This document shows positions 1-64,000 of a stretch of DNA of 64,000 bases, piece after piece. Position numbers and translations under genes: made by a program. The notes beneath the pieces were generated by a model. The model saw only the letters and a list, made by a program, of their open reading frames with translations, searched no databases and was not told the DNA's origin. This stretch comes from Burkholderia sp. BCC0506 (lineage in GTDB: Bacteria > Pseudomonadota > Gammaproteobacteria > Burkholderiales > Burkholderiaceae). Each line of letters starts with the position of its first letter. Position 1 is the first letter of the stretch. The stretch is from contig NZ_CADFEN010000002.1 in the NCBI RefSeq assembly GCF_902833145.1, forward strand, positions 496,001-560,000. The letters are read 5' to 3'.

Positions 1-69
1 GCGCTGACGCTGTTCGCGGGCGCCGCGCTCGCGGCCGGACAGCGGGCGCTGCGCGGCACGTCCGCGTAG
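1..69 (+). CDS. 3' end of an unidentified gene
   Basis: Only the last 22 codons lie in the window, ending at TAG 67-69. The residues (ALTLFAGAALAAGQRALRG...) are hydrophobic and then basic, which would suit the last membrane helix and cytoplasmic tail of a transporter. That is inference and no family can be assigned from so little sequence. The response-regulator remnant that follows is in the same reading frame, directly after the stop. Confidence 0.4.
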   Translation, partial: ALTLFAGAALAAGQRALRGTSA

Positions 70-481
70 TCGCGCGACCGTCACCGCACGCAGGCGGTGC
101 GCGACGCTGCCGGTATCTTCGTCAGCGGGCACGGCGACATTCCGATGTCGCTGCGTGCGCTGCAGAACGGCGCGATCGATTTCGTCGAGAAGCCGTACAA
201 CTCGCAGCAGATGCTCGAGCGCGTGCAGCGTGCGCTGCGGCTCGCGCAGCAGCGGCATGCGGTGAGCCAGCGCCGCCGCGAGCTGCGCCAGCGGCTCGAC
301 GCGCTGACCGCGCGCGAGAAGGAAGTGCTGCGCGGCGTCGTGGACGGCAAGGGCAGCAAGCAGATCGCGTCGGACCTGTCGATCGACGTGCATCGCGCGA
401 GCATCAAGGAGAAGCTCGGCTCGACGTCGATCGCCGCGCTGGTGCGCGACGTGATGGTCGTGTGGGGAGGAGGCGCGATAG
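70..481 (+). pseudogene. decayed FixJ/TtrR-type response regulator
   Basis: The translation keeps the second half of a receiver domain (IFVSGHGDIPMSLRALQNGA, then DFVEKPY with the conserved Lys-Pro), a linker helix and a LuxR-type helix-turn-helix beginning LTAREKEVLRGVVDGKGSKQ. The N-terminal half, with the acidic pocket and the phosphoacceptor Asp, is missing. The recognition region reads SIDVHRASIKEKLG, about six residues shorter than the usual SISxKTVxVHRxxxKEKL form, so there also seems to be an internal in-frame deletion. The original frame runs on without a natural stop; a TAG in another frame lies at 479-481. No partner histidine kinase is nearby. I read it as a remnant, not a working regulator. 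Confidence 0.7.
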
Positions 482-636
482 CCGTAGCTATTGCAACGAC
501 GAACGACGCCGCCATGCGGGCGGAAAGGCACGTTCCCCCCGTTTGGAAAATTCATTCGTGGGGCCGGCGCAAGCCCGTTATTAGCGTGAACAGACCCTGG
601 TGTTGTCGGCCCGCCGCTCCCCGGTCAAATCCGCAG

Positions 637-660
637 AAAAAGGGGAGTGTCATCACTCCC
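637..660 (-). terminator. rho-independent terminator of the LysR gene
   Basis: A 7-bp perfect stem GGGAGTG/CACTCCC with a 4-base loop (643-660) is followed, read on the minus strand, by five T (A tract at 637-641). The LysR stop codon at 653-655 lies inside the hairpin. Confidence 0.75.
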
Positions 661-1570
661 GCAAATGATGGTCGGCGCGCGAGGCGGCGCTTTCCTGCAG
701 CAGCGCGATCATCCGCTGCGCGAGCGGTGGCACGTATGCGCCCGCGCGATGCATCGCGCCGACGCGGCGGTCCAGCTCGAGTTCGCCGGCCCGCAGGTCG
801 AGCGCGCGCAGTCCGGACACTTGGCCGAGCGCGTCGGCGCCGCCGACGCACAGCAGCGACGTGCCGCGCAGCAACTGCAGCAGCGACGTGTTGCCGAAAT
901 CGGTCTCGACGCGCAGGCGCGGCGCCGGCAGCCCGCGCGCGCGGAACGCGTCGTCGATCCGGTGCCGCACCGGGATCGTCGTTTCCGGCAGCAGCCATTC
1001 CTGGTCGGCGAGATCCGCGAGCGTGAGCGCGCGCTTGCGCTGCAGCGGGTGGGCGGCGTCGGCGAGCACCGTGAGCCGGTCGTCGAACAGCACGATGGTG
1101 TCGAGCGCGAGGTCCGGCTGCTGCGGCTCGGGCGCCACGACCAGGTCGAGCTCGCCGGCCGCGAGCAGGTCGAGCAGCTCGCGGGCGAGCCGGCAGCGCA
1201 GCCGCAGCCGCGCGGCCGGCCGCTCGCGGATCAGTTGCCGGCACGCACCGAGCACGAACGCGTTCGGCACGGTCGGCGAGTAGCCGACCCGCACGACGCC
1301 CTGTTCGCCGCCGCGGATCGCGCGCATCTCCTGCAGCGCATCGTCGAATTCGAGCGCGATCCGCTGCGCGCGGGCGACGAAGCGCGCGCCGGCCGGCGTC
1401 GACGTCATCCCGTTCGCGGTGCGCTCGAACAGCGTCACGCCGACCTGCGTCTCCAGCCGCTGCACGGCCTTGGTCAGCGCGGGCTGCGACAGCCCCAGCG
1501 CGTCGGCGGCCTTGCCGATGCTGCCGTGCCGCTCCACGGCCAGCAGGTATTCCAGATCGCGGGTATCCAT
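653..1570 (-). CDS. LysR-family transcriptional regulator
   Basis: 305 residues, normal for the family. The N-terminal winged helix-turn-helix is clear (DLEYLLAVERHGSIGKAADA, then LSQPALTKAVQRLE, residues 1-60), followed by a substrate-binding-type effector domain from about residue 90. It is transcribed away from the acyl-CoA ligase cluster with about 100 bp between the two starts, the usual arrangement for a LysR activator controlling its divergent operon and itself. The inducer is probably the acid degraded by that cluster or its CoA ester; this is inferred from position. A terminator hairpin overlaps its stop codon. Confidence 0.93.
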   Translation of the reverse strand: MDTRDLEYLLAVERHGSIGKAADALGLSQPALTKAVQRLETQVGVTLFERTANGMTSTPAGARFVARAQRIALEFDDALQEMRAIRGGEQGVVRVGYSPTVPNAFVLGACRQLIRERPAARLRLRCRLARELLDLLAAGELDLVVAPEPQQPDLALDTIVLFDDRLTVLADAAHPLQRKRALTLADLADQEWLLPETTIPVRHRIDDAFRARGLPAPRLRVETDFGNTSLLQLLRGTSLLCVGGADALGQVSGLRALDLRAGELELDRRVGAMHRAGAYVPPLAQRMIALLQESAASRADHHLRE

Positions 1571-1670
1571 CAGGGATTCCTGTCGGTTATGACTTTATAT
1601 CCGGTAATGCATTGTGGTGATGCCTCGGCATCTTACAGACTGGCGGCACTGTTCGACCAGGAGAATCGTT
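1571..1670. promoter_or_regulatory. divergent LysR / acyl-CoA ligase control region
   Basis: This 100-bp divergent intergenic region contains an AT-rich imperfect palindrome around 1594-1605 (ATATCCGGTAAT), compatible with a LysR T-N11-A site. A Shine-Dalgarno GGAG at about 1660-1663 serves the TTG start at 1671. The operator assignment is inference from shape and position. Confidence 0.45.
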
Positions 1671-3224
1671 TTGAGCTTCGCCTACTTCCTGCGGCGCGCG
1701 GCCCGTTACTGGGGCAGCCAGCCCGCCGTGATCCACCGCGACCGCGCGGTCACGTATCGTCAGCTCGACGAACGTTCGACGCGCCTCGCGAACGCGCTGC
1801 GCGGCCTCGGCTTCGCGCGCGGCGAGCGCATCGCCGTGCAGGCGCGCAACTGCATCGAACTCGTCGAGATCGAGTGCGCGCTATACAAAGCCGGCCTCGT
1901 GAAGGCCGCGCTGAACCCGCGCTTCACGGCGGCCGAGGCCGCCGACGTCGTCGGCAACTGCACGCCCGTCGCGTTCATCGGCGGGCGCGGCTATACGGAC
2001 TACACGCCCGATTCGCCGGGCTTCGGCTCGGTCGAGCGGTTCGTGTCGCTCGACGGCGCGGCCACCGGCTATCTCGACTACGAAACGCTGCTCGCGAAGG
2101 GCAGCGATACGGCGCTCGACTACGTGCCGGCGGCCGACGACCTCGCGGTGCTGCACTTCTCGTCGGGCTCGACCGGGCGCATCAAGGCCGCGATGCAGAG
2201 CTACGGCAACCGGCTCGCGTCGCTGCGCAAGATCGTGCTCGGAATGGACCGTCCCGCGCAGCCCGGCGACCGGCTTGCGCTGATCGGACCGATCACGCAC
2301 GCGTCGGGGATGCTGATGCAGCCGTACCTGTTCTGCGGCGCGACGCTGGTGCTGTTCGATGCGTTCGAGCCCGCGCAATTCCTCGCCGAAGTCGCGCGCC
2401 AGCGCATCACGCACACCTTCATGGTGCCGGCGATGGTCAACATGCTGCTGAACACGCCGGCGCTCGCGCAGGCCGACCTGCGCAGCCTGAAGGTGCTCGG
2501 CTACGGCGCCGCGCCGATGGCGCCCGCGCGCATCGAGGAAGCGTGGGCGCGCATCGGCCCCGTGCTGTCGCAAGGCTATGGCGCGAGCGAATCGACGTCG
2601 GGCGTCACGCGGCTTGGGATCGCCGATCACGCGCATGCGCTGCTGCACGACCGCGAGCGGCTCGCATCGTGCGGCCGGCCGCTCGGTGAAACGGAAGTGC
2701 GCGTGGTCGATGCGGACGGCCGCGAAGTCGAAGGCGATGCGATCGGCGAGATCGTGATCCGCGGCGCGGACGTGTTCCACGGCTACTGGAACGCGCCGGA
2801 GCTCACGCGCGAGGTGCTGATCGACGGCTGGCTGCACACCGGCGACCTCGCGCGCACCGATCGCGAAGGCTTCATCTACCTCGTCGACCGCAAGCACGAC
2901 ATGATCATTTCCGGCGGCTTCAACGTGTATCCGACCGAAGTCGAGGCGGCGCTGTACCGGCACGACGACGTGCTCGAAGCGTGCGTCGTCGGCGTGCCCG
3001 ACGACAAGTGGGGCGAGGCCGTGAAGGCCGTCGTCGTGCTGCGTTCGGGCCGCGGCGCGCAGGCGGCCGAGCTCGTCGCGCACTGCCGCGCGCAGCTCGC
3101 CGACTACAAGGCGCCGCGCTCCGTCGATTTCGTCGCGGAACTGCCGAAGAACGCGAGCGGAAAGGTCGCCCGCAAGCTCGTGCGCGAGCCGTACTGGCGC
3201 GGCGTCACGCGTCGCGTCAACTGA
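1671..3224 (+). CDS. acyl-CoA synthetase (AMP-forming ligase)
   Basis: 517 residues of the ANL adenylating family. Visible motifs are the P-loop FSSGSTGRIKAAMQ near residue 163, GYGASEST near 301, HTGDLA near 388, GGFNVYPTEVE just after, and the C-terminal NASGK lysine near 498. It should activate a carboxylic acid to its acyl-CoA through an acyl-AMP intermediate. I chose TTG 1671 because GGAG lies 7 bp upstream and the ANL N-terminus (SFAYFLRRAARYWGSQPAVI) begins there; an upstream ATG at 1614 would add 19 residues lying in the promoter region. It is the first gene of the cluster, and the following dehydrogenase and CoA-transferase would act on its product. Substrate unknown. Confidence 0.9.
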   Translation: MSFAYFLRRAARYWGSQPAVIHRDRAVTYRQLDERSTRLANALRGLGFARGERIAVQARNCIELVEIECALYKAGLVKAALNPRFTAAEAADVVGNCTPVAFIGGRGYTDYTPDSPGFGSVERFVSLDGAATGYLDYETLLAKGSDTALDYVPAADDLAVLHFSSGSTGRIKAAMQSYGNRLASLRKIVLGMDRPAQPGDRLALIGPITHASGMLMQPYLFCGATLVLFDAFEPAQFLAEVARQRITHTFMVPAMVNMLLNTPALAQADLRSLKVLGYGAAPMAPARIEEAWARIGPVLSQGYGASESTSGVTRLGIADHAHALLHDRERLASCGRPLGETEVRVVDADGREVEGDAIGEIVIRGADVFHGYWNAPELTREVLIDGWLHTGDLARTDREGFIYLVDRKHDMIISGGFNVYPTEVEAALYRHDDVLEACVVGVPDDKWGEAVKAVVVLRSGRGAQAAELVAHCRAQLADYKAPRSVDFVAELPKNASGKVARKLVREPYWRGVTRRVN

Positions 3225-3235
3225 AGGAGCCCGCC

Positions 3236-4423
3236 ATGTTCGATCATCTGCAACGCCCCGAATTCGTCGCGCTGCGCGCGGCCGTCCAGCGCTTCGTCGA
3301 CGACGAGCTGCGCCCGATCGAGCGCGAGCTGGGGCTCGACTCGGAAGACGTGTGGCCGCGCGACGTGCTGCGCCGCGTGTGGCGACGCTCGGCCGCGCTC
3401 GGTTTCTATACCGCGAGCCTGCCCGTCGAGATCGGCGGCCAGGGGCTGTCGATCGCCGAGGTGTGCGCACTGAAGGCCGACCTGGCCGCGTGCGGCGCGG
3501 CGCTCGCGCCGCACGTGCTCGGCGAACTCGGCGGGCCGCCGCGCATCGGCAACATGCTGAAGTACGCGACGCCCGCGCAGCTCGACCGCTATTTCAAGCC
3601 GGTGATGCGCGGCGAGAAATCGACGTGCTTCGCGCTGACCGAGCCGCATTCGGGCTCGGACGCGATGAGCATCCGCACGACGGCGGTCGACGACGGCGAT
3701 TCGCTCGTCATCAACGGCACGAAGCACTACATCAGCGGTGCGCCGTTCGCCGATTTCGCGATCGTGATGTGCGTGACCGACGCGAACGCGACGCCGCCGC
3801 AGATCATGGCCGTGCTCGTCGATCTCGATCTGCCGGGCGTGAGCGTTCAGCACGAGTACGTGCCGATGTCGGGCCAGCACATCGACGCGGACATCCGCTT
3901 CGTCGACGTGCGCGTGCCGCGCGAGAACGTGTTCGGCGGCGTCGGCAACGGATTCAAGCTCGGCATGTCGCGTATCAGCGTGAACCGGCTGTTGCACTGC
4001 CCGACGATGCTCGGCCTCGCGATGTCCGCGTACCGGGCGGCGCTCGACTATGCACGCACGCGCCAGCAGTTCGGCGGCCCGATCGCGCGCTTCCAGGCGA
4101 TCCAGCACATGCTTGCCGACATGGCCGCCGCGCTGTGGGCGTGCGAGAGCATGATTGCGCACACCGCCGCGCTCGCCGACGCGGGCGCGGACCTGCGAAT
4201 GATGTCGTCCGCGTGCAAGCTGTACGTGTCGGAGCGCTGCTTCGAGATCGCGGACAAGGCCGTGCAGATCCACGGCAACGTCGGCGTGACGCGCGGTCAT
4301 CCGGTCGAGCAGACGTTCCGCAAGCTGCGGATGTTCCGCATCCTGACCGGCACGAGCGAGATCCAGCGCAACGCGATCGCGAAGGCGATTCTCGAACCGG
4401 CCCGCGCGGGGCGCGACGCATGA
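3236..4423 (+). CDS. acyl-CoA dehydrogenase family protein
   Basis: 395 residues, typical length. It has the FAD-binding ALTEPHSGSDA motif near residue 131, TRQQFG...FQAIQ, IHGNVGVTRGHPVEQ, and the C-terminal GTSEIQRN. ATG 3236 follows AAGGAG by 7 bp, 11 bp after the ligase stop. By alignment from memory, both usual positions of the catalytic glutamate look non-acidic: the residue before GTSEIQ (MCAD 376) is Thr, and the residue before RLL in helix G (isovaleryl-CoA dehydrogenase 254) is Asn. The true base, or an activity other than plain alpha,beta-dehydrogenation, is therefore open. Its stop overlaps the next start (ATGA), so the two are translationally coupled. Confidence 0.88.
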   Translation: MFDHLQRPEFVALRAAVQRFVDDELRPIERELGLDSEDVWPRDVLRRVWRRSAALGFYTASLPVEIGGQGLSIAEVCALKADLAACGAALAPHVLGELGGPPRIGNMLKYATPAQLDRYFKPVMRGEKSTCFALTEPHSGSDAMSIRTTAVDDGDSLVINGTKHYISGAPFADFAIVMCVTDANATPPQIMAVLVDLDLPGVSVQHEYVPMSGQHIDADIRFVDVRVPRENVFGGVGNGFKLGMSRISVNRLLHCPTMLGLAMSAYRAALDYARTRQQFGGPIARFQAIQHMLADMAAALWACESMIAHTAALADAGADLRMMSSACKLYVSERCFEIADKAVQIHGNVGVTRGHPVEQTFRKLRMFRILTGTSEIQRNAIAKAILEPARAGRDA

Positions 4424-5562
4424 CGGCCCGCGGCGCGCACGACGCGTGGCCCGCAGGCGACGACCACGCCCCCGCGTGGTCGTGCCTGCGCGGCGTGCGC
4501 ATCGTCGATGCCGGCCAGTTGCTGCCCGGCCCGCACGCGTGCGCGCTGCTGCGCCAGCTCGGCGCCGACGTGATCAAGGTCGAGCCGCCGGGCGGCGACG
4601 CGTTGCGGCAGTTCGGCGCCGACACGTTCGCGCAGTTCAACCGCGGCAAGCGCTCGGTCGTGCTCGACCTGAAGACGCCGGACGGGCGCGCGCGCTTTCT
4701 CGATCTCGTGCGCGACGCCGACGCGGTGGTCGAAGGCAACCGGCCCGGCGTGATGGCGCGGCTCGGGCTCGACTACGCGACGCTCGCCCGCACGAATCCG
4801 CGCATCGTGCTGTGCTCGATCACCGGCTACGGGCAGGACGGCCCGTATGCGAACCGCCCCGGCCACGACCTGAATTTTCTCGCCGAGGCCGGCTACTGGT
4901 CGGTGCCTGCGCAACTGCACGACACCGTCGCGCGTCCCCGCGTGCGGCTCGCCGACCATGCGGCCGCGATGCATGCCGCACTCGCGCTGGCCGTCGCCGT
5001 GATGAGCGCGCGTGCGAATGGGGTCGGCCAGCACCTCGACGTATCGATCCACGACGCGATCTTCGCGTGGACCGCGCCGGCCGCGTGGGCGCTGCACACC
5101 GGTCGCGATACACCCGACACCGCGCGCTGGGTGATGCCCGACAACGATCTGTTCGAAACCGCCGACGGCCGGCACATCGTGCTCGCGACGCTCGAGGACA
5201 AGTTCTGGGCCGTGTTCGCCGATGCGCTCGGCGATGCCTGCCCGGCGCTGCGCGAGCCGCGCTACGCGCAGCGCGCGGGCCGCCAGGAGCATCGGCATGC
5301 GCTCGGTGCGCAGTTGCGCGCGCTCTTCGCGACGCGCACGCAGGGCGACTGGATGCGCGTGCTCGGCGCGCTGGGACTGCCGGTGTCGCGCGTGCCCGAT
5401 GCCGGCGAGGTGTTCGACGATCCGCACGTGCGGGCTCGCGGCGTCGCGCGCGAGGTGGCGGCCGACCGCACGCTCGCGGTGCGCTTCCCGGTGAAGTTCT
5501 CGTTGGGTTTGCCGGACAGCGACGATCGCGTGCCGGCGCCCGGTGAGCCCGGCGGCGGATAG
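4420..5562 (+). CDS. CaiB/BaiF (family III) CoA-transferase
   Basis: 380 residues. The N-terminus GVRIVDAGQLLPGPHACALL, the LGADVIKVEPPGGD segment, and TGYGQDGPYANRPGHDLNFLA are all hallmarks of the formyl-CoA transferase / alpha-methylacyl-CoA racemase family; the Asp in PGHDLN is the expected catalytic aspartate. ATG 4420 overlaps the preceding stop. Beside a ligase and a dehydrogenase it most likely moves CoA between acids, or racemises a 2-methyl-branched acyl-CoA. Sequence alone does not separate those two roles. Confidence 0.9.
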   Translation: MTARGAHDAWPAGDDHAPAWSCLRGVRIVDAGQLLPGPHACALLRQLGADVIKVEPPGGDALRQFGADTFAQFNRGKRSVVLDLKTPDGRARFLDLVRDADAVVEGNRPGVMARLGLDYATLARTNPRIVLCSITGYGQDGPYANRPGHDLNFLAEAGYWSVPAQLHDTVARPRVRLADHAAAMHAALALAVAVMSARANGVGQHLDVSIHDAIFAWTAPAAWALHTGRDTPDTARWVMPDNDLFETADGRHIVLATLEDKFWAVFADALGDACPALREPRYAQRAGRQEHRHALGAQLRALFATRTQGDWMRVLGALGLPVSRVPDAGEVFDDPHVRARGVAREVAADRTLAVRFPVKFSLGLPDSDDRVPAPGEPGGG

Positions 5563-5606
5563 CACGACGCCGCCGACCGACCACGATAAGGAAACAGGAG
5601 ACAGCC

Positions 5607-6905
5607 ATGACGAATGGTGCGCAGTACCGCCCCGGACGGGCGTGGTCCATCGCGACGATGCTCGCGCTGATGATGCTGGTGAATTTTCTCGACAAGGTCG
5701 TGCTCGGCCTCGTGTCGGTGCCGATGATGCGCGACCTGCATCTGAGCCCGACGCAGTTCGGCGTGATCGGCGGCAGCCTCAACTGGCTGTTCGCGGTCGC
5801 GGCCGTCGCAGGCGGCATCGCCGCGAACCGCTGGCCCGCGAAATGGCTGCTGTTCGCGATGGCCGCCGCGTGGGCGCTGCTGCAACTGCCGATGCTGGTG
5901 GCCGGCTCGATCTGGGTCGTCGTCGCGTGCCGCGTGCTGCTCGGCATCGGCGAAGGCCCTGCGTCGCCGGTCGCGACGCACGCGATCTACAAGTGGTTTC
6001 CCGATACGCGGCGCAACCTGCCCGTCGCGCTGCTGCACCAGGGCAGCGCGCTCGGCCTGCTGATCGCGGGGCTGTCGATTCCGGTCATCACGACGCACTG
6101 GGGCTGGCGCGCGAACTTCGCGGTGCTCGCGCTGCTCGGGGCCGTGTGGTGTATCGCGTGGGCGGTGTTCGGCGAGGAGGGCACGCTGGCGCGGGCGCCG
6201 CGCGCGACGGGCGGCGAGCGGGTGCCGTACGGGCGGCTGCTGACCGACCGCACGGTGCTCGGCAACTTCCTCGGCCATTTCGCGGCGAACTGGATTCTCG
6301 CGATGACGCTCACGTGGATGCCGACCTACCTGCAGCTCGGGCTCGGCTTCGGGCCGCACGCGGCCGGCCGCATGTTCGCGCTGTTCGTCGCGGTCACGTC
6401 GCCACTCAGTCTCGCGCTCGCGTGGCTGTCGCAAGCGCTGCTCGCGCGCGGCATGCCGTCGCGGCATGGCCGCGGCACCTTCATCGCGGTCACGCTGGCG
6501 ATCGCCGGCGCGATGCTCGCCATGCTGCCGCTGCCCGAAGTGCCGCGCGCGGCGAAGCTCGTGCTGCTGACGCTCGGCAGCGGCCTGACGCTGACCATGT
6601 ACTCGATCGGCCCCGCGATGCTCGCCGAAGTGACGCCCGATGCGCAGCGCGGCGGCGTGCTCGCGCTCAGCAACGGCTTCGCGTCGCTCGCGGGGCTCGG
6701 CGCGCCGGTCGTCACGGGAATGCTGATCGAAGGCGCGGGCGCATCGGTCGCGCACGGCTTCGAACAGGCGAGCCTCGTATGCGGCGTCGTGCTGATCGCA
6801 TGCGGCGTGCTCGGCGCGTGGTGCCTCGATCCGCAGCGCTCGCTGCGGCGTCTGGCGGGCGAACCGGCGCGCGCGACGCCGCCGGTCGGCGCGTGCGGCC
6901 ACTAG
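5607..6905 (+). CDS. MFS transporter, anion:cation symporter type
   Basis: 432 residues with about twelve hydrophobic segments. The N-terminal half has the NFLDKVVLGLVSVPMMRDLH region and RVLLGIGEGPASPVATHAIY, typical of the ACS group that takes up organic acids such as phthalate, glucarate and hydroxyphenylacetate. A good Shine-Dalgarno (CAGGAG) precedes the ATG, and the gene follows the CoA-transferase by 44 bp. It probably imports the acid activated by the upstream ligase. Confidence 0.9.
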   Translation: MTNGAQYRPGRAWSIATMLALMMLVNFLDKVVLGLVSVPMMRDLHLSPTQFGVIGGSLNWLFAVAAVAGGIAANRWPAKWLLFAMAAAWALLQLPMLVAGSIWVVVACRVLLGIGEGPASPVATHAIYKWFPDTRRNLPVALLHQGSALGLLIAGLSIPVITTHWGWRANFAVLALLGAVWCIAWAVFGEEGTLARAPRATGGERVPYGRLLTDRTVLGNFLGHFAANWILAMTLTWMPTYLQLGLGFGPHAAGRMFALFVAVTSPLSLALAWLSQALLARGMPSRHGRGTFIAVTLAIAGAMLAMLPLPEVPRAAKLVLLTLGSGLTLTMYSIGPAMLAEVTPDAQRGGVLALSNGFASLAGLGAPVVTGMLIEGAGASVAHGFEQASLVCGVVLIACGVLGAWCLDPQRSLRRLAGEPARATPPVGACGH

Positions 6906-7014
6906 CACGGCGCGACACATCGTTTTCGGCGTGCGGCCCGCTTGCCGGGCGGCGGCGCCTTTCGACGGCAGGCAGTACCACGATACGCCGCGCGATGACG
7001 CGGCAGGAGGAGAC

Positions 7015-8073
7015 ATGAAGAAGATGATCGCGGCGACGCTGGCTGGCGCGCTTTGCGCGAGCGTGCATGCGCAGTCGAGCGTCACGCTGTTCGGCCGGAT
7101 CGGCGGCGGCGTGCGGTGGGTCAACGGGCTGCCGGGCGGCAGCCAGATCGGCTTCAACAACAACATCATCGCGGGCAACGAGTTCGGTATTCGCGGCAAG
7201 GAGGATCTCGGCGGCGGGCTGAGGGCGCTGTTCGTGCTCGACGGCGCATTCAACAGCGGCACCGGCGCGCTGAAGATGTCCGGCACGCTGTTTTCGCAGG
7301 CGGCGTATGTCGGGCTCGCCGGCGATTTCGGCCGTCTGACCCTCGGCCGTCAGTTCAACGTCGCGGAGGATCTCGGCATCGCGCTCGATCCGCTCGGCGG
7401 GCGCGGGCAGTCGCTCGCGGTCGAGCCGGGTGTGCTGTTCGACGGCAACTTCTTCACGCTCGACTCGCGTTTCAACAACACGATCAAGTATCTCGGGCAG
7501 GTGGGCGGCCTGCGCTTCGGCGCGAACTATTCGCCGGGTGGTGTCGCCGGCAGCTCGCATGCGGGCACCAGCTATTCGACGGCCGCGATGTACACGTATT
7601 CGGACCTGATGGGCGGCGTGTCGTACGCGAAGACGTACAGCCCGGACGGCTCGCAGTCGGCGCAGACGATCCAGGCGGGCGGCACGCTGCAGCTCGGTCG
7701 CGCGCGCTTCTACCTGAGCTACGCGTCGCTGAACGTGCGCGCGAACAAGGCCGGCGCGCCGTCGCGACGCGACGACATCCCGTCGTTCGGCGTCGTCGTG
7801 CAGCCGCTGCCGTCGCTGCAGCTGAGCGCAGCCGCGTTCTACGACCGCGCGCGCAATCTCGGCAACGTGCGGGGCGCGGACGGCCACAAGCTGACAACCT
7901 ACGCGATCGCCGAGTACTTCCTGTCGAAGCGCACGGAGCTGTATGTCGAAATCGACCGCAACGGGATGACGGGCGCATACATGCGCGACCCGGCGACCAT
8001 CGCGGCGCTGAACCTGCGACGCGGCGCGAGCGCGACGACCGGCGTGTCGATCGGGTTGATGACGCAGTTCTGA
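7015..8073 (+). CDS. general-porin family outer membrane protein
   Basis: 352 residues. The signal peptide MKKMIAATLAGALCASVHAQ is followed by SSVTLFGRIGGGVRWVN, the first strand of a Burkholderia 16-stranded porin; KEDLGGGLRALF, GRLTLGRQ and the C-terminal phenylalanine (GLMTQF) match the Gram-negative porin family. AGGAGG lies just upstream of the ATG. Its place behind the MFS gene suggests outer-membrane entry of the same substrate. Confidence 0.93.
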   Translation: MKKMIAATLAGALCASVHAQSSVTLFGRIGGGVRWVNGLPGGSQIGFNNNIIAGNEFGIRGKEDLGGGLRALFVLDGAFNSGTGALKMSGTLFSQAAYVGLAGDFGRLTLGRQFNVAEDLGIALDPLGGRGQSLAVEPGVLFDGNFFTLDSRFNNTIKYLGQVGGLRFGANYSPGGVAGSSHAGTSYSTAAMYTYSDLMGGVSYAKTYSPDGSQSAQTIQAGGTLQLGRARFYLSYASLNVRANKAGAPSRRDDIPSFGVVVQPLPSLQLSAAAFYDRARNLGNVRGADGHKLTTYAIAEYFLSKRTELYVEIDRNGMTGAYMRDPATIAALNLRRGASATTGVSIGLMTQF

Positions 8074-8112
8074 GCTGTTCCCTTCACCGTTTTCAAGGAG
8101 CGTGATCCGATC

Positions 8113-8520
8113 ATGCGTACTTCATCCAGATGGGTCGCGGGGCTGCTGACGGCAGCGTGCTGGACCGTCGCCGCCCACGCGCAATCCGATGCCGCGAGTG
8201 TGGCGGCTGCGTCGTCGTCGATTCCGGCGGCGCAGGAAGCCGCACAAGCACCCGCGGCATCACCGGCGTCGGCCGGCGTGCCGCCCGCGCAGCGCAACGC
8301 GGCCGACCGCAAGCTGAAGCGCCGCGTCAGCACCGCGCTTGCCCGCACGAAAAACTTGAACGCGACACGCATCCTGGTGCGGGTGCGCGACGGCGGCGTG
8401 ACGCTCGCCGGCTCGGTCACCGATACGGGCCAGGTGAATCTCGCGGCGGCGGTCGCGCGGCGCGTCGACGGCGTGACGTCGGTGTCGAACCAGTTGCGCA
8501 TCGACGGCCAGCAGCCGTGA
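8113..8520 (+). CDS. secreted BON-domain protein
   Basis: 135 residues with an N-terminal signal peptide (MRTSSRWVAGLLTAACWTVAAHAQ), an Ala/Pro-rich linker, and a C-terminal BON domain (residues about 65-133: LKRRVSTALAR..., VRVRDGGVTLAGSVTDTGQ, VDGVTSVSNQLRI). BON proteins usually sit in the periplasm or outer membrane and bind phospholipid. AAGGAG precedes the ATG, and it lies 39 bp behind the porin gene, so it is likely the last gene of that transcript. Confidence 0.88.
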   Translation: MRTSSRWVAGLLTAACWTVAAHAQSDAASVAAASSSIPAAQEAAQAPAASPASAGVPPAQRNAADRKLKRRVSTALARTKNLNATRILVRVRDGGVTLAGSVTDTGQVNLAAAVARRVDGVTSVSNQLRIDGQQP

Positions 8521-8618
8521 GGGTCGCGCGCGCTCGATGAGGGCTAAGCAACCCGGCCGCGCGCGGTCGCGGAGAAGCTGCCGTCACGCAACCGCGCGCA
8601 ACCGCGCGCCGTGCGCGC

Positions 8619-9665
8619 TTACCGCTCGATCTGCCGGTTCCAGCGCGTATCCCACTGCGCGCGACGCGCATTGATCGCGGCCCAGTCGACCACGGTCACC
8701 TTGCGCACCAGGTCCTCGACGTTGCCGAGGCTCTGCTGCATCGCGACGGGCATCTTCGCGAGGCGGTTGGTCGGGATCTGCTTGCCGGCCTCGGCCGCCT
8801 TCGTCTGCGCGGGCACGGACAGCAGGAACTGCGCGAGCTTCTGCGCCAGTTGCGGATCGGGATTGTTCGCGACCACGCACAGATCGACGAGCAGCAGCAC
8901 GGGGCCTTCCTTCGGGTTCGCATACGCGACGGGGATGCCCTTGTCCTGCAGGTCGCCCACCCCGGTCGGCGTGAGCGGGAACAGGCCGGCCTCGCCCGTC
9001 TGCACCATCTCGGAGATCTTCGCCGAATTCGGGATGTACTCGACGACGTTGGGCCCGACCGTGCTCGCCCACTTGCCGAAGCCGGGCTCGACGTTCTGTT
9101 CGTTGCCGCCGAGCAGCCGGTTGATCGCGAGGAAGCCGTGCAGCCCGAACGTGCTGCTCGACGCCGACTGGAACACGACCTTGCCCTTGTATTTCGGATC
9201 GGCGAAATCCATCCACGAGGTCGGCGGCGCCCAGCCTTTCTCCGCGAACAGCTTCTTGTTGTAGGCGATGCCGGTCATCCCGAGCTGCACGCCCGCGCCG
9301 ACGTCGTCCTTCATCCGCGCGAACGGGTACAGCTCCTTCAGCACCGGCGAATCGTCGAGTTTCTGGCATACGCCGAGGCTGACCGCGCGTGCCATCACGC
9401 CGTCGTCGAGGAACGCGACGTGGATCTGCGGCTTGTTGCGGTTCGCGAGCAGTTTCGCGAGCACGTCCGACGACGTGCCCGGAACGATCACGACTTTCAC
9501 GTTGTTCGCCTTCTCGAAGTCGGGCAGCACCTGGCTCGTATAGGCCTTTTCCATCGGGCCGCCGTTCATGCCGACGTAGATCGTCTTCGTTTGCGCGAAC
9601 GCGGGCGTGCCGACGCCTGCGATGCAGAGGGCGGCGGCCGCCGCGATCGTTCCGAGCAGTTTCAT
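8619..9665 (-). CDS. ABC transporter periplasmic substrate-binding protein (PotD/Fbp type)
   Basis: 348 residues: a signal peptide of about 25 residues (ending TPAFAQ), then a two-lobe binding-protein fold of the polyamine / iron / opine class (TKTIYVGMNGGPMEKAY at the mature N-terminus, GMTGIAYNKKLF, SWMDFADPKYKGKV). I chose ATG 9665 because the preceding gene stops there in an ATGA overlap and the signal peptide starts there. It is the last gene of the seven-gene minus-strand operon and should deliver substrate to the two permeases encoded upstream. Confidence 0.92.
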   Translation of the reverse strand: MKLLGTIAAAAALCIAGVGTPAFAQTKTIYVGMNGGPMEKAYTSQVLPDFEKANNVKVVIVPGTSSDVLAKLLANRNKPQIHVAFLDDGVMARAVSLGVCQKLDDSPVLKELYPFARMKDDVGAGVQLGMTGIAYNKKLFAEKGWAPPTSWMDFADPKYKGKVVFQSASSSTFGLHGFLAINRLLGGNEQNVEPGFGKWASTVGPNVVEYIPNSAKISEMVQTGEAGLFPLTPTGVGDLQDKGIPVAYANPKEGPVLLLVDLCVVANNPDPQLAQKLAQFLLSVPAQTKAAEAGKQIPTNRLAKMPVAMQQSLGNVEDLVRKVTVVDWAAINARRAQWDTRWNRQIER

Positions 9666-10813
9666 CAGTGGGGCTCCTCTTGACGGAAAGGGGCGGTCGG
9701 CGCGGCTTGGGGAAAGAAGCGGCCGATCGAGAATGCATCGAGTGGCGTGGCGGTTTCGCCCGCCGTGACGAGGTCGGCGAGCACGTCGCCGACGCCCGGC
9801 GCGAGCAGGAAACCGCCGCCGGAAAAACCGAACGCGTGCAGCAGATTCGGCGTGGTACGGCTCGCGCCGATGACCGGATTGTGGTCGGGCGTGCAGCCTT
9901 CGACGCCGCTCCACGTGCGGATCAGCAGCGCGTCGCGCAGCGCCGGCAGCAGCGCGCAGGCATCGCGCATCACCGCACGCGTCGTGTCGACCGACGGCTG
10001 GCCGAATTCACCGTCGCCGCGGCCGCGGCCGCCGCCGATCACGCAGTTGCCGCGCGCGACCTGCCGCGCATAGACGCCGCCGCCATACACGCCGAGGTTG
10101 TGCGTGATGAACGGCGGCAGCGGCTCGGTCACCCACATGTTCGGGTAGATCGGCTCCATCGGTACGGCTTCGCCGAAGCGTTCGGCGATCGTGTTCGCCC
10201 ATGCGCCGGCCGAGTTGATCAGCCACGTCGCGGTATGCGCGCGGCCGCCCGCGTGCCAGTGAAAGCGCGTGCCGTCGTGATGAATCTCGTCGACGGCGGT
10301 GTGCTCGAACACGTCCGCGCCCGCCGCGCGGGCCGCGCGTGCGAACGCGGGCGACACGATGCGCGGGTTCGCATGGCCGTCGGTTTCGCACAGCGAGCCG
10401 CCGAGCGCCGCGCGGCCGAGCCACGGGTAGCGGCGGCGGAACGCGTCGCCGCGCATGACCTGCAGCGGCAGGCCGTGTTCGGCGGCGAGCGCGGCGTACG
10501 CGTCGAGCGCATCGAGATCGGCATCGCTGCGCGCGAGCCGCAAGTGGCCCGAGACGACGAATTCGCCATCGATGCCGATCAGTTCGGGCAGCCGATCCCA
10601 GATGCGCCGTGCGCGCAGCGCGAGCGGCAGTTGCTCGGCCGGACGGCCCTGGCAGCGCACGCCGCCGTAGTTCACGCCGCTCGCCTGCGCGCCGCAGTCG
10701 CGCCGCTCGAACAGCCCGACGCGCAGCCCGCGCCGCGTCAGCGCGAGCGCGGCCGATGCGCCCACGAGGCCGCCGCCGACGATCGCGACGTCGTAATGGC
10801 GGATTTCACTCAT
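9665..10813 (-). CDS. DAO-family FAD oxidoreductase (HcnC / OoxB-like subunit)
   Basis: 382 residues. The N-terminal dinucleotide motif DVAIVGGGLVGASAALAL, the GVNYGGVRCQGR segment, and the C-terminal GWSGVEGCTPDHNP-like region (TWSGVEGCTPDHNPVIGAS) followed by HAFGFSGGGF mark the D-amino-acid oxidase / sarcosine oxidase family. With the next two upstream genes it forms the trio seen in hydrogen cyanide synthase HcnABC, opine oxidases and hydroxyproline dehydrogenases. In those enzymes this subunit oxidises the C-N bond. Substrate is unknown here. Confidence 0.9.
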   Translation of the reverse strand: MSEIRHYDVAIVGGGLVGASAALALTRRGLRVGLFERRDCGAQASGVNYGGVRCQGRPAEQLPLALRARRIWDRLPELIGIDGEFVVSGHLRLARSDADLDALDAYAALAAEHGLPLQVMRGDAFRRRYPWLGRAALGGSLCETDGHANPRIVSPAFARAARAAGADVFEHTAVDEIHHDGTRFHWHAGGRAHTATWLINSAGAWANTIAERFGEAVPMEPIYPNMWVTEPLPPFITHNLGVYGGGVYARQVARGNCVIGGGRGRGDGEFGQPSVDTTRAVMRDACALLPALRDALLIRTWSGVEGCTPDHNPVIGASRTTPNLLHAFGFSGGGFLLAPGVGDVLADLVTAGETATPLDAFSIGRFFPQAAPTAPFRQEEPH

Positions 10814-12248
10814 CGCGCGCCTCGTCGGGAATCGCCGCGACGTCGTCGCCCGCGAGCGCGGCGGAGATCGGGAACGGCTTCACGGGCGGTTGCACACGCA
10901 ACCGGCCGACGTCGGCGAGCGGGCGGCCGGTTGCGGCGGCCAGCACCAGCGCGGCCGCGTCGCCGCACATGCGGCCCTGACAGCGGCCCATGCCGACGCG
11001 CGTCAGCGCTTTCAGCCGGTTCAGCTCGGTTGCCGCGCCGCCGCGAATGCAGCGACGCAGCGTGCCCGCGTCGATCTCCTCGCAGCGGCATACGATCGTG
11101 TCGTCCGGGCAGCGCGCGGCCAGCTCGGCCGGCGGCGCGAACGCCGCTTCGAGGCCCGCGCGGAAGGTGCCGATGCGGGCGAGCATGTGTTCGAGCGCCG
11201 CCGCGTCGGGTTTGCCGGACGGCGAGCGCGGCGCGATGCCTGCATCGTCGAGCAACGCGAGCGCCGCCCGCCGGCCTGATGCTTCGGCCGCGTCGGCGCC
11301 AGCGATCCCCGCGCCGTCGCCCGCGACGTAGATGCCGCGCACCGACGTACGCCCGGCCGCGTCGCGTTCGGGCAGCCATGCGCGATGGAGCGGGTCGAAG
11401 CCGAACCGGCAACCGGCGAGATCGGCGAGCTGCGTTTCGGCGCGCAGGCCGAAGCCGAGGCCGAGCGCATCGCAGTCGAGCAGGCGCGGTGGCGCGCGGC
11501 GTGCGCCGTCGCCGCCCGCGCGCCAGGCGAGCCCCGTCACATGCCGGTCGCCGAGCACGCGTTCGAGCGTGACGCCGGTTTCGATCGCGATGCCGTGCGC
11601 GCGCAGCCAGCCGATGTAATACAGCCCCTTCGCGAAGATCGACGGCATGCGCAGCAGCGCGGGCGCGGCAGCGGCCTGCCGGCGCAGCGGGCTCGTGTCG
11701 AGCACGGCCGCGACCTGTGCGCCGGCCTTCGCGTACTGATACGCGACGAGATACAGCAGCGGCCCCGTGCCCGCGAACACGATGCGCCGGCCGATCGCGC
11801 AACCCTGCGCCTTCAGCGCGACCTGAGCGCCGCCGAGCGTGTAGACGCCCGCGAGCGTCCAGCCCGGCACGGGCAGCATCCGGTCGGTCGCACCGCTCGC
11901 GACGATCAGGTGCGAGTACGGCACCGTCACCTCGCGGCCGCCCTGCAGCGTGTCCACGCGGCCCGCGCCGCATGCCCACGCAAGCGTGTCCGGCCGGTAG
12001 TCGACGTGCGGCAGCAGCGCGGCCATCGTCCGGTGCACGGCGTCGGCCTTGCCGGCATCGAACCCGTACAGCGCGCGCTTGCCGCGTACGAACGTGCCGT
12101 CGGGCGGCGGCTGACGATAGATCTGCCCGCCCCAGCGCGCGTTCTCGTCGATCACGACCGGGCGCAGCCCCGCGTCGACCAGCGCTTCGGCCGCGCGCAC
12201 GCCGGCCGGCCCCGCGCCGACGATCACCGGTTGCAGCGCGGCGCTCAT
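10806..12248 (-). CDS. FAD/NAD(P)-binding oxidoreductase with BFD-like [2Fe-2S] domain (HcnB / OoxA-like)
   Basis: 480 residues. The N-terminal PVIVGAGPAGVRAAEAL Rossmann motif is followed by GGQIYRQPP and a second nucleotide fold (RIVFAGTGPLLYLVAY). The C-terminal 90 residues carry VCRCEEI and GRCQGRMCG, four cysteines in the bacterioferritin-associated-ferredoxin pattern. This layout is that of HcnB and of opine / hydroxyproline dehydrogenase alpha subunits. The stop overlaps the next start by 8 bp and its own start overlaps the ferredoxin stop, so stoichiometric expression is likely. Confidence 0.9.
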   Translation of the reverse strand: MSAALQPVIVGAGPAGVRAAEALVDAGLRPVVIDENARWGGQIYRQPPPDGTFVRGKRALYGFDAGKADAVHRTMAALLPHVDYRPDTLAWACGAGRVDTLQGGREVTVPYSHLIVASGATDRMLPVPGWTLAGVYTLGGAQVALKAQGCAIGRRIVFAGTGPLLYLVAYQYAKAGAQVAAVLDTSPLRRQAAAAPALLRMPSIFAKGLYYIGWLRAHGIAIETGVTLERVLGDRHVTGLAWRAGGDGARRAPPRLLDCDALGLGFGLRAETQLADLAGCRFGFDPLHRAWLPERDAAGRTSVRGIYVAGDGAGIAGADAAEASGRRAALALLDDAGIAPRSPSGKPDAAALEHMLARIGTFRAGLEAAFAPPAELAARCPDDTIVCRCEEIDAGTLRRCIRGGAATELNRLKALTRVGMGRCQGRMCGDAAALVLAAATGRPLADVGRLRVQPPVKPFPISAALAGDDVAAIPDEARDE

Positions 12249-12592
12249 GATGCGTCTCCGGTCGCGGCCGGCGGGGCAGTCGTGACAATCCGCATGCCGT
12301 CGGCGATCGGCGTCGAGCACGCGCGCACGCGCGTGCCGGCTTCGGTGCGCACCCAGCAATCCTGGCAGGCGCCGATCAGGCAGAAGCCCGCGCGCGACTG
12401 CCCGCTGAATTCGCTCACGCGCACGCGACGCTGCGCGACGAGAATCGCGGTGAGCACCGTGTCGCCGGCAAGCGCCTGCGCGGGCCGGCCGTCGAGCGTG
12501 AACGCGATGGCCGCGCGCGCGCGTTCGGCAACGCGCACGAACTGCGCGCCGTCGTCCGCGAGGTCGGTGGAAGGGGAAGCGGGAATCGTCAT
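12245..12592 (-). CDS. [2Fe-2S] ferredoxin-like subunit (HcnA-like)
   Basis: 115 residues. A beta-grasp core (IAFTLDGRPAQALAGDTVLT) leads to GFCLIGACQDCWV and a later RVRACST, the plant-type four-cysteine pattern found in HcnA and in the small subunits of sarcosine and hydroxyproline oxidases. It probably passes electrons within the three-subunit dehydrogenase. ATG 12592 and stop 12245 both overlap the neighbours. Confidence 0.9.
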   Translation of the reverse strand: MTIPASPSTDLADDGAQFVRVAERARAAIAFTLDGRPAQALAGDTVLTAILVAQRRVRVSEFSGQSRAGFCLIGACQDCWVRTEAGTRVRACSTPIADGMRIVTTAPPAATGDAS

Positions 12593-13386
12593 CAATGTTG
12601 GCCGATCAGGATGCGGTTCAGGCCGTACACGCGATCGAGCAGCAGCATCGCGCCGGCGGTGATGAAGATGACGAGCGCCGACACCGACGCCATCATCGGA
12701 TCGATCGATTCGGTCGCGTACATGTACATGCGCACGGGCAGCGTGACCGTCTGCGGCGACGTGACGAAGATCGACATCGTCAGCTCGTCGAAGCTGTTGA
12801 TGAACGCGAGCAGCCAGCCGCCCGTGATGCCGGGCACGATCATCGGCAGCGTGATGCGGCGGAAGGTCGTCCACGGATCCGCGCCGAGCGAGCACGCGGC
12901 CTGCTCGATGCTGCGGTCGAGGCCCGCGACGGACGCGAGCACGAGCCGCATCACGAACGGCGTGATGACGATCATGTGCGCGAGCACCAGCCACGCGAAC
13001 GAGCCGGTCGCGCCGATCAGCGCGAAGAAGCGCAGCAGCGCGATGCCGAGCACGAGGCCGGGAATCACGAGCGGCGACAGCAGCAGGCCGTTCAGGAACG
13101 CGCGGCCCGGAAACGTCGCGCGGCCGATCGCGAGGCCGGCCGGCAACGCGATCGCGAGCGACAGCGTCGCCGACGCGAACGCGAGCTTCACGCTGTTCGC
13201 GAACGCGGTGACGAAGTCGGGATAGTCGAGGATCGCGCGGAACCAGCGCAGCGACGCGCCGTGTACCGGCAGCGTCAGCGTTTCGTCGGGCGTGAACGCG
13301 ACGAGCACGACGATCGCGAGCGGCGCGAGCACGAACAGGATCACGAGCGTGTGGAACGCAAGAGCGAAGGGGCCGTTCTTTCTCAT
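12592..13386 (-). CDS. ABC transporter permease (PotC type)
   Basis: 264 residues with six hydrophobic segments. The EAA-type loop EQAACSLGADPWTTFRRITLPMIVPGI contacts the ATPase. The FTPDETLTLPVHGASLRWF segment near the N-terminus is typical of PotC-like polyamine and opine permeases. It overlaps both neighbours and pairs with the permease encoded immediately upstream. Confidence 0.93.
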   Translation of the reverse strand: MRKNGPFALAFHTLVILFVLAPLAIVVLVAFTPDETLTLPVHGASLRWFRAILDYPDFVTAFANSVKLAFASATLSLAIALPAGLAIGRATFPGRAFLNGLLLSPLVIPGLVLGIALLRFFALIGATGSFAWLVLAHMIVITPFVMRLVLASVAGLDRSIEQAACSLGADPWTTFRRITLPMIVPGITGGWLLAFINSFDELTMSIFVTSPQTVTLPVRMYMYATESIDPMMASVSALVIFITAGAMLLLDRVYGLNRILIGQH

Positions 13387-14387
13387 CGCGATGCGCCTCC
13401 GAGGCTGCGTGCGTAGCGGCGTTCGAGCACGCGGTAGTAGGTGAGCATCACGACGAGGTTCGCGGCCAGCAGCAACACCGCGATCGTCGCGCCGAGCGGC
13501 CAGTTCAGCGAGCCGAGGAATTCGTCGTAGACGGCGGTGGCCGCCACCTTCAGCCGGCGTCCGCCGAGCAGGCCGGGAATCGCGAATGCGCTCGCCGACA
13601 GCCCGAACACCATCAGACTGCCCGACAGCACGCCCGGCATCAGTTGCGGCACGACGATGCGGCGCAGCGTCGTGAACGGCGACGCGCCGAGCGACAGCGC
13701 CGCATGTTCGGTCTGCGGATCGAGCCGCTGCAATGCCGTCCACACGGGAATCACCATGAACGGCAGCATCACGTGCACCAGCGCGATCACGATCGCGAAC
13801 GTCGTGTATTCGAGCTTGTACGGGCCGAGGCCCACGAGCGCGAGCGCCTGGTTCACGAGTCCGCTCGTGTTCAGCAGCATGCTCCAGCCGAACGCGCGCA
13901 CGACGACCGACACGAGCAGCGGCGCGAGGATCGCGAGCAGGAACAGCGAACGCCACGGGTCGCGCATCTTCGACAGCACGTACGCTTCCGGCGTGCCGAT
14001 CGCGACGCAGAGCGCGGTGGTCAGCGCGGCGATGCCGAACGTGCGCGCGAAGATCGTGTGGAAATACGACGAGCCGAGCACCTCCGCGTAGTGGCCGAAC
14101 TGGAACGCGGCGATCGGGCCGGTCGCCGGATCGAAGCGGTAGAACGTGAGCGCGAACGTCATCGCGAGCGGCACGAGCACGAGCGCGGCGAACAGCGCGA
14201 AGGCAGGCGCGCACATCAGCCAGAGCGGCGCGTGGGCACGCCACGTCGCACGCATCGTGCGCGTCGTCGGCGTCGTTTGTGTCGTGTGCGCGGTGGCGAC
14301 GCGCGCCGGCACCGCGTCATGCGAGGCCGGTTGCGCGAGGCCGGGCGGGGCGCCGTCGCCGGGCAGCGGGCGGGAGGGCTGTTGCAT
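13383..14387 (-). CDS. ABC transporter permease (PotB type)
   Basis: 334 residues. After a long polar, Thr-rich N-terminus (about 50 residues) come six membrane segments and the EAA loop EHAALSLGASPFTTLRRIVVPQLMPGV. The ATG directly follows the stop of the ATPase gene. A start nearer the first membrane helix is possible, for example the Met at residue 45, since the N-terminal 45 residues look low-complexity. Confidence 0.9.
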   Translation of the reverse strand: MQQPSRPLPGDGAPPGLAQPASHDAVPARVATAHTTQTTPTTRTMRATWRAHAPLWLMCAPAFALFAALVLVPLAMTFALTFYRFDPATGPIAAFQFGHYAEVLGSSYFHTIFARTFGIAALTTALCVAIGTPEAYVLSKMRDPWRSLFLLAILAPLLVSVVVRAFGWSMLLNTSGLVNQALALVGLGPYKLEYTTFAIVIALVHVMLPFMVIPVWTALQRLDPQTEHAALSLGASPFTTLRRIVVPQLMPGVLSGSLMVFGLSASAFAIPGLLGGRRLKVAATAVYDEFLGSLNWPLGATIAVLLLAANLVVMLTYYRVLERRYARSLGGASR

Positions 14388-15470
14388 TCAGGCCTCCCGG
14401 CGCATCACGCGCACCGCGTCGCTGTGCCAGTCGATGCCGACCGGCGCGCCTTCCGCGAGCGGCTCCGCCCCTTCGTTCTGGCAGCACACGAGCACCTCGC
14501 CGAGCGCGCTGTCGACGCGGTACAGCCACTGGCTGCCGAGGAAGAAGCGGCTCGTGACCGTCGCGGCGAAGCGGCCGGCGTCGGGCGCGCACAGCCGCAG
14601 CTTCTCCGGACGGATGCAGACCGACACCGCATCGCCCACGCGCATGTCGCGCTCGCGCGGCGGCAGGTGCGCGGTACGGCCCGTCTCGGCGAGATCGTGC
14701 CCGAGGTCGATGCGGATCGCGTCGCCATCGTGCGCGACGATCGTGCCGGGCAGCAGGTTCGCCTTGCCGATGAACTGCGACACGAAGTGATTTTCCGGGC
14801 GTTCGTACGCGCGGTACGGCGTATCGGTCTGCGTGATGCGGCCGGCTTCCATCACGACCACGCGATCGCTGATCGACAGCGCTTCCGACTGATCGTGCGT
14901 GACCATGATCGTCGTCGTGCCGATCTTGCGCTGGATCGCGCGCAGCTCGAACTGCATGTCCTCGCGCAGCTTCGCATCGAGATTCGACATCGGCTCGTCG
15001 AGCAGCAGCACGGGCGGCTCGATCACGACCGCGCGTGCGATCGCGACGCGCTGCCGCTGGCCGCCCGACAGTTCGCGCGGGAAACGGTGCGCGAGTGCGT
15101 CGAGCCGCACGAGCGCCAGTGCCGCGCGGATGCGCTCCGCGCGCTCGGCCTTGTCGACGCCGCGCATGTCGAGGCCGAAGCCGACGTTCTCGGCGACGCT
15201 CATGTGCGGAAACAGCGCATAGCTCTGGAACACGATGCCGAGCCCACGGCGGTTCGGCTTCAGGTGCGTGATGTCCTGCCCGTCGAGCGCGATGCGACCG
15301 CGCGTGACGTCGACGAAACCGGCGATCATCTGCAGCGTGGTGGTCTTGCCGCAGCCTGACGGCCCGAGCAGCGACACGAATTCGCCTTGCTCGACCGACA
15401 GGTTGACGTCCGCGACGGCGGTGAGCTCGCCGAAGGTTTTCGTCAGATCCGTAAGCGTGAGAAACGACAT
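14388..15470 (-). CDS. ABC transporter ATP-binding protein (PotA type)
   Basis: 360 residues. Walker A GPSGCGKTT, signature LSGGQRQRVAIARA, Walker B LLLDEPMSNLD and the switch His in MVTHDQSEA are all intact, followed by a C-terminal TOBE domain. It is the first gene of the seven-gene operon and lies opposite the IclR regulator across a 290-bp control region. It would power import through the two permeases. The substrate is likely an opine-, imino-acid- or polyamine-like compound, judged from the dehydrogenase genes in the same operon. Confidence 0.94.
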   Translation of the reverse strand: MSFLTLTDLTKTFGELTAVADVNLSVEQGEFVSLLGPSGCGKTTTLQMIAGFVDVTRGRIALDGQDITHLKPNRRGLGIVFQSYALFPHMSVAENVGFGLDMRGVDKAERAERIRAALALVRLDALAHRFPRELSGGQRQRVAIARAVVIEPPVLLLDEPMSNLDAKLREDMQFELRAIQRKIGTTTIMVTHDQSEALSISDRVVVMEAGRITQTDTPYRAYERPENHFVSQFIGKANLLPGTIVAHDGDAIRIDLGHDLAETGRTAHLPPRERDMRVGDAVSVCIRPEKLRLCAPDAGRFAATVTSRFFLGSQWLYRVDSALGEVLVCCQNEGAEPLAEGAPVGIDWHSDAVRVMRREA

Positions 15471-15556
15471 GGGGAGCTCCGGGTTCGCACACCGCGTGGC
15501 CGGTGCGCTGATGACGCGGACTCTAGCCAGCCATATTTCGGCGCGTCAATTTCGAA

Positions 15557-15601
15557 TTCTGCTGAACGGGATGAATTTCGAAAAAATTCCATTGAACGGA
15601 A
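15557..15601. promoter_or_regulatory. tandem IclR-type operator candidates
   Basis: Two related 15-mers lie here: TTCTGCTGAACGGGA (15557-15571) and TTCCATTGAACGGAA (15587-15601). Both fit TTCC-N7-GGAA, and their starts are 30 bp apart, close to three helical turns, so both would face the same side of the DNA. They sit upstream of the ATPase start on the operon side of the divergent region. IclR proteins commonly bind such short palindromes as paired dimers. Confidence 0.6.
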
Positions 15602-15730
15602 TGAACGAGAAAATCGTCCGCGATTCGTTCCGGTGGGTGAAGGCGATCGAGCCGTGAAATGCGTGCGTCAATCCCGTGCACACCCGGATGCCCGCGGATT
15701 TTCGGCCGGACGACAATGGCGGCTATCGTA

Positions 15731-15745
15731 TTCCGCTCAATGAAA
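15731..15745. promoter_or_regulatory. third IclR-type operator candidate (autoregulation)
   Basis: TTCCGCTCAATGAAA is nearly the reverse complement of the site at 15587-15601 (which reads TTCCGTTCAATGGAA on the other strand; 13 of 15 bases agree). It lies 15 bp before the chosen IclR start, overlapping the leader, which would suit autorepression. Confidence 0.6.
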
Positions 15746-15760
15746 TCGAGGAGAGCCGGC

Positions 15761-16666
15761 ATGCAGGACCCCCATTCGCCCGGAACGTCGTCGGCCGCAC
15801 GCGCACCGCGCTCGGACGACGACGCCGTCGACGCGGCAGATTCGGTCGAGCCTGCCGGCGCGCCCGGCACCGGCATGCTGCAGCGCGCGTTCGCGATCCT
15901 GCGCGCGCTGGCCGGCATGCAGCAGGACGGCGTGCGCGTCACGCATCTGGCGAAGGCCGTCGGCCTCACGCAGGGCACCGCGCACCGGATCCTGCAATCG
16001 CTGATCGCCGAAGGGATGGTCGAACAGGACGAGCAGTCGAAGCTGTACCGGCTGAGCGTCGATTTCTTCGCGCTCGCCGCGCAGGCGGGCAACCCGAGCA
16101 GCATGCGCACGCTGTGCCGTCCCGCGCTGCTGCGGCTGTGCGCGAGCCTCGGCGAAACCATCTTCCTGCTCGTGAAGAGCGGCTTCGACGCCGTGTGTCT
16201 CGACCTGTGCGAAGGGCCGTTTCCGATCCGCTCGTTTACCGGCGACATCGGTGGGCGCATCGCGCTCGGCGTCGGGCAGGGCAGCCTCGCGATCCTCGCG
16301 TTTCTGCCCGAGGCCGAACGCGAGGAGGTGATCCGCTTCAACGTGCCGCGCATCCGCGGCTACGGCGTGCTCGACGAGGTATATCTGCGCACCGAGATCG
16401 AACGCGTGCGGCAACTCGGCTACGCGGGCCGCAACAGCGGCGTGCTCGACGGGATGGCCGGCGTCGCGGTGCCGATCCTCGATCGCACCGGTTATCCGGT
16501 GGGTGCGCTGAGCGTCGGCACGCTTGCGTCGCGGCTCGGCGACGACCGGATGCCGATGGTCGTCGAACTGCTGCGGCGCCAGGCCGACGCGATCGGGCCG
16601 CGCACCAATCCGTTCGACGCCGCGTTGCGGCGGCCGATGCACGGGCTATCGGGGAAAGCCGTGTAG
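15761..16666 (+). CDS. IclR-family transcriptional regulator
   Basis: 301 residues from ATG 15761, chosen for the GAGGAG ribosome site 6-13 bp upstream; an ATG-type start at 15659 would add a poorly conserved 34-residue leader covering the third operator. A winged helix-turn-helix lies at about residues 40-100 (MLQRAFAILRALAG, VTHLAKAVGLTQGTAHRILQ), followed by the IclR effector domain (YAGRNSGVLDGMAGVAVPIL). It is divergent from the ABC-importer / dehydrogenase operon and presumably represses or activates it according to the imported compound. Confidence 0.93.
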   Translation: MQDPHSPGTSSAARAPRSDDDAVDAADSVEPAGAPGTGMLQRAFAILRALAGMQQDGVRVTHLAKAVGLTQGTAHRILQSLIAEGMVEQDEQSKLYRLSVDFFALAAQAGNPSSMRTLCRPALLRLCASLGETIFLLVKSGFDAVCLDLCEGPFPIRSFTGDIGGRIALGVGQGSLAILAFLPEAEREEVIRFNVPRIRGYGVLDEVYLRTEIERVRQLGYAGRNSGVLDGMAGVAVPILDRTGYPVGALSVGTLASRLGDDRMPMVVELLRRQADAIGPRTNPFDAALRRPMHGLSGKAV

Positions 16667-16729
16667 CGGGCGTCGCGCGTTGCCGTTTCATCGGCTTGCT
16701 TGCGCAAGCCATTCGCGGCCGATCGAGGC

Positions 16730-16764
16730 GCGCAGGGTCCGGCGGACCCGCGCTTTCGTTTTTT
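16730..16764 (+). terminator. rho-independent terminator after the IclR gene
   Basis: GCGC-A-GGGTCC, loop GGC, GGACCC-GCGC forms a 10-bp stem with one bulged A, followed by TTTCGTTTTTT. The remaining bases up to 16964 hold only a short TTCGA-A-TCGAA palindrome (16807-16817) that could serve the SDR promoter. Confidence 0.8.
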
Positions 16765-16964
16765 CCTGCGGGCTTGCGCGTGTGGCGCCGCGAGCGCGCG
16801 ATACCGTTCGAATCGAATGGCGTTTTTCGAGGGTTATACGACCTTTGCGCCATAGGTGTCCCGTTCCATACTTCACGTGAACGATCAAGGCGGAGCAAGC
16901 GCGCGAACGCAGCCCCGTGTCGCGTATCCGGCCTGATCAATCACGACATGAACGGGAACGGAAG

Positions 16965-17711
16965 ATGAGACTCGAGAGTAAATCGGCATTGATCACCGGG
17001 GGCACCAGCGGCATCGGCCTCGCCACCGCGAAGCTGTTCATTGCGGAAGGCGCGCGCGTCGCGGTGACGGGGCGCGACGAGGCCGCCTTCGACCGCGTGA
17101 AGGCGGCGCTCGGCGAGCAGGCGCTCGTGCTCAAGGGCGACGTACGGTCGCTCGACGACATGCGCGCGATCGCCACCGAGGTCAACGACACGTTCGGCGG
17201 CCTCGATGTCGTGTTCGCCAATGCCGGCTGGGCGTTCCCGTCCGCCGTCGACGACATCGACGACACGCTCTACGACGACATCATGGACATCAACGTCAAG
17301 GGCGTGGTGTTCACGCTTCAGGCGGTGCTGCCGTACTTGCGCGAAGGTTCTTCGGTGGTCCTCAATACCTCGTTCGTCGCGCAGACCGGCAAGCATGGCA
17401 TCTCGTTGACCGCCGCGGCGAAGGCCGCCGTGCGATCGCTGGCCCGCAGCTGGTCGTACGAATTTCTCGACCGGAATATCCGCTTCAACGCGATCGCGCC
17501 CGGCGCGATCGACACACCGCTGCTCTCGAAGTGGGGCAAGCCCGCCGAATGGGTGCGCGCCCGCAAGGCCGAATTCGCCGAAGCGATTCCGGTGGGCCGC
17601 ATGGGCAACGCGGACGACATCGCCTACGCCGCGCTCTATCTCGCCAGCGACGAATCCTCGTACGTCGTCGGCACCGAGCTGGTCGTCGATGGCGGCGCGT
17701 CGCAGCTTTAA
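16965..17711 (+). CDS. SDR-family protein with altered catalytic tyrosine
   Basis: 248 residues, a classical short-chain dehydrogenase by layout: [19 protein letters not shown] (TGxxxGxG cofactor motif), NAGWA, the active-site serine in VVLNTSF, and [10 protein letters not shown]. The catalytic YxxxK reads TAAAK in [10 protein letters not shown], so the tyrosine position is Thr. Oxidoreductase activity may be lost or may use another residue. ATG 16965 follows GGAAGA; the longer ORF start at 16917 lacks a ribosome site. It begins a cluster with a DJ-1-type protein and a SnoaL-like protein. Confidence 0.9.
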
Positions 17712-17862
17712 GCCTGCGCTTCACGATTGCCGAGCCCGGCACGTCATCCCGGCTCGTCGACATCCCGATTTCATGTCCGCCACGCCATTCGCCGTGACGG
17801 TTATTTCATCCGGCCGGCGGGGTTGCGCTCGCCCATGGGCCGAAGTGCAAGGAGAAATCATC

Positions 17863-18717
17863 TTGACCGACAGTAGCGACAACCATGCGCCCGCCGGGCC
17901 ACTCACACGGGCAGGCCGTTCCCGCCGCGATGTCCTGAAGGTCGGCGGCGCCGCGACGCTCGGCGCCGTGCTGGGCGGCGGCGCGTGGCTCGGGCACGCC
18001 GCGCCCGTGCCGGCACCGACGAACAGCGCGGGGCTGCTTGCCCCGAACGAGCCGCTCGATATCCTGATCGTCAATTACGACGGCGGCACGCTGCTCGACT
18101 TCGCGGGCCCCAGCGAAATCTTTCACCGGCTGCCGAATACGAACGTTCGCTACGCGAGCCTCGATGGCGGCAACGTGACGCTCGAATTCGGCGTCGTGTA
18201 CGGCAAGACCGAGCGATTGGCGGATATCGACAAGACCGACGTGATCCTCGTGCCCGGCGGGTCCGATTTGTCGGCGCCGATGCGGCCGGCGTATCAGGCG
18301 CAAATCCGGCGTCTGGCGGAAAGCGCGAAACACGTGACGTCGGTGTGCAACGGCTCGCTCGTGCTCGCCGCGACGGGCGTGCTCGAAGGCAAGCGCAGCG
18401 CGTGCCATTGGGCGTTCGTCAACAAGCTGGCCGAATACGGCGCGATTCCCGTTCCCGAGCGCTTCGTCGAAGACGACAACGGCCGCTTCATGAGCGGTGG
18501 CGGCGTGACGGCGGGCATCGACTTCGCGCTGCGCGTGGCAGCGAAGCTGCGCGGTCAGCCGGCGGCCGAATACACGCAGCTCGTGATCGAATACGATCCC
18601 GCTCCGCCGTTCCACTCCGGTCATCCGGGAGATGCACGGCCCGAACTCGTCGCGATGGTCGACAAGAAGCTGCCGGGCGCATCGAAGGGGCTCGCGTGTA
18701 TTCCCGGCGTGCGCTGA
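17863..18717 (+). CDS. Tat-exported DJ-1/PfpI family protein (isonitrile hydratase-like)
   Basis: 284 residues. I chose TTG 17863 because AAGGAG lies 8 bp upstream and a twin-arginine signal follows at once (SRRDVLKVGG, then a Gly/Ala-rich hydrophobic stretch ending near WLGHAA). The mature part has the DJ-1/PfpI fold: ILIVNYDGGTLLDFAGPSEIF, VILVPGG, and the nucleophile-elbow cysteine in VTSVCNGS, about residue 162. Isonitrile hydratases and ThiJ-like amidases share this pattern but are usually cytoplasmic, so export as a folded protein is unusual. Neighbours are an SDR, a SnoaL-like secreted protein and a GlxA regulator with the same fold. Confidence 0.85.
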   Translation: MTDSSDNHAPAGPLTRAGRSRRDVLKVGGAATLGAVLGGGAWLGHAAPVPAPTNSAGLLAPNEPLDILIVNYDGGTLLDFAGPSEIFHRLPNTNVRYASLDGGNVTLEFGVVYGKTERLADIDKTDVILVPGGSDLSAPMRPAYQAQIRRLAESAKHVTSVCNGSLVLAATGVLEGKRSACHWAFVNKLAEYGAIPVPERFVEDDNGRFMSGGGVTAGIDFALRVAAKLRGQPAAEYTQLVIEYDPAPPFHSGHPGDARPELVAMVDKKLPGASKGLACIPGVR

Positions 18718-18784
18718 CACGCTTGCCGGCAACGCGCGCAGCGTTGCCGCCTCTTCAATTCAAACCCTGTTCGGAAATCACCCG

Positions 18785-19258
18785 ATGCGACAGATTCATC
18801 CGTGTACGGCTGCGCTTGCAGCCTGCGTGTCCTTGTTTGCACTCACGACGCCGGCGCTCGCCGCAGGTTCGCCACGCCCGCCCGAAGCGGCCATCAAGGC
18901 CGAAAACGCGCGATGGGCGGATGCCTTTGCGCGAGGGGATTACGACGCGATCGGCCGCCTCTATACCGACGACGGCGCGCTCTTGCCGCCGGGAGGCGAT
19001 AAGGTCATGGGCCGCCGCGCGATCACCGAGTACTTCACCAACGCGTATGCCGGATCGAAACCCGGCACCGTATCGTTCAGCAATGACGAGTTCTACGGCA
19101 ATGAGCGGGTCGTGACGGAGGTGTCGGATGCGGAGGTTCGCGACGGTGATGGAAAGCTGAAGGTCCGCGCCAAGCAGACGCTCGTCTTTCTGAAGCAGGG
19201 CGGCGTGTGGAAGCTGCATCGCGACATGTGGAACGCTTACCCGCCGGTCAAGGATTGA
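18785..19258 (+). CDS. secreted SnoaL-like / DUF4440 protein
   Basis: 157 residues. A signal peptide (MRQIHPCTAALAACVSLFAL...ALAAG) precedes an NTF2-like domain: AIKAENARWADAFARGDYDA, RLYTDDGALLPPG, GRRAITEYF, and VWKLHRDMWN at the end. Family members are ketosteroid-isomerase-like and many have no known activity. It lies 67 bp behind the DJ-1-type gene and would act in the same compartment. Confidence 0.87.
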   Translation: MRQIHPCTAALAACVSLFALTTPALAAGSPRPPEAAIKAENARWADAFARGDYDAIGRLYTDDGALLPPGGDKVMGRRAITEYFTNAYAGSKPGTVSFSNDEFYGNERVVTEVSDAEVRDGDGKLKVRAKQTLVFLKQGGVWKLHRDMWNAYPPVKD

Positions 19259-19357
19259 CGTTCGTCGACGTCCGGCGCAAGGGCGCGCGACGTGCCCATG
19301 CGCCCATCGCCGGTTAGCGGGAAGCGGACCGCGCGGCGCGCCGATCGGCACGCTCGA

Positions 19358-20305
19358 TCAGCGCGCCGCGTTCGACCTGCTCTCGCGTCGAATCGCCTGC
19401 GGCGGGTGTCCGAGCAGCTTGATGAAGGCTCGGCGCATCCGTTCCGGATCGCTGAATCCCACCGCCAGCGCAATCCGTTCGATCGGTTCGCTGCCGCCCT
19501 GCAGCCGCAGCTTCGCCGCTTCTACCCGTAGACGCTCGACGGCCCGCGCCGGCGTCTCGCCGGTTTCCCGGCGAAATGCGCGCCCGAACTGGCGCACGCT
19601 CAAGCTCGCCGCATCGGCGAGCCGTTCGACCGGCAACGCTTCGGTCAGATGCTCGCGGGCGAAATTCAGCGCGATGCGGATGCGATCCGATTCCGGCTCC
19701 ATTTGCGACATCGCGGAGAATTGCGACTGCCCGCCGGGACGGCGATACGGAACGACCAGAAGCCGCGAGACTTCGCGAGCGACCTCCGCACTCAGATCCC
19801 GTTCGATCATGCCGAGCGCCAGGTCGATGCCGGAGGCGATGCCCGCCGACGTCCAGACGCGGCCTTCGACGACATAGATGCTGTCGCCGTCGACGCGCGT
19901 GCGAGGGAAGCGCGACTGCAACTGCGCGGCGTATCGCCAGTGCGTCGCCGCTCGCAAACCGTCGAGCGAACCGGTTTCCGCGAGCAGGAATGCGCCCGTG
20001 CACACGCTTGCCACCCGCGACGCCCTGGCGGCCAGCTTGCTGGCCGCGGCGATATTGTCCGACGTCTGCATCGGCGCGATATCGCCGCCGACGAACACGA
20101 CGGTGTCGAACGCGCGCCGTCCGATCGGTTTCGTGTCGATCGACAGGCCGGTATTGCCGGGAATCGGGCCGCCGGACGGCGAGATGACGTGAAGATCGTA
20201 TGGCGTGTGGCCGGCGGCCGTGGCCACCTGATTGAAGGCCGACAGCGGCCCGCCGAGATCGAGCGCGTCATGGCCGCGGCAGACGAAGAATCCAATTCGA
20301 TGCAT
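19358..20305 (-). CDS. GlxA-family AraC-type regulator
   Basis: 315 residues: an N-terminal DJ-1/PfpI-like sensor domain (RIGFFVCRGHDALDLGGPLSAF, VASVCTGAF) and a C-terminal AraC DNA-binding domain with two helix-turn-helix units (EALPVERLADAASLSVRQFG, then ERIALAVGFSDPERMRRAF). It converges with the SnoaL-like gene and probably controls the SDR / DJ-1 / SnoaL cluster. Its sensor domain resembles the exported DJ-1 protein (SVCTGAFLLAETGSLDG against SVCNGSLVLAATGVLEG), so enzyme and sensor may bind related ligands; that link is inference. Confidence 0.92.
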   Translation of the reverse strand: MHRIGFFVCRGHDALDLGGPLSAFNQVATAAGHTPYDLHVISPSGGPIPGNTGLSIDTKPIGRRAFDTVVFVGGDIAPMQTSDNIAAASKLAARASRVASVCTGAFLLAETGSLDGLRAATHWRYAAQLQSRFPRTRVDGDSIYVVEGRVWTSAGIASGIDLALGMIERDLSAEVAREVSRLLVVPYRRPGGQSQFSAMSQMEPESDRIRIALNFAREHLTEALPVERLADAASLSVRQFGRAFRRETGETPARAVERLRVEAAKLRLQGGSEPIERIALAVGFSDPERMRRAFIKLLGHPPQAIRRESRSNAAR

Positions 20306-20464
20306 GACGAAGCAATGAGTCGATCATCCCGGAACGGCCGATTTTACCGGGAACCCTCGCATCACGACAGTTGGCGCGAAACGTGGGAAAAACGTCCTTT
20401 ACGCCGTCGTCGATCGACTGTATCCGCTCGCGGCGGGCCGATGCAATGCCGCCAGAGGCGACGC

Positions 20465-20986
20465 TCAGCGGCGGTAGATGAACTCCAGATCGGTCGATTC
20501 GCCGACCTTGAAATCGTACGTGCCGACACGCTTGAAGCCGGCCTTCTCGTAGAACGCGATGGCCTTCGCGTTGCCCGACCACACACCGAGCCATACCGGG
20601 CCGGGGCGCGTCGCGGCGAGATATGCGAGCGCGGCGTCGAACAACGCGCGTCCGGCGCCGGTTCCCTGCGTGCCGCGTCGAAGGTAGATCTGGTGGATTT
20701 CCCCCGCACCGTCGGCCACTTCCGGGTGCGGCAGCTTGCACGGCCCCGCGTGCGCGTATCCGACGAGCGTGCCGTCGTCGTCTTCCGCGACCCACGTCCG
20801 GCACTGCGGGTCGCCGAGCTGCCGGGTGATCGTTGCAACCGAGTAGGTACGGGCTTCGTATTCGGCCAGATCGTTCGGCGGGTAGTCGATGCCGAACCCG
20901 TCCTGCAGAAAGGTTTCGCGAAAGGTATCGCGTTTCAATTCGGCAAGCGGGACGGCGTCGGCCAGTGTCGCAACGCGGATCAACAT
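20465..20986 (-). CDS. GNAT-family N-acetyltransferase
   Basis: 173 residues starting at ATG 20986. The acetyl-CoA loop is IYLRRGTQGTGAGRALF (the Q/RxxGxG/A pattern), and the C-terminal motif LGVWSGNAKAIAFYEKAGFKRVG is typical of GNAT enzymes. The substrate cannot be read from the sequence. The longer upstream frame to 21199 has no homology and no ribosome site. Confidence 0.9.
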   Translation of the reverse strand: MLIRVATLADAVPLAELKRDTFRETFLQDGFGIDYPPNDLAEYEARTYSVATITRQLGDPQCRTWVAEDDDGTLVGYAHAGPCKLPHPEVADGAGEIHQIYLRRGTQGTGAGRALFDAALAYLAATRPGPVWLGVWSGNAKAIAFYEKAGFKRVGTYDFKVGESTDLEFIYRR

Positions 20987-21266
20987 GGAGCCTCTGTCGG
21001 TTCGGTGTCGGGCCGACAGTTTATCCCGCGATCCCGGGCCGGCGCATCGCCACGTGTCGGCGCGCGACCGTCGCGGTCGGCCGCACGACGATCGCGTGCA
21101 CATCGGCGGGAAAACGCGATCTTGCAGCGCAGCGAAACGCGGCGACGCTCGCGTTGCCGCGCCTGCGTAACGAACCGAAACCGCCCGTGCGACGATCATG
21201 CGGATGCCGATGGTTGACCGCCGGCGGACATGCTAGGATTTCCGTCAAACAACTCCGGAGACTGCG

Positions 21267-21650
21267 ATGCCGTTCATCTGCGAAAACGTTGAATGTCGTG
21301 CCGTGCTGGCTCGCGGGCAGGTCAGGCACCATCAGGAGGGCGCGGGCTGGTGCTTTTATTGCCCCGACTGCAACACCCGAAACGAGTTGATGAACATCGG
21401 CATGGCCGGCGGCCCGGTCGAGCTGGTGCAGCCGGAGCGGGCGAGCCCGCCGCACAAGGTCGTCGCGAGGGCCCGGCCGCTGGATGACGGCCGATACGCG
21501 GCGCAGTTGAGCGTCCAGCGGGCGCTCGCCGTGAAAGGGACCTACGCGGCCGAAGAGCACTGGGATCAGCTCGGCATATTCGGCGACGCGCAGGAAGCCG
21601 TCGCGCATGCGAAGTCGTTCGCCACGGACTTGCTGCAGCGCGCCGCGTAG
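21267..21650 (+). CDS. hypothetical protein with N-terminal zinc-ribbon cysteines
   Basis: 127 residues, no family recognised. Five cysteines lie in the first 35 residues (C5, C10, C29, C32, C35; the last three as CFYCPDC), suggesting a zinc-binding knuckle. The rest is soluble and ends in an amphipathic helix (FGDAQEAVAHAKSFATDLLQ). CGGAG lies 7 bp before the ATG. It stands alone between a divergent GNAT gene and a strong hairpin, so it is probably monocistronic. DNA or RNA binding is possible but unproven. Confidence 0.75.
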   Translation: MPFICENVECRAVLARGQVRHHQEGAGWCFYCPDCNTRNELMNIGMAGGPVELVQPERASPPHKVVARARPLDDGRYAAQLSVQRALAVKGTYAAEEHWDQLGIFGDAQEAVAHAKSFATDLLQRAA

Positions 21651-21673
21651 TCGACGCATTGCCGTGAATGAAC

Positions 21674-21707
21674 AAGGGGCGTCGCGCATTCGTGCGCGAC
21701 GCCCCTT
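21674..21707 (+). terminator. strong hairpin after the zinc-ribbon gene
   Basis: A perfect 15-bp stem (AAGGGGCGTCGCGCA and its complement) closes on a TTCG tetraloop. The downstream T tract is weak, and the stem is A/T-flanked on both sides, so it may act in both directions. Confidence 0.65.
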
Positions 21708-21817
21708 CGCGTTGTGCGCCCGCGTTCGTCAGTCGAGAAAACCGAACGAGCAGGACGGCGTCATGATCCGCTGATACGCGCGGTCCTGAATCAGGCGCCC
21801 AGGAAAGCCGCGTGCGC

Positions 21818-22675
21818 TCACGCAGCCGGCGCCTGCGCTGCGCGGGTCCGTTCGCGCGCCGCGACGAGTTCCCGGATTCGCGCACGGTCGGCCGGCGTTG
21901 CCGGCGTGAAGATCACGAGGCTCAGTTCCGGGTTGCCGGTGACCGAGAACGCCGAATAGTCGAGCGCGATCCGGCCGGCTCGCGGATGGCGGATCTCCTT
22001 CGTTCCTTCGTCGTGCGTACGAATATCGTGGTCGCGCCACATCGCGTCGAATTCGGCGCTCGTCGCGCGCATCTCGTCGACGAACGCCTGCACGGCCTGC
22101 GTCGCGCCGCTGCGCGCGACGTCCGCCCGAAACGCGCCGACCGCGAACCGCGCGACGCGCTCCCAGTTCGGCTGCGCATAACGCACGCCCGCGTCGACGA
22201 AGATCAGCCGCAGGATGTTGCGTGCGGCGGGCGGCAGCGCCGCATAGTCGGTCAGCGTCGCGGCCGCCGCGTCGTTCCACGCGACGACGTCCCACGTCGC
22301 GGACCGTATGATCGCGGGGCTCGCATCGAGCGAATCGAGCACGCGCTGCAACCGCGGCGTCACGCCGGCCGGCGCGTGATAACGCACCTCGGGCGGATGC
22401 CCGAGGCCGAGCAGGAACAGGTGCTCGCGTTCGGCTTCGTTGAGCATCAGCGCGCGGGCGAGCCGGTCGAGCACGTCGGCCGACGGCGCGCCGCCGCGCC
22501 CCTGTTCGAGCCACGTGTACCACGCGGCGCTCACGTGCGCGCGCTGCGCGACTTCCTCGCGGCGCAGGCCCGGCGTGCGGCGGCGCGTGGCGGGCAGCCC
22601 GAGCGCGACCGGGTCGAGTTTCTCGCGGCGGTCCCGCAGGTACGCGCCGAGCAGGTTGTCGGGAGCGTCAGCCAT
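21818..22675 (-). CDS. MmyB-type helix-turn-helix regulator
   Basis: 285 residues. An N-terminal XRE-like helix-turn-helix ([25 protein letters not shown]) is followed by the MmyB ligand-binding domain, which in relatives is PAS-like and can bind a fatty acid ([42 protein letters not shown]). It is divergent from an SDR gene over 95 bp containing a perfect palindrome. Members of this family often regulate the adjacent oxidoreductase. Confidence 0.92.
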
Positions 22676-22688
22676 ATCCTGTTAGTTC

Positions 22689-22702
22689 GTTTACCGGTAA
22701 AC
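22689..22702. promoter_or_regulatory. 14-bp perfect palindrome, likely MmyB-regulator operator
   Basis: GTTTACCGGTAAAC is perfectly self-complementary and lies 13 bp upstream of the regulator start and 68 bp before the divergent SDR start, so one bound dimer could control both genes. It stands out as AT-rich in very GC-rich DNA. Confidence 0.65.
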
Positions 22703-22770
22703 CGTCACGGCTTCACCGCGACCGGCCATCGGCAGATAGTAAGCCTCCATTTCATCCGGAGGTGCTGAAC

Positions 22771-23664
22771 ATGCGTGTCTTTGTTACGGGAGCGTCGGGA
22801 TTCGTCGGCTCGGCCGTCGTGGCCGAACTCATCGCTGCCGGGCACTCGGTGCTCGGGCTCGCGCGGTCCGACGCGGCCGCGGCGTCGGTTGCCGCGGCCG
22901 GCGCCGACGTCCATCGCGGGTCGCTGGAGGATCTCGACAGCCTGACGCGCGGCGCCGAAGCCGCCGATGCGGTGATCCACACGGGATTCAATCACGACTT
23001 CTCGCGTTTTGCGCAGAACTGCGAACTCGACCGCCGCGCGATCGAGACGATCGGCGCGGCGCTCGCCGGTTCGGCACGGCCGCTGGTCGTCACGTCGGGC
23101 CTCGCGCTCGTCGCGTCCGGGCGCGCGGCGACCGAGGACGATCCGCACGTGCCGGTGTCGGCGAATTATCCGCGTGCGTCCGAAGCGACCGCGGTCGCGC
23201 TCGAAGCGCGCGGCGTGCATGCGTCGGTCGTCAGGCTGCCGCCGTCCGTGCACGGCGACGGCGATCATGCCTTCGTGCCGCGCCTGATCGCGTTCGCGAG
23301 GGAGAAAGGGGTGGCGGCGTACATCGGCGACGGCGCGAACCGCTGGCCCGCCGTGCACCGGCTCGACGCGGCGCGCGTGTACCGGCTCGCGATCGAACGC
23401 GGCGCGGCCGGCGCACGCTATCACGCGGTCGACGATACGGGCGTGCCGTTCCGCGAGATCGCGGAGGTGATCGGCCGGCGGCTGAACGTGCCGGTCGTCG
23501 CGAAGTCGGCGGCGGAAGCCGGCGAGCACTTCGGCTGGTTCGCGATGTTCGCCGGCATGGATGCACCGGCAACCAGCGAGCGCACGCGGGCGTCGCTCGG
23601 CTGGGCGCCGACGCAGCCGGGATTGCTGGCCGACATCGACCGGCCGCGGTATTTCGAAAGCTGA
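22771..23664 (+). CDS. atypical SDR (NAD-dependent epimerase-like)
   Basis: 297 residues. The glycine-rich motif [20 protein letters not shown] is intact, and the layout is that of extended or atypical SDRs ([38 protein letters not shown]). In the active-site helix the Tyr is followed by PRAS, not xxxK, so the catalytic lysine is missing. ATG 22771 is favoured over GTG 22762, which overlaps the GGAGGTG ribosome site. Likely target of the divergent MmyB-type regulator. Confidence 0.9.
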
Positions 23665-23673
23665 CGCGCGGCG

Positions 23674-23699
23674 CGGGCCGCTCGCCGGAGGGCGGCCCG
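23674..23699. terminator. stem-loop between convergent genes
   Basis: CGGGCCGC and GCGGCCCG form an 8-bp stem around a 10-base loop in the 44 bp between two convergent genes. There is no T tract on either side, so its role as a terminator is uncertain. Confidence 0.4.
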
Positions 23700-23708
23700 A
23701 ACAGCGGC

Positions 23709-24698
23709 TCAGACCGTGACGACGATTTTCCCGACCTGCGCGCCGGCTTCCATATACCGGTGCGCCTCGGCGATGTCGTCGAATGCGAACGTGCGATCGA
23801 TTCGCGGCTTCAGCGTGCCGGCCGCGAGCCCGTCGACGATGAAGCGCTTCGCGCGTTCGAGCCGCTGCGCGTCGCCGGTGATCTCGAACAACTCGTAACC
23901 GCGCAGCGTCAGGTGGCGCGCGAGCAGGTCCATCACCGGCACCGGGATGTCGCGCGTGTCGAGCGCGCCGTACTGGAAGAACGTGCCGTTCGTGGCCAGC
24001 GCGCGCAGCAGGTTCGCCGCGTCGGGGCCGCCGACCGGATCGAACGCGATACGCGCGCCGATGCCGCCCGTGATTTCCGCCACCTGCCGCGGCAGGTCGG
24101 CGGGGTTGCCGACGATCACGTGCCGCGCGCCCGCATCGAGCAGCGCCTGGCGCTTCGCTTCGCCGCGCGTCAGCGCGATCGGCACCGCGCCGACCTGGTT
24201 CGCCACCTGGATCGCGGCCTGCCCGACGCTGCTCGATGCGGCGCCGACCAGCACCGCATCGCCGCGCTTCAATCCGCCGAGTTCGATCAGCGCACCGTAG
24301 GCCGTCACGAACATCATCCACGTCGCGGCCGCCTCCTCGAACGACAGGCTGTCCGGATGCCTGACCGCCGCATGCGCGGGCACGTTGACCACCTCGCCAT
24401 ACATCCCGTAGTCGGCGAACGAGAAGGCCGGCACGACGCTCACCGCGTCGCCTTCGGCAAACGCCGTCACGTTGCGGCCGACCGCCGCGACCACGCCCGA
24501 CGCCTCGTAGCCGAGCGATGCCGGAAAGCGCGGCATGAACGTGTATTCGCCGCTGCGGAACATGACTTCCGCGCGATTGAGGCCGATCGCCTTCACGCGC
24601 AGCTGGATGTCGTCGGGGCCGGGCGCGGGCACGTCGACGGTGTCGATCTGCAGGACTTCGGGGCCGCCGATGCGGTGGAAACGAACGATGCGGGTCAT
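23709..24698 (-). CDS. zinc-type alcohol dehydrogenase-like / quinone oxidoreductase
   Basis: 329 residues of the MDR superfamily, NADPH:quinone reductase branch: EVLQIDTVDVPAPGPDD, GYEASGVVAAVG, VGAASSSVGQAAIQVAN (cofactor loop), and DPVGGPDAANLL. The zinc-ligand cysteines of true alcohol dehydrogenases are absent, as usual in this branch. ATG 24698 has GGAG upstream. A perfect inverted repeat 86 bp upstream suggests dedicated control by a regulator not encoded beside it. Confidence 0.9.
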   Translation of the reverse strand: MTRIVRFHRIGGPEVLQIDTVDVPAPGPDDIQLRVKAIGLNRAEVMFRSGEYTFMPRFPASLGYEASGVVAAVGRNVTAFAEGDAVSVVPAFSFADYGMYGEVVNVPAHAAVRHPDSLSFEEAAATWMMFVTAYGALIELGGLKRGDAVLVGAASSSVGQAAIQVANQVGAVPIALTRGEAKRQALLDAGARHVIVGNPADLPRQVAEITGGIGARIAFDPVGGPDAANLLRALATNGTFFQYGALDTRDIPVPVMDLLARHLTLRGYELFEITGDAQRLERAKRFIVDGLAAGTLKPRIDRTFAFDDIAEAHRYMEAGAQVGKIVVTV

Positions 24699-24783
24699 GG
24701 CGCGCTCCTTCGATGAACGGGTGTCGATGAAGCAGCATCGTAGGCGGGCGCCCGCGCCGGATAAACGTGCGGCCGGATCATTG

Positions 24784-24806
24784 ATTGTTATTCGACGAAT
24801 AACAAT
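24784..24806. promoter_or_regulatory. 23-bp near-perfect inverted repeat upstream of the quinone oxidoreductase
   Basis: Two perfectly complementary 11-base arms (ATTGTTATTCG and its complement) flank a single A. It is sharply AT-rich in GC-rich surroundings and lies between the oxidoreductase (minus) and the NRPS-like gene (plus). LysR or MarR proteins use sites of this size. The rest of 24699-25054 holds the promoter noted next and no gene that I can support. Confidence 0.65.
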
Positions 24807-24991
24807 AGCTCCGATCGGACGCGGGGGCCTGTCGGGATTCGATGCACTACGCTGGTTTGGCAACCGGCATCGCGACTCGCGACACATCGTGGAATGCTGC
24901 CTGGAACGCATCAAACGTCGTCATCGTTTCGCCGCGCGTGACGACACGTTTCGTGCCCAACGACATTGCATTGGCGGCGTTCACCAGTGAA

Positions 24992-25019
24992 TTGCTTTTT
25001 GCGCGCGCCGCTCTATATT
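24992..25019 (+). promoter_or_regulatory. putative sigma-70 promoter of the NRPS-like gene
   Basis: TTGCTT (24992-24997), a 16-bp spacer and TATATT (25014-25019) lie about 40 bp before the start codon. The match is moderate; the AT-rich -10 stands out locally. Confidence 0.45.
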
Positions 25020-25054
25020 GAGATTTGCTCGTGTCGACGTGAGGAATAAAGAGG

Positions 25055-28000
25055 ATGACTATGCAATCGAACGTGCTCGAAAAATTCCAGGTCCACGCGA
25101 AACGCGACGGAGATGCGCCGGCCGTGGTGTCGGAATACGCCCACGTGAGTTACCGAGAACTGGACCGTCGGAGCGACGCAGTGGCCTGCGCGTTGCAGGC
25201 GCGGGGAATCGGACGCGGCAGCCTGGTCCCGATCGAGGCGTCTCGGAACGCGGAATTCATCGTCGGCATCCTCGGCATCCTGAAGGCCGGTGCAACCTAT
25301 GTGCCGATCGACGACCGTTATCCTGCCGCCCGCAAGCAGCACATCCTGCAGCAATGCAATGCCGCGCTGGTATTGACGACACGCGCGGCGCCACGCGATG
25401 CGGCCATGCCGTTTGCGAGTGTGGCGGATCTGTCCGCGCAAAGGGCGGAACACGACGACGCGGGCGTGACGCCACTCGCCGATGCGCGCGACGAAGCGAT
25501 CTACGTGATCTTCACGTCCGGCTCCACGGGTGCGCCGAAAGGCGTGATCGTCGAACACGCCGCGGTGGCGGCTCTCGTCGACTGGCACAACACGCGTTTC
25601 GCGATGAATGCGGCGAGTCGCGCGACGCTGATGGCCGGCCTCGGCTTCGATGTCTCGCAGTGGGAAATCTGGTCGACGCTTTGTGCGGGCGCAACGCTGT
25701 TCTTGCCGGACGACGAAACCCGGCTCGACGCGGACGTGCTCGTGGCGTTCTTTGTCCGTCACGGGATCACGCACGCCTACGTGCCCACCGTGATGGTGGC
25801 CGACGTGGTCAGTGTCGGCCAGCCGGCGGACCTGAAACTGAAGTATCTGTTCACGGCCGGTGAGAAGCTGGGCCCGGTCGACACCGACAACATCGATTAC
25901 ACGCTGATCGACTACTACGGGCCGACCGAAGCGACGATCTTCGCGACGTGTCACGTCGTGCCGAGCGCGACGCTTGGCCGTCCGGCGTCGATCGGGCGGC
26001 CGGTCGGCGATACGGAGATCCTGATTCTGAACGACGCCGGGGAAGCGGTGACGGGCAGCGACGTGGGAGAAATCTGTATCGGCGGGCCGAGCCTGGCGCG
26101 TGGCTATCTGGGCAATCCTGCGTTGACCGGCGAGAAATTCCGTCCGCACCCGCGGCAGCCGGATCGGCTCATCTATCACACGGGCGATCTCGGGCGCTGG
26201 CTGAACGACTGCGCGATCCAGTTCCTCGGGCGGTCGGACGATCAGGTCAAGATTCGCGGCAATCTTGTCGAGCTGAGCGAAATTCAGGCCGCGCTCATCC
26301 GATCTGGCGAGGCACGCAAGGCGGTGGTGCTGGCGTTGCCCAACGCGGCCGGCGCCGGGACGGAACTCGTCGCGTTCGTCGTGCCGCGCGATCCGGTTGG
26401 GTCGCCCGCACGGATAATCGAGGCGCTGAAGGCGAGCGTGCGGCAAGCGTTGCCCGATTACATGTGGCCGGTCGGCCATGTGCTGGTGGACGACGTGCCG
26501 GTGACGGCGAACGGCAAAACCGACCGGGCCGCGCTTGAACGTCGTTACCTCGACGCGACGCGCGATCGGACGGCGCAGGAGCCGTACACCGCCGCCGAGC
26601 GGATCGTCGCCGATGCATTCGCCGCGTTGATCGGCCACGCGTCGTTCCGCAAAACCGACCGTTTCTTCGACATCGGCGGGAATTCGCTGCTGACGGCAAA
26701 GCTTGCGAGGGCGCTGTCGGATGCGGTTGGGACGAAGATGCTGATCCGGGACGTGTACGAGCACCAGTCGGTGGAAGCGCTCGCCGGCGAGATCGAGCGG
26801 CGCGTCGCGACGACGGCGCTCGCGATCGAGCGCGAGCCGGTGTATGCGCTGGAGAACGACATCCGCGTGCCCGAACAGGCGGATTTCAGCGGCCCCTTCG
26901 ACGACGCGCTGCTGGCGGCCCCGCGCGCGATTCTGCTGACGGGCGCCACGGGATTCGTCGGCGTCCATCTGCTGGCCGAGCTGCTCGCGACGACGTCGGC
27001 GGTCGTGCATTGCCTGGTGCGCGCGCCGGACGCGGCGTCGGGGTGGGCGCGGATCGTCGAAAAACTGCGCGCTTACGACGTGAGCCTCCGGCCGGACGAG
27101 CGATCGCGCATCCGCGTGTGGGCGGGCGACCTCACGCAGGCGCGCTTCGGCCTGGACGAGCACGACTACGCGACGCTGGCCGATGCAATCGACGTCGTGT
27201 ACCACTCCGCCAGCGCGGTCAATTTCATCCAGCCGTATTCATACATGAAGAAGATCAACGTGGACGGCCTGACGCAGATCCTCGCTTTTGCCGGACACCG
27301 GCGAACCAAGGCGCTGATCCTGCTGTCGACGATCTCGGTGTACAGCTGGGGGCATCGCTTCACCGGCAAGACCGTGATGACCGAAGCGGACGACATCGAC
27401 CAGAATCTGCCGGCGGTGCTCGAGGATATCGGCTATACGCGCAGCAAATGGGTGATGGAGAAAATGGCCGACCTGGCCGCGCAGCGCGGGCTGCCGCTGA
27501 TGACCTTTCGGCTCGGCTACGCGACGTTTCACGGCGAGACCGGCGTGAGCGCGGATTATCAGTGGTGGGGGCGGCTGGTGAAGACCTGCATCGCGCTCGG
27601 CGCCGTGCCCGACCTGCACGACCTGCGCGAAGGGCTGACGAGCGTCGATTACATGACGAAGGCGATTGCGCGGATTTCGCGCGATCCGGCCGCGCTGAGG
27701 CGCAAGTTCAATCTGATCAACTCGCCCGAGACGGATATCACGCTGAAGGAATTCTTCTCGCGACTCGAACGCTACTTCGGCATGCGGTTCCGGGTCGTTC
27801 CGTACCGCGAATGGCTCGATGCGTGGAAGACGGATATCGACGCGCCGCTCTATCCGCTGCTGAGCCTGTTCGACGACAACGTTCGCGACGGCATGAGCAC
27901 GGTCGAGCTGTATCAGAACAATTACGTATGGGACTGTCGCAACGCGATCGAATTTCTCGAAGGCAGCGGCATCGAACAGCCGGCGTTTTCGCGCGAGCAA

Positions 28001-28090
28001 TTGGCGCGGTACCTGACGCGTTCGATCGGTTATCGGGTCGGCGCTACGCCGGATAACGCCGCGCGAACAGCTCGGTCAGCCAGTCGATGA
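25055..28090 (+). CDS. NRPS-like adenylation-thiolation-reductase enzyme
   Basis: 1011 residues with no condensation domain. Adenylation (about 10-500): IFTSGSTGAPKGV, DYYGPTEATIF, YHTGDLGRW, NGKTDR. Carrier protein (about 515-590): FFDIGGNSLLTAKLA, with the phosphopantetheine serine. Thioester reductase (about 625-1000): ILLTGATGFVGVHLL and GYTRSK (YxxxK). It should activate an acid or amino acid, load it on the carrier and release it reductively as an aldehyde or alcohol. Aligned by eye to GrsA, the pocket reads D, V, W, Y, F, A, Y, I, F; I cannot assign a substrate. No partner biosynthetic or carrier-priming gene is nearby. ATG 25061 is an equally good start. Its 3' end overlaps the convergent LysR gene by 47 bp. 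Confidence 0.9.
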   Translation: MTMQSNVLEKFQVHAKRDGDAPAVVSEYAHVSYRELDRRSDAVACALQARGIGRGSLVPIEASRNAEFIVGILGILKAGATYVPIDDRYPAARKQHILQQCNAALVLTTRAAPRDAAMPFASVADLSAQRAEHDDAGVTPLADARDEAIYVIFTSGSTGAPKGVIVEHAAVAALVDWHNTRFAMNAASRATLMAGLGFDVSQWEIWSTLCAGATLFLPDDETRLDADVLVAFFVRHGITHAYVPTVMVADVVSVGQPADLKLKYLFTAGEKLGPVDTDNIDYTLIDYYGPTEATIFATCHVVPSATLGRPASIGRPVGDTEILILNDAGEAVTGSDVGEICIGGPSLARGYLGNPALTGEKFRPHPRQPDRLIYHTGDLGRWLNDCAIQFLGRSDDQVKIRGNLVELSEIQAALIRSGEARKAVVLALPNAAGAGTELVAFVVPRDPVGSPARIIEALKASVRQALPDYMWPVGHVLVDDVPVTANGKTDRAALERRYLDATRDRTAQEPYTAAERIVADAFAALIGHASFRKTDRFFDIGGNSLLTAKLARALSDAVGTKMLIRDVYEHQSVEALAGEIERRVATTALAIEREPVYALENDIRVPEQADFSGPFDDALLAAPRAILLTGATGFVGVHLLAELLATTSAVVHCLVRAPDAASGWARIVEKLRAYDVSLRPDERSRIRVWAGDLTQARFGLDEHDYATLADAIDVVYHSASAVNFIQPYSYMKKINVDGLTQILAFAGHRRTKALILLSTISVYSWGHRFTGKTVMTEADDIDQNLPAVLEDIGYTRSKWVMEKMADLAAQRGLPLMTFRLGYATFHGETGVSADYQWWGRLVKTCIALGAVPDLHDLREGLTSVDYMTKAIARISRDPAALRRKFNLINSPETDITLKEFFSRLERYFGMRFRVVPYREWLDAWKTDIDAPLYPLLSLFDDNVRDGMSTVELYQNNYVWDCRNAIEFLEGSGIEQPAFSREQLARYLTRSIGYRVGATPDNAARTARSASR

Positions 28091-28946
28091 ACGCGCGCAC
28101 CTTGTCGGGCAGATGCGCGCGGTTCGGGTACAGCACCGACACCGGCTTCGGCACGGCCGGCACGCCGGGCAGCAGCTCGATCAACTGGCCCGAGTCGATG
28201 CTCGGCTGCAGCGCGGGCCGCAACGCGTGCACGATGCCGAGGCCGGCGAGCCCGCACGACAGCAGCGCTTCCGAGTTGTCGGTGAGCAGGCTGCTCGCGA
28301 GCTTCACCGCGACGGGTTCACCGTGCGGGCGGAACGTCCATTCGAGCACGCGGCGATTGCGGCCGGTGAAGAAGTTGACCGCGCGATGCGTGCGCAGATC
28401 GTCGAGCGTGCGCGGCAAGCCGTGGCGCGCGATATAGGCGGGCGACGCGCACGTGGCCATCGGCACCGCGCCGACGGTGCGTGCGACCATGCTCGAATCC
28501 TTCAGCGCCCCGACCCGCACCACGCAGTCGATGCCTTCGCCGATCAGGTCGGCCGGCTGGTCGCTCGCGCCGAGCACGAGCTCGATCTGCGGATAGCGCT
28601 GCTGGAACTCGGGCAGTGCCGGAATCACGACCGTCTTCGCGAGCGCGAGCGCGATGTCGATCCGCAGCCGGCCCTTCGGCACCGCGCGTTGCCGGGGAAA
28701 CGACGCGAATGCCTCGTCGATGCTGCCGAGCAACTGCACGCAGCGCGCGTGAAACGCCTCGCCTTCGGCCGTCACGCTGACGCGGCGCGTGCTGCGGTTC
28801 AGCAGCCGGACGCCGAGCTCCTGTTCGAGCTGCTGCACGGCTTTCGTGACGGCCGGCCGATGCAGCTGCAGCGCGTCGGCGGCCTGCGTGAAGTTGCCGC
28901 GCTCGACGATCTGCACGTAGATCTGCATCGTTTGCAAGCGGTCCAT
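28044..28946 (-). CDS. LysR-family transcriptional regulator
   Basis: 300 residues from ATG 28946 (MDRLQTMQIYVQIVERGNFT), with helix-turn-helix ALQLHRPAVTKAVQQLE and an effector domain of the CrgA/DhcR-like group (KGRLRIDIALALAKTVVIPA). The longer frame to 29030 has no ribosome site. It is tail-to-tail with the NRPS-like gene and lies 80 bp upstream of nothing on its own strand; its target is unclear. Candidates are the NRPS-like gene or an unlinked gene. Confidence 0.92.
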   Translation of the reverse strand: MDRLQTMQIYVQIVERGNFTQAADALQLHRPAVTKAVQQLEQELGVRLLNRSTRRVSVTAEGEAFHARCVQLLGSIDEAFASFPRQRAVPKGRLRIDIALALAKTVVIPALPEFQQRYPQIELVLGASDQPADLIGEGIDCVVRVGALKDSSMVARTVGAVPMATCASPAYIARHGLPRTLDDLRTHRAVNFFTGRNRRVLEWTFRPHGEPVAVKLASSLLTDNSEALLSCGLAGLGIVHALRPALQPSIDSGQLIELLPGVPAVPKPVSVLYPNRAHLPDKVRAFIDWLTELFARRYPA

Positions 28947-29026
28947 GGCGTTCCCGGAGGCTGTGGCGAGCGGCCATCTTCGCACACCGCCAGGAATCCG
29001 GTGCGCGGCCGCCCGCCTGCCGTGCG

Positions 29027-30406
29027 TCATTCGACCGGATGCAGGTCCTGCAGCAGCGTCGGCACCAGCTCCGACACGGTCGGATGAATATGCATCGCGC
29101 GGCTGATCGTCGTGTACGGCGCGCCGGCGGTCATCACGTCGAGGATCGCGTGCACGACTTCGTCGCCGGTCACGCCGAGGATCGACGCGCCGAGGATCGC
29201 GTGGCTGTCCGCATCGACGATCACCTTCATGAAACCCTGGCTTTCGCCTTTCTCGACCGCCCGGCCGACGCGCGTCATCGGGCGCGTGCCGACCAGCAGC
29301 CGGCGGCCCGTCTGCTTCGCTTCCTCGAGCGTCATGCCGACGCGGCCGAGCGGCGGATCGATGTACATCGCATAGGCCATGATGCGGTCGGACACCTTGC
29401 GCGGATCGTCGTCGAGCAGGTTCGCCGCGACGATCTCGTAGTCGTTGTACGCGGTGTGCGTGAACGCGCCGCGCCCGTTGCAGTCGCCGAGCGCCCAGAT
29501 GCCGGGCACGTTCGTGCGCAACTGCTCGTCGACGGTGATGTAGCCGCGCGCGTCGGTGTTGACGCCCGCGCGGTCGAGCCCCAGATCGTCGGTGTTCGGC
29601 ACGCGCCCGACCGCGAGCAGCAGGTGCGAGCCCGCGACCTCGCGGCCGCCGCCCGCGCAGTCGAGGCCGACCGCGATGCCGTCGCCGTCGCGGCGCGCGC
29701 TCAGGCAGTTCGCGTCAAGCTGCACGTCGATCCCTTCCGTTTCGAGGATCTCGCGCACGGCCTGCGACACGTCTTCGTCCTCGCGGCGGATCAGGCGCGA
29801 GCCTTTCTCGACGATCGTGACCTTCGAGCCGAAGCCGCGGTACATCTGGCCGAATTCGAGCCCGACGTAGCTGCCGCCGACGATCACGAGATGATCGGGC
29901 AGGAAGTCGACGTCCATCATCGTCGAGTTGGTCAGGTACGGTACCGAGTCGAGGCCCGGCATCGCGGGCACCTGCGCGCGTCCGCCGACGTTGATGAAGA
30001 TGTGGCCGGCTTCGAGCACGTCATCGCCCACGCGCACCGCGTTCGCGCGTTCGAACCGGGCATGACCCTGAAATACGGTCGTGTTGTCGAGGCCGCGCAC
30101 CCATTGCTCGACGCCGTGGTTCGAGCGGCCCGAGATCGCATCCTTGCGCGCTTTCACGGCTTTCATGTCGACGGTGACCGGGCCGCCGACCGACACGCCG
30201 TATTCGCCGGCACGCCGCGCGAGTTGCGCGGCGTACGCGCTCGCGATCAGCGTCTTGGTCGGGATGCAGCCGGTGTTCACGCAGGTGCCGCCGAAGCGGC
30301 CGCGCTCGACGATCGCGACTTTCATGCCGGCGCCGGCGAGCCGCGCGGCGAGCGGCGGCCCGGCCTGGCCGGTGCCGATGACGATCGCATCGAAGTGTTG
30401 CGTCAT
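29027..30406 (-). CDS. pyridine nucleotide-disulfide oxidoreductase
   Basis: 459 residues. The order is FAD motif FDAIVIGTGQAGPPLAARL, redox-active disulfide GGTCVNTGCIPTK, NAD motif VIVGGSYVGLEF, FAD-contact WALGDCNG, and dimer-interface HIHPTVSELVPTLL with the His used by mercuric and lipoamide reductases. It is close to the mercuric reductase-like / soluble transhydrogenase-like group but lacks an N-terminal metal-binding domain and the C-terminal Cys pair of MerA. The physiological disulfide or quinone substrate is unknown. GGAGG precedes ATG 30406. Confidence 0.92.
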   Translation of the reverse strand: MTQHFDAIVIGTGQAGPPLAARLAGAGMKVAIVERGRFGGTCVNTGCIPTKTLIASAYAAQLARRAGEYGVSVGGPVTVDMKAVKARKDAISGRSNHGVEQWVRGLDNTTVFQGHARFERANAVRVGDDVLEAGHIFINVGGRAQVPAMPGLDSVPYLTNSTMMDVDFLPDHLVIVGGSYVGLEFGQMYRGFGSKVTIVEKGSRLIRREDEDVSQAVREILETEGIDVQLDANCLSARRDGDGIAVGLDCAGGGREVAGSHLLLAVGRVPNTDDLGLDRAGVNTDARGYITVDEQLRTNVPGIWALGDCNGRGAFTHTAYNDYEIVAANLLDDDPRKVSDRIMAYAMYIDPPLGRVGMTLEEAKQTGRRLLVGTRPMTRVGRAVEKGESQGFMKVIVDADSHAILGASILGVTGDEVVHAILDVMTAGAPYTTISRAMHIHPTVSELVPTLLQDLHPVE

Positions 30407-30588
30407 GACGTCCTCCTGTGCGGGGGCAACAACGAGGAAAGGGGCAGGCGCAAGCCGCATGCCGTGCCGGCGGTCGCGCGGGCGACGAGCGCCTATGGTA
30501 GACCTGTTGGCCGGGCGTCGCGAGCGGCCGGCGGGCGACGCGTCGCGTTGAAAAACGGCACCGCCGCCGGCGTCGCGGCGCGCGGCGT

Positions 30589-31167
30589 CTAGTCCTTGCG
30601 CCGCCACTGTCCGAACGACACGGGCCGGTGCGCGTCGGCGCGCGTGACGGTGACGTGGTCGGGCGTGTCGTCGAGCGGAAACGATTCGGTGACGATCCGG
30701 TTCGCAAAGAGCCAGCCGTGCGTGTGCGGGTCGTAACGGAACGTGACGTAGTCGGTCCAGTGCTGCCCGCACGCGACGGCGTTCTGTACGGTGAAATAGC
30801 GGCCCTTCACCGACAAGCCGTTGTCGGCCGCATCGTCGGGATCGAACGGATCGCACTGGCCGCCTTCGTTCGCGCGCAGCACGACCTGGTCGTTGCGTGC
30901 GGCGAGCCGGTACGTGTGGTCGGCCTGTTCCTCGTAGATCAGCAGCGGGCGCGGCGACGGCTGCTCGCGCGTATCGACCGCGCGATGCACGACGACGAGA
31001 AAGCTGTGCCGTCCGTCGTCGAGATCGGGGCCCGGTTGCGTGCTCAGCGGCTGGTAGCCGGGTGGCAGTTGCGCGGCGATCGGCTTCGGCAACGTGTCGG
31101 CGCGGACGCCGGACGGGAGTGCGGCGAGCAGCGGGAGCAGCAGGGCGGAAAGGCTAAGAGCGCGCAT
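30589..31167 (-). CDS. secreted protein of unknown function
   Basis: 192 residues from ATG 31167. A signal peptide (MRALSLSALLLPLLAALPSGVRA) precedes a polar domain with one likely disulfide (the Cys in EGGQCDPFDP and in AVACGQHW) and strands such as HSFLVVVHRAV and YVTFRYDPHTHGW. I do not recognise the family. It lies 182 bp upstream of the oxidoreductase on the same strand, so probably has its own transcript. Confidence 0.8.
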   Translation of the reverse strand: MRALSLSALLLPLLAALPSGVRADTLPKPIAAQLPPGYQPLSTQPGPDLDDGRHSFLVVVHRAVDTREQPSPRPLLIYEEQADHTYRLAARNDQVVLRANEGGQCDPFDPDDAADNGLSVKGRYFTVQNAVACGQHWTDYVTFRYDPHTHGWLFANRIVTESFPLDDTPDHVTVTRADAHRPVSFGQWRRKD

Positions 31168-31436
31168 GGTGGGCGGTCGGGTCGAAAGGAGGAGAGGGAA
31201 TGAGTCGCGCGGGGGCTGGAGGTCGCGCCCGGGAGACTCGGTGCCGGCACCGGCTTGAACGCGACGAGCGGCACGGATCTCGATCATGGGCGGCGCGCAA
31301 TGACGGGAAACAGGGCCAGCATAGCAGCGCGCGGGCGCTTTCGGGCACGCGCGAAGCGTGCCAGAATCGACGACTTCACCGTCGGAAACGACACGCAGGC
31401 GTCGGCGCAGCGGCGTCGCTGACCAAGGGGACTTCG

Positions 31437-32075
31437 ATGACCGCATCGGCTGCCGTATTCGCCATCCTGGCTGCGCTGTTTCTCGGCGCGATGATTCCGG
31501 GCCCGAGCTTCGTGCTGGTTGCCCGCAATTCGATCGGGCTGTCGCGTCGCGACGGGCTCGCCACCGCGCTCGGCATGGGCATCGGCGGCATCGTGTTCGG
31601 CGGCGTCGCGCTGGCCGGGCTCTACACGCTGCTGCAGGCTGTCGAATGGCTGTACGTCGGCCTCAAGGTCGCGGGCGGCCTTTACCTGATCTACATGGCG
31701 TCGAAGATCTGGCGCGGCGCCGATCGGCCGATCGCGATGGACGATCCGCAGGCGATGGCCGGCGGCAGCGCGCGCAAGTCGTTCTGGACCGGCCTCACGA
31801 CCCAGCTCAGCAACCCGAAGACGGCGATCTGGTACGGCAGCATCTTCGCGGCGCTGCTCCCGCAGCATCCGCCGCTGTGGTGCTACCTCGTGCTGCCGCC
31901 GCTCGTGTTCGCGGTCGAATTCGGCTGGTACACGCTCGTCGCGCTGTGCTTCTCGACGCGCCGGCCGCGCGAGCTCTACCTGCGCGCGAAGAAGTGGATC
32001 GACCGCCTCGCGGCCGGCGCGATCACGCTGCTCGGGCTGCGGCTGATCCTGAACGCGCCGAAAGCGGGGATCTGA
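31437..32075 (+). CDS. LysE/RhtB-family amino acid exporter
   Basis: 212 residues with about five to six hydrophobic segments. The N-terminus LFLGAMIPGPSFVLVARNSI carries the family PGP motif; GVALAGLYTLLQ and LYLIYMASKIWRG (the usual LGxxYLxxLGxK-like region) and TQLSNPKTAIWYGSIFAALLP follow. These export amino acids or homoserine-like compounds. ATG 31437 was chosen at the start of the first helix, with AAGGGG upstream. Confidence 0.92.
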   Translation: MTASAAVFAILAALFLGAMIPGPSFVLVARNSIGLSRRDGLATALGMGIGGIVFGGVALAGLYTLLQAVEWLYVGLKVAGGLYLIYMASKIWRGADRPIAMDDPQAMAGGSARKSFWTGLTTQLSNPKTAIWYGSIFAALLPQHPPLWCYLVLPPLVFAVEFGWYTLVALCFSTRRPRELYLRAKKWIDRLAAGAITLLGLRLILNAPKAGI

Positions 32076-32383
32076 GCACCTGCCTTCCCGATCTGTGCCA
32101 GTGCGCGCGGCGACGGCGATGGCCGTCGCGGGGTGCCGACACGCACCGGGTGGTTTGCCCGCCCGAACGCACGTCGGCGTCGCGCCGACGCATGGCTTCC
32201 CGATGGCGCGGCCGCTCGCCGGCCGCCGCCGACCGTCTCTGCGGCCCTTGCCGCCCTCGCCGAGCCTTGTGCGGCGGGCGTTCGCGTAAGTCGCACCGTG
32301 CGGCCGACGGCGCCGCTTCGCCGATTCTGGCGGTCGACCGCCCGACGACGTGTAAACTGCTGCCTTTTTTGACGGTTTGCAGC
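32076..32383 (+). other. 308-bp gap before the stator-like operon
   Basis: GC-rich and without a supportable gene. Close to the operon start it becomes AT-rich (TGTAAACT near 32351 and a TTTTTT tract near 32365), a plausible promoter or leader, but no clear -35/-10 pair or ribosome site is visible before ATG 32384. Confidence 0.4.
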
Positions 32384-33178
32384 ATGGTGCAAGCATCTCC
32401 GCGCCCGGCGTTGAGCGGTCCGACGCTCGTCCGGCTGCTCGCGCGCCTGGCCGATGCCGACGTCGCGGAATCCCGGCAGACGCTGTCCGACCGGCTGAGC
32501 CAGTGGCTCGGCTGGACCGACGCGATCACGTTGTCGTCCGCGCTGAATGCGAGCGCGCCGAGCGTCACGGCCGGCGTGCGCGGCTACGACGCCGAGCGCG
32601 ACTGCGCGCGCGTGCGCCACGACCTCGCGCAGGCGATCGCGGCCACCCGCCGGCCGCCGGCGCGGCGCCGGCCGGGCGAGTTGCCGCCGCCGGCCGCCGA
32701 CACGGCCGATTTCGCGGACTTCCGCCAGCGTTATCTGACCCTGCAGCAGGACATGGAAACGGCGATCGGCCAGTTGCGCGGCCGCCTGCGGGTCGCGCTC
32801 GCCGCGCGCTCGTCCGCGATGGCGCGGCTCGCGACGCTCGACGCGATCATGGAGCGCGTGCTCGGCGCGCGCGAGCGCAGCCTGCTGTCGGCCGTGCCCG
32901 GGCTGCTCGGCACGCGCTTCGCGCGGCTGCGCGAAGCGGAGCGGCAGGCGCTGGCCGATGCCGAATCCGCGGCCGCGGCCGACGCGGCGCCCGACGCCAC
33001 CGACGCGCCGGCTCCGGCCGATGAAAGCCCGGTGGCCGACACCCCGACTGTCGCGGCGATCGTGCCCGGCACATGGCTCGATACGTTTCGCGACGAAATG
33101 CAAAGCATCCTGCTTGCCGAACTCGAAGTCCGGTTTCAAACGGTAGACGGGCTGCTCGCGGCCCTTCGCACCTGCTAA
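32384..33178 (+). CDS. DUF3348 protein (ZorF-like candidate)
   Basis: 264 residues. The N-terminal segment SGPTLVRLLARLADADVAES...LSQWLGWTDAITLS and the coiled-coil-rich middle (DFRQRYLTLQQDMETAIGQLRGRLR) match DUF3348. No catalytic motif is visible. It is the first of four tightly spaced genes, with 10 bp to the DUF802 gene. From memory, DUF3348 is the family named ZorF in the type III Zorya antiphage system, found with ZorA, ZorB and a DUF2894 protein, exactly the set here. Function otherwise unknown. Confidence 0.82.
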   Translation: MVQASPRPALSGPTLVRLLARLADADVAESRQTLSDRLSQWLGWTDAITLSSALNASAPSVTAGVRGYDAERDCARVRHDLAQAIAATRRPPARRRPGELPPPAADTADFADFRQRYLTLQQDMETAIGQLRGRLRVALAARSSAMARLATLDAIMERVLGARERSLLSAVPGLLGTRFARLREAERQALADAESAAAADAAPDATDAPAPADESPVADTPTVAAIVPGTWLDTFRDEMQSILLAELEVRFQTVDGLLAALRTC

Positions 33179-33188
33179 TCAACACGCT

Positions 33189-35996
33189 ATGTCCAGAATT
33201 CGTCTTGATCTCGTTGTCTTCGTCGCCGGTCTGCTCGCTGTGGGCTGGATCGGTGCCGGCTATGTCGCGTCGAACCCGCTGGCGGCGGCCGTCACGCTGC
33301 TGATCGGCGCGTGCTACGTCGCCGGCGCCTGGGAGCTGCTGCGCTACCGGCAGGCGACCGCCACGCTGTCGCACGCGCTTGCCGGCCTGACCGAGCCGCC
33401 CGCGAAGCTCGACACGTGGCTCGACACGCTGCATCCGGGCCTGCGCGGCGCGGTGCGCGCACGGGTCGAAGGCGCGCGCGTCGCGCTGCCGGGCCCGGCG
33501 CTCACGCCTTACCTCGTCGGCCTGCTGGTGCTGCTCGGCATGCTCGGCACGCTGCTCGGGATGGTCGTCACGCTGAAGGGCACGGGCGCCGCGCTCGAGA
33601 GCGCGACCGATCTCGATGCGATCCGCGCGTCGCTGATCGCGCCGGTGAAGGGGCTCGGGTTCGCGTTCGGCACGTCGATCGCCGGTGTGGCGACATCCGC
33701 GATGCTCGGGCTGCTGTCCGCGCTCGTGCGCCGCGAGCGGATCGACGCGGCCCAGCAGCTCGACGCGAAGATCGCGACGACGCTGCGCGTGTATTCGTCC
33801 GCGCACCAGCGCGACGAATCGTTCCGGCTGCTGCAGCGCCAGGCCGACGTGATGCCGGCGCTGGTCGACCGGCTGCAGACGATGATGACGACGCTCGAGG
33901 CGCGCAGCGTGGCGTTGCACGATCGCCAGCTCGAAAGCCAGCAGGCGTTTTTCGACCGGACCGAGCGGGCGTATGCGGGCCTCGCGTCGAACGTCGGCGA
34001 TGCGCTGAAGGAAAGCGCCGCCGAAAGCGCGCGCGTGGCCGGCGCCGCGTTGCAGCCGGTCGTCGCCGCGACGATGAGCGGGCTCGCGCAGGAAATGGCC
34101 GCGCTGCGCGACACCGTGACGGGCGCGGTGCAGCGTCAGCTCGACGGGCTGACCGAAGGCTTCGAGAAGACCACCGGCAACGTGACGGCCGTGTGGAACC
34201 GCGCGATCGACGAACAACGTCAGGCGGGTAGCGCCGTCGCGCAGCAGTTGCAGACGACGCTCGGCCAGTTCACCGAGACGTTCGCGCGGCGTTCGTCGGA
34301 TCTGCTCGACGGCGTCGCGACGCGCCTCGAATCGACCGAAGGCCGCCTGTCGGATGCATGGCGCGATGCGCTGGCGCGCCAGGAGCAGGTCGGCGAGACG
34401 CTGGCCGGCCAGCACGCGCGCGCGCTGGGCGAAGCCGCCGCGACGTTCGAGCGCCATTCGGCCGCGACGCTTGCCGCGATGCGCGAGTCGCACGCGGGTT
34501 TGCAGACGCAACTGGCCGCACGCGATGAAGAACGTCTCGCTGCGTGGAACGATTCGCTCGCCGCGATGGCCGCGAAGCTCGGCGAAGAATGGCAGCGCGC
34601 GGGCGTGCATAGCGCGGGCCGTCAGCAGGAAATCTGCGACGCCCTCGCGCAAACGACGCGCGATCTCACGGCACAGGCCGCGACGTTCGAACAACGCTCG
34701 AACGATCTGCTGTCGACCATTCGCGAGTCGCACACGGGCTTGCAATCGCAACTGGCCGCGCGCGACGAAGAACGTCTCGCTGCGTGGAACGAGTCGCTGG
34801 CCGCGATGGCGGCGAAGCTCGGGGAAGAATGGCAGCGTGCGGGCGTGCATAGCGCGGGCCGTCAGCAGGAAATCTGCGACGCACTCGCACGAACGACGCG
34901 CGACCTCGCCGCACAGGCGTCGACGTTCGAACAACGCTCGACCGATCTGCTGTCGACGATTCGCGAGTCGCACACGGGCCTGCAATCGCAACTGGCCGCG
35001 CGCGACGAACAACGTCTCGCTGCGTGGAACGAGTCGCTGGCCGCGATGGCCGAGAAGCTCGGCGAAGAATGGCAGCGCGCAGGCGTGCATAGCGCCGGCC
35101 GTCAGCAGGAAATCTGCGATGCACTCGCACGAACGACGCGCGACCTCGCCGCACAGGCGTCGACGTTCGAACAACGCTCGACCGATCTGCTGGCGACGAT
35201 CCGCGAGTCGCACGCCGGCCTGCAATCGCAACTGGCCGCACGCGACGAGGCCCGCCTGTCCGCCTGGAGCGAGTCGCTCGCCGCGATGGCGGCCGCGCTG
35301 CGCGACGAATGGGCGCAGACGAGCGCACAAGCCGCGGCGCGCCAGCAGGACATCTGCGACGCGCTGACCCGCACCGCGAACGACATCACCGCGCAGGCGC
35401 AGGCCCACGCGAGCGATACCATCAACGAAATCGCGCGTCTCGTGCAGGCCGCGTCGGAGGCGCCGAAGGCCGCGGCCGACGTCGTCGCCGAGCTGCGCCA
35501 GCGCCTGTCCGACAGCATGGTGCGCGACACCGCGATGCTCGAGGAACGCAGCCGCCTGCTCGCGACGCTGGAGACGCTGCTCGGCGCGGTCAACCACGCG
35601 TCGACCGAACAGCGCGCCGCGATCGACGCGCTCGTCAGCACGTCGGCCGATCTGCTCGATCGCGTCGGCGCGCGCTTCAACGACACCGTCGATGCCGAAA
35701 CGCGCAAGCTCGATTCGGTGACCGCGCAGGTCACGGCCGGCGCCGTCGAAGTGGCGAGCCTCGGCGACGCGTTCGGGACGGCCGTGCAGGTGTTCGGCGA
35801 ATCGAACGACAAGTTGCTGACGCATCTGCAGCGCATCGAGGCCGCGCTCGAGAAATCGCTCGCGCGCAGCGACGAGCAGCTCGAGTACTACGTCGCGCAG
35901 GCGCGCGAGGTGATCGACCTGAGCGTGATGTCGCAGAAGCAGATCGTCGAAGACCTGCAGCAGCTCGCCGGCCGGCGGGCGCCCGTCGGAGCGTAA
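33189..35996 (+). CDS. DUF802 membrane protein, MotA/ZorA-like stator with long repeat tail
   Basis: 935 residues. Hydrophobic segments lie at about 8-28, 31-48, 106-128 and 155-180. The last two, PYLVGLLVLLGMLGTLLGMV and VKGLGFAFGTSIAGVATSAM, match the paired core helices of MotA/TolQ/ZorA proteins. After residue 181 comes a cytoplasmic tail of about 750 residues, predicted as coiled coil, including four 80-residue repeats (about 432-751). MotA and TolQ lack such a tail; ZorA has one that extends into the cell. It would form the pentameric proton channel with the MotB-like protein encoded 3 bp downstream. Assignment to Zorya is by gene set and layout. Confidence 0.85.
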   Translation: MSRIRLDLVVFVAGLLAVGWIGAGYVASNPLAAAVTLLIGACYVAGAWELLRYRQATATLSHALAGLTEPPAKLDTWLDTLHPGLRGAVRARVEGARVALPGPALTPYLVGLLVLLGMLGTLLGMVVTLKGTGAALESATDLDAIRASLIAPVKGLGFAFGTSIAGVATSAMLGLLSALVRRERIDAAQQLDAKIATTLRVYSSAHQRDESFRLLQRQADVMPALVDRLQTMMTTLEARSVALHDRQLESQQAFFDRTERAYAGLASNVGDALKESAAESARVAGAALQPVVAATMSGLAQEMAALRDTVTGAVQRQLDGLTEGFEKTTGNVTAVWNRAIDEQRQAGSAVAQQLQTTLGQFTETFARRSSDLLDGVATRLESTEGRLSDAWRDALARQEQVGETLAGQHARALGEAAATFERHSAATLAAMRESHAGLQTQLAARDEERLAAWNDSLAAMAAKLGEEWQRAGVHSAGRQQEICDALAQTTRDLTAQAATFEQRSNDLLSTIRESHTGLQSQLAARDEERLAAWNESLAAMAAKLGEEWQRAGVHSAGRQQEICDALARTTRDLAAQASTFEQRSTDLLSTIRESHTGLQSQLAARDEQRLAAWNESLAAMAEKLGEEWQRAGVHSAGRQQEICDALARTTRDLAAQASTFEQRSTDLLATIRESHAGLQSQLAARDEARLSAWSESLAAMAAALRDEWAQTSAQAAARQQDICDALTRTANDITAQAQAHASDTINEIARLVQAASEAPKAAADVVAELRQRLSDSMVRDTAMLEERSRLLATLETLLGAVNHASTEQRAAIDALVSTSADLLDRVGARFNDTVDAETRKLDSVTAQVTAGAVEVASLGDAFGTAVQVFGESNDKLLTHLQRIEAALEKSLARSDEQLEYYVAQAREVIDLSVMSQKQIVEDLQQLAGRRAPVGA
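34482..35441 (+). repeat. four tandem 240-bp repeats inside the DUF802 gene
   Basis: Units at 34482-34721, 34722-34961, 34962-35201 and a diverged 35202-35441 each encode 80 residues starting RESH(A/T)GLQ. Units 2 and 3 are almost identical in DNA, including at synonymous sites, which points to recent duplication or gene conversion. The length keeps the frame, so recombination between units would change tail length in 80-residue steps. Confidence 0.92.
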
Positions 35997-35999
35997 CGC

Positions 36000-36644
36000 A
36001 TGCACGACGAAATCGACGGCGGCGCGCAATCGGCGCCGGTGTGGCCCGCGTTCGCCGACCTGATGTCGGTGCTGCTCGGCGCGTTCGTGCTGATCCTCGT
36101 CGGCGTGATCGGCATGCAGCTTCAGCTCACGTCGAAGCTCGAGGAAGCGGTGCGTGCGCGCCAGCTCGAGGCGCAGCAGCGCAAGTCGCTCGAACAGGCG
36201 CTCGCCGGGCCGCTCGCGGCCGGCCGCGTGACGCTCGTGAACGGGCGCATCGGCATCAGCGGCAACGTGCTGTTCGCGCTGAACTCCGACCAGTTGCAGC
36301 CCGCGGGCCGCGACCTGCTGAAGACGCTGGCCGGCCCGCTGGCCACGTACCTGAAGACGCGCGACGAAATCCTGATGGTCAGCGGCTTCGCGGACGACCA
36401 GCAGGTGCACGCCGGCAACCGCCTGTTCGCGGACAACTGGGAACTGTCGGCCAAGCGCGCGCTGACGGTCACGCGCGCGCTGATCGACGCCGGCGTGCCG
36501 CCCGCGTCGGTGTTCGCGGCGGCGTTCGGCTCCGAACAGCCGGTCAGCTCGAATGCGGACGATGAAGGCCGCGCGAAGAATCGCCGCGTGGAGATCGCGC
36601 CGGTGCCGCGCAAATCGGCGTCGAACGGAGGGAAGGCAAAGTGA
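36000..36644 (+). CDS. OmpA/MotB-family stator partner (ZorB-like)
   Basis: 214 residues. A single N-terminal membrane helix holds the MotB-type acidic residue: WPAFADLMSVLLGAFVLIL, with Asp20 equivalent to the proton-carrying Asp of MotB and ZorB. A short linker leads to an OmpA-like peptidoglycan-binding domain (LFALNSDQLQPAGRDLL, LSAKRALTVTRALIDAG, GRAKNRRVEI). Start and stop are locked to the neighbours (3 bp after the DUF802 stop; GTGA overlap with the DUF2894 start). With the DUF802 protein it should make an ion-driven stator anchored to the cell wall. Confidence 0.88.
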   Translation: MHDEIDGGAQSAPVWPAFADLMSVLLGAFVLILVGVIGMQLQLTSKLEEAVRARQLEAQQRKSLEQALAGPLAAGRVTLVNGRIGISGNVLFALNSDQLQPAGRDLLKTLAGPLATYLKTRDEILMVSGFADDQQVHAGNRLFADNWELSAKRALTVTRALIDAGVPPASVFAAAFGSEQPVSSNADDEGRAKNRRVEIAPVPRKSASNGGKAK

Positions 36645-37267
36645 CGGGCGATGCGACGCAGGTGCGCGCGACGCTCGACGCATGGCGCGAGCAGGGCGCG
36701 GACCGGCTCGATCCCGTGCGGTTTCACCGGATCGACGCGCTCGCGCGCCGCGCGGCCGTGCTCGACGGCGCGGCACGTGCGCTGCTCGACGCGCGGCTGG
36801 CGGCGTTGATCGAAGGGTTTGCGCAGACCGTCGCACGCGCCGATGACGCCGCAGCGACGCGCGAGACGGCGCAAGCCGCCGCGCCTGTGCCCGCGCGCGG
36901 CGCGCTTGCCGCGCTCGTCGAAGGGCTCGGCCGCGATGCGCAGGCCGACCGGCGCGGGCTCGATCCCGAACTGGTCGACTACTTCCGCGCGACGTGGTCG
37001 AAAGTCCGTACGGAACAGCAATACCGCCAGTCGCTCGACCAAGTGCCGCGCAACGCGGGGCCGCTCAATTCGAACAGCCTCGTGCACCGCTCGCTTGCAA
37101 CGATGCGCGAGCTGTCGCCGGACTATCTGCAGCAGTTCCTGTCGTACGTCGATGCGCTCGCATGGCTCGAGGATCTCGCCGGCGGCGGCGCGCAGCCCGA
37201 GAAGGAAGCGCCGCGCGCGAAGGCGGCCAAGCCGGCGAGAAAGACGACGCGCGCCAAGGCGCGATAA
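36641..37267 (+). CDS. DUF2894 protein (ZorG-like candidate)
   Basis: 208 residues from GTG 36641, which overlaps the OmpA-like stop. The core LVDYFRATWSKVRTEQQYRQSLDQVP...GPLNSNSLVHRSLATMRELSPDYLQQFLSYVDALAWLE is the DUF2894 signature; the C-terminus is Lys/Arg/Ala-rich (KAAKPARKTTRAKAR), suggesting nucleic-acid contact. No nuclease motif is visible. From memory this family is ZorG of type III Zorya. The effector role within this set is unestablished. Confidence 0.82.
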   Translation: MTGDATQVRATLDAWREQGADRLDPVRFHRIDALARRAAVLDGAARALLDARLAALIEGFAQTVARADDAAATRETAQAAAPVPARGALAALVEGLGRDAQADRRGLDPELVDYFRATWSKVRTEQQYRQSLDQVPRNAGPLNSNSLVHRSLATMRELSPDYLQQFLSYVDALAWLEDLAGGGAQPEKEAPRAKAAKPARKTTRAKAR

Positions 37268-37300
37268 CGCCGCGGCGTATGCGGCCGGCGTGCGGATCGC

Positions 37301-37873
37301 CTACCGGTTCGGCGTGGGGTCGTCGATCGCCGCACCGAGCGCCCGCATCGCATCGACCAGCGCCGACGCGAACGACGGATGCGCGGCGATGCCCGCCGCG
37401 TCGAGCCGGCTGCCGAGGATCGGCAGCGCGATCGATGCGGGCTCGACGATGCGCGCCGACATCACCGACAGCGTTTCCCGCAGCGCCGCGTCCGCATGCG
37501 TCGCGCGCGGCGACGCGTTCAGCACCGCGACCGGCTTGTACACGATGGCCTCGCCTCCCACGATCCAGTCCAGCGCGTTCTTCATCACGCCCGTGACGCC
37601 GTGCGCGTATTCCGGGCTGGCGATCAGCACGCCGTCGGCCGCGTTCAGGCGGTCGATCAGATCGCGCACCGCGGCGGGCGTCGGATATTCGATATCGGGA
37701 TTGAACAGCGGGAATTCGCCGAGACGATCGAAGCGCGCGATGCGCATGCCGCGCGGGGCGACGAGCGCGGCGGCGTCGAGCAGCGCGGCGTTGCACGACT
37801 GCGCGCGCAGGCTGCCGCACAGCGCGACGATATCGAGCGGGCGGTTGACGTCGGTGCGGGGATCGAGGGTCAT
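37301..37873 (-). CDS. NADPH-dependent FMN reductase
   Basis: 190 residues with a flavodoxin-like fold: ALCGSLRAQSCNAALL (FMN phosphate loop) and IASPEYAHGVTGVMKNALDWI, the signature of the SsuE/ArsH/chromate-reductase group. It supplies reduced FMN or reduces quinones and azo compounds. It converges with the stator-like operon, 33 bp from its end, and has no obvious partner monooxygenase nearby. Confidence 0.92.
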   Translation of the reverse strand: MTLDPRTDVNRPLDIVALCGSLRAQSCNAALLDAAALVAPRGMRIARFDRLGEFPLFNPDIEYPTPAAVRDLIDRLNAADGVLIASPEYAHGVTGVMKNALDWIVGGEAIVYKPVAVLNASPRATHADAALRETLSVMSARIVEPASIALPILGSRLDAAGIAAHPSFASALVDAMRALGAAIDDPTPNR

Positions 37874-37927
37874 CGAAGGGCGTGTCGATTGGCGGGTTGA
37901 GCCCGCGCATCGCGCGGCTTCGGCGGA

Positions 37928-38518
37928 TTATCGCATCGGCGCTCGGGCCGCGTCGCTCATCCCGGCCGCCTGCGCGAAAGTGCCGATGTCCCATCCGTTC
38001 CCGAGCAACAGCCGCCGCGTGTGCAGCGCGCCGTGCACGTCGTCGGCGACGGTGGCGCCGAGATAGCGCAGCGCGCGGCCTTCGACATCGACGAAGCCAT
38101 GCCGGTAATCCTGCGCGAGCGCCGTCCACAACCGCGCGGCGCCGACCGACTGGCGCGCGCCGCTGATCAGGCACAGGCCCGCGTCGAGCCCCCAGCGGTA
38201 CAGCGTCGTCGCGAGGCCCTTGCGTTGCGCCGAGCCGCGCAGCCGCGTATGCGGCGCGCGCAGGTAGCGGTCGGCGCGGCGCGGGATTTCGGGCAGGCGG
38301 TTGAACACCGTGTAGCCGGCGAGCTGGCGCGCGGCCGGATCCTCGACGTACAGGAAGTATTCGCCGTCCGCCTCGCGGTGGCGGACGATCAGGCCCGAGC
38401 GGCCGAGCGCGACCGCCGGCAGGCCGTGCAGGCGATGGCCCGCCTGGTGGAGGCGTTCATACAGGGTGTCGAGTTCGTCGTCGATGTCGTGCTGGGAGTG
38501 CTGTACGTCGATACGCAT
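37928..38518 (-). CDS. GNAT-like acetyltransferase
   Basis: 196 residues. Segments YFLYVEDPAARQLAGYTVFNRL, LRGSAQRKGLATTLYRWGLDAG (acetyl-CoA loop-like) and LWTALAQDYRHGFVDVEG suggest a GNAT fold, but conservation is weaker than for the GNAT at 20465. No other in-frame start lies nearby, yet no ribosome site precedes ATG 38518; instead a terminator-like hairpin and T tract lie directly against the start codon. Confidence 0.75.
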   Translation of the reverse strand: MRIDVQHSQHDIDDELDTLYERLHQAGHRLHGLPAVALGRSGLIVRHREADGEYFLYVEDPAARQLAGYTVFNRLPEIPRRADRYLRAPHTRLRGSAQRKGLATTLYRWGLDAGLCLISGARQSVGAARLWTALAQDYRHGFVDVEGRALRYLGATVADDVHGALHTRRLLLGNGWDIGTFAQAAGMSDAARAPMR

Positions 38519-38521
38519 GGC

Positions 38522-38544
38522 AAAAAGCCGCCCGTCCCGGGCGG
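38522..38544 (-). terminator. rho-independent terminator abutting the GNAT start codon
   Basis: On the minus strand CCGCCCG-GGA-CGGGCGG is followed by CTTTTTG and, 3 bp later, the ATG of the GNAT-like gene. It would end the transcript of the 28-residue peptide gene upstream, or attenuate the GNAT-like gene. Confidence 0.65.
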
Positions 38545-38585
38545 TTCGGGAAAGAGGTTCATCGCAAAAGGGAACGGAAGCGGGT

Positions 38586-38621
38586 GCGGCCCCCGGGCTC
38601 GGCGACGCGAGCCGGGGCCGC
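38586..38621 (-). terminator. GC-rich stem-loop after the small peptide gene
   Basis: GCGGCCCC...GGCTC pairs with GAGCC-GGGGCCGC around an 8-base loop, 4 bp beyond the stop of the small peptide. No direct T tract follows on the minus strand, so it may be an mRNA-stabilising or rho-related structure. Confidence 0.4.
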
Positions 38622-38624
38622 GAA

Positions 38625-38711
38625 TCAGCTGGGGATGTGCTGGAAACCGGCGGCGATCGCGGCGAGGCCCGCGATGCAGAGTGCGAACAGGATCAGGACT
38701 TTGTGGATCAC
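38625..38711 (-). CDS. 28-residue hydrophobic membrane peptide
   Basis: GTG 38711 preceded by GAGG/AAGAGG on the minus strand opens a 28-codon ORF: a short basic start (MIHK) and then a single hydrophobic helix (VLILFALCIAGLAAIAAG) ending QHIPS. Size, ribosome site and following hairpins support a real small membrane protein. Function unknown. The remainder of the 38519-38972 gap shows only the hairpins listed. Confidence 0.55.
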   Translation of the reverse strand: MIHKVLILFALCIAGLAAIAAGFQHIPS

Positions 38712-38972
38712 GCCTCTTTCCTCATGAACGCGCGGCGCCGGCAGGCGGCATCGCGGAGACGGTGAGCGGCGGGCACGGCCCGCACGGCCGTCGCGCGGGG
38801 CGACGGTCGGGTGTCCGGCGACGGATCGTGCGCGGACGGCCAGCACCATACGCGACGTGTCGGCGGCGAGCAATCGGACGGGAGGAGAAAGGCGACGAAA
38901 AGCGGAGAATCGGGGTGTTTCGCGACAATTGGCCGCATGGGGCGCGTTGAAACGGGCGCCCCGCCCGCTGCG

Positions 38973-40256
38973 TCACACCGCCTGCCGCCCGCCGAACGCC
39001 TGCCGGACCCGCGCGAACAGACCGTGCCGCTCGATCCATTCGGCATACGCGCGATAGTCGGGATCGCGCATCAGGTGACGCTCTTCCGTCTTCGCCCGCG
39101 TGTAGTAGATCAGGTTGACGGCGACGAGCCCGGCGCAGTGCATGAGTCCGATCTGCCAGCCGAGCGGCTCGACGAACGGCACCGACACCATCCAGTACGA
39201 CAGGTTCTTCGTGATGTACGCCGGATGCTTCGTGAAGCGGTACGGGCCCGACGTGATGATCCCGCGGTTGGTGAGGTTCGAGAATCGCAGCCCGAACGAG
39301 ATCGTGCACAGCGCGTAGGTCAGCAGCAGCAGGATGATCACCGTGCCCCAGATCACGCGCAGCGTCGGCGCCGACAGCAGCCAGTTGTCCCAGAACATCG
39401 AGCCTTCGTAGCGGATGTAGTTGTTCGAGATCAGCGACCAGAACGGCTGGTAGCAGATCAGCGCGGCCACCCAGCCGAGCGTCGTCGGCTCGACGGTGCG
39501 CACGTGGCTGTCGAGGATGCGGAACGTGCAGAGGTAGCCGACGGTGCCGAACATCAGGTCCATCGTGAACGACAGGTCGTACATGAACACGAAGGTCGCG
39601 ATCGTCATCGGCGCGTGCATCGCGTTCGCGAGCGACGCGCTCAGGTGATCGGCGTCCTTGGAGAGATAGACGGTCATCAGCGGCAGGAAGAACGCCTTCA
39701 CGCCCCAGCCGGCCAGCATCTCGCGCACCGGCTTCCAGCTCGCGGGCCGCTCGCGGCGAAACAGGAGGCGGCCCCACAGCAGGTACGCGTCGTCGGTCTC
39801 GCGCTGGTGGCGGTCCATCCATGCGAAGTAGAACGGCGCGGCGACGATCACGTACGGCGCGAGCGAGCGCAGCAGCGACCAGAACGGCAGGTAGAACGCG
39901 CCGTGGTATTCGGGCAGCAGCCAGTAGATCGCGCCGATGCCCGCGTAGATCGACGTCAGCGCGCCGAGCCGCGTCGCGACGCGTGCGACGCTCAAGGGCC
40001 GGACGGCCTGTCGCGACAGCCCCGCACTCGGGCGCAGGTAGACGCGCGAGATGAAGAGTTCGTGCAGCGCGATCGTGCCGATGATCGCGAGGCTCGCGAT
40101 GACCGCACGCGTGGCCGCGTCGAGGGCCGGGTGGTCGCGCGTGATCCACAGCGCGAAGAGTCCGGCCGTGATGCCGAGCAGGCCGGCGCGAAACGGCGTG
40201 GCGGAACGGGGTGGGTGGTCCGGAGCAGCGACGACGCCGTCGAGCGTGGAGTTCAT
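38973..40256 (-). CDS. multi-pass membrane protein with ICMT/PEMT-like methyltransferase domain
   Basis: 427 residues with about nine to ten hydrophobic segments. The C-terminal third has SGPYRFTKHPAYITKNLSYW and, near the end, EERHLMRDPDYRAYAEWI, the SAM-binding pattern of isoprenylcysteine carboxyl methyltransferases and phospholipid methyltransferases. The N-terminal two thirds add membrane helices not seen in short ICMT-like proteins. ATG 40256 begins MNSTLDGVV. It lies downstream of the Gly-Thr-Ser lipoprotein gene on the same strand, 127 bp away. Substrate unknown. Confidence 0.82.
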   Translation of the reverse strand: MNSTLDGVVAAPDHPPRSATPFRAGLLGITAGLFALWITRDHPALDAATRAVIASLAIIGTIALHELFISRVYLRPSAGLSRQAVRPLSVARVATRLGALTSIYAGIGAIYWLLPEYHGAFYLPFWSLLRSLAPYVIVAAPFYFAWMDRHQRETDDAYLLWGRLLFRRERPASWKPVREMLAGWGVKAFFLPLMTVYLSKDADHLSASLANAMHAPMTIATFVFMYDLSFTMDLMFGTVGYLCTFRILDSHVRTVEPTTLGWVAALICYQPFWSLISNNYIRYEGSMFWDNWLLSAPTLRVIWGTVIILLLLTYALCTISFGLRFSNLTNRGIITSGPYRFTKHPAYITKNLSYWMVSVPFVEPLGWQIGLMHCAGLVAVNLIYYTRAKTEERHLMRDPDYRAYAEWIERHGLFARVRQAFGGRQAV

Positions 40257-40280
40257 GATCGGATCCTCGTAGGGATGAGG

Positions 40281-40312
40281 GCCGGCGCCCCCGCTTGGCG
40301 GGTGACGCCGGC
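40281..40312 (-). terminator. stem-loop between lipoprotein and methyltransferase-like genes
   Basis: GCCGGCG and CGCCGGC enclose a smaller CCCGC/GCGGG stem. It lies between two minus-strand genes and could be a terminator or a processing signal. No T tract follows. Confidence 0.35.
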
Positions 40313-40383
40313 CGTCGGCCGGGCTTGGTATGGATGCGCGCCCGGCCATTGGCCTGTCGTTCTGATACGTGATGCGTTAACGC

Positions 40384-42717
40384 TTACTTCTTGGTGCCGG
40401 CGCCCAGCAGACCGCCGAGCAGGTTGGTCACCGGCGACAGCAGGTTGCCGGTGCCGCCCGCGGCGCCGCCGGTGGAGCCGCCGGTCAGGCCGGTGACCAC
40501 GGAGCCGCCGCCGCCCGGCGTCGTCGCCGTGCCGCCTGCGCCGCCGGTGGCGCCCGCGGAGCCGGACGGCGTCCCCAGCGCACCCGTGACCGTGCCCGTC
40601 AGCACCCCGCCGAGCGTGCCCGACACGTTGCCGCCCGGCGTCGTGACGGTGCCGGTGAGGCTCGCGCCGAGCGGCGTCAGCGAGTTGACGAGGTTGGTGA
40701 CCGGCGCGAGCAGGCCGCCGAGACCTGCGCCACCCGTGCCGCTGGTGCCGCCGGTCCCGCTCGTTCCGCCCGTGCCGCTGGTCCCGCCCGTGCCGCTCGA
40801 ACCGATGCCGCCGAGTGCGCCCGTCACCGTCCCGAGCAGGCCGGTGATCGGTGCGAGCGGGCCGCCGCTGCTGCTGGTGCCGCTCGTGCCGCTGGTGCCG
40901 CCCGAACCGCTCGAGCCGCCGCCGCCGAGGCCGCCCGTCAACGTGCCGAGCAGGCCCGTGATCGGTGCGAGCGGGTTGGTGCCGCTGCTGGAGCTGCCGC
41001 TGCCGCTGTACACGAGACCGCCCGTCGCGGTCACCGTGTTGCCGAGCTGGCCGACGCTGTTGCCGAGAGCATCGCCGACCGGGTTGCCGGTCGCGCCGCC
41101 GATCTTCGTGCCGGCGAGGCCCAGGCCGCTGCCGAGCGTGCCCAGCAGGCCGCTGAGCGGTGCGCCGAGCAGCGTTGCGTTGCCGAGCGTTTGCGTGACG
41201 CCCGGCGTCGTGACGCCACCCGTCAGCGTGTTCGTGATCGGGTTGATCACCTTGCCGAGCTGCGTTTCGAGCTGCTGGACCGGCGAGCTGTTCAGCGCCG
41301 TGTTCAGCGCCGATGCGGTCGAATTGACCGCGGTGCCGACCGTGTTGACGAGGCTGCCGACCAGCGTCGTCGCCGGTGCGAGCGGCGACAGCGGACCGGT
41401 GCCGAGGCTCGTCACTGCATTGCCGAGGTTGTTGACCGCGCCGCCGGCGCCGGTCAACAGGCCGGTGGTCGACGTGAGCGTCGGTCCGAGCGGGTTCGCC
41501 GACACGCCGATCGAGCCCAGGCCGGCCGCGATGCCGTTGCCGAGCGACTGCACGCCGTTGCCGAGGCTGCCGACCGCGTTGCCGACACTGGTGGCCGTCG
41601 TCGGGTTCGTGCCGGGGATCTGCACGCCGCCGATCTGAGCGCCGCCGTTCACGACGGTCGTGCCGAGCGCCGTCACGAGGTTGCCGGATTTCTGGAGGAC
41701 ATTGCCGAGGGGCGTGACGCCGGTGCCAGAGGTGCCAGAGGTGCCCGAGGTGCCAGAGGTGCCCGACGTGCCGGAGGTGCCGGAGGTGCCGGACGTACCC
41801 GACGTGCCAGAGGTACCGGAGGTGCCCGACGTACCGGAGGTGCCGGACGTACCCGACGTGCCAGAGGTACCGGAGGTGCCGGAGGTGCCTGACGTGCCGG
41901 AGGTGCCCGACGTGCCGGAGGTGCCTGACGTGCCGGAGGTGCCGGAGGTGCCCGACGTGCCGGAGGTGCCTGACGTGCCGGAGGTGCCCGACGTGCCGGA
42001 GGTGCCTGACGTGCCGGAGGTGCCCGACGTACCGGAGGTGCCCGACGTACCAGAGGTGCCCGACGTACCAGAGGTGCCCGACGTACCCGACGTGCCGGAG
42101 GTACCTGACGTACCGGAGGTACCCGACGTGCCGGAAGTACCCGAGGTGCCCGAAGTACCGGAAGTGCCCGACGTGCCGGAGGTGCCCGAGGTGCCGGAAG
42201 TGCCCGACGTGCCGGAAGTGCCCGAGGTACCGGAAGTACCCGAGGTGCCGGAAGTACCCGAGGTACCGGAAGTACCCGATGTGCCCGAGGTACCGGAAGT
42301 ACCCGATGTGCCGGAAGTACCCGAGGTACCGGAAGTACCCGAGGTGCCGGAAGTACCCGAGGTGCCGGAAGTACCCGAGGTGCCGGAAGTACCGGAAGTA
42401 CCCGACGTACCGGAAGTACCGGAAGTACCGGAAGTACCGGAAGTACCGGAAGTACCGGAAGTACCGGAAGAAGCGCCCGACGTACCGGAGGTGCCCGACG
42501 TACCGGACGTACCCGAGGAAGCGCCCGAAGTGCCGGAGGTGCCCGAACTGCCGGAAGTCCCCGACGTACCCGAAGTCCCCGAGCTGCCGCTCGTCCCGGA
42601 GGTGCTCGGCTTGATCGTCGGCGGGGTCGTCGGTCCATCGACCGAACCGCAGCCGTACAGCGCGAGCAGTGACGAGACGGCCATCGTTACCGTCGTCTTC
42701 TTGAAGAGATTCTGCAT
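40384..42717 (-). CDS. lipoprotein with long Gly-Thr-Ser triplet repeat region
   Basis: 777 residues from ATG 42717 ([23 protein letters not shown]): a lipoprotein signal with Cys22-23 as the acylation site. After a short linker (TTPPTIKPS) come about 95-98 near-perfect G-T-S triplets, then a low-complexity domain of Leu/Gly/Asn/Val motifs such as LGNxVxxLG and two [11 protein letters not shown] units, with further GTSG patches, ending GAGTKK. Gly at every third position fits a collagen-like (Gly-X-Y) helix without proline; Thr and Ser could be glycosylated. It is probably surface-exposed. Function unknown; adhesion or a matrix role is a guess. Confidence 0.8.
41720..42605 (-). repeat. about 95 tandem 9-bp repeats (Gly-Thr-Ser codons)
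   Basis: The 9-bp unit (GGTACCTCC-like on the coding strand) repeats for nearly 890 bp, with synonymous variation and two 12-bp insertions giving ASSG. Unit length is a multiple of three, so slippage changes repeat number without breaking the frame. The opposite strand stays open as a Val-Pro-Glu/Asp repeat, which is a shadow. Confidence 0.92.
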
Positions 42718-43081
42718 GTTGGCCTCGACATTGGAAGTGTGTCCCAAGCCATCTCTGCAAATTCCGCGCCATGACAGGTTTCGCGAAACGGTGGTGCGAT
42801 TTGTTGCGGAAATCGGGAATATCGACGCGATTTAAACGGAGTAATGGCGGTTTCGCGCGACAGGCACGCGCGGTGCGCAAACATCGAAGCTGCGATGTTC
42901 CCGTAAGGCGCCGTAACGCGCGGCGGGATGTTACGTAGCGTTCGGCCGCCCGTGACGCGAACGGCCGAGAACCGAGGGCCGCATCTTTGACGAAACGCGA
43001 CGTCCCGCCGAACATGGCGCGATATCCGCCCGCCGCCGTCGGCGCGGCAGCGGCGGCGGCTCCAACCACCAGGACACCGAC
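42718..43081. other. 364-bp divergent gap between lipoprotein and decarboxylase-like genes
   Basis: The stretch nearest the lipoprotein is less GC-rich than the average and should hold both promoters. I see no convincing -35/-10 pair, repeat or small gene. A CCACCAGGA element just before 43082 may act as the ribosome site for the decarboxylase-like gene. Confidence 0.4.
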
Positions 43082-43480
43082 ATGAGCGAACAGGACAGGG
43101 AATACGGCAAGGCGCGGCGCATCGACGTGATGGGCGAGGCGTTCGTCGAGCGCGCGATGCGCGACCTCGATGGATTCTCGCGTCCGCTGCAGAACTGGCT
43201 GAACGAGCATGCGTGGGGCAGCACGTGGCAGCGGGGCGGGATCGACCTGAAGACGCGCAGCCTGTGTACGTGCGCGATGCTGGCGGCGCTCGGCCGCAGC
43301 ACGGAACTGAAGGGGCACATTCGCGGCGCGCTCAACAACGGCGCGAGCCTCGTCGAGATTCGCGAGGTATTGCTGCACAGCGCGCTGTACGCGGGGGCGC
43401 CGGCCGCGGTCGAGGCGTTTCGCAGCGCGCGCGAGGTGCTCTCGGATCTCGGGCTGTCGATACCCGACGACGAGGCCTGA
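43082..43480 (+). CDS. carboxymuconolactone decarboxylase-family protein
   Basis: 132 residues, normal for the PcaC-like family: a helical bundle with LNEHAWGSTWQRGGIDLKTRSLCTCAMLAALGRSTELKGHIRGALNNGASLVEIREVLLHSALYAG. The His in LKGHIRGAL and in LLHSALYAG are the typical conserved ones. The AhpD CxxC pair is not present; the sequence has C-T-C, so a peroxidase role is less likely. No beta-ketoadipate genes are nearby. The substrate is open. Confidence 0.9.
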   Translation: MSEQDREYGKARRIDVMGEAFVERAMRDLDGFSRPLQNWLNEHAWGSTWQRGGIDLKTRSLCTCAMLAALGRSTELKGHIRGALNNGASLVEIREVLLHSALYAGAPAAVEAFRSAREVLSDLGLSIPDDEA

Positions 43481-43538
43481 TTCCGTCGCGGCGCCCGCTG
43501 TCCGGCACGCATATCAGGCTCCGCTTCGCCGCCGCGAT

Positions 43539-44522
43539 CTACGCGATGCGTACCGTCTGCGCGGCGGCGTCGACCGGCGCGGCGGCGACGTCGAGCAGCC
43601 AGTCGGCCGTCGCTTCCGGCATCGTGACCGGCAGCATGTGCCCGCCCTCGACGACCTTCAGCCGTACGCGCGCCGACTTCTTCGCGAGCGCGTCGCCGTG
43701 CTCGCGCCAGTTCAGGATCGGATCGGCGCGGCCGTACAGCACGTCGACCGGCAGCGCGAGCTCCGCATAGCGACGCTCCATCGCGGGCAGGTCGACGGGC
43801 GCCGACAGCAGGTCCGTCGCCGTCGCGTAGAACACGTGCGGGCGCATGCCGAGCAGGCCGCCGCCCTTGACCGGGAAGTCGCGCGGCACGGCTTCCGGCG
43901 CGAACACCTGGCGCACGGCCTGGCGGCCCGTCAGGATCGTCAGCGGGATCGCGAAGGTCCACGACACGAAACGGCGCACGAGCGGCGACGGCAGCATCAG
44001 CGGCTTGAACGGCGCGGGCGGTTCGGTCTGCTCGTGCGACAGCGGCGCGATCAGCGCGAGCCGGCTCACGCGGTCCGCGTGGTTGAGGCCGACCGCCAGT
44101 GCGATCGCGCCGCCGAGCGAGTGGCCGACCAGCACCGGCTTGTCGAGCTTCAGCGCGTCGATGAACGCGGCGACCGTGCGGGCCTGCGCGAACACGTTCG
44201 CCTGCGAGGCCGCATCGCGCAGCGAGCGGCCGGCGCCCGGCCGGTCGATCAGGATCACGCGGTGCCGCTGCGCGAGCCGCGTGAGCGGCAGGTACGCGAA
44301 ATTGCGCCATTGCCCCGCGAGCCCGTGAACGAACACGATCGGCGGCCCGTTGCCGTATTCGACGTAGTGGATGCGGTCGCCGTCGATATCGACGAAGCGG
44401 CCTTCGGGCGGAAACGCGCGCGTCACGCGACGGGCCACGTAAGCGGAAAACAGCGCGAGCGCGGCAAGCACCGCGACGACGCCGAGCAGTACGTTCTGGA
44501 TCAGATGGAGCGAAGGAGTCAT
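43539..44522 (-). CDS. membrane-anchored alpha/beta hydrolase
   Basis: 327 residues from ATG 44522. An N-terminal membrane helix (LLGVVAVLAALALFSAYVA) precedes the hydrolase fold: oxyanion HGLAG, nucleophile GHSLGG, acid in LYGRADP, and the catalytic His in VEGGHML. It follows the SDR-monooxygenase gene by 7 bp. A Baeyer-Villiger monooxygenase makes esters or lactones, which this hydrolase could open; the pairing is inferred from context. Confidence 0.92.
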   Translation of the reverse strand: MTPSLHLIQNVLLGVVAVLAALALFSAYVARRVTRAFPPEGRFVDIDGDRIHYVEYGNGPPIVFVHGLAGQWRNFAYLPLTRLAQRHRVILIDRPGAGRSLRDAASQANVFAQARTVAAFIDALKLDKPVLVGHSLGGAIALAVGLNHADRVSRLALIAPLSHEQTEPPAPFKPLMLPSPLVRRFVSWTFAIPLTILTGRQAVRQVFAPEAVPRDFPVKGGGLLGMRPHVFYATATDLLSAPVDLPAMERRYAELALPVDVLYGRADPILNWREHGDALAKKSARVRLKVVEGGHMLPVTMPEATADWLLDVAAAPVDAAAQTVRIA

Positions 44523-44529
44523 GTGAGCC

Positions 44530-47013
44530 TCAGCGGGTTTCGAGTGCGGGTTCGGTGGCCGGCGCGGTGGCGCCCGGGGCGGCTTGGGCGCGGCGCTCGA
44601 AATGCATCGCGGAATCGGCGAGTGCACTGAACTTCAGCGACGCGAGATCGAGCACGTAGTTCTGATGGAATTTCCACGGCTTGCGGTGCCCCTGTTTCGG
44701 CAGGATGCCGGCCGCGCGCTGGATGTAACCCGAACTCAGGTTGACGGCCGGCACGTCGCCGAGATCGCCCGCGCGCAGCCGCGGCACGCACGTGTCGTAC
44801 CCGTTCGCGCGCATGTGGTTGAGCAGCCGGCACACGTAGCGCGCGATCAGCTCGGCCTTCAGCGTCCACGACGCATTCGTGTAGCCGAACGACGACGCGA
44901 GATTCGGCACGTCGCTGTACATCATCCCCTTGTACGACACGGTCTCGGGCAGATCGACCGCGCGGCCGTCGACCGTCACGCGCGCGCCGCCGAGCAGCTT
45001 CACCTTCAGCCCGGTCGCGGTGACGATCACGTCCGCGTCGAGCTGCTGGCCGCTCTTCAGCGCGAGGCCGGTCGGCGTGAAGCGCTCGATCTCGTCGGTG
45101 ACGATCGATGCGCGGCCCGCGCGGATCGCCTTGAAGAGGTCGCCGTTCGGCACGAGACACACGCGCTGGTCCCACGGCATGTAGCGTGGCGTCAGGTGTT
45201 TCGCGACGTCGAAGTCGGGGCCGAGCTGCTTGCCGGCCGCGCGGATGATGAATTTTTTCGTTTGCTCGGGTTTGCGCCGCGACACGTTGTACAGGTACAT
45301 CGTCAGCAGCACGTTCTTCACGCGCACGAGCCGGTGCGCGAGCCGCGACGGCAGCGCGCGGCGCAGCGCGTTCGCGATCTTGTCGCGCGCGGGCAGCGAC
45401 ACGATGTAGGTCGGCGAGCGCTGCAGCATCGTCACGTGCTGCGCGTCGGCCGCCATCGACGGCACCAGCGTGACGGCCGTCGCGCCGCTGCCGATCACGA
45501 CCACGCGCCGGTTCGCGTACGACAGATCCTTCGGCCAGTGCTGCGGGTGCACGAGCGTGCCCTCGAACGTGTCCATGCCGGCCCAGTCGGGCAGGTAGCC
45601 GGCGTCGTAGTCGTAGTAGCCGCTGCACATGAACAGGAAGCGGCAGGTGTAGACGAGCGTGTCGGTCGCGCCGTCTTGCGTGCGCTCGATGCGTACCGTC
45701 CAGCGCGCGCGGTTCGAATCCCAGTCGGCCGCGACGACCTTGTGGCCGTAGCGGATCGTCTTGTCGATGCCGTAGGTGCGCGCGGTGTCGCGAATGTAGT
45801 CGAGAATCGTCTGGCCGTCGGAGATGGCCTTGTCGCTGTGCCACGGGCGGAAGCTGTAGCCGAGCGTGAACATGTCGGAATCCGAACGAACGCCCGGATA
45901 ACGGAACAGATCCCAGGTGCCGCCGATCGCGTCGCGCGCCTCGACGATCGCCACGCTCGCATGCGGGCAGCGCTGCTTCAGGTGATACGCGGCGCCGATG
46001 CCGGACAGGCCGGCGCCGACGATCAGCACGTCGAGGTCGCGGTTATCGGCACTGTCGCGGCGGGCGCCGGGGGCGGGCGGCGCGTCGCGCCGGTCGGTCG
46101 TCGTCGAGGTCATGCGGGGTCCTGGGTCGGCGTGGGGGGGGCGCGCGGTCGGCGCGTGCGCGCGTTCGAGGTTGCGGGCGCGGGCGCGGCGCACGTGGCG
46201 CACCATCAGCCACTGGTAACCGGCGCCGAGCACGCGCGCGATCCGGTCGAGCCGGCGCGCGTCGGTGCCGACCAGCACGCGGCGCGCATTGCGCTCGACA
46301 CCCGCGAGGATCTGCCGCGCGGCCTCGTCGGCCGTCGTCGCGTTGATCAGGCGGTTGGCCTGGCGGCGATGGGTCGCTTCGTCCTGGCCCGTCAGCGCAT
46401 GGATGCCGGCGTCGACGCGGCCCGCGTCGACGATGTTCGTCGCGACGCCGCCCGGATGCACGCAGGTCGCGCTCACCGGCGCGCCGTCGAGTTCGAGTTC
46501 CATCCGCAGCGCCTCGGTGAAACCGCGCACCGCGAACTTGGTCGCGTTGTACGCGCTTTGCGTCGGCATCGCGACGAGCCCGAACAGGCTGGACGTGTTG
46601 ACGACGTGCCCGTCGCCCGACGCGCGCAGATGCGGCAGGAACGCCTGTGTGCCATGCACGACGCCCCAGAAATTGATGCCGACGATCCACTCGAGATCGG
46701 CAAGACGCGCGGTTTCGGCGCTGGCCGCGAGCGACACGCCCGCATTGTTGAAGATCAGATTGACCTTGCCGTGCTCGGCGCGAACGAAATCGGCCCACGC
46801 GAACACCGCGTCGCGGTCGGCGACATCGAGCCGGCGCGTGCTCACGTGCACGCCGTGCTGCGCGCAGACGGCCGCCGTCGTGGCGAGCCCGGCTTCGTTG
46901 ACGTCGGCGAGCGCGATCTCGCAACCACGCCGCGCCAGCTCGACCGCGAGGCTGCGGCCCATGCCCGAACCGGCGCCCGTGATCGCGGCGACCTTGCCGG
47001 AAAATCCCTTCAT
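44530..47013 (-). CDS. SDR fused to Baeyer-Villiger-type flavin monooxygenase
   Basis: 827 residues in one open frame. Residues 1-280 are a classical SDR (ITGAGSGMGRSLA, NNAGVS, active site SAYNATK). After a Pro/Arg-rich linker comes a flavin monooxygenase (about 325-815): VLIVGAGLSGIGAAYHL, the Baeyer-Villiger fingerprint FEGTLVHPQHWP, and NADPH motif VVIGSGATAV. An internal ATG at 46113 with AGGA upstream would start the monooxygenase alone (527 residues, 44530-46113), as in relatives where the two are separate genes. The linker contains a run of eight G/C. It may be a true fusion or a frameshifted pair. An alcohol-ketone-ester-acid route with the downstream hydrolase is likely. Confidence 0.85.
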   Translation of the reverse strand: MKGFSGKVAAITGAGSGMGRSLAVELARRGCEIALADVNEAGLATTAAVCAQHGVHVSTRRLDVADRDAVFAWADFVRAEHGKVNLIFNNAGVSLAASAETARLADLEWIVGINFWGVVHGTQAFLPHLRASGDGHVVNTSSLFGLVAMPTQSAYNATKFAVRGFTEALRMELELDGAPVSATCVHPGGVATNIVDAGRVDAGIHALTGQDEATHRRQANRLINATTADEAARQILAGVERNARRVLVGTDARRLDRIARVLGAGYQWLMVRHVRRARARNLERAHAPTARPPHADPGPRMTSTTTDRRDAPPAPGARRDSADNRDLDVLIVGAGLSGIGAAYHLKQRCPHASVAIVEARDAIGGTWDLFRYPGVRSDSDMFTLGYSFRPWHSDKAISDGQTILDYIRDTARTYGIDKTIRYGHKVVAADWDSNRARWTVRIERTQDGATDTLVYTCRFLFMCSGYYDYDAGYLPDWAGMDTFEGTLVHPQHWPKDLSYANRRVVVIGSGATAVTLVPSMAADAQHVTMLQRSPTYIVSLPARDKIANALRRALPSRLAHRLVRVKNVLLTMYLYNVSRRKPEQTKKFIIRAAGKQLGPDFDVAKHLTPRYMPWDQRVCLVPNGDLFKAIRAGRASIVTDEIERFTPTGLALKSGQQLDADVIVTATGLKVKLLGGARVTVDGRAVDLPETVSYKGMMYSDVPNLASSFGYTNASWTLKAELIARYVCRLLNHMRANGYDTCVPRLRAGDLGDVPAVNLSSGYIQRAAGILPKQGHRKPWKFHQNYVLDLASLKFSALADSAMHFERRAQAAPGATAPATEPALETR
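46134..46141. repeat. eight-base G homopolymer in the SDR-monooxygenase linker
   Basis: Eight consecutive G (C on the coding strand) lie 21-28 bp before the internal ATG of the monooxygenase part. A one-base slip here would end the SDR separately and unfuse the two proteins. Confidence 0.8.
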
Positions 47014-47061
47014 CCGTCGTCCCTCCCGTTCCGCTTGCGCTGTACTGGCGGCGCATCTATT

Positions 47062-47081
47062 GTGGTGTTGTTCGTCACCAC
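47062..47081. promoter_or_regulatory. TetR operator candidate between divergent genes
   Basis: GTGGTG and CACCAC flank an 8-base spacer in the 88 bp between the SDR-monooxygenase start and the TetR start. Position and symmetry fit a TetR dimer site controlling both genes. Confidence 0.55.
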
Positions 47082-47101
47082 TTTAGTTTTCGGGTGTCCT
47101 G

Positions 47102-47761
47102 ATGTCAAATAGCGGAATGGAGAAAGCACTCGAAACGGAAAAAAGGGGCCGGTCGTATGGCGGCGTGGCGCCCGAGGTACGGGCCGCCGAGCGGCGCGAC
47201 GCGTTGATCCGCGCGGCGACGCGCGTGTTCGGCACGGTGGGTTTTCGCAAGGCGACCGTGCGGTCGATCTGCCAGGAGGCGAAGCTGAACGACCGCTATT
47301 TCTACGCGGCGTTCGACAGCACCGAGGATCTGTTGCGCTGCACCTATTTGCATCACGCGCAGCAGCTGCATGACGCGGTCGCGCAGGCGGTCGCCGCGCG
47401 CGGCGGCGATCTGCGCGAGCGTGTCGATGCCGGGCTCGCCGCGTTCTTCGCGTTCCTGCGCGACCCGTGCGCGGCGCGGGTGCTGCTGCTCGAAGTGATG
47501 GGCGTGAGCGCCGATACCGACATGACGTACCAGCGCATGCTGATCGACTTCGGCAAGCTGATCATGGCGATCGGCGCGCCGCGCGAGGCCGTGACGCCGG
47601 CGGAGCGCACCGAGCAGCGGCTGATCGGGCTCGCGCTGGTGGGCGCGATGACGAACGTCGGCGCGGCGTGGCTGCTGACCGACTATCGCGATCCGGAGGC
47701 GCAGATGATCGCGAGTTGCAGGAAGGTGTTGCTGGGGACGTTGGGGGACGCGGGCGGGTAA
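47102..47761 (+). CDS. TetR-family transcriptional regulator
   Basis: 219 residues. The helix-turn-helix is at about 30-80 (DALIRAATRVFGTVGFRKATVRSICQEAKLNDRYFYAAFDSTEDLL), then a ligand domain (FAFLRDPCAARVLLLEVMGVS). Divergent from the SDR-monooxygenase-hydrolase operon, which it probably represses. An internal ATG at 47117 is an alternative start; neither has a strong ribosome site. Confidence 0.92.
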   Translation: MSNSGMEKALETEKRGRSYGGVAPEVRAAERRDALIRAATRVFGTVGFRKATVRSICQEAKLNDRYFYAAFDSTEDLLRCTYLHHAQQLHDAVAQAVAARGGDLRERVDAGLAAFFAFLRDPCAARVLLLEVMGVSADTDMTYQRMLIDFGKLIMAIGAPREAVTPAERTEQRLIGLALVGAMTNVGAAWLLTDYRDPEAQMIASCRKVLLGTLGDAGG

Positions 47762-47793
47762 GGAGCGGTCGGCTATCCGTGCCTGGTGCGAGA

Positions 47794-47811
47794 CTGAATT
47801 CAGACTATAAT
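47794..47811 (+). promoter_or_regulatory. toxin-antitoxin promoter with overlapping palindrome
   Basis: A perfect -10 TATAAT (47806-47811) is preceded directly by the 10-bp palindrome CTGAATTCAG (47794-47803). A Phd-type antitoxin binding there would occlude the promoter, the usual autoregulation of such modules. Confidence 0.65.
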
Positions 47812-47846
47812 CGGTCTCATCCGATGTCCCGCAAAGGACGTATTCC

Positions 47847-48119
47847 ATGAAATTCTCGACTCAAGTCAAGCCGATCAGCTATCTCAAGAGCCACGCGGCC
47901 GAGATCGTCAAGGACATCTCGGAGAGCCGCGAGCCCATGCTCATCACCCAGAACGGCGAGGCGAAGCTCGTCGTCATGGACGTCAAGTCGTACGAGGAGC
48001 ATGAAGAGACCCTCGCGCTGCTGAAGCTGCTTGCGCTTGGCAATCGCGAGATCGACCAGGGTCACTTCCGTCCCGTCGAGGATGTCTTCGCCGACCTCGA
48101 CAAGGACGACGCTCAATGA
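47847..48119 (+). CDS. Phd/YefM-family antitoxin
   Basis: 90 residues. The N-terminal DNA-binding fold shows KFSTQVKPISYLKSHAAEIVKDISESREPMLITQNGEAKLVVMD, the Phd/YefM signature; the acidic C-terminus (VEDVFADLDKDDAQ) should wrap the toxin. The stop overlaps the toxin start by 4 bp (ATGA), giving coupled translation. AAAGGA lies upstream of the ATG. Confidence 0.93.
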   Translation: MKFSTQVKPISYLKSHAAEIVKDISESREPMLITQNGEAKLVVMDVKSYEEHEETLALLKLLALGNREIDQGHFRPVEDVFADLDKDDAQ

Positions 48120-48445
48120 CGTTGCGCGTTGTCGTTCTTCGCTCGGCGGAAGAAGATCTGAAAGCGTTGAAGCGTTATCTCCTGTCGAACTTCGGCTCGG
48201 AAACCTGGCAGGCCAGCTATGGCCAGATCAAGGACGCCATCGCATCGATTCGTGTTTTTCCGGCTCAGGGCAGGGTTCCGGACGAGCTTGCGCATATCAA
48301 CCTCACTCAGTATCGCGAAGTCGTTGCCGGAATGAATCGCCTCATTTACGACGTGCGCGGCGACACGATCCATGTGCATATCGTGTGCGATACGCGCAGG
48401 GATCTGAAGTCGTTGCTCATGAGACGGCTGATGCAGGCGTATTGA
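48116..48445 (+). CDS. ParE/RelE-superfamily toxin
   Basis: 109 residues: VVVLRSAEEDLKALKRYLLSNFG at the N-terminus, then the core strands YREVVAGMNRLIYDVRGDTIHVHIVCDTRRDLKSLL. ParE-type members block DNA gyrase and RelE-type members cut mRNA on the ribosome; the long N-terminal helix pair favours ParE. It directly follows its antitoxin gene. Confidence 0.92.
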   Translation: MTLRVVVLRSAEEDLKALKRYLLSNFGSETWQASYGQIKDAIASIRVFPAQGRVPDELAHINLTQYREVVAGMNRLIYDVRGDTIHVHIVCDTRRDLKSLLMRRLMQAY

Positions 48446-48475
48446 ACGCCGCCCCCGCGCTTCTTCGTTTTTTCG

Positions 48476-49417
48476 CTACTTCGAACGTGAGCGTCTTGTC
48501 GTGGGCGCTATCGGAATTTCCCCCAGCCTCGCCTTCATCGCGTCGATGAACGCCCGCACTTTCGGCGACGGCAGCCGCGTCGACGGATACACCGCGTGAA
48601 TCCCGGCCGGCGCCGTGTGCCATCCCGGCAATAGCCGCACGAGCCGGCCGGCCGCGACGTCGTCCGCGGTCGAGAAATCCGTCAGCAATCCGAAGCCGCC
48701 GCCCGCGAGCACGATCGCGCGGCACGCGGTCGCGGTGTTCGACACGACCGGCGCGACACAGCGCACCGATGCGTGACCGCCCCGCGCGTGATCGAGTTCG
48801 AGCGTATGCGGGCGCGGCAGCGACGACAGCATCACGAACGGCAGCGCGGCGAGCGCATCCGGATCGCGCGGCAGCCCGTGCCGCGCGACGAACGCCGGGC
48901 TCGCGACCAGCCATTTCTCGTAGGTGCCGAGCTGCACCGCGCGATAGTTCGAATCGGCGAGGCGGCCGATGCGGATCGCGACGTCGAGGTTGTCCGCGAC
49001 GAGATCGACGACGCGGTCGTTCGCGACGAGTTCGACGGCCAGCGCCGGATGCCGGTCGCGCAGCGCGACGACGGCCGGCGCGACGACCAGCGCGCCATAG
49101 TCGATCGGCACGCTCACGCGCAGCGTGCCGCGCAGCGGCCCGGCGTCGGACGATACCGCGTCGAGCGCAGCTTCGGTGGCGCGCACGATGTCGCGGCACG
49201 CGTCGTAGAACACGCGTCCGGCATCGGTCACGCTCAGCCGCCGCGTCGTGCGCACCAGCAGGTTCGCGCCGACCTCGGATTCGAGGCGCTGCATGTGCGT
49301 GCTGACGACCGTCTTCGCGAGACCGAGCCGCTCGGCCGCGGCCGTCAGCGAGCCGGCCTCGACCACCGCGACGAAGATCGCCAGCCGGTTCAGGTTCACG
49401 TCGCGCAGATCGGCCAT
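48476..49417 (-). CDS. LysR-family transcriptional regulator
   Basis: 313 residues, CrgA/DhcR-like group: LNRLAIFVAVVEAGSLTAAAERLGLAKTVVSTHMQRLE, then PLRGTLRVSVPIDYGALVVAPA. It is divergent from the GST and PNPOx-flavoreductase genes with 126 bp between starts and probably regulates them. Its 3' end converges with the toxin gene, 30 bp away. Confidence 0.92.
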   Translation of the reverse strand: MADLRDVNLNRLAIFVAVVEAGSLTAAAERLGLAKTVVSTHMQRLESEVGANLLVRTTRRLSVTDAGRVFYDACRDIVRATEAALDAVSSDAGPLRGTLRVSVPIDYGALVVAPAVVALRDRHPALAVELVANDRVVDLVADNLDVAIRIGRLADSNYRAVQLGTYEKWLVASPAFVARHGLPRDPDALAALPFVMLSSLPRPHTLELDHARGGHASVRCVAPVVSNTATACRAIVLAGGGFGLLTDFSTADDVAAGRLVRLLPGWHTAPAGIHAVYPSTRLPSPKVRAFIDAMKARLGEIPIAPTTRRSRSK

Positions 49418-49543
49418 CGTCGATTGTCCTATGAAAGCGGAGAATGTTTCCGCGATTATCCGTCTTCTGGCGACGAACGGCGAGCGCTACGCTGGAGCCG
49501 TTCGTCGCCGATCCCCGGCGGCGCGAGATTCCGGAGTGTTTCC

Positions 49544-50188
49544 ATGTCTGCCGCCAGCAAGCCTGCCTCGCCGATCCGCGTCTATTCGTTCCTGCTGTCC
49601 GGGCACGCGCACCGCGTGCGGTTGTTCCTGTCGCTGCTCGGTCTGCCGTCGAAGACCATCGACGTCGATCTCGCGGCCGGCGCGCAGCGCGAACCGGCGT
49701 TTCTCGCGTTGAATCCGCTCGGGCAAGTGCCGGTGATCGACGACGGCGGCACCGTGATCGCCGATTCGAACGCGATCCTCGTGTACCTCGCGAAGCGCTA
49801 CGGCGACGCACACTGGCTGCCGGACGATCCGGTCGGCGCGGCCGTGGTGCAGCGCTGGCTGTCGTACGCGGCCGGCCCGATCGCGTCCGGTCCGGCCGCC
49901 GCGCGGCTCGTGACGGTGTTCGGCGCGCAACTCGACTCGGACGCGGCCAAGCGCACGGCCGCGAAGGTGCTCGACGTGATCGATCGTGAGCTGGCCGGCA
50001 AGCCGTTCGCGGCCGGCGCGCAGCCGACGATCGCGGACATCGCCGCGTACACGTACATCGCGCACGCGCCGGAAGGCGGCGTGTCGCTCGAACCGTATCC
50101 GCACGTGCGCGCATGGCTCACGCGGATCGAGGCGTTGCCGGGCTTCGTCGCGATGCCGACGACGCGCGCGGGTCTGCTCGCCGCGTAA
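49544..50188 (+). CDS. glutathione S-transferase
   Basis: 214 residues. Thioredoxin-like N-terminal domain (IRVYSFLLSGHAHRVRLFLSLL, NPLGQVPVIDDGGTVIADSNAIL with the cis-Pro and the SNAI glutathione contact) and a helical C-terminal domain (KPFAAGAQPTIADIAAYTYIAHA). ATG 49544 has CCGGAG upstream. It should conjugate or reduce electrophiles, and shares control with the flavoreductase 36 bp downstream. Confidence 0.94.
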   Translation: MSAASKPASPIRVYSFLLSGHAHRVRLFLSLLGLPSKTIDVDLAAGAQREPAFLALNPLGQVPVIDDGGTVIADSNAILVYLAKRYGDAHWLPDDPVGAAVVQRWLSYAAGPIASGPAAARLVTVFGAQLDSDAAKRTAAKVLDVIDRELAGKPFAAGAQPTIADIAAYTYIAHAPEGGVSLEPYPHVRAWLTRIEALPGFVAMPTTRAGLLAA

Positions 50189-50224
50189 CGCCCCTCGCCA
50201 CCGCCGCTATCCAGGGAGAACGCG

Positions 50225-52294
50225 ATGAACGCGCCGACCGCCGTCGTACCGGGTTGGGAACTCGATACCGCGCCGTTTCATGCGGGCGAGCTTGCCGTGC
50301 AGCAGCGCGCAGGCGTGACCGACGCAGCGAGCGCGGCCGGCCGGCGCGGGATCCGGCGCTTCATGCCGGACCAGCACCGGACGTTTTTCGCGCAACTGCC
50401 GTTCTTCGTGCTCGGCGGCGTCGATGCGCACGGCCAGCCGTGGGCGACGCTGCGCGTCGGCGAGCCGGGTTTCGTCACGTCGCCGGACGCGCGCACGCTG
50501 CGCATCGCGGCGCGCGCGCTGCCGGGCGATCCGCTGGCCGGCGCGTGGCAGGCGGGCGCACCGCTCGGCGGGCTCGGGATCGAATTCGATACGCGGCGGC
50601 GCAATCGCGTGAACGGCGTCGTGCGCGCGGTCGACGGCGATGCGTTGACGATCGCGGTCGAGCAGAGCTTCGGCAACTGCGCGAAATACATCCAGGGCCG
50701 CAAGCCGACCTTCGTCGCGCGCGACGTCGAGGCCGCCGCCGTGCCCGACGTGGCGGACGCGCTGAACGATGCGGATCGCGCGCTGCTCGCGCAGGCCGAC
50801 ACGTTCTTCGTCGCGAGCGCGAACACGTCGGCGGAGGCGGGCGCGGCGCGCGGCGCGGACGTGTCGCATCGCGGCGGGATGCCGGGCTTCGTGCGCGTCG
50901 ACGATGCGCGCACGCTGACGACGCCCGATTTCAGCGGCAACCGGTTCTTCAACACGCTCGGCAACCTGCAGCACGATCCGCGTGCGGGGCTGCTGTTCAT
51001 CGATTTCGACGGCGGCGATTTGCTGTATGTCGCCGCGCACGCGGAGATCGTGTGGGACGGGCCGGTCGTCGCGTCGTTCGACGGCGCGCAGCGCGTCGTG
51101 CGCTTTCATGTGCGGGAAGTGCGGCGCATGCGCGCGGTGCTGCCGTTTCGTTGGTCGGCGGTCGAGCGTGCGCCGCAGTTCTCGGCGATGGCGTCGGCAT
51201 CGACGTCAGGCGCGGCAGTGGCATCGGTCGGAGCGGCGCCGTCCGCGGCTGCGCCTGCGGCGGCGCCCGCATGGCGATCGCTGCGCATCGCGAGGATCGT
51301 CGACGAAGCGCGCGCGATCCGGTCGTTCCATTTCGAACCGGCGGATGGCCGCGCATTGCCGGCGTACGAAGCCGGACAGCACCTGACGCTGCGCCTCGCG
51401 CTGCCGGACCGCGACGCACCGACGATCCGCAGCTACACGCTGTCCGACGCGCCGGGCGGCGCGCATTACCGGATCACCGTGAAGCGCGAAGGGCGCGTAT
51501 CGGCGTGGCTGCACGATCACGCGCAGGCCGGCATGACGCTCGATGCGCAGATGCCGCGCGGCCGCTTTACGTTCGACCTCGCGAGCCCGCGCCCGGCCGT
51601 GCTCGTGTCGGCCGGCATCGGCATCACGCCGATGGTCGCGATGCTGCGCCGCGCCCTCGCCGACGGCACGCCGTCGCGCCGCATCTTGTTCGTGCACGGC
51701 GCGCGCGAAGCGGCCGACCGGCCGTTTGCCGCCGAACTGGCGCGCATCGCGGCCGTCGATGCACGCGTGTCGCTTCACTGGTTCGACAGTCGTCCCGACG
51801 AAGGCTCGGCCGCGCGGGCAGGCCGCATCGACGTCGGGCAACTGAAGCGGCTCCTGTCGTTCGACGATTACGATTTCTACCTGTGCGGGCCGGCGGCGTT
51901 CATGCGCGACCTGTACGACGGACTGCGCGCGTTGAACGTGCCGGACGAGCGCATTCGTTTCGAGGCGTTCGGGCCGTCGAGCGTCTCGCGCAGTGCGACC
52001 CGTGCGGCTGCCACGCCCGCGGCGGCGAGCGTGCCGGTGATGTTCCGGCGTACGGGGCGCGACGCCGCGTGGACGCCCGCCGACGGCACGCTGCTCGAAT
52101 TCGCCGAAGGGCAGCGCGTGGCCGTGCCGTCCGAGTGCCGCGCCGGTTCGTGCGGCACGTGCGCGACGCGCGTGCTGTCCGGCGCGGTCGACTACGCGCA
52201 GACGCCCGATGCGCCGGTCGAACCCGGCTGCGCGCTGCTGTGCGTCGCACGGCCCGCGCAAGGGGCCACGGAGCCGCTCGTGCTCGACTGCTGA
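50225..52294 (+). CDS. three-domain PNPOx-like / flavoreductase / [2Fe-2S] ferredoxin protein
   Basis: 689 residues. Residues 1-310 form a pyridoxamine-phosphate-oxidase-like split-barrel flavin domain (FMPDQHRTFFAQLPFFVLGGVD, FSGNRFFNTLGNLQ). After an Ala-rich linker, 335-570 is a ferredoxin-NADP reductase-type module (IRSYTLSDAP, VLVSAGIGITPMVAML, FYLCGPAAFM). The C-terminus is a plant-type [2Fe-2S] domain with C638, C643 and C646 in CRAGSCGTC and a later Cys in ALLC. It looks like a self-contained NAD(P)H-to-flavin electron chain. In a GST / LysR locus it probably handles an electrophile or xenobiotic. Confidence 0.9.
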   Translation: MNAPTAVVPGWELDTAPFHAGELAVQQRAGVTDAASAAGRRGIRRFMPDQHRTFFAQLPFFVLGGVDAHGQPWATLRVGEPGFVTSPDARTLRIAARALPGDPLAGAWQAGAPLGGLGIEFDTRRRNRVNGVVRAVDGDALTIAVEQSFGNCAKYIQGRKPTFVARDVEAAAVPDVADALNDADRALLAQADTFFVASANTSAEAGAARGADVSHRGGMPGFVRVDDARTLTTPDFSGNRFFNTLGNLQHDPRAGLLFIDFDGGDLLYVAAHAEIVWDGPVVASFDGAQRVVRFHVREVRRMRAVLPFRWSAVERAPQFSAMASASTSGAAVASVGAAPSAAAPAAAPAWRSLRIARIVDEARAIRSFHFEPADGRALPAYEAGQHLTLRLALPDRDAPTIRSYTLSDAPGGAHYRITVKREGRVSAWLHDHAQAGMTLDAQMPRGRFTFDLASPRPAVLVSAGIGITPMVAMLRRALADGTPSRRILFVHGAREAADRPFAAELARIAAVDARVSLHWFDSRPDEGSAARAGRIDVGQLKRLLSFDDYDFYLCGPAAFMRDLYDGLRALNVPDERIRFEAFGPSSVSRSATRAAATPAAASVPVMFRRTGRDAAWTPADGTLLEFAEGQRVAVPSECRAGSCGTCATRVLSGAVDYAQTPDAPVEPGCALLCVARPAQGATEPLVLDC

Positions 52295-52885
52295 TGCGCG
52301 TTGCGACGTGCCGCCGCGGATCGCCTGCCGCGCGAAAAGCGCGCGCAAAGGCTTCTTTTTTTCGGATGCCGCCAGGATCGACGATAGCGTCAACCGATTC
52401 GATGAAAGGATCCCATCGGCCCCGATGTCCGCGTTCCCGCCTCGCCCCGTCTCCCGTTCCGCCGGATTCCGCGGCCGTTCACCCGCCCCGGGGTAAAATG
52501 CGCGCCACGCCGCGATGTCGCGCGCCGGGCAGGCCGCCGTTCCGACGAACGGCCGGCGCCAGTGCCTGCCGCCCGCACCGGGGCGTTCGAAGCGTTCCCC
52601 GCATGACACGACCGCGCAATGCAGCCGGCCATCCGACCCGCCGTCGACGAACCTGTCGGCGGCTGCGTCGGTTCCGGCGCGTCATCCGAATCCGATGTCC
52701 CATCCTGCGTTGTTCCGACCGGCCGGCCCGCTTGCACGCCGCCCGGTCCGGTTCGTCCGATGAATATCGTGTCGACGCACGCGTGCGTCGACGGGCGCGG
52801 CGGTGCTGGCGGGCGCACGCTTCGCAGCTTCATGGCGGGTTTCCGGTTTCGACAGGGTCGAGTGGCAAGTTTTCCATCCAGAACA
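52295..52885 (+). other. 591-bp leader before the TonB-dependent receptor gene
   Basis: It opens with a small GC stem (52329-52343) and, 9 bp on, TTCTTTTTTT, a weak terminator for the upstream gene. The rest is GC-rich. I searched by eye for thiamin (CTGAGA / CCTGATCTGGAT), cobalamin and FMN riboswitch cores and a 19-bp Fur box and found none. Length and position leave room for an unrecognised leader RNA. Confidence 0.45.
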
Positions 52886-55117
52886 ATGACGGTGAATAGA
52901 ACAACAGCGGCGCCCGCACGGCGGCGGCGCCCGAAGGTCGGGCTCGGTGTGGGTCTCGGCGTCACGCTTTTCGCGGCGCAGGCTGTCGCGGCCCAGGGTG
53001 ACACGCCCGCATCGGGCGCCGACGCGACCGGCAGCGCGACGCTGCCCGCGATCACGGTGAGCGGCGAGCGCGGCCACCCGTTGCGGGCGCGCGAAGCATC
53101 GGTCGCGGGGCTCGACGACGCGCCGCTGCACGACACGCCGGCGTCGGTGAACGTCATCACGCGCGCGCTGATCGACGATCAGCAGGCAAAGCGGCTGAGC
53201 GACGTCGTGCGCAACGATGCGTCGGTCGTCAACGACTATGCACCGGTCGGCTATTTCGAAGGCTTCGCGATCCGCGGCTTTCCGGTCGATCTCGCGAGCG
53301 CGATCCGGATCGACGGGCTGACGGTGTCCGGCGAGCAGAACGTGCCGCTCGAGAACAAGGAACGCGTCGAGATCCTGAAGGGGCTCGCGGGCATCGACGC
53401 CGGCGTCGTCGCGCCGGGCGGCGTGATCAACTTCGTGACCAAGCGCTCCGCGAACGTCGCGAGCGTGACGGGCGGCGTCGACAGCCGCGGCTCGACGTCG
53501 GCGGCCGTCGATCTCGGTCGCCGCTTCGGCCCCGACCATCAGTTCGGGTTCCGGATCAATGCGGCCAAGGAGAACATGCACTCCTATATCGACGGCACGA
53601 ACGGGCGGCGCACGTTCGGCTCGATCGCCGCCGACTGGGACATCGGCCCGCGCGCGAGCCTGCAGCTCAATGCCGAATTCCAGCAGTGGATCCAGCGTTC
53701 CGCGCCCGGCTACCAGTTGCTCGGCGGCACCGTCGTGCCGTCGGTCAAGACGACGTCGAAGGCGCTCGGCACGCAACCGTGGGCGAAACCGGTGACGACC
53801 GATGCGCTGAACCTGAACGCGCGTTTCGACTACCAGTTCAACGACGACTGGAAGGCCTACGTCGCCGCCGGCCGCAGCCGCACGATGATCGACGACAACA
53901 GCGCGTTCGCGTACGGCTGCTATTACGCGGCGAGCTGTGCAGCCGGCGCGACCTCGCCGTTCTTCTTCGGTGCGAATGGCGACTACGACGTGTACGACTT
54001 CCGCAGCCCCGGCGAATACCGGCGCAACGACGATCTGCGCGCGGTCGCGACCGGCAAGTTCGCGACGGGCCCGCTGCGGCACGAGCTGACGCTCGGCGTG
54101 AGCGTGCAGCGCCGCGTCGTGCACATGGCCGACGCCGTGTACGACTACGTCGGCAGCGAGAATATCTACGGGCCCGACCTGACCTTCCCGCCGTCGCCGA
54201 ATTCGCCCGGGCCGTCGTATCCGCGCCTCGACGCTTGGCAGTACGGCGTGTTCGGGCTCGACCGCATCAGCCTCGGCGAGCACTGGCAGGTGCTCGCGGG
54301 CGGCAAGGAAGTGCTGCTGCGCCAGCGCAGCTGGAGCAGCCTCGACGGCGACGCGACGCATACCGACCGCTCGGTGTTCCTGCCGCAGGTCGCGCTCGTC
54401 TACAAGCCGGTGAACGTGCTGTCGCTGTATGCGTCGTACAGCAAGGCGCTGTCGCTCGGCGATCAGGCGCCCGTGCGCGCGACCAACGCGTATGCGTTTC
54501 TGCCGCCCGTCGAATCGCACCAGATCGAGGTCGGCGCGAAATACGACTGGCTCGACCGGTTGAGCCTCACGGCCGCCGTGTTCTCGATCAGCAAGCCGTT
54601 CCAGTTCGCCGATCCGGATGCGTCCGGTACGTCCTACACGTTCGTGCAGCGCGGCACGCAGCGGCACCAGGGAATCGAGCTCGGCGCGGCCGGCCGCGTG
54701 ACCGACCGGCTGGGGCTCACGGCCAGCGTCGCGGCGATTCGCGCCCGTGCATACGATTCGGGCTCGCCGGCCTACGAAGGGCACCAGATCATCAACGTGC
54801 CCGCGCTGCGCGCGTCGCTGTACGCGGACTACGCGGTGCCGGGTGTCGCGGGCCTGAACGTGCTCGGCGGCGTCGAGTACAGCGCGGCGCGCAACGCGAA
54901 CGAGGAAGGCACCGCGCGCGTGCCGTCGTGGTTCGTGTTCAATCTCGGTGCGCGTTATACGACGAAGATCGGCGGCCATCGCACGGTGTTGCGCGTGTCG
55001 GTGGACAATCTGTTCAACAAGTTCTACTGGCGCGACGCAGGCGAACAGCAGGGCGATGCGTACCTGTTCCCGGGTGCGCCGCGCACCGCGCGTGTATCGT
55101 TGACCTATGATTTCTGA
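52886..55117 (+). CDS. TonB-dependent outer membrane receptor
   Basis: 743 residues from ATG 52886: an Arg-rich signal peptide (ending AAQAVAAQG), a plug domain (LPAITVSGERG, TPASVNVITRALIDDQQAKRLSDVVRNDASV, RVEILKGLAGI, PGGVINFVTKR) and a 22-strand barrel ending SLTYDF. Plug features resemble siderophore receptors, but the next two genes are a PnuC-type transporter and a kinase, and no iron-transport gene or Fur box is visible. A vitamin or nucleoside ligand (thiamine, nicotinamide riboside) is my preferred reading. Upstream in-frame starts lack ribosome sites. Confidence 0.9.
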   Translation: MTVNRTTAAPARRRRPKVGLGVGLGVTLFAAQAVAAQGDTPASGADATGSATLPAITVSGERGHPLRAREASVAGLDDAPLHDTPASVNVITRALIDDQQAKRLSDVVRNDASVVNDYAPVGYFEGFAIRGFPVDLASAIRIDGLTVSGEQNVPLENKERVEILKGLAGIDAGVVAPGGVINFVTKRSANVASVTGGVDSRGSTSAAVDLGRRFGPDHQFGFRINAAKENMHSYIDGTNGRRTFGSIAADWDIGPRASLQLNAEFQQWIQRSAPGYQLLGGTVVPSVKTTSKALGTQPWAKPVTTDALNLNARFDYQFNDDWKAYVAAGRSRTMIDDNSAFAYGCYYAASCAAGATSPFFFGANGDYDVYDFRSPGEYRRNDDLRAVATGKFATGPLRHELTLGVSVQRRVVHMADAVYDYVGSENIYGPDLTFPPSPNSPGPSYPRLDAWQYGVFGLDRISLGEHWQVLAGGKEVLLRQRSWSSLDGDATHTDRSVFLPQVALVYKPVNVLSLYASYSKALSLGDQAPVRATNAYAFLPPVESHQIEVGAKYDWLDRLSLTAAVFSISKPFQFADPDASGTSYTFVQRGTQRHQGIELGAAGRVTDRLGLTASVAAIRARAYDSGSPAYEGHQIINVPALRASLYADYAVPGVAGLNVLGGVEYSAARNANEEGTARVPSWFVFNLGARYTTKIGGHRTVLRVSVDNLFNKFYWRDAGEQQGDAYLFPGAPRTARVSLTYDF

Positions 55118-55177
55118 TCGACCGGAGGCGGCCGCGTGACGCGCGGCTCCCGGCAGCCCACCAGGAGAGCACAGACG

Positions 55178-55822
55178 ATGTCCCCACTCGAAATCGCCGG
55201 CGTGATCGTCAGCGCGCTCGCGATCTGGCTGACCGCGAAGCGGCGCATGCTGTGCTGGCCAGTCGGCCTCGCGTCGGTTGCGCTGTACGGCTGGATCTTC
55301 TTCGAGGCGAAGCTGTACTCGGACATGCTGCTGCAGGGCGCGTTCGCGGTGCTGCAGGTGTACGGCTGGCAGCGCTGGCTCGCGCAGCGCGCGAGCGAGG
55401 CCGGCAGCGGCACCGACGGCGAGGCGGCGCCGGCCGGCGATGTCGCGCCCGTCACCGGCGTGCGGCCGCTCAAGATGCTGCCCGACCTGATCGCGGCGGT
55501 CATCGGCAGCGCGCTGCTCGGCGGCATGATGGCGCGCTGGACCGACGCGGCGCTGCCGTTCGTCGATGCGTCGCTGACCGCATTCAGCCTCGTCGCGCAA
55601 TACTGGACCGCGCGGCGTTACATCGCGTCCTGGGGGCTGTGGATCGTCGTGAACGTCGTGTACGTCGGGATGTTCGTGTTCAAGGAACTGTATCTGACGG
55701 CCGGCCTCTATGCGCTGTTCATCGGGCTGGCGGTCGTCGGCTGGCGCGACTGGAGCCGCACGGCCGCCGCATTGCGCGCGGCCGCCGGCGGCCCGCTCGC
55801 ATCGGGTGGCGGCGCGCGCTGA
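55178..55822 (+). CDS. PnuC-type vitamin transporter
   Basis: 214 residues with about seven hydrophobic segments. The PnuC pattern is seen in NVVYVGMFVFKELYLTAGLYALF, LLQGAFAVLQVYGWQRW and QYWTARRYIASWGLWIVVN. PnuC proteins carry nicotinamide riboside; close relatives PnuT and PnuX carry thiamine and riboflavin by facilitated diffusion, trapped by phosphorylation. AGGAGA precedes ATG 55178, 60 bp behind the receptor gene. A Gly/Ala/Asp insertion (about residues 73-88) enlarges one loop. Confidence 0.92.
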   Translation: MSPLEIAGVIVSALAIWLTAKRRMLCWPVGLASVALYGWIFFEAKLYSDMLLQGAFAVLQVYGWQRWLAQRASEAGSGTDGEAAPAGDVAPVTGVRPLKMLPDLIAAVIGSALLGGMMARWTDAALPFVDASLTAFSLVAQYWTARRYIASWGLWIVVNVVYVGMFVFKELYLTAGLYALFIGLAVVGWRDWSRTAAALRAAAGGPLASGGGAR

Positions 55823-55858
55823 TCCGCGCGCGGATACAACTACGGAGCAACGTCGTTC

Positions 55859-57049
55859 ATGTCATTCCCCCTCGAGCCCGACGGGCCCCTGTCGCGCGAC
55901 GTGGCGCCGCCGCAATTCGGCGTGGACGGCGAGCAGGCCGAACGCGACTGGCCGCTGATCACGCACGACGAGGTGGTGGCCGTGCTTGCGCGGATCGACG
56001 GCGCGGGCGAGCCCGTGCGGCTGACGTGGCACAGCCCGCGGCAGTTCGCGGCTGCCGTGCTCGTGCGGATGGCGGACGGCCGCGGGTTGTTCGTCAAGCG
56101 GCATCACGCGAGCCTGCGCGATGTCGCGGGGCTCGAGGAAGAGCATCGTTTCATCGCGCATCTGCGCGAGCGCGGGATGCCGGTGGTGGACGTGCTGGCC
56201 GATCGCAACGGTGCGACCGCGTTCGCGTTCGGCGAGTGGACGTACGAAGTGCACGTGCTCGCACCCGGCGTCGATCCGTATCGCGGCGTGATGTCGTGGC
56301 AGCCGTTCACGCATCCTTCGCATGCGTATGCGGCCGGCCGCGCGCTGGCCGAGCTGCATCGCGCGTCGGCCGGCTACGATGCGCCCGCGCGGCCCGTGCG
56401 CACGCTGCTGTCGAGTTTTCGCGTGCTGTCGTCCACCGATCTGGCAGGGGCGCTCGAACGCTGGGTCGATGCGCAGCCGCTGCTCGTGCGCGCGCTCGGC
56501 TCGCGCGACTGGCGTGGCGACGTGGCCGACGCGATCGGCCCGTATCACGCGCGTCTCGTGCCGTTGCTGCCCACGTTGCCGCCGCTGTGGACGCATGGCG
56601 ACTGGCATGCGTCGAACCTGCTGTGGACGGATGCGGGGCCCGGCGCACAGGTGCGCACCGTGCTCGATTTCGGCTTGTCGGACCGCACCTGCGCGGTGAT
56701 GGACCTCGCGCTCGCGATCGAGCGCAATACGGTCGACTGGATGGCGCCGGCCGATGCGCGGCGCATCGAATACGAGCAGATCGACGCGCTGCTCGACGGC
56801 TACGAATCGCTCGAACCGCTGAGCGACGACGCGTATGCGGCGCTGGTCGCGCTGCTGCCGATCGTGCATACGGAGTTCGCGCTGTCGGAAGTCGCGTATT
56901 TCGGCTGCATCATCGATGCGCCGGCGATCGTCGACATCGCGTACGACGGCTACCTGATCGGGCACGCGCGGTGGTTCGGGGAACGTGACGGGCGGCAATT
57001 GCTCGGCTGGCTCTTGCAGCGGCGGCGGGCAAAGCAAGGGCGCGCCTGA
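55859..57049 (+). CDS. APH/choline-kinase-like small-molecule kinase
   Basis: 396 residues. The phosphotransferase fold shows FVKRHHASLRD (ATP-binding Lys), the Brenner catalytic loop LWTHGDWHASNLLW near residue 245, and the metal Asp in VLDFGLSDR. Directly downstream of the PnuC-type gene (36 bp), it probably phosphorylates the imported vitamin or nucleoside and traps it in the cell; thiamine kinases share this fold. Antibiotic modification is possible but less likely given the context. Confidence 0.88.
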   Translation: MSFPLEPDGPLSRDVAPPQFGVDGEQAERDWPLITHDEVVAVLARIDGAGEPVRLTWHSPRQFAAAVLVRMADGRGLFVKRHHASLRDVAGLEEEHRFIAHLRERGMPVVDVLADRNGATAFAFGEWTYEVHVLAPGVDPYRGVMSWQPFTHPSHAYAAGRALAELHRASAGYDAPARPVRTLLSSFRVLSSTDLAGALERWVDAQPLLVRALGSRDWRGDVADAIGPYHARLVPLLPTLPPLWTHGDWHASNLLWTDAGPGAQVRTVLDFGLSDRTCAVMDLALAIERNTVDWMAPADARRIEYEQIDALLDGYESLEPLSDDAYAALVALLPIVHTEFALSEVAYFGCIIDAPAIVDIAYDGYLIGHARWFGERDGRQLLGWLLQRRRAKQGRA

Positions 57050-57289
57050 TCCGCGCGCGGGCCTGCCGCGCACGCGTGCCGATTCCTCGACGATCTGCAG
57101 TCTTCCGCGCGGCCACCGCACTGCACATTCAACCTTCCGCTTGATCTTCGGCGCGGCATGCCGTTCCCGCAGGGCGCCGCACGCCTGCGTGCTGCTGCGC
57201 CCAACATGACGGAAATATCATCTTCGCCTCATGTTCGCACTGCGGCCTGTCCGTAGCATCGGTCGCGAACCGTTATCGCAGAACCGAAC

Positions 57290-58609
57290 ATGCTCAAGCT
57301 CAACCTCGCCGTGGCCATCGTTTTCGCGATGGCCGCGACGGCTCGCGCGCAGCCGCCGCTGGCGCCGGGGCCGACCCAGGCCTCCGCGGGCGCCGCCGCG
57401 AGCGCGCCGATCGGCGCACCGCCATCCGATCCGCTGCCTGCGTCGTCGTTGACGCTTGCCGATGCGCTCGCGGTCGCGGCCCGGAACAATCCGGCGCTGC
57501 GCGGCGCGCGTGCCGACGTCGATGCGTCGGCCGGCGCACTGATGCAGGCCGGCGCACGCCCCAACCCCGAAGTGTCGTTCCTGCAGGAAGGCTTCAGCCG
57601 CGCCGAACGCACATCGACCGCGCTGATCAACCAGACCATCGAACTCGGCGGCAAGCGCCGCGCACGGCTCGACGTCGCGTCGTACGGCCGCGAGGCGGCG
57701 AGCGCATCGCTCGACGAGCAGGGCGCGGCCGTGCGCGCCGACGTGATCGCCGCGTTCTACGGGTTGCTCGCCGCGCAGCGCCAGCTTCAGGTGACCGAGG
57801 AATCGGCCGCGATCGCCGCGCGCTCGGCGGATCTCGCGGGCCGCCGCGCGCAGGCCGGCAAGGTGTCGCCGGTCGAGGCGACCAAGGCGCAGGTCGCGGC
57901 GGCCGGTGTGCGGATCGAAGTCGTGACCGCGCGCGGCCGTGTCGAAGTCGCACGCGAGAAGCTGAACGCGGTGATGGGCGAAGCGCGCGACGGCCGGCTC
58001 GCGGTGCGCGGCGACCTGGAAACCGTGCCGCCGGTCGCGCCGCTGTCCGCGCTGGCCGCGCGGCTCGACGACGCGCCGCTCGCGCGGGCCGCGCGCGCCG
58101 AGATGCTGCGCTCGAACGCGGCCGTGTCGCTGGAGCGCGCGCGGCGTATTCCGGACGTGACTGTCAGCGCGGGCGTGAAGCGCGTGACGACCGGCGGCGT
58201 GTCCGATAACCAGGCCGTCGTCGGCGTGTCGATCCCGATTCCGCTGTTCAACAGCAACAAGGGCGCGCTGCTCGAGGCGACGCACAAGGCCGAGCGCGCG
58301 AACGCCGATCTCGATCGCGAACGCACGCGCCTGCGGCTGGCGCTGACGCAGGCGTACGCGGATTTCGAGGCGGCCGAGCAGGAAGCGCAGCGGCTGAAAT
58401 CCGACATCCTGCCGGCTGCGCGTCTCGCGCTCGATGCGATGTCGCGCGGCTACGAACTCGGCAAGTTCAGCTTCCTCGACGTGCTCGACGCGCAGCGCAC
58501 GCTGTTCCAGGGGCAGTCGCAATACGTGCGTGCCCTCGCCGATGCCCATACGGCCCGCGCCGATATCGGCCGGCTCATCGGCACGCCGCTCGCGGCCGTC
58601 GCGCAATGA
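57290..58609 (+). CDS. TolC-family outer membrane efflux protein (CzcC-like)
   Basis: 439 residues. A signal peptide (ending ATARAQ) is followed by two outer-membrane efflux repeats of long helices (LTLADALAVAARNNPALRGARADVDAS, then GKFSFLDVLDAQRTLFQGQSQYVRALADAH). It is the first gene of a C-B-A efflux operon, with 26 bp to the adaptor gene. The 240 bp before it show no identifiable metal operator. Confidence 0.92.
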   Translation: MLKLNLAVAIVFAMAATARAQPPLAPGPTQASAGAAASAPIGAPPSDPLPASSLTLADALAVAARNNPALRGARADVDASAGALMQAGARPNPEVSFLQEGFSRAERTSTALINQTIELGGKRRARLDVASYGREAASASLDEQGAAVRADVIAAFYGLLAAQRQLQVTEESAAIAARSADLAGRRAQAGKVSPVEATKAQVAAAGVRIEVVTARGRVEVAREKLNAVMGEARDGRLAVRGDLETVPPVAPLSALAARLDDAPLARAARAEMLRSNAAVSLERARRIPDVTVSAGVKRVTTGGVSDNQAVVGVSIPIPLFNSNKGALLEATHKAERANADLDRERTRLRLALTQAYADFEAAEQEAQRLKSDILPAARLALDAMSRGYELGKFSFLDVLDAQRTLFQGQSQYVRALADAHTARADIGRLIGTPLAAVAQ

Positions 58610-58635
58610 GCGCCTCTCTTACCTGAAGGATCATC

Positions 58636-60105
58636 ATGTCACGCAGCAGAATCTTCGTTATCGCGGCGGCCGCGCTCGGCGGCGCAGGGATCGTGATCGG
58701 CGCGCTCGCCGTTACGCGGGGCGGCAGCAGCGCATCGATGCCGACGGCCGCCGACGCCGCGCAGCCGGCCGAGGGTGCCGGCGCGCGCGGCGGTGTCGTG
58801 GTGAAGCGCGGCAAGCTCGCCGTCGAGATCGTGATGACGGAGAAGCCCGGCGACGCGCGGCTCGTCGTCTATCCGTTCGTCGACGGCAAGCCGGTGGACA
58901 AGGGCGTGACCGTGTCCGGCACGCTCGTGCGGTACGACCGCACGCATGAACCGTTGCGGTTCGACGCGGCCGGCCCGAAGTTCGTGTCCGCGCAGTCGAT
59001 CGCGAAGCCGCACGTGTTCGATGCGACGATCGACGTGAAGGCCGGCAACGACGCCGCGTCGTTCCCGTTCGCGCGCGCCGACGGCGCGATCGCGCTGACC
59101 GACGCGCAACTGGCGACGTCGAAGATCGCGCTCGCGAAAGCCGGCCCTGCGCAGATCGCGACGCCGTTCCAGCTTCCCGGCGAAATCAAGTTCAACGAGG
59201 ATCGCACCGCGCACGTGGTGCCGCGCGTGGCGGGCATCGTCGAGCAGGTATCGGTGTCGCTCGGGCAGAACGTCGCGAAGGGGCAGGTGCTCGCGGTGAT
59301 CGCGAGCACCGATCTGGCCGACCGCCGCAGCGAACTGCTGACCGCCGAGCGCCGGCTGTCGGGGGCGCGCGCAACCTACGAGCGCGAACGCACGCTGTGG
59401 CAGGAACGCATTTCGGCCGAGCAGGATTATCAGCAGGCGCAGGTGCAGTTGCGCGAGGCCGAGATCGCCGTACAGAACGCGCGGCAGAAGCTCGCCGCGC
59501 TGAATGCACCGGTCGGCGCGGGCGCGCTGAACCGGTATGAACTGCGCGCGCCGTTCGCGGGCACGATCGTCGAGAAGCATGCGACGCCCGGCGAGGCGAT
59601 TGCCGCCGATGCGAGCATGTTCGTGATCTCCGACCTGTCGACCGTCTGGGCCGAGATGGCGGTGCCGGCGCAACGGCTCAACGACGTGCGCGTCGGTCGC
59701 GACGCAACGGTGATGGCCACCGCGTTCGAATCGCGCTCGAGCGGCCCGATCGCGTACGTGGGGTCGTTGCTCGGCGAGCAGACGCGCACGGCGCCGGCGC
59801 GCGTCGTGCTGCCGAACCCGGACCGCGTGTGGCGCCCGGGCATGTTCGTGAACGTGTCGGTCGACGCGGGCAGGCAGGACGTGCCGCTCGCGGTCGCGAG
59901 TGATGCGCTGCAGGACGTCGACGGCGCGCCGTCGGTGTTCGTGCGCTCGCCGAAGGGCTTCGTCGCGCAGGCCGTCGAAACGGGGCGGCGCGACGAACGC
60001 GCGACCGAAGTGCTGAAGGGGCTCAAGCCCGGCCAGGAATACGCGGCATCGAACAGCTTCGTGCTGAAGGCGGAGCTCGGCAAGGGGAGTGCGGAACATG
60101 AATGA
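58636..60105 (+). CDS. RND periplasmic adaptor (CzcB-like membrane fusion protein)
   Basis: 489 residues: an N-terminal membrane anchor (IFVIAAAALGGAGIVIGALAV), an extra domain of about 120 residues seen in heavy-metal adaptors, then the barrel-sandwich, helical hairpin (DLADRRSELLTAERRLSGARATYERERTLWQERISAEQDYQQA) and beta-barrel regions. A His-rich metal patch is not evident. It bridges the inner-membrane pump to the outer-membrane channel. Confidence 0.93.
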   Translation: MSRSRIFVIAAAALGGAGIVIGALAVTRGGSSASMPTAADAAQPAEGAGARGGVVVKRGKLAVEIVMTEKPGDARLVVYPFVDGKPVDKGVTVSGTLVRYDRTHEPLRFDAAGPKFVSAQSIAKPHVFDATIDVKAGNDAASFPFARADGAIALTDAQLATSKIALAKAGPAQIATPFQLPGEIKFNEDRTAHVVPRVAGIVEQVSVSLGQNVAKGQVLAVIASTDLADRRSELLTAERRLSGARATYERERTLWQERISAEQDYQQAQVQLREAEIAVQNARQKLAALNAPVGAGALNRYELRAPFAGTIVEKHATPGEAIAADASMFVISDLSTVWAEMAVPAQRLNDVRVGRDATVMATAFESRSSGPIAYVGSLLGEQTRTAPARVVLPNPDRVWRPGMFVNVSVDAGRQDVPLAVASDALQDVDGAPSVFVRSPKGFVAQAVETGRRDERATEVLKGLKPGQEYAASNSFVLKAELGKGSAEHE

Positions 60106-60176
60106 GCAGCAATACGTGCGCGCCGTGGCGCGACTGGCAGCCCGCTATGCGGCCCGCTTTCCGGTCCGCCGGGTGA

Positions 60177-63445
<3,269 letters not shown>

Positions 63446-63446
<1 letters not shown>

Positions 63447-64000
63447 TGCGAATTCTGATTGTCGAGGATGAACCGAAGACGGGCGCGTATCTGCGCAAGG
63501 GGCTGACCGAGGCCGGCTACGTCGTCGACTGGGTCGAGGACGGCATCACGGGCCAGCACCAGGCCGAAACCGAGGAGTACGACCTGCTCGTGCTCGACGT
63601 GATGCTGCCCGGGCAGGACGGCTGGACGCTGCTGCAGAACCTGCGGCGCGGCAAGTCGACGCCCGTGCTGTTCCTCACCGCGCGCGACGACGTCGGCGAT
63701 CGCGTGAAGGGGCTCGAGCTCGGCGCGGACGACTATCTCGCGAAGCCGTTCGACTTCGTCGAGCTGACTGCGCGTATCAAGTCGATCCTGCGGCGCGGGC
63801 AGCCGCGCGATTCGAACACGCTGCGCGTGGCCGATCTCGAGCTCGACCTCACGCGCCGCAAGGCCACGCGGCAGGGCGACACGATCCTGCTGACCGCGAA
63901 GGAGTTTGCGCTGCTGTGGCTGCTGATGCGCCGCGAAGGCGAGATCCTGCCGCGCGCGACGATTGCGTCGCAGGTGTGGGACATGAACTTCAACAGCGAC
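63446..64000 (+). CDS. OmpR-family heavy-metal response regulator (5' part)
   Basis: 185 codons are present before the window ends. The receiver domain is complete: [15 protein letters not shown], Asp51 in [13 protein letters not shown], Thr in FLTARD and Lys in YLAKPF. The winged-helix domain begins at about residue 125 ([36 protein letters not shown]). It is of the CzcR/CopR/IrlR type. The ATG overlaps the pump gene stop by one base (TGATG), so it is co-translated; a sensor kinase gene probably follows beyond the window. Confidence 0.94.

Follow-up and report, generated by a model that had tools for sequence, protein, structure and literature searches.

A complete type III Zorya operon, apparently a near-core resident of Burkholderia, and the variable rod of its ZorA protein

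For Zorya systems of types I and II the ZorA5:ZorB2 stator has been solved, and the accessible part of that report states that ion flow, cell-wall binding and the tail are all required, and proposes that the rod recruits ZorCD or ZorE (Mariano 2025). Type III is the only one of the three Zorya types with no visible nuclease; its protection against phage has been shown. The type III operon of Stenotrophomonas nitritireducens lowers plaquing in E. coli for at least one phage, and the available text of the same study proposes the DUF3348 and DUF2894 proteins as regulators of ZorAB and describes a patchy genus-level distribution for its systems as a group (Payne 2021, PMC8565338). For a single species, Ralstonia solanacearum, near-core presence of type III Zorya has been published, according to the accessible part of that paper (PMC13064858).

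Here we describe a type III operon in a 64,000-nucleotide stretch of Burkholderia DNA (the window, in what follows). The system itself is known; new here are its near-core status in the genus, the finding that no fifth gene family is as widely common at its loci, and the repeat pattern of the ZorA rod. A literature search with incomplete coverage of subscription journals returned no paper on genus-wide fixation in Burkholderia, and no structure or phage assay of a type III operon from that genus; literature searches with the same incomplete coverage, which did not name the repeats, returned no paper on repeats in the ZorA rod.

The operon and its assignment to type III Zorya

The window contains the following features:

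32384-33178, plus strand: DUF3348 protein (ZorF of Payne 2021; ZorG3 in PADLOC-DB 2.0), 264 aa, predicted all-helical
33189-35996, plus strand: ZorA3 (DUF802), 935 aa, a MotA/ExbB-like core followed by a cytoplasmic rod of ~750 residues
34477-35290, plus strand: tandem array within the ZorA rod, 240-bp (80-aa) unit, 3.4 copies, 91% matches
36000-36644, plus strand: ZorB3 (OmpA), 214 aa, a single membrane helix with Asp20 and an OmpA-type peptidoglycan-binding domain
36641-37267, plus strand: DUF2894 protein (ZorG of Payne 2021; ZorF3 in PADLOC-DB 2.0), 208 aa, GTG start, predicted helical

An earlier note on this DNA had described these genes as a four-gene operon with junctions of 10 bp, 3 bp and an overlap, and this description was borne out: the DUF3348 gene and zorA are separated by 10 bp, zorA and zorB by 3 bp, and zorB overlaps the DUF2894 gene by 4 bp. 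Its reading of the products held as well. Both helices quoted as the paired MotA/TolQ core are present in the DUF802 protein, ~750 aa follow the last ZorA core helix, and the claimed Asp20 of ZorB lies in WPAFADLMSVLLGAF, together with a peptidoglycan-binding domain (Pfam OmpA, E 1.2e-18). The remaining Pfam matches were to DUF3348 (6.7e-86), DUF802 (4e-24) and DUF2894 (2e-58). The note had proposed type III Zorya, and the best PADLOC models of all four proteins were indeed those of type III, at E 4e-82 or better (DUF3348 protein, 6.3e-95; ZorA3, up to 1497 bits; ZorB3, 6.2e-114; DUF2894 protein, 4e-82), the best matches to types I and II being far weaker (2e-14 for ZorA, 8.2e-16 for ZorB). 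A lack of any ZorA or ZorB profile match, which the note had named as telling against its proposal, was looked for with PADLOC, and the strong ZorA3 and ZorB3 matches were obtained instead. Its identification of DUF3348 with ZorF and DUF2894 with ZorG agrees with the naming in the accessible text of Payne 2021 (PMC8565338); the PADLOC-DB 2.0 labels are reversed relative to that paper.

As read from their sequence, the four genes are a complete type III Zorya operon. The zorAB pair is flanked by a DUF3348 gene and a DUF2894 gene, ZorA combines a MotA/ExbB-type core with a long cytoplasmic tail, ZorB combines a membrane Asp helix with an OmpA/MotB peptidoglycan-binding domain, and no ZorC, ZorD or ZorE lies alongside (0 PADLOC matches at 1e-5 in 10 neighbouring proteins). 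Types I and II were rejected as assignments because neither ZorC with ZorD nor a ZorE effector was found (PADLOC and Pfam for the four proteins, PADLOC for the neighbours). An origin by chance or artefact was also ruled out, since all four genes are supported by profiles (PADLOC, Pfam) and occur in identical order in 51 of 58 fetched regions. The seven remaining regions comprise one with partial evidence (three operon genes by BLAST and a DUF3348 match by profile; L138), three with a weak DUF3348 match and no operon (L132, L133 and L141) and three type I controls (L142-L144). The spacing between the DUF3348 gene and zorA is 10 bp in 66 of 75 loci, and that between zorA and zorB is -4, +3 or +5 bp in 73 of 75. 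On the minus strand, a 1329-aa open frame (32847-36836) lies opposite zorA and its neighbours; it is probably not a gene but a shadow frame in GC-rich sequence.

The residues T121, T128, F160, G161, T162 and S163 of the ZorA core were invariant in 17 aligned rows from seven family codes, and Asp20 of ZorB in 16 rows, likewise from seven family codes. Compared with chains of solved structures, the ZorB profile matched 8vvn_B over residues 9-209 and 8qyd_F over residues 9-200, the latter belonging to what we take to be a ZorAB structure entry; many MotB, Pal and OmpA domains outscored both chains against this profile, over the C-terminal domain. The ZorA core profile matched 8vvn_C at 3.4e-5, its sole match at E up to 0.01, and 8VVN is given as a type I ZorAB entry in the accessible part of Mariano 2025.

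The operon shares all four components, and the gene set around zorAB, with the type III system of Payne 2021. That operon comes from Stenotrophomonas nitritireducens, whereas the one in the window has an array of 80-aa repeats in its ZorA rod and is a near-core set. Type I Zorya is alike in its MotA-like ZorA with a long tail and its MotB-like ZorB, but it has ZorC and the helicase-nuclease ZorD where the window has DUF3348 and DUF2894. The MotAB, TolQR and ExbBD stators resemble the operon in the OmpA domain and Asp helix of ZorB and in the membrane core of ZorA; unlike them, it has a long cytoplasmic rod and two extra operon partners, and no flagellar or Ton/Tol genes were found by Pfam among the neighbours scanned.

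Neither partner had a relative of solved structure by sequence with E under 0.04. The AlphaFold2 model of the DUF3348 protein is all-helical and of good confidence (pLDDT 86, pTM 0.79); that of the DUF2894 protein is helical and of lower confidence (pLDDT 71, pTM 0.43), with a basic C-terminus modelled at low confidence. The earlier note had seen no nuclease or helicase effector, and no such profile (PADLOC, Pfam) matched any of the four proteins. A hidden fifth gene was sought by clustering flanking and operon open reading frames of 110 aa or more that passed a GC-by-codon filter. Across 112 loci, the four families present over 20-24 genus labels were the four operon genes (some labels are group codes and may name the same genus), and no fifth family was as widely common. 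The next cluster, represented by a frame opposite the DUF3348 gene, covered 34 loci and 10 genus labels, and the one after it, a LysR regulator, 22 loci and 6 genus labels. Scans of the first members of other clusters yielded a second LysR, a porin and two frames with no Pfam match.

Distribution, inheritance and genomic setting

In a sample of one genome per species, ZorB was detected at E 1e-60 in 64 of 65 genus genomes, the sole miss being a 480-contig assembly of 94% completeness, and DUF2894 in 63 of 65. The window's own genome also contains a complete type I Zorya (ZorA1, ZorB1, ZorC1 and ZorD1; L142, G000:C3:229157-247157, at 1911-10103 on the minus strand) in an 18-kb low-GC stretch (59% GC), and its ZorA family was found in at least 3 of 65 genus genomes at 1e-10, a lower bound since none exceeded the family cut-off. 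Because ZorB and DUF2894 are so common in comparison with this family, type III Zorya looks like a near-core resident of the genus, not a swappable defence set. The patchy presence that is a usual sign of anti-phage genes was not observed for ZorB. Within this one genome, type III Zorya looks like the resident and type I Zorya the traveller.

In the family, DUF3348 was detected in 279 of 398 genomes and in 11 of 25 genera; 119 genomes were negative, and the 20 of these that were listed span 0.2-6.4 Mb and include many small genomes. Further out, raw profile matches fell to 8 of 200 genomes in the order, 7 of 274 in the class and 7 of 200 in the phylum, with the window's own genome counted in each. 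Three of these matches, weak ones to DUF3348 in G410, G540 and G950, came without an adjacent operon and were not counted as members. In Corynebacterium glutamicum, an unrelated control genome, the DUF2894 profile scores above the cut-off. No relatives were found in viral contigs, and phage records gave one match, to an OmpA domain only. Matches at 1e-40 occurred in 27 of 72,556 plasmid records. Of the 27, 7 are predicted mobilizable, and each of the 20 that were listed is a replicon of 0.59-3.5 Mb. On three large Caballeronia plasmids (0.59-0.75 Mb; L269, L270 and L271), the operon directly follows the araGH arabinose transporter genes and has identical downstream neighbours. In the soil relative Paraburkholderia xenovorans LB400 (L188), all four frames are open.

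Distances between operons correlated with RpoB distances, with a Spearman coefficient of 0.82 over 38 genomes, 0.62 within the family (28 genomes) and 0.74 within the genus (13 genomes), and in none of the three sets were any of 2000 permutations as high; 2 of 40 genomes were left out of the RpoB tree for want of an rpoB match. In quick trees of the operon, the genus as one clade was rejected at p-AU 0.0056 and Burkholderiales as one clade at p-AU 0.0003, and therefore transfers between genera and families have happened; the former value rules out strict vertical descent for the genus as a whole. Median dN/dS was 0.128 for zorA, 0.129 for zorB, 0.298 for the DUF3348 gene and 0.254 for the DUF2894 gene (12 comparisons each), and the operon is clearly under purifying selection. 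Two neighbouring genes had medians of 0.34 and 0.18 (10 comparisons each), so the operon is not in every part more constrained than ordinary nearby genes.

The neighbours had been called ordinary in the earlier note, and they proved to be so. None of 10 neighbouring proteins had a PADLOC match that would be the sign of a defence island, and the Pfam matches of 10 neighbours are to metabolic, transport and regulatory genes, including an AMP-binding/reductase enzyme, LysR, a pyridine nucleotide-disulphide oxidoreductase, a LysE transporter and an FMN reductase; two of the 10 had no Pfam match. The GC content of the operon is inside the range of the window, and in all nine near-complete genus genomes compared the operon is on a contig other than that of rpoB. 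Universal syntenic presence, which the note had held to count against a defence role if joined by the lack of a phage phenotype, was found in part: the operon is near-universal in the genus genomes searched, but at least one of six tested flanking genes was common to only 14 of 20 genus regions, with none in the other 6, and none of 20 regions of other family members had any of them. As for the phage phenotype, a homologous operon does show one in E. coli (Payne 2021). The reservation in the note that the role might be a housekeeping one gains weight from the near-universal presence.

Length variation in the ZorA rod

ZorA ranges from 693 to 1155 aa among 75 proteins from named records, a set from which two Paraburkholderia tropica sequences whose frames stop early had been dropped, and from 560 to 1220 aa in a further set of regions. 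This variation is unlike types I and II, within each of which component size is stated to be well conserved in the accessible text of Mariano 2025. In 17 of the 75 proteins ZorA has a base length of 693-700 aa and no strong repeat. Burkholderia proteins form a length series of 775, 855, 935 and 1015 aa, with a step of 80, and those of Paraburkholderia and relatives a series of ~698, 785, 872, 959 and 1046 aa, with a step of 87; the steps in other lineages are 51, 58, 62, 69, 98 or 113 residues. No change in rod length was seen at the strain level in the few chromid records compared (812 aa in 3 of 3 records of P. caribensis and in 2 of 2 of P. largidicola).

The distinct lengths of repeat unit that a rule picked out (22, 29, 33, 51, 62, 69, 80, 87, 98, 113 and 145) each fall within 0.11 turn of a whole number of helical turns at 3.632 residues per turn. 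None of 20,000 random sets was as good, a result whose strength is overstated since the test treats the lengths as independent and they are partly related through a 29-residue step. The hydrophobicity of the rod peaks at 3.61 residues per turn in the 17 base-length proteins and at 3.65 in ZorA of the window (local peaks, 3.58-3.72), a periodicity that fits an uninterrupted helical rod. Conservation among the base-length proteins is 0.90-0.97 at core positions 91-180, lowest in mid-rod (0.69-0.79 at positions 331-480) and high again towards the end (0.83-0.93 at positions 481-690). On these alignments, ZorA conserves its motor and its tip, and the intervening spacer changes by in-frame repeats near whole helical turns. 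The repeats provide a ready natural series of length variants with which the function of the ZorA tail can be asked.

The Pfam family DUF802 spans 53 positions and may represent the repeat intrinsic to the rod. At a lag of 55 residues (5 x 11), the 17 base-length proteins match themselves weakly, with identities of 0.28-0.46. In the two P. tropica loci (L173 and L181), the zorA frame stops 762 and 1092 bp short of zorB, which may reflect a broken gene or an assembly error in the repeats.

Possible modes of action

The reading that we favour, and hold to be reasonably probable, is that this complete type III Zorya operon is a resident of the genus, at or close to fixation, and would act as a wall-anchored, ion-driven stator signalling along its rod to two helical partners. 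The rejected genus clade and the 6 of 20 genus regions without the tested neighbours tell against strict fixation. By analogy with the type I and II complexes, ZorA and ZorB would be assembled in the inner membrane as an ion-driven stator that ZorB tethers to peptidoglycan. Phage entry would disturb the wall and open the channel, ZorA would turn against the tethered ZorB, and the motion would travel down the long rod, again on the model of types I and II. The conserved C-terminal ~210 residues of the rod are a putative docking site for the DUF3348 and DUF2894 proteins, which may gate or transmit the signal in place of ZorC, ZorD or ZorE, and the phage might finally be stopped by a borrowed nuclease or by the ion flow itself. 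As the four-gene operon suffices in E. coli, the effect must come either from these proteins, for example through a local flow of ions, or from some host factor that very different bacteria have in common.

It is possible, if somewhat unlikely, that DUF3348 and DUF2894 are adaptors without effector activity that draw a resident nuclease of the host to the activated rod, in which case type III would operate as types I and II do but with a borrowed nuclease; this is a special case of the favoured reading, and the probabilities of the two do not add up. The four proteins without a nuclease or helicase profile and the loci without an equally widespread fifth family are consistent with it, as is the recruitment of ZorCD or ZorE by the rod proposed for types I and II (Mariano 2025, accessible part). 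However, the Stenotrophomonas operon works in E. coli (Payne 2021, available text), so that the borrowed factor must be common to both, and no candidate was found in this analysis. Less likely still, and more speculative, is a quasi-housekeeping, wall-sensing motor of Burkholderiaceae, a permanent first line that would double as, or have grown from, an envelope machine. Its rod length would be set by lineage through whole-turn duplications in mid-rod, with the motor and tip fixed, and the rod would be an adjustable spacer placing DUF3348 and DUF2894 at a set depth.

We consider it quite unlikely that the operon is a housekeeping one, a MotAB/TolQR-like stator with a normal task in maintaining the wall or envelope that affects phage in E. 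coli as a side effect of being expressed in a foreign host. The presence of ZorB and DUF2894 in nearly all genus genomes searched, which is unusual for defence genes, argues for such a role, and so do the flanking genes common to 14 of 20 genus regions, the neighbours free of PADLOC matches, the GC content like that of the rest of the window, the purifying selection and the location away from the rpoB contig. Against it stand the protection of E. coli from at least one phage by the Stenotrophomonas operon (PMC8565338, available text), the fact that, by PADLOC profile, ZorA and ZorB are closest to defence proteins, the uneven distribution over 11 of 25 genera of the family and the transfers seen in the operon tree. 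Those transfers would suit ordinary mobile defence genes that are merely common in sequenced Burkholderia, as would the scattered families outside Burkholderiaceae that have the operon, the tested neighbours absent from 6 of 20 genus regions and from all 20 of other family members, and the 7 matching plasmid records predicted mobilizable. With one genome per species, however, ZorB is still found in 64 of 65, viral contigs hold no relatives and phage records the single OmpA-domain match, the matching plasmid records are few, with large replicons throughout the 20 listed, and operon distances track RpoB (Spearman 0.82), which makes this explanation very improbable.

With a near-fixed type III and a patchy type I system, one genome offers a natural comparison of a resident version of one machine with a travelling one. 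Among the type I control loci, the one at G007:C1 (L144, about 966-10103) looks interrupted: it has plus-strand frames, no ~240-aa minus-strand frame lies between its ZorA and ZorC frames (among open reading frames of 170 aa or more), and its ZorD stretch is split.
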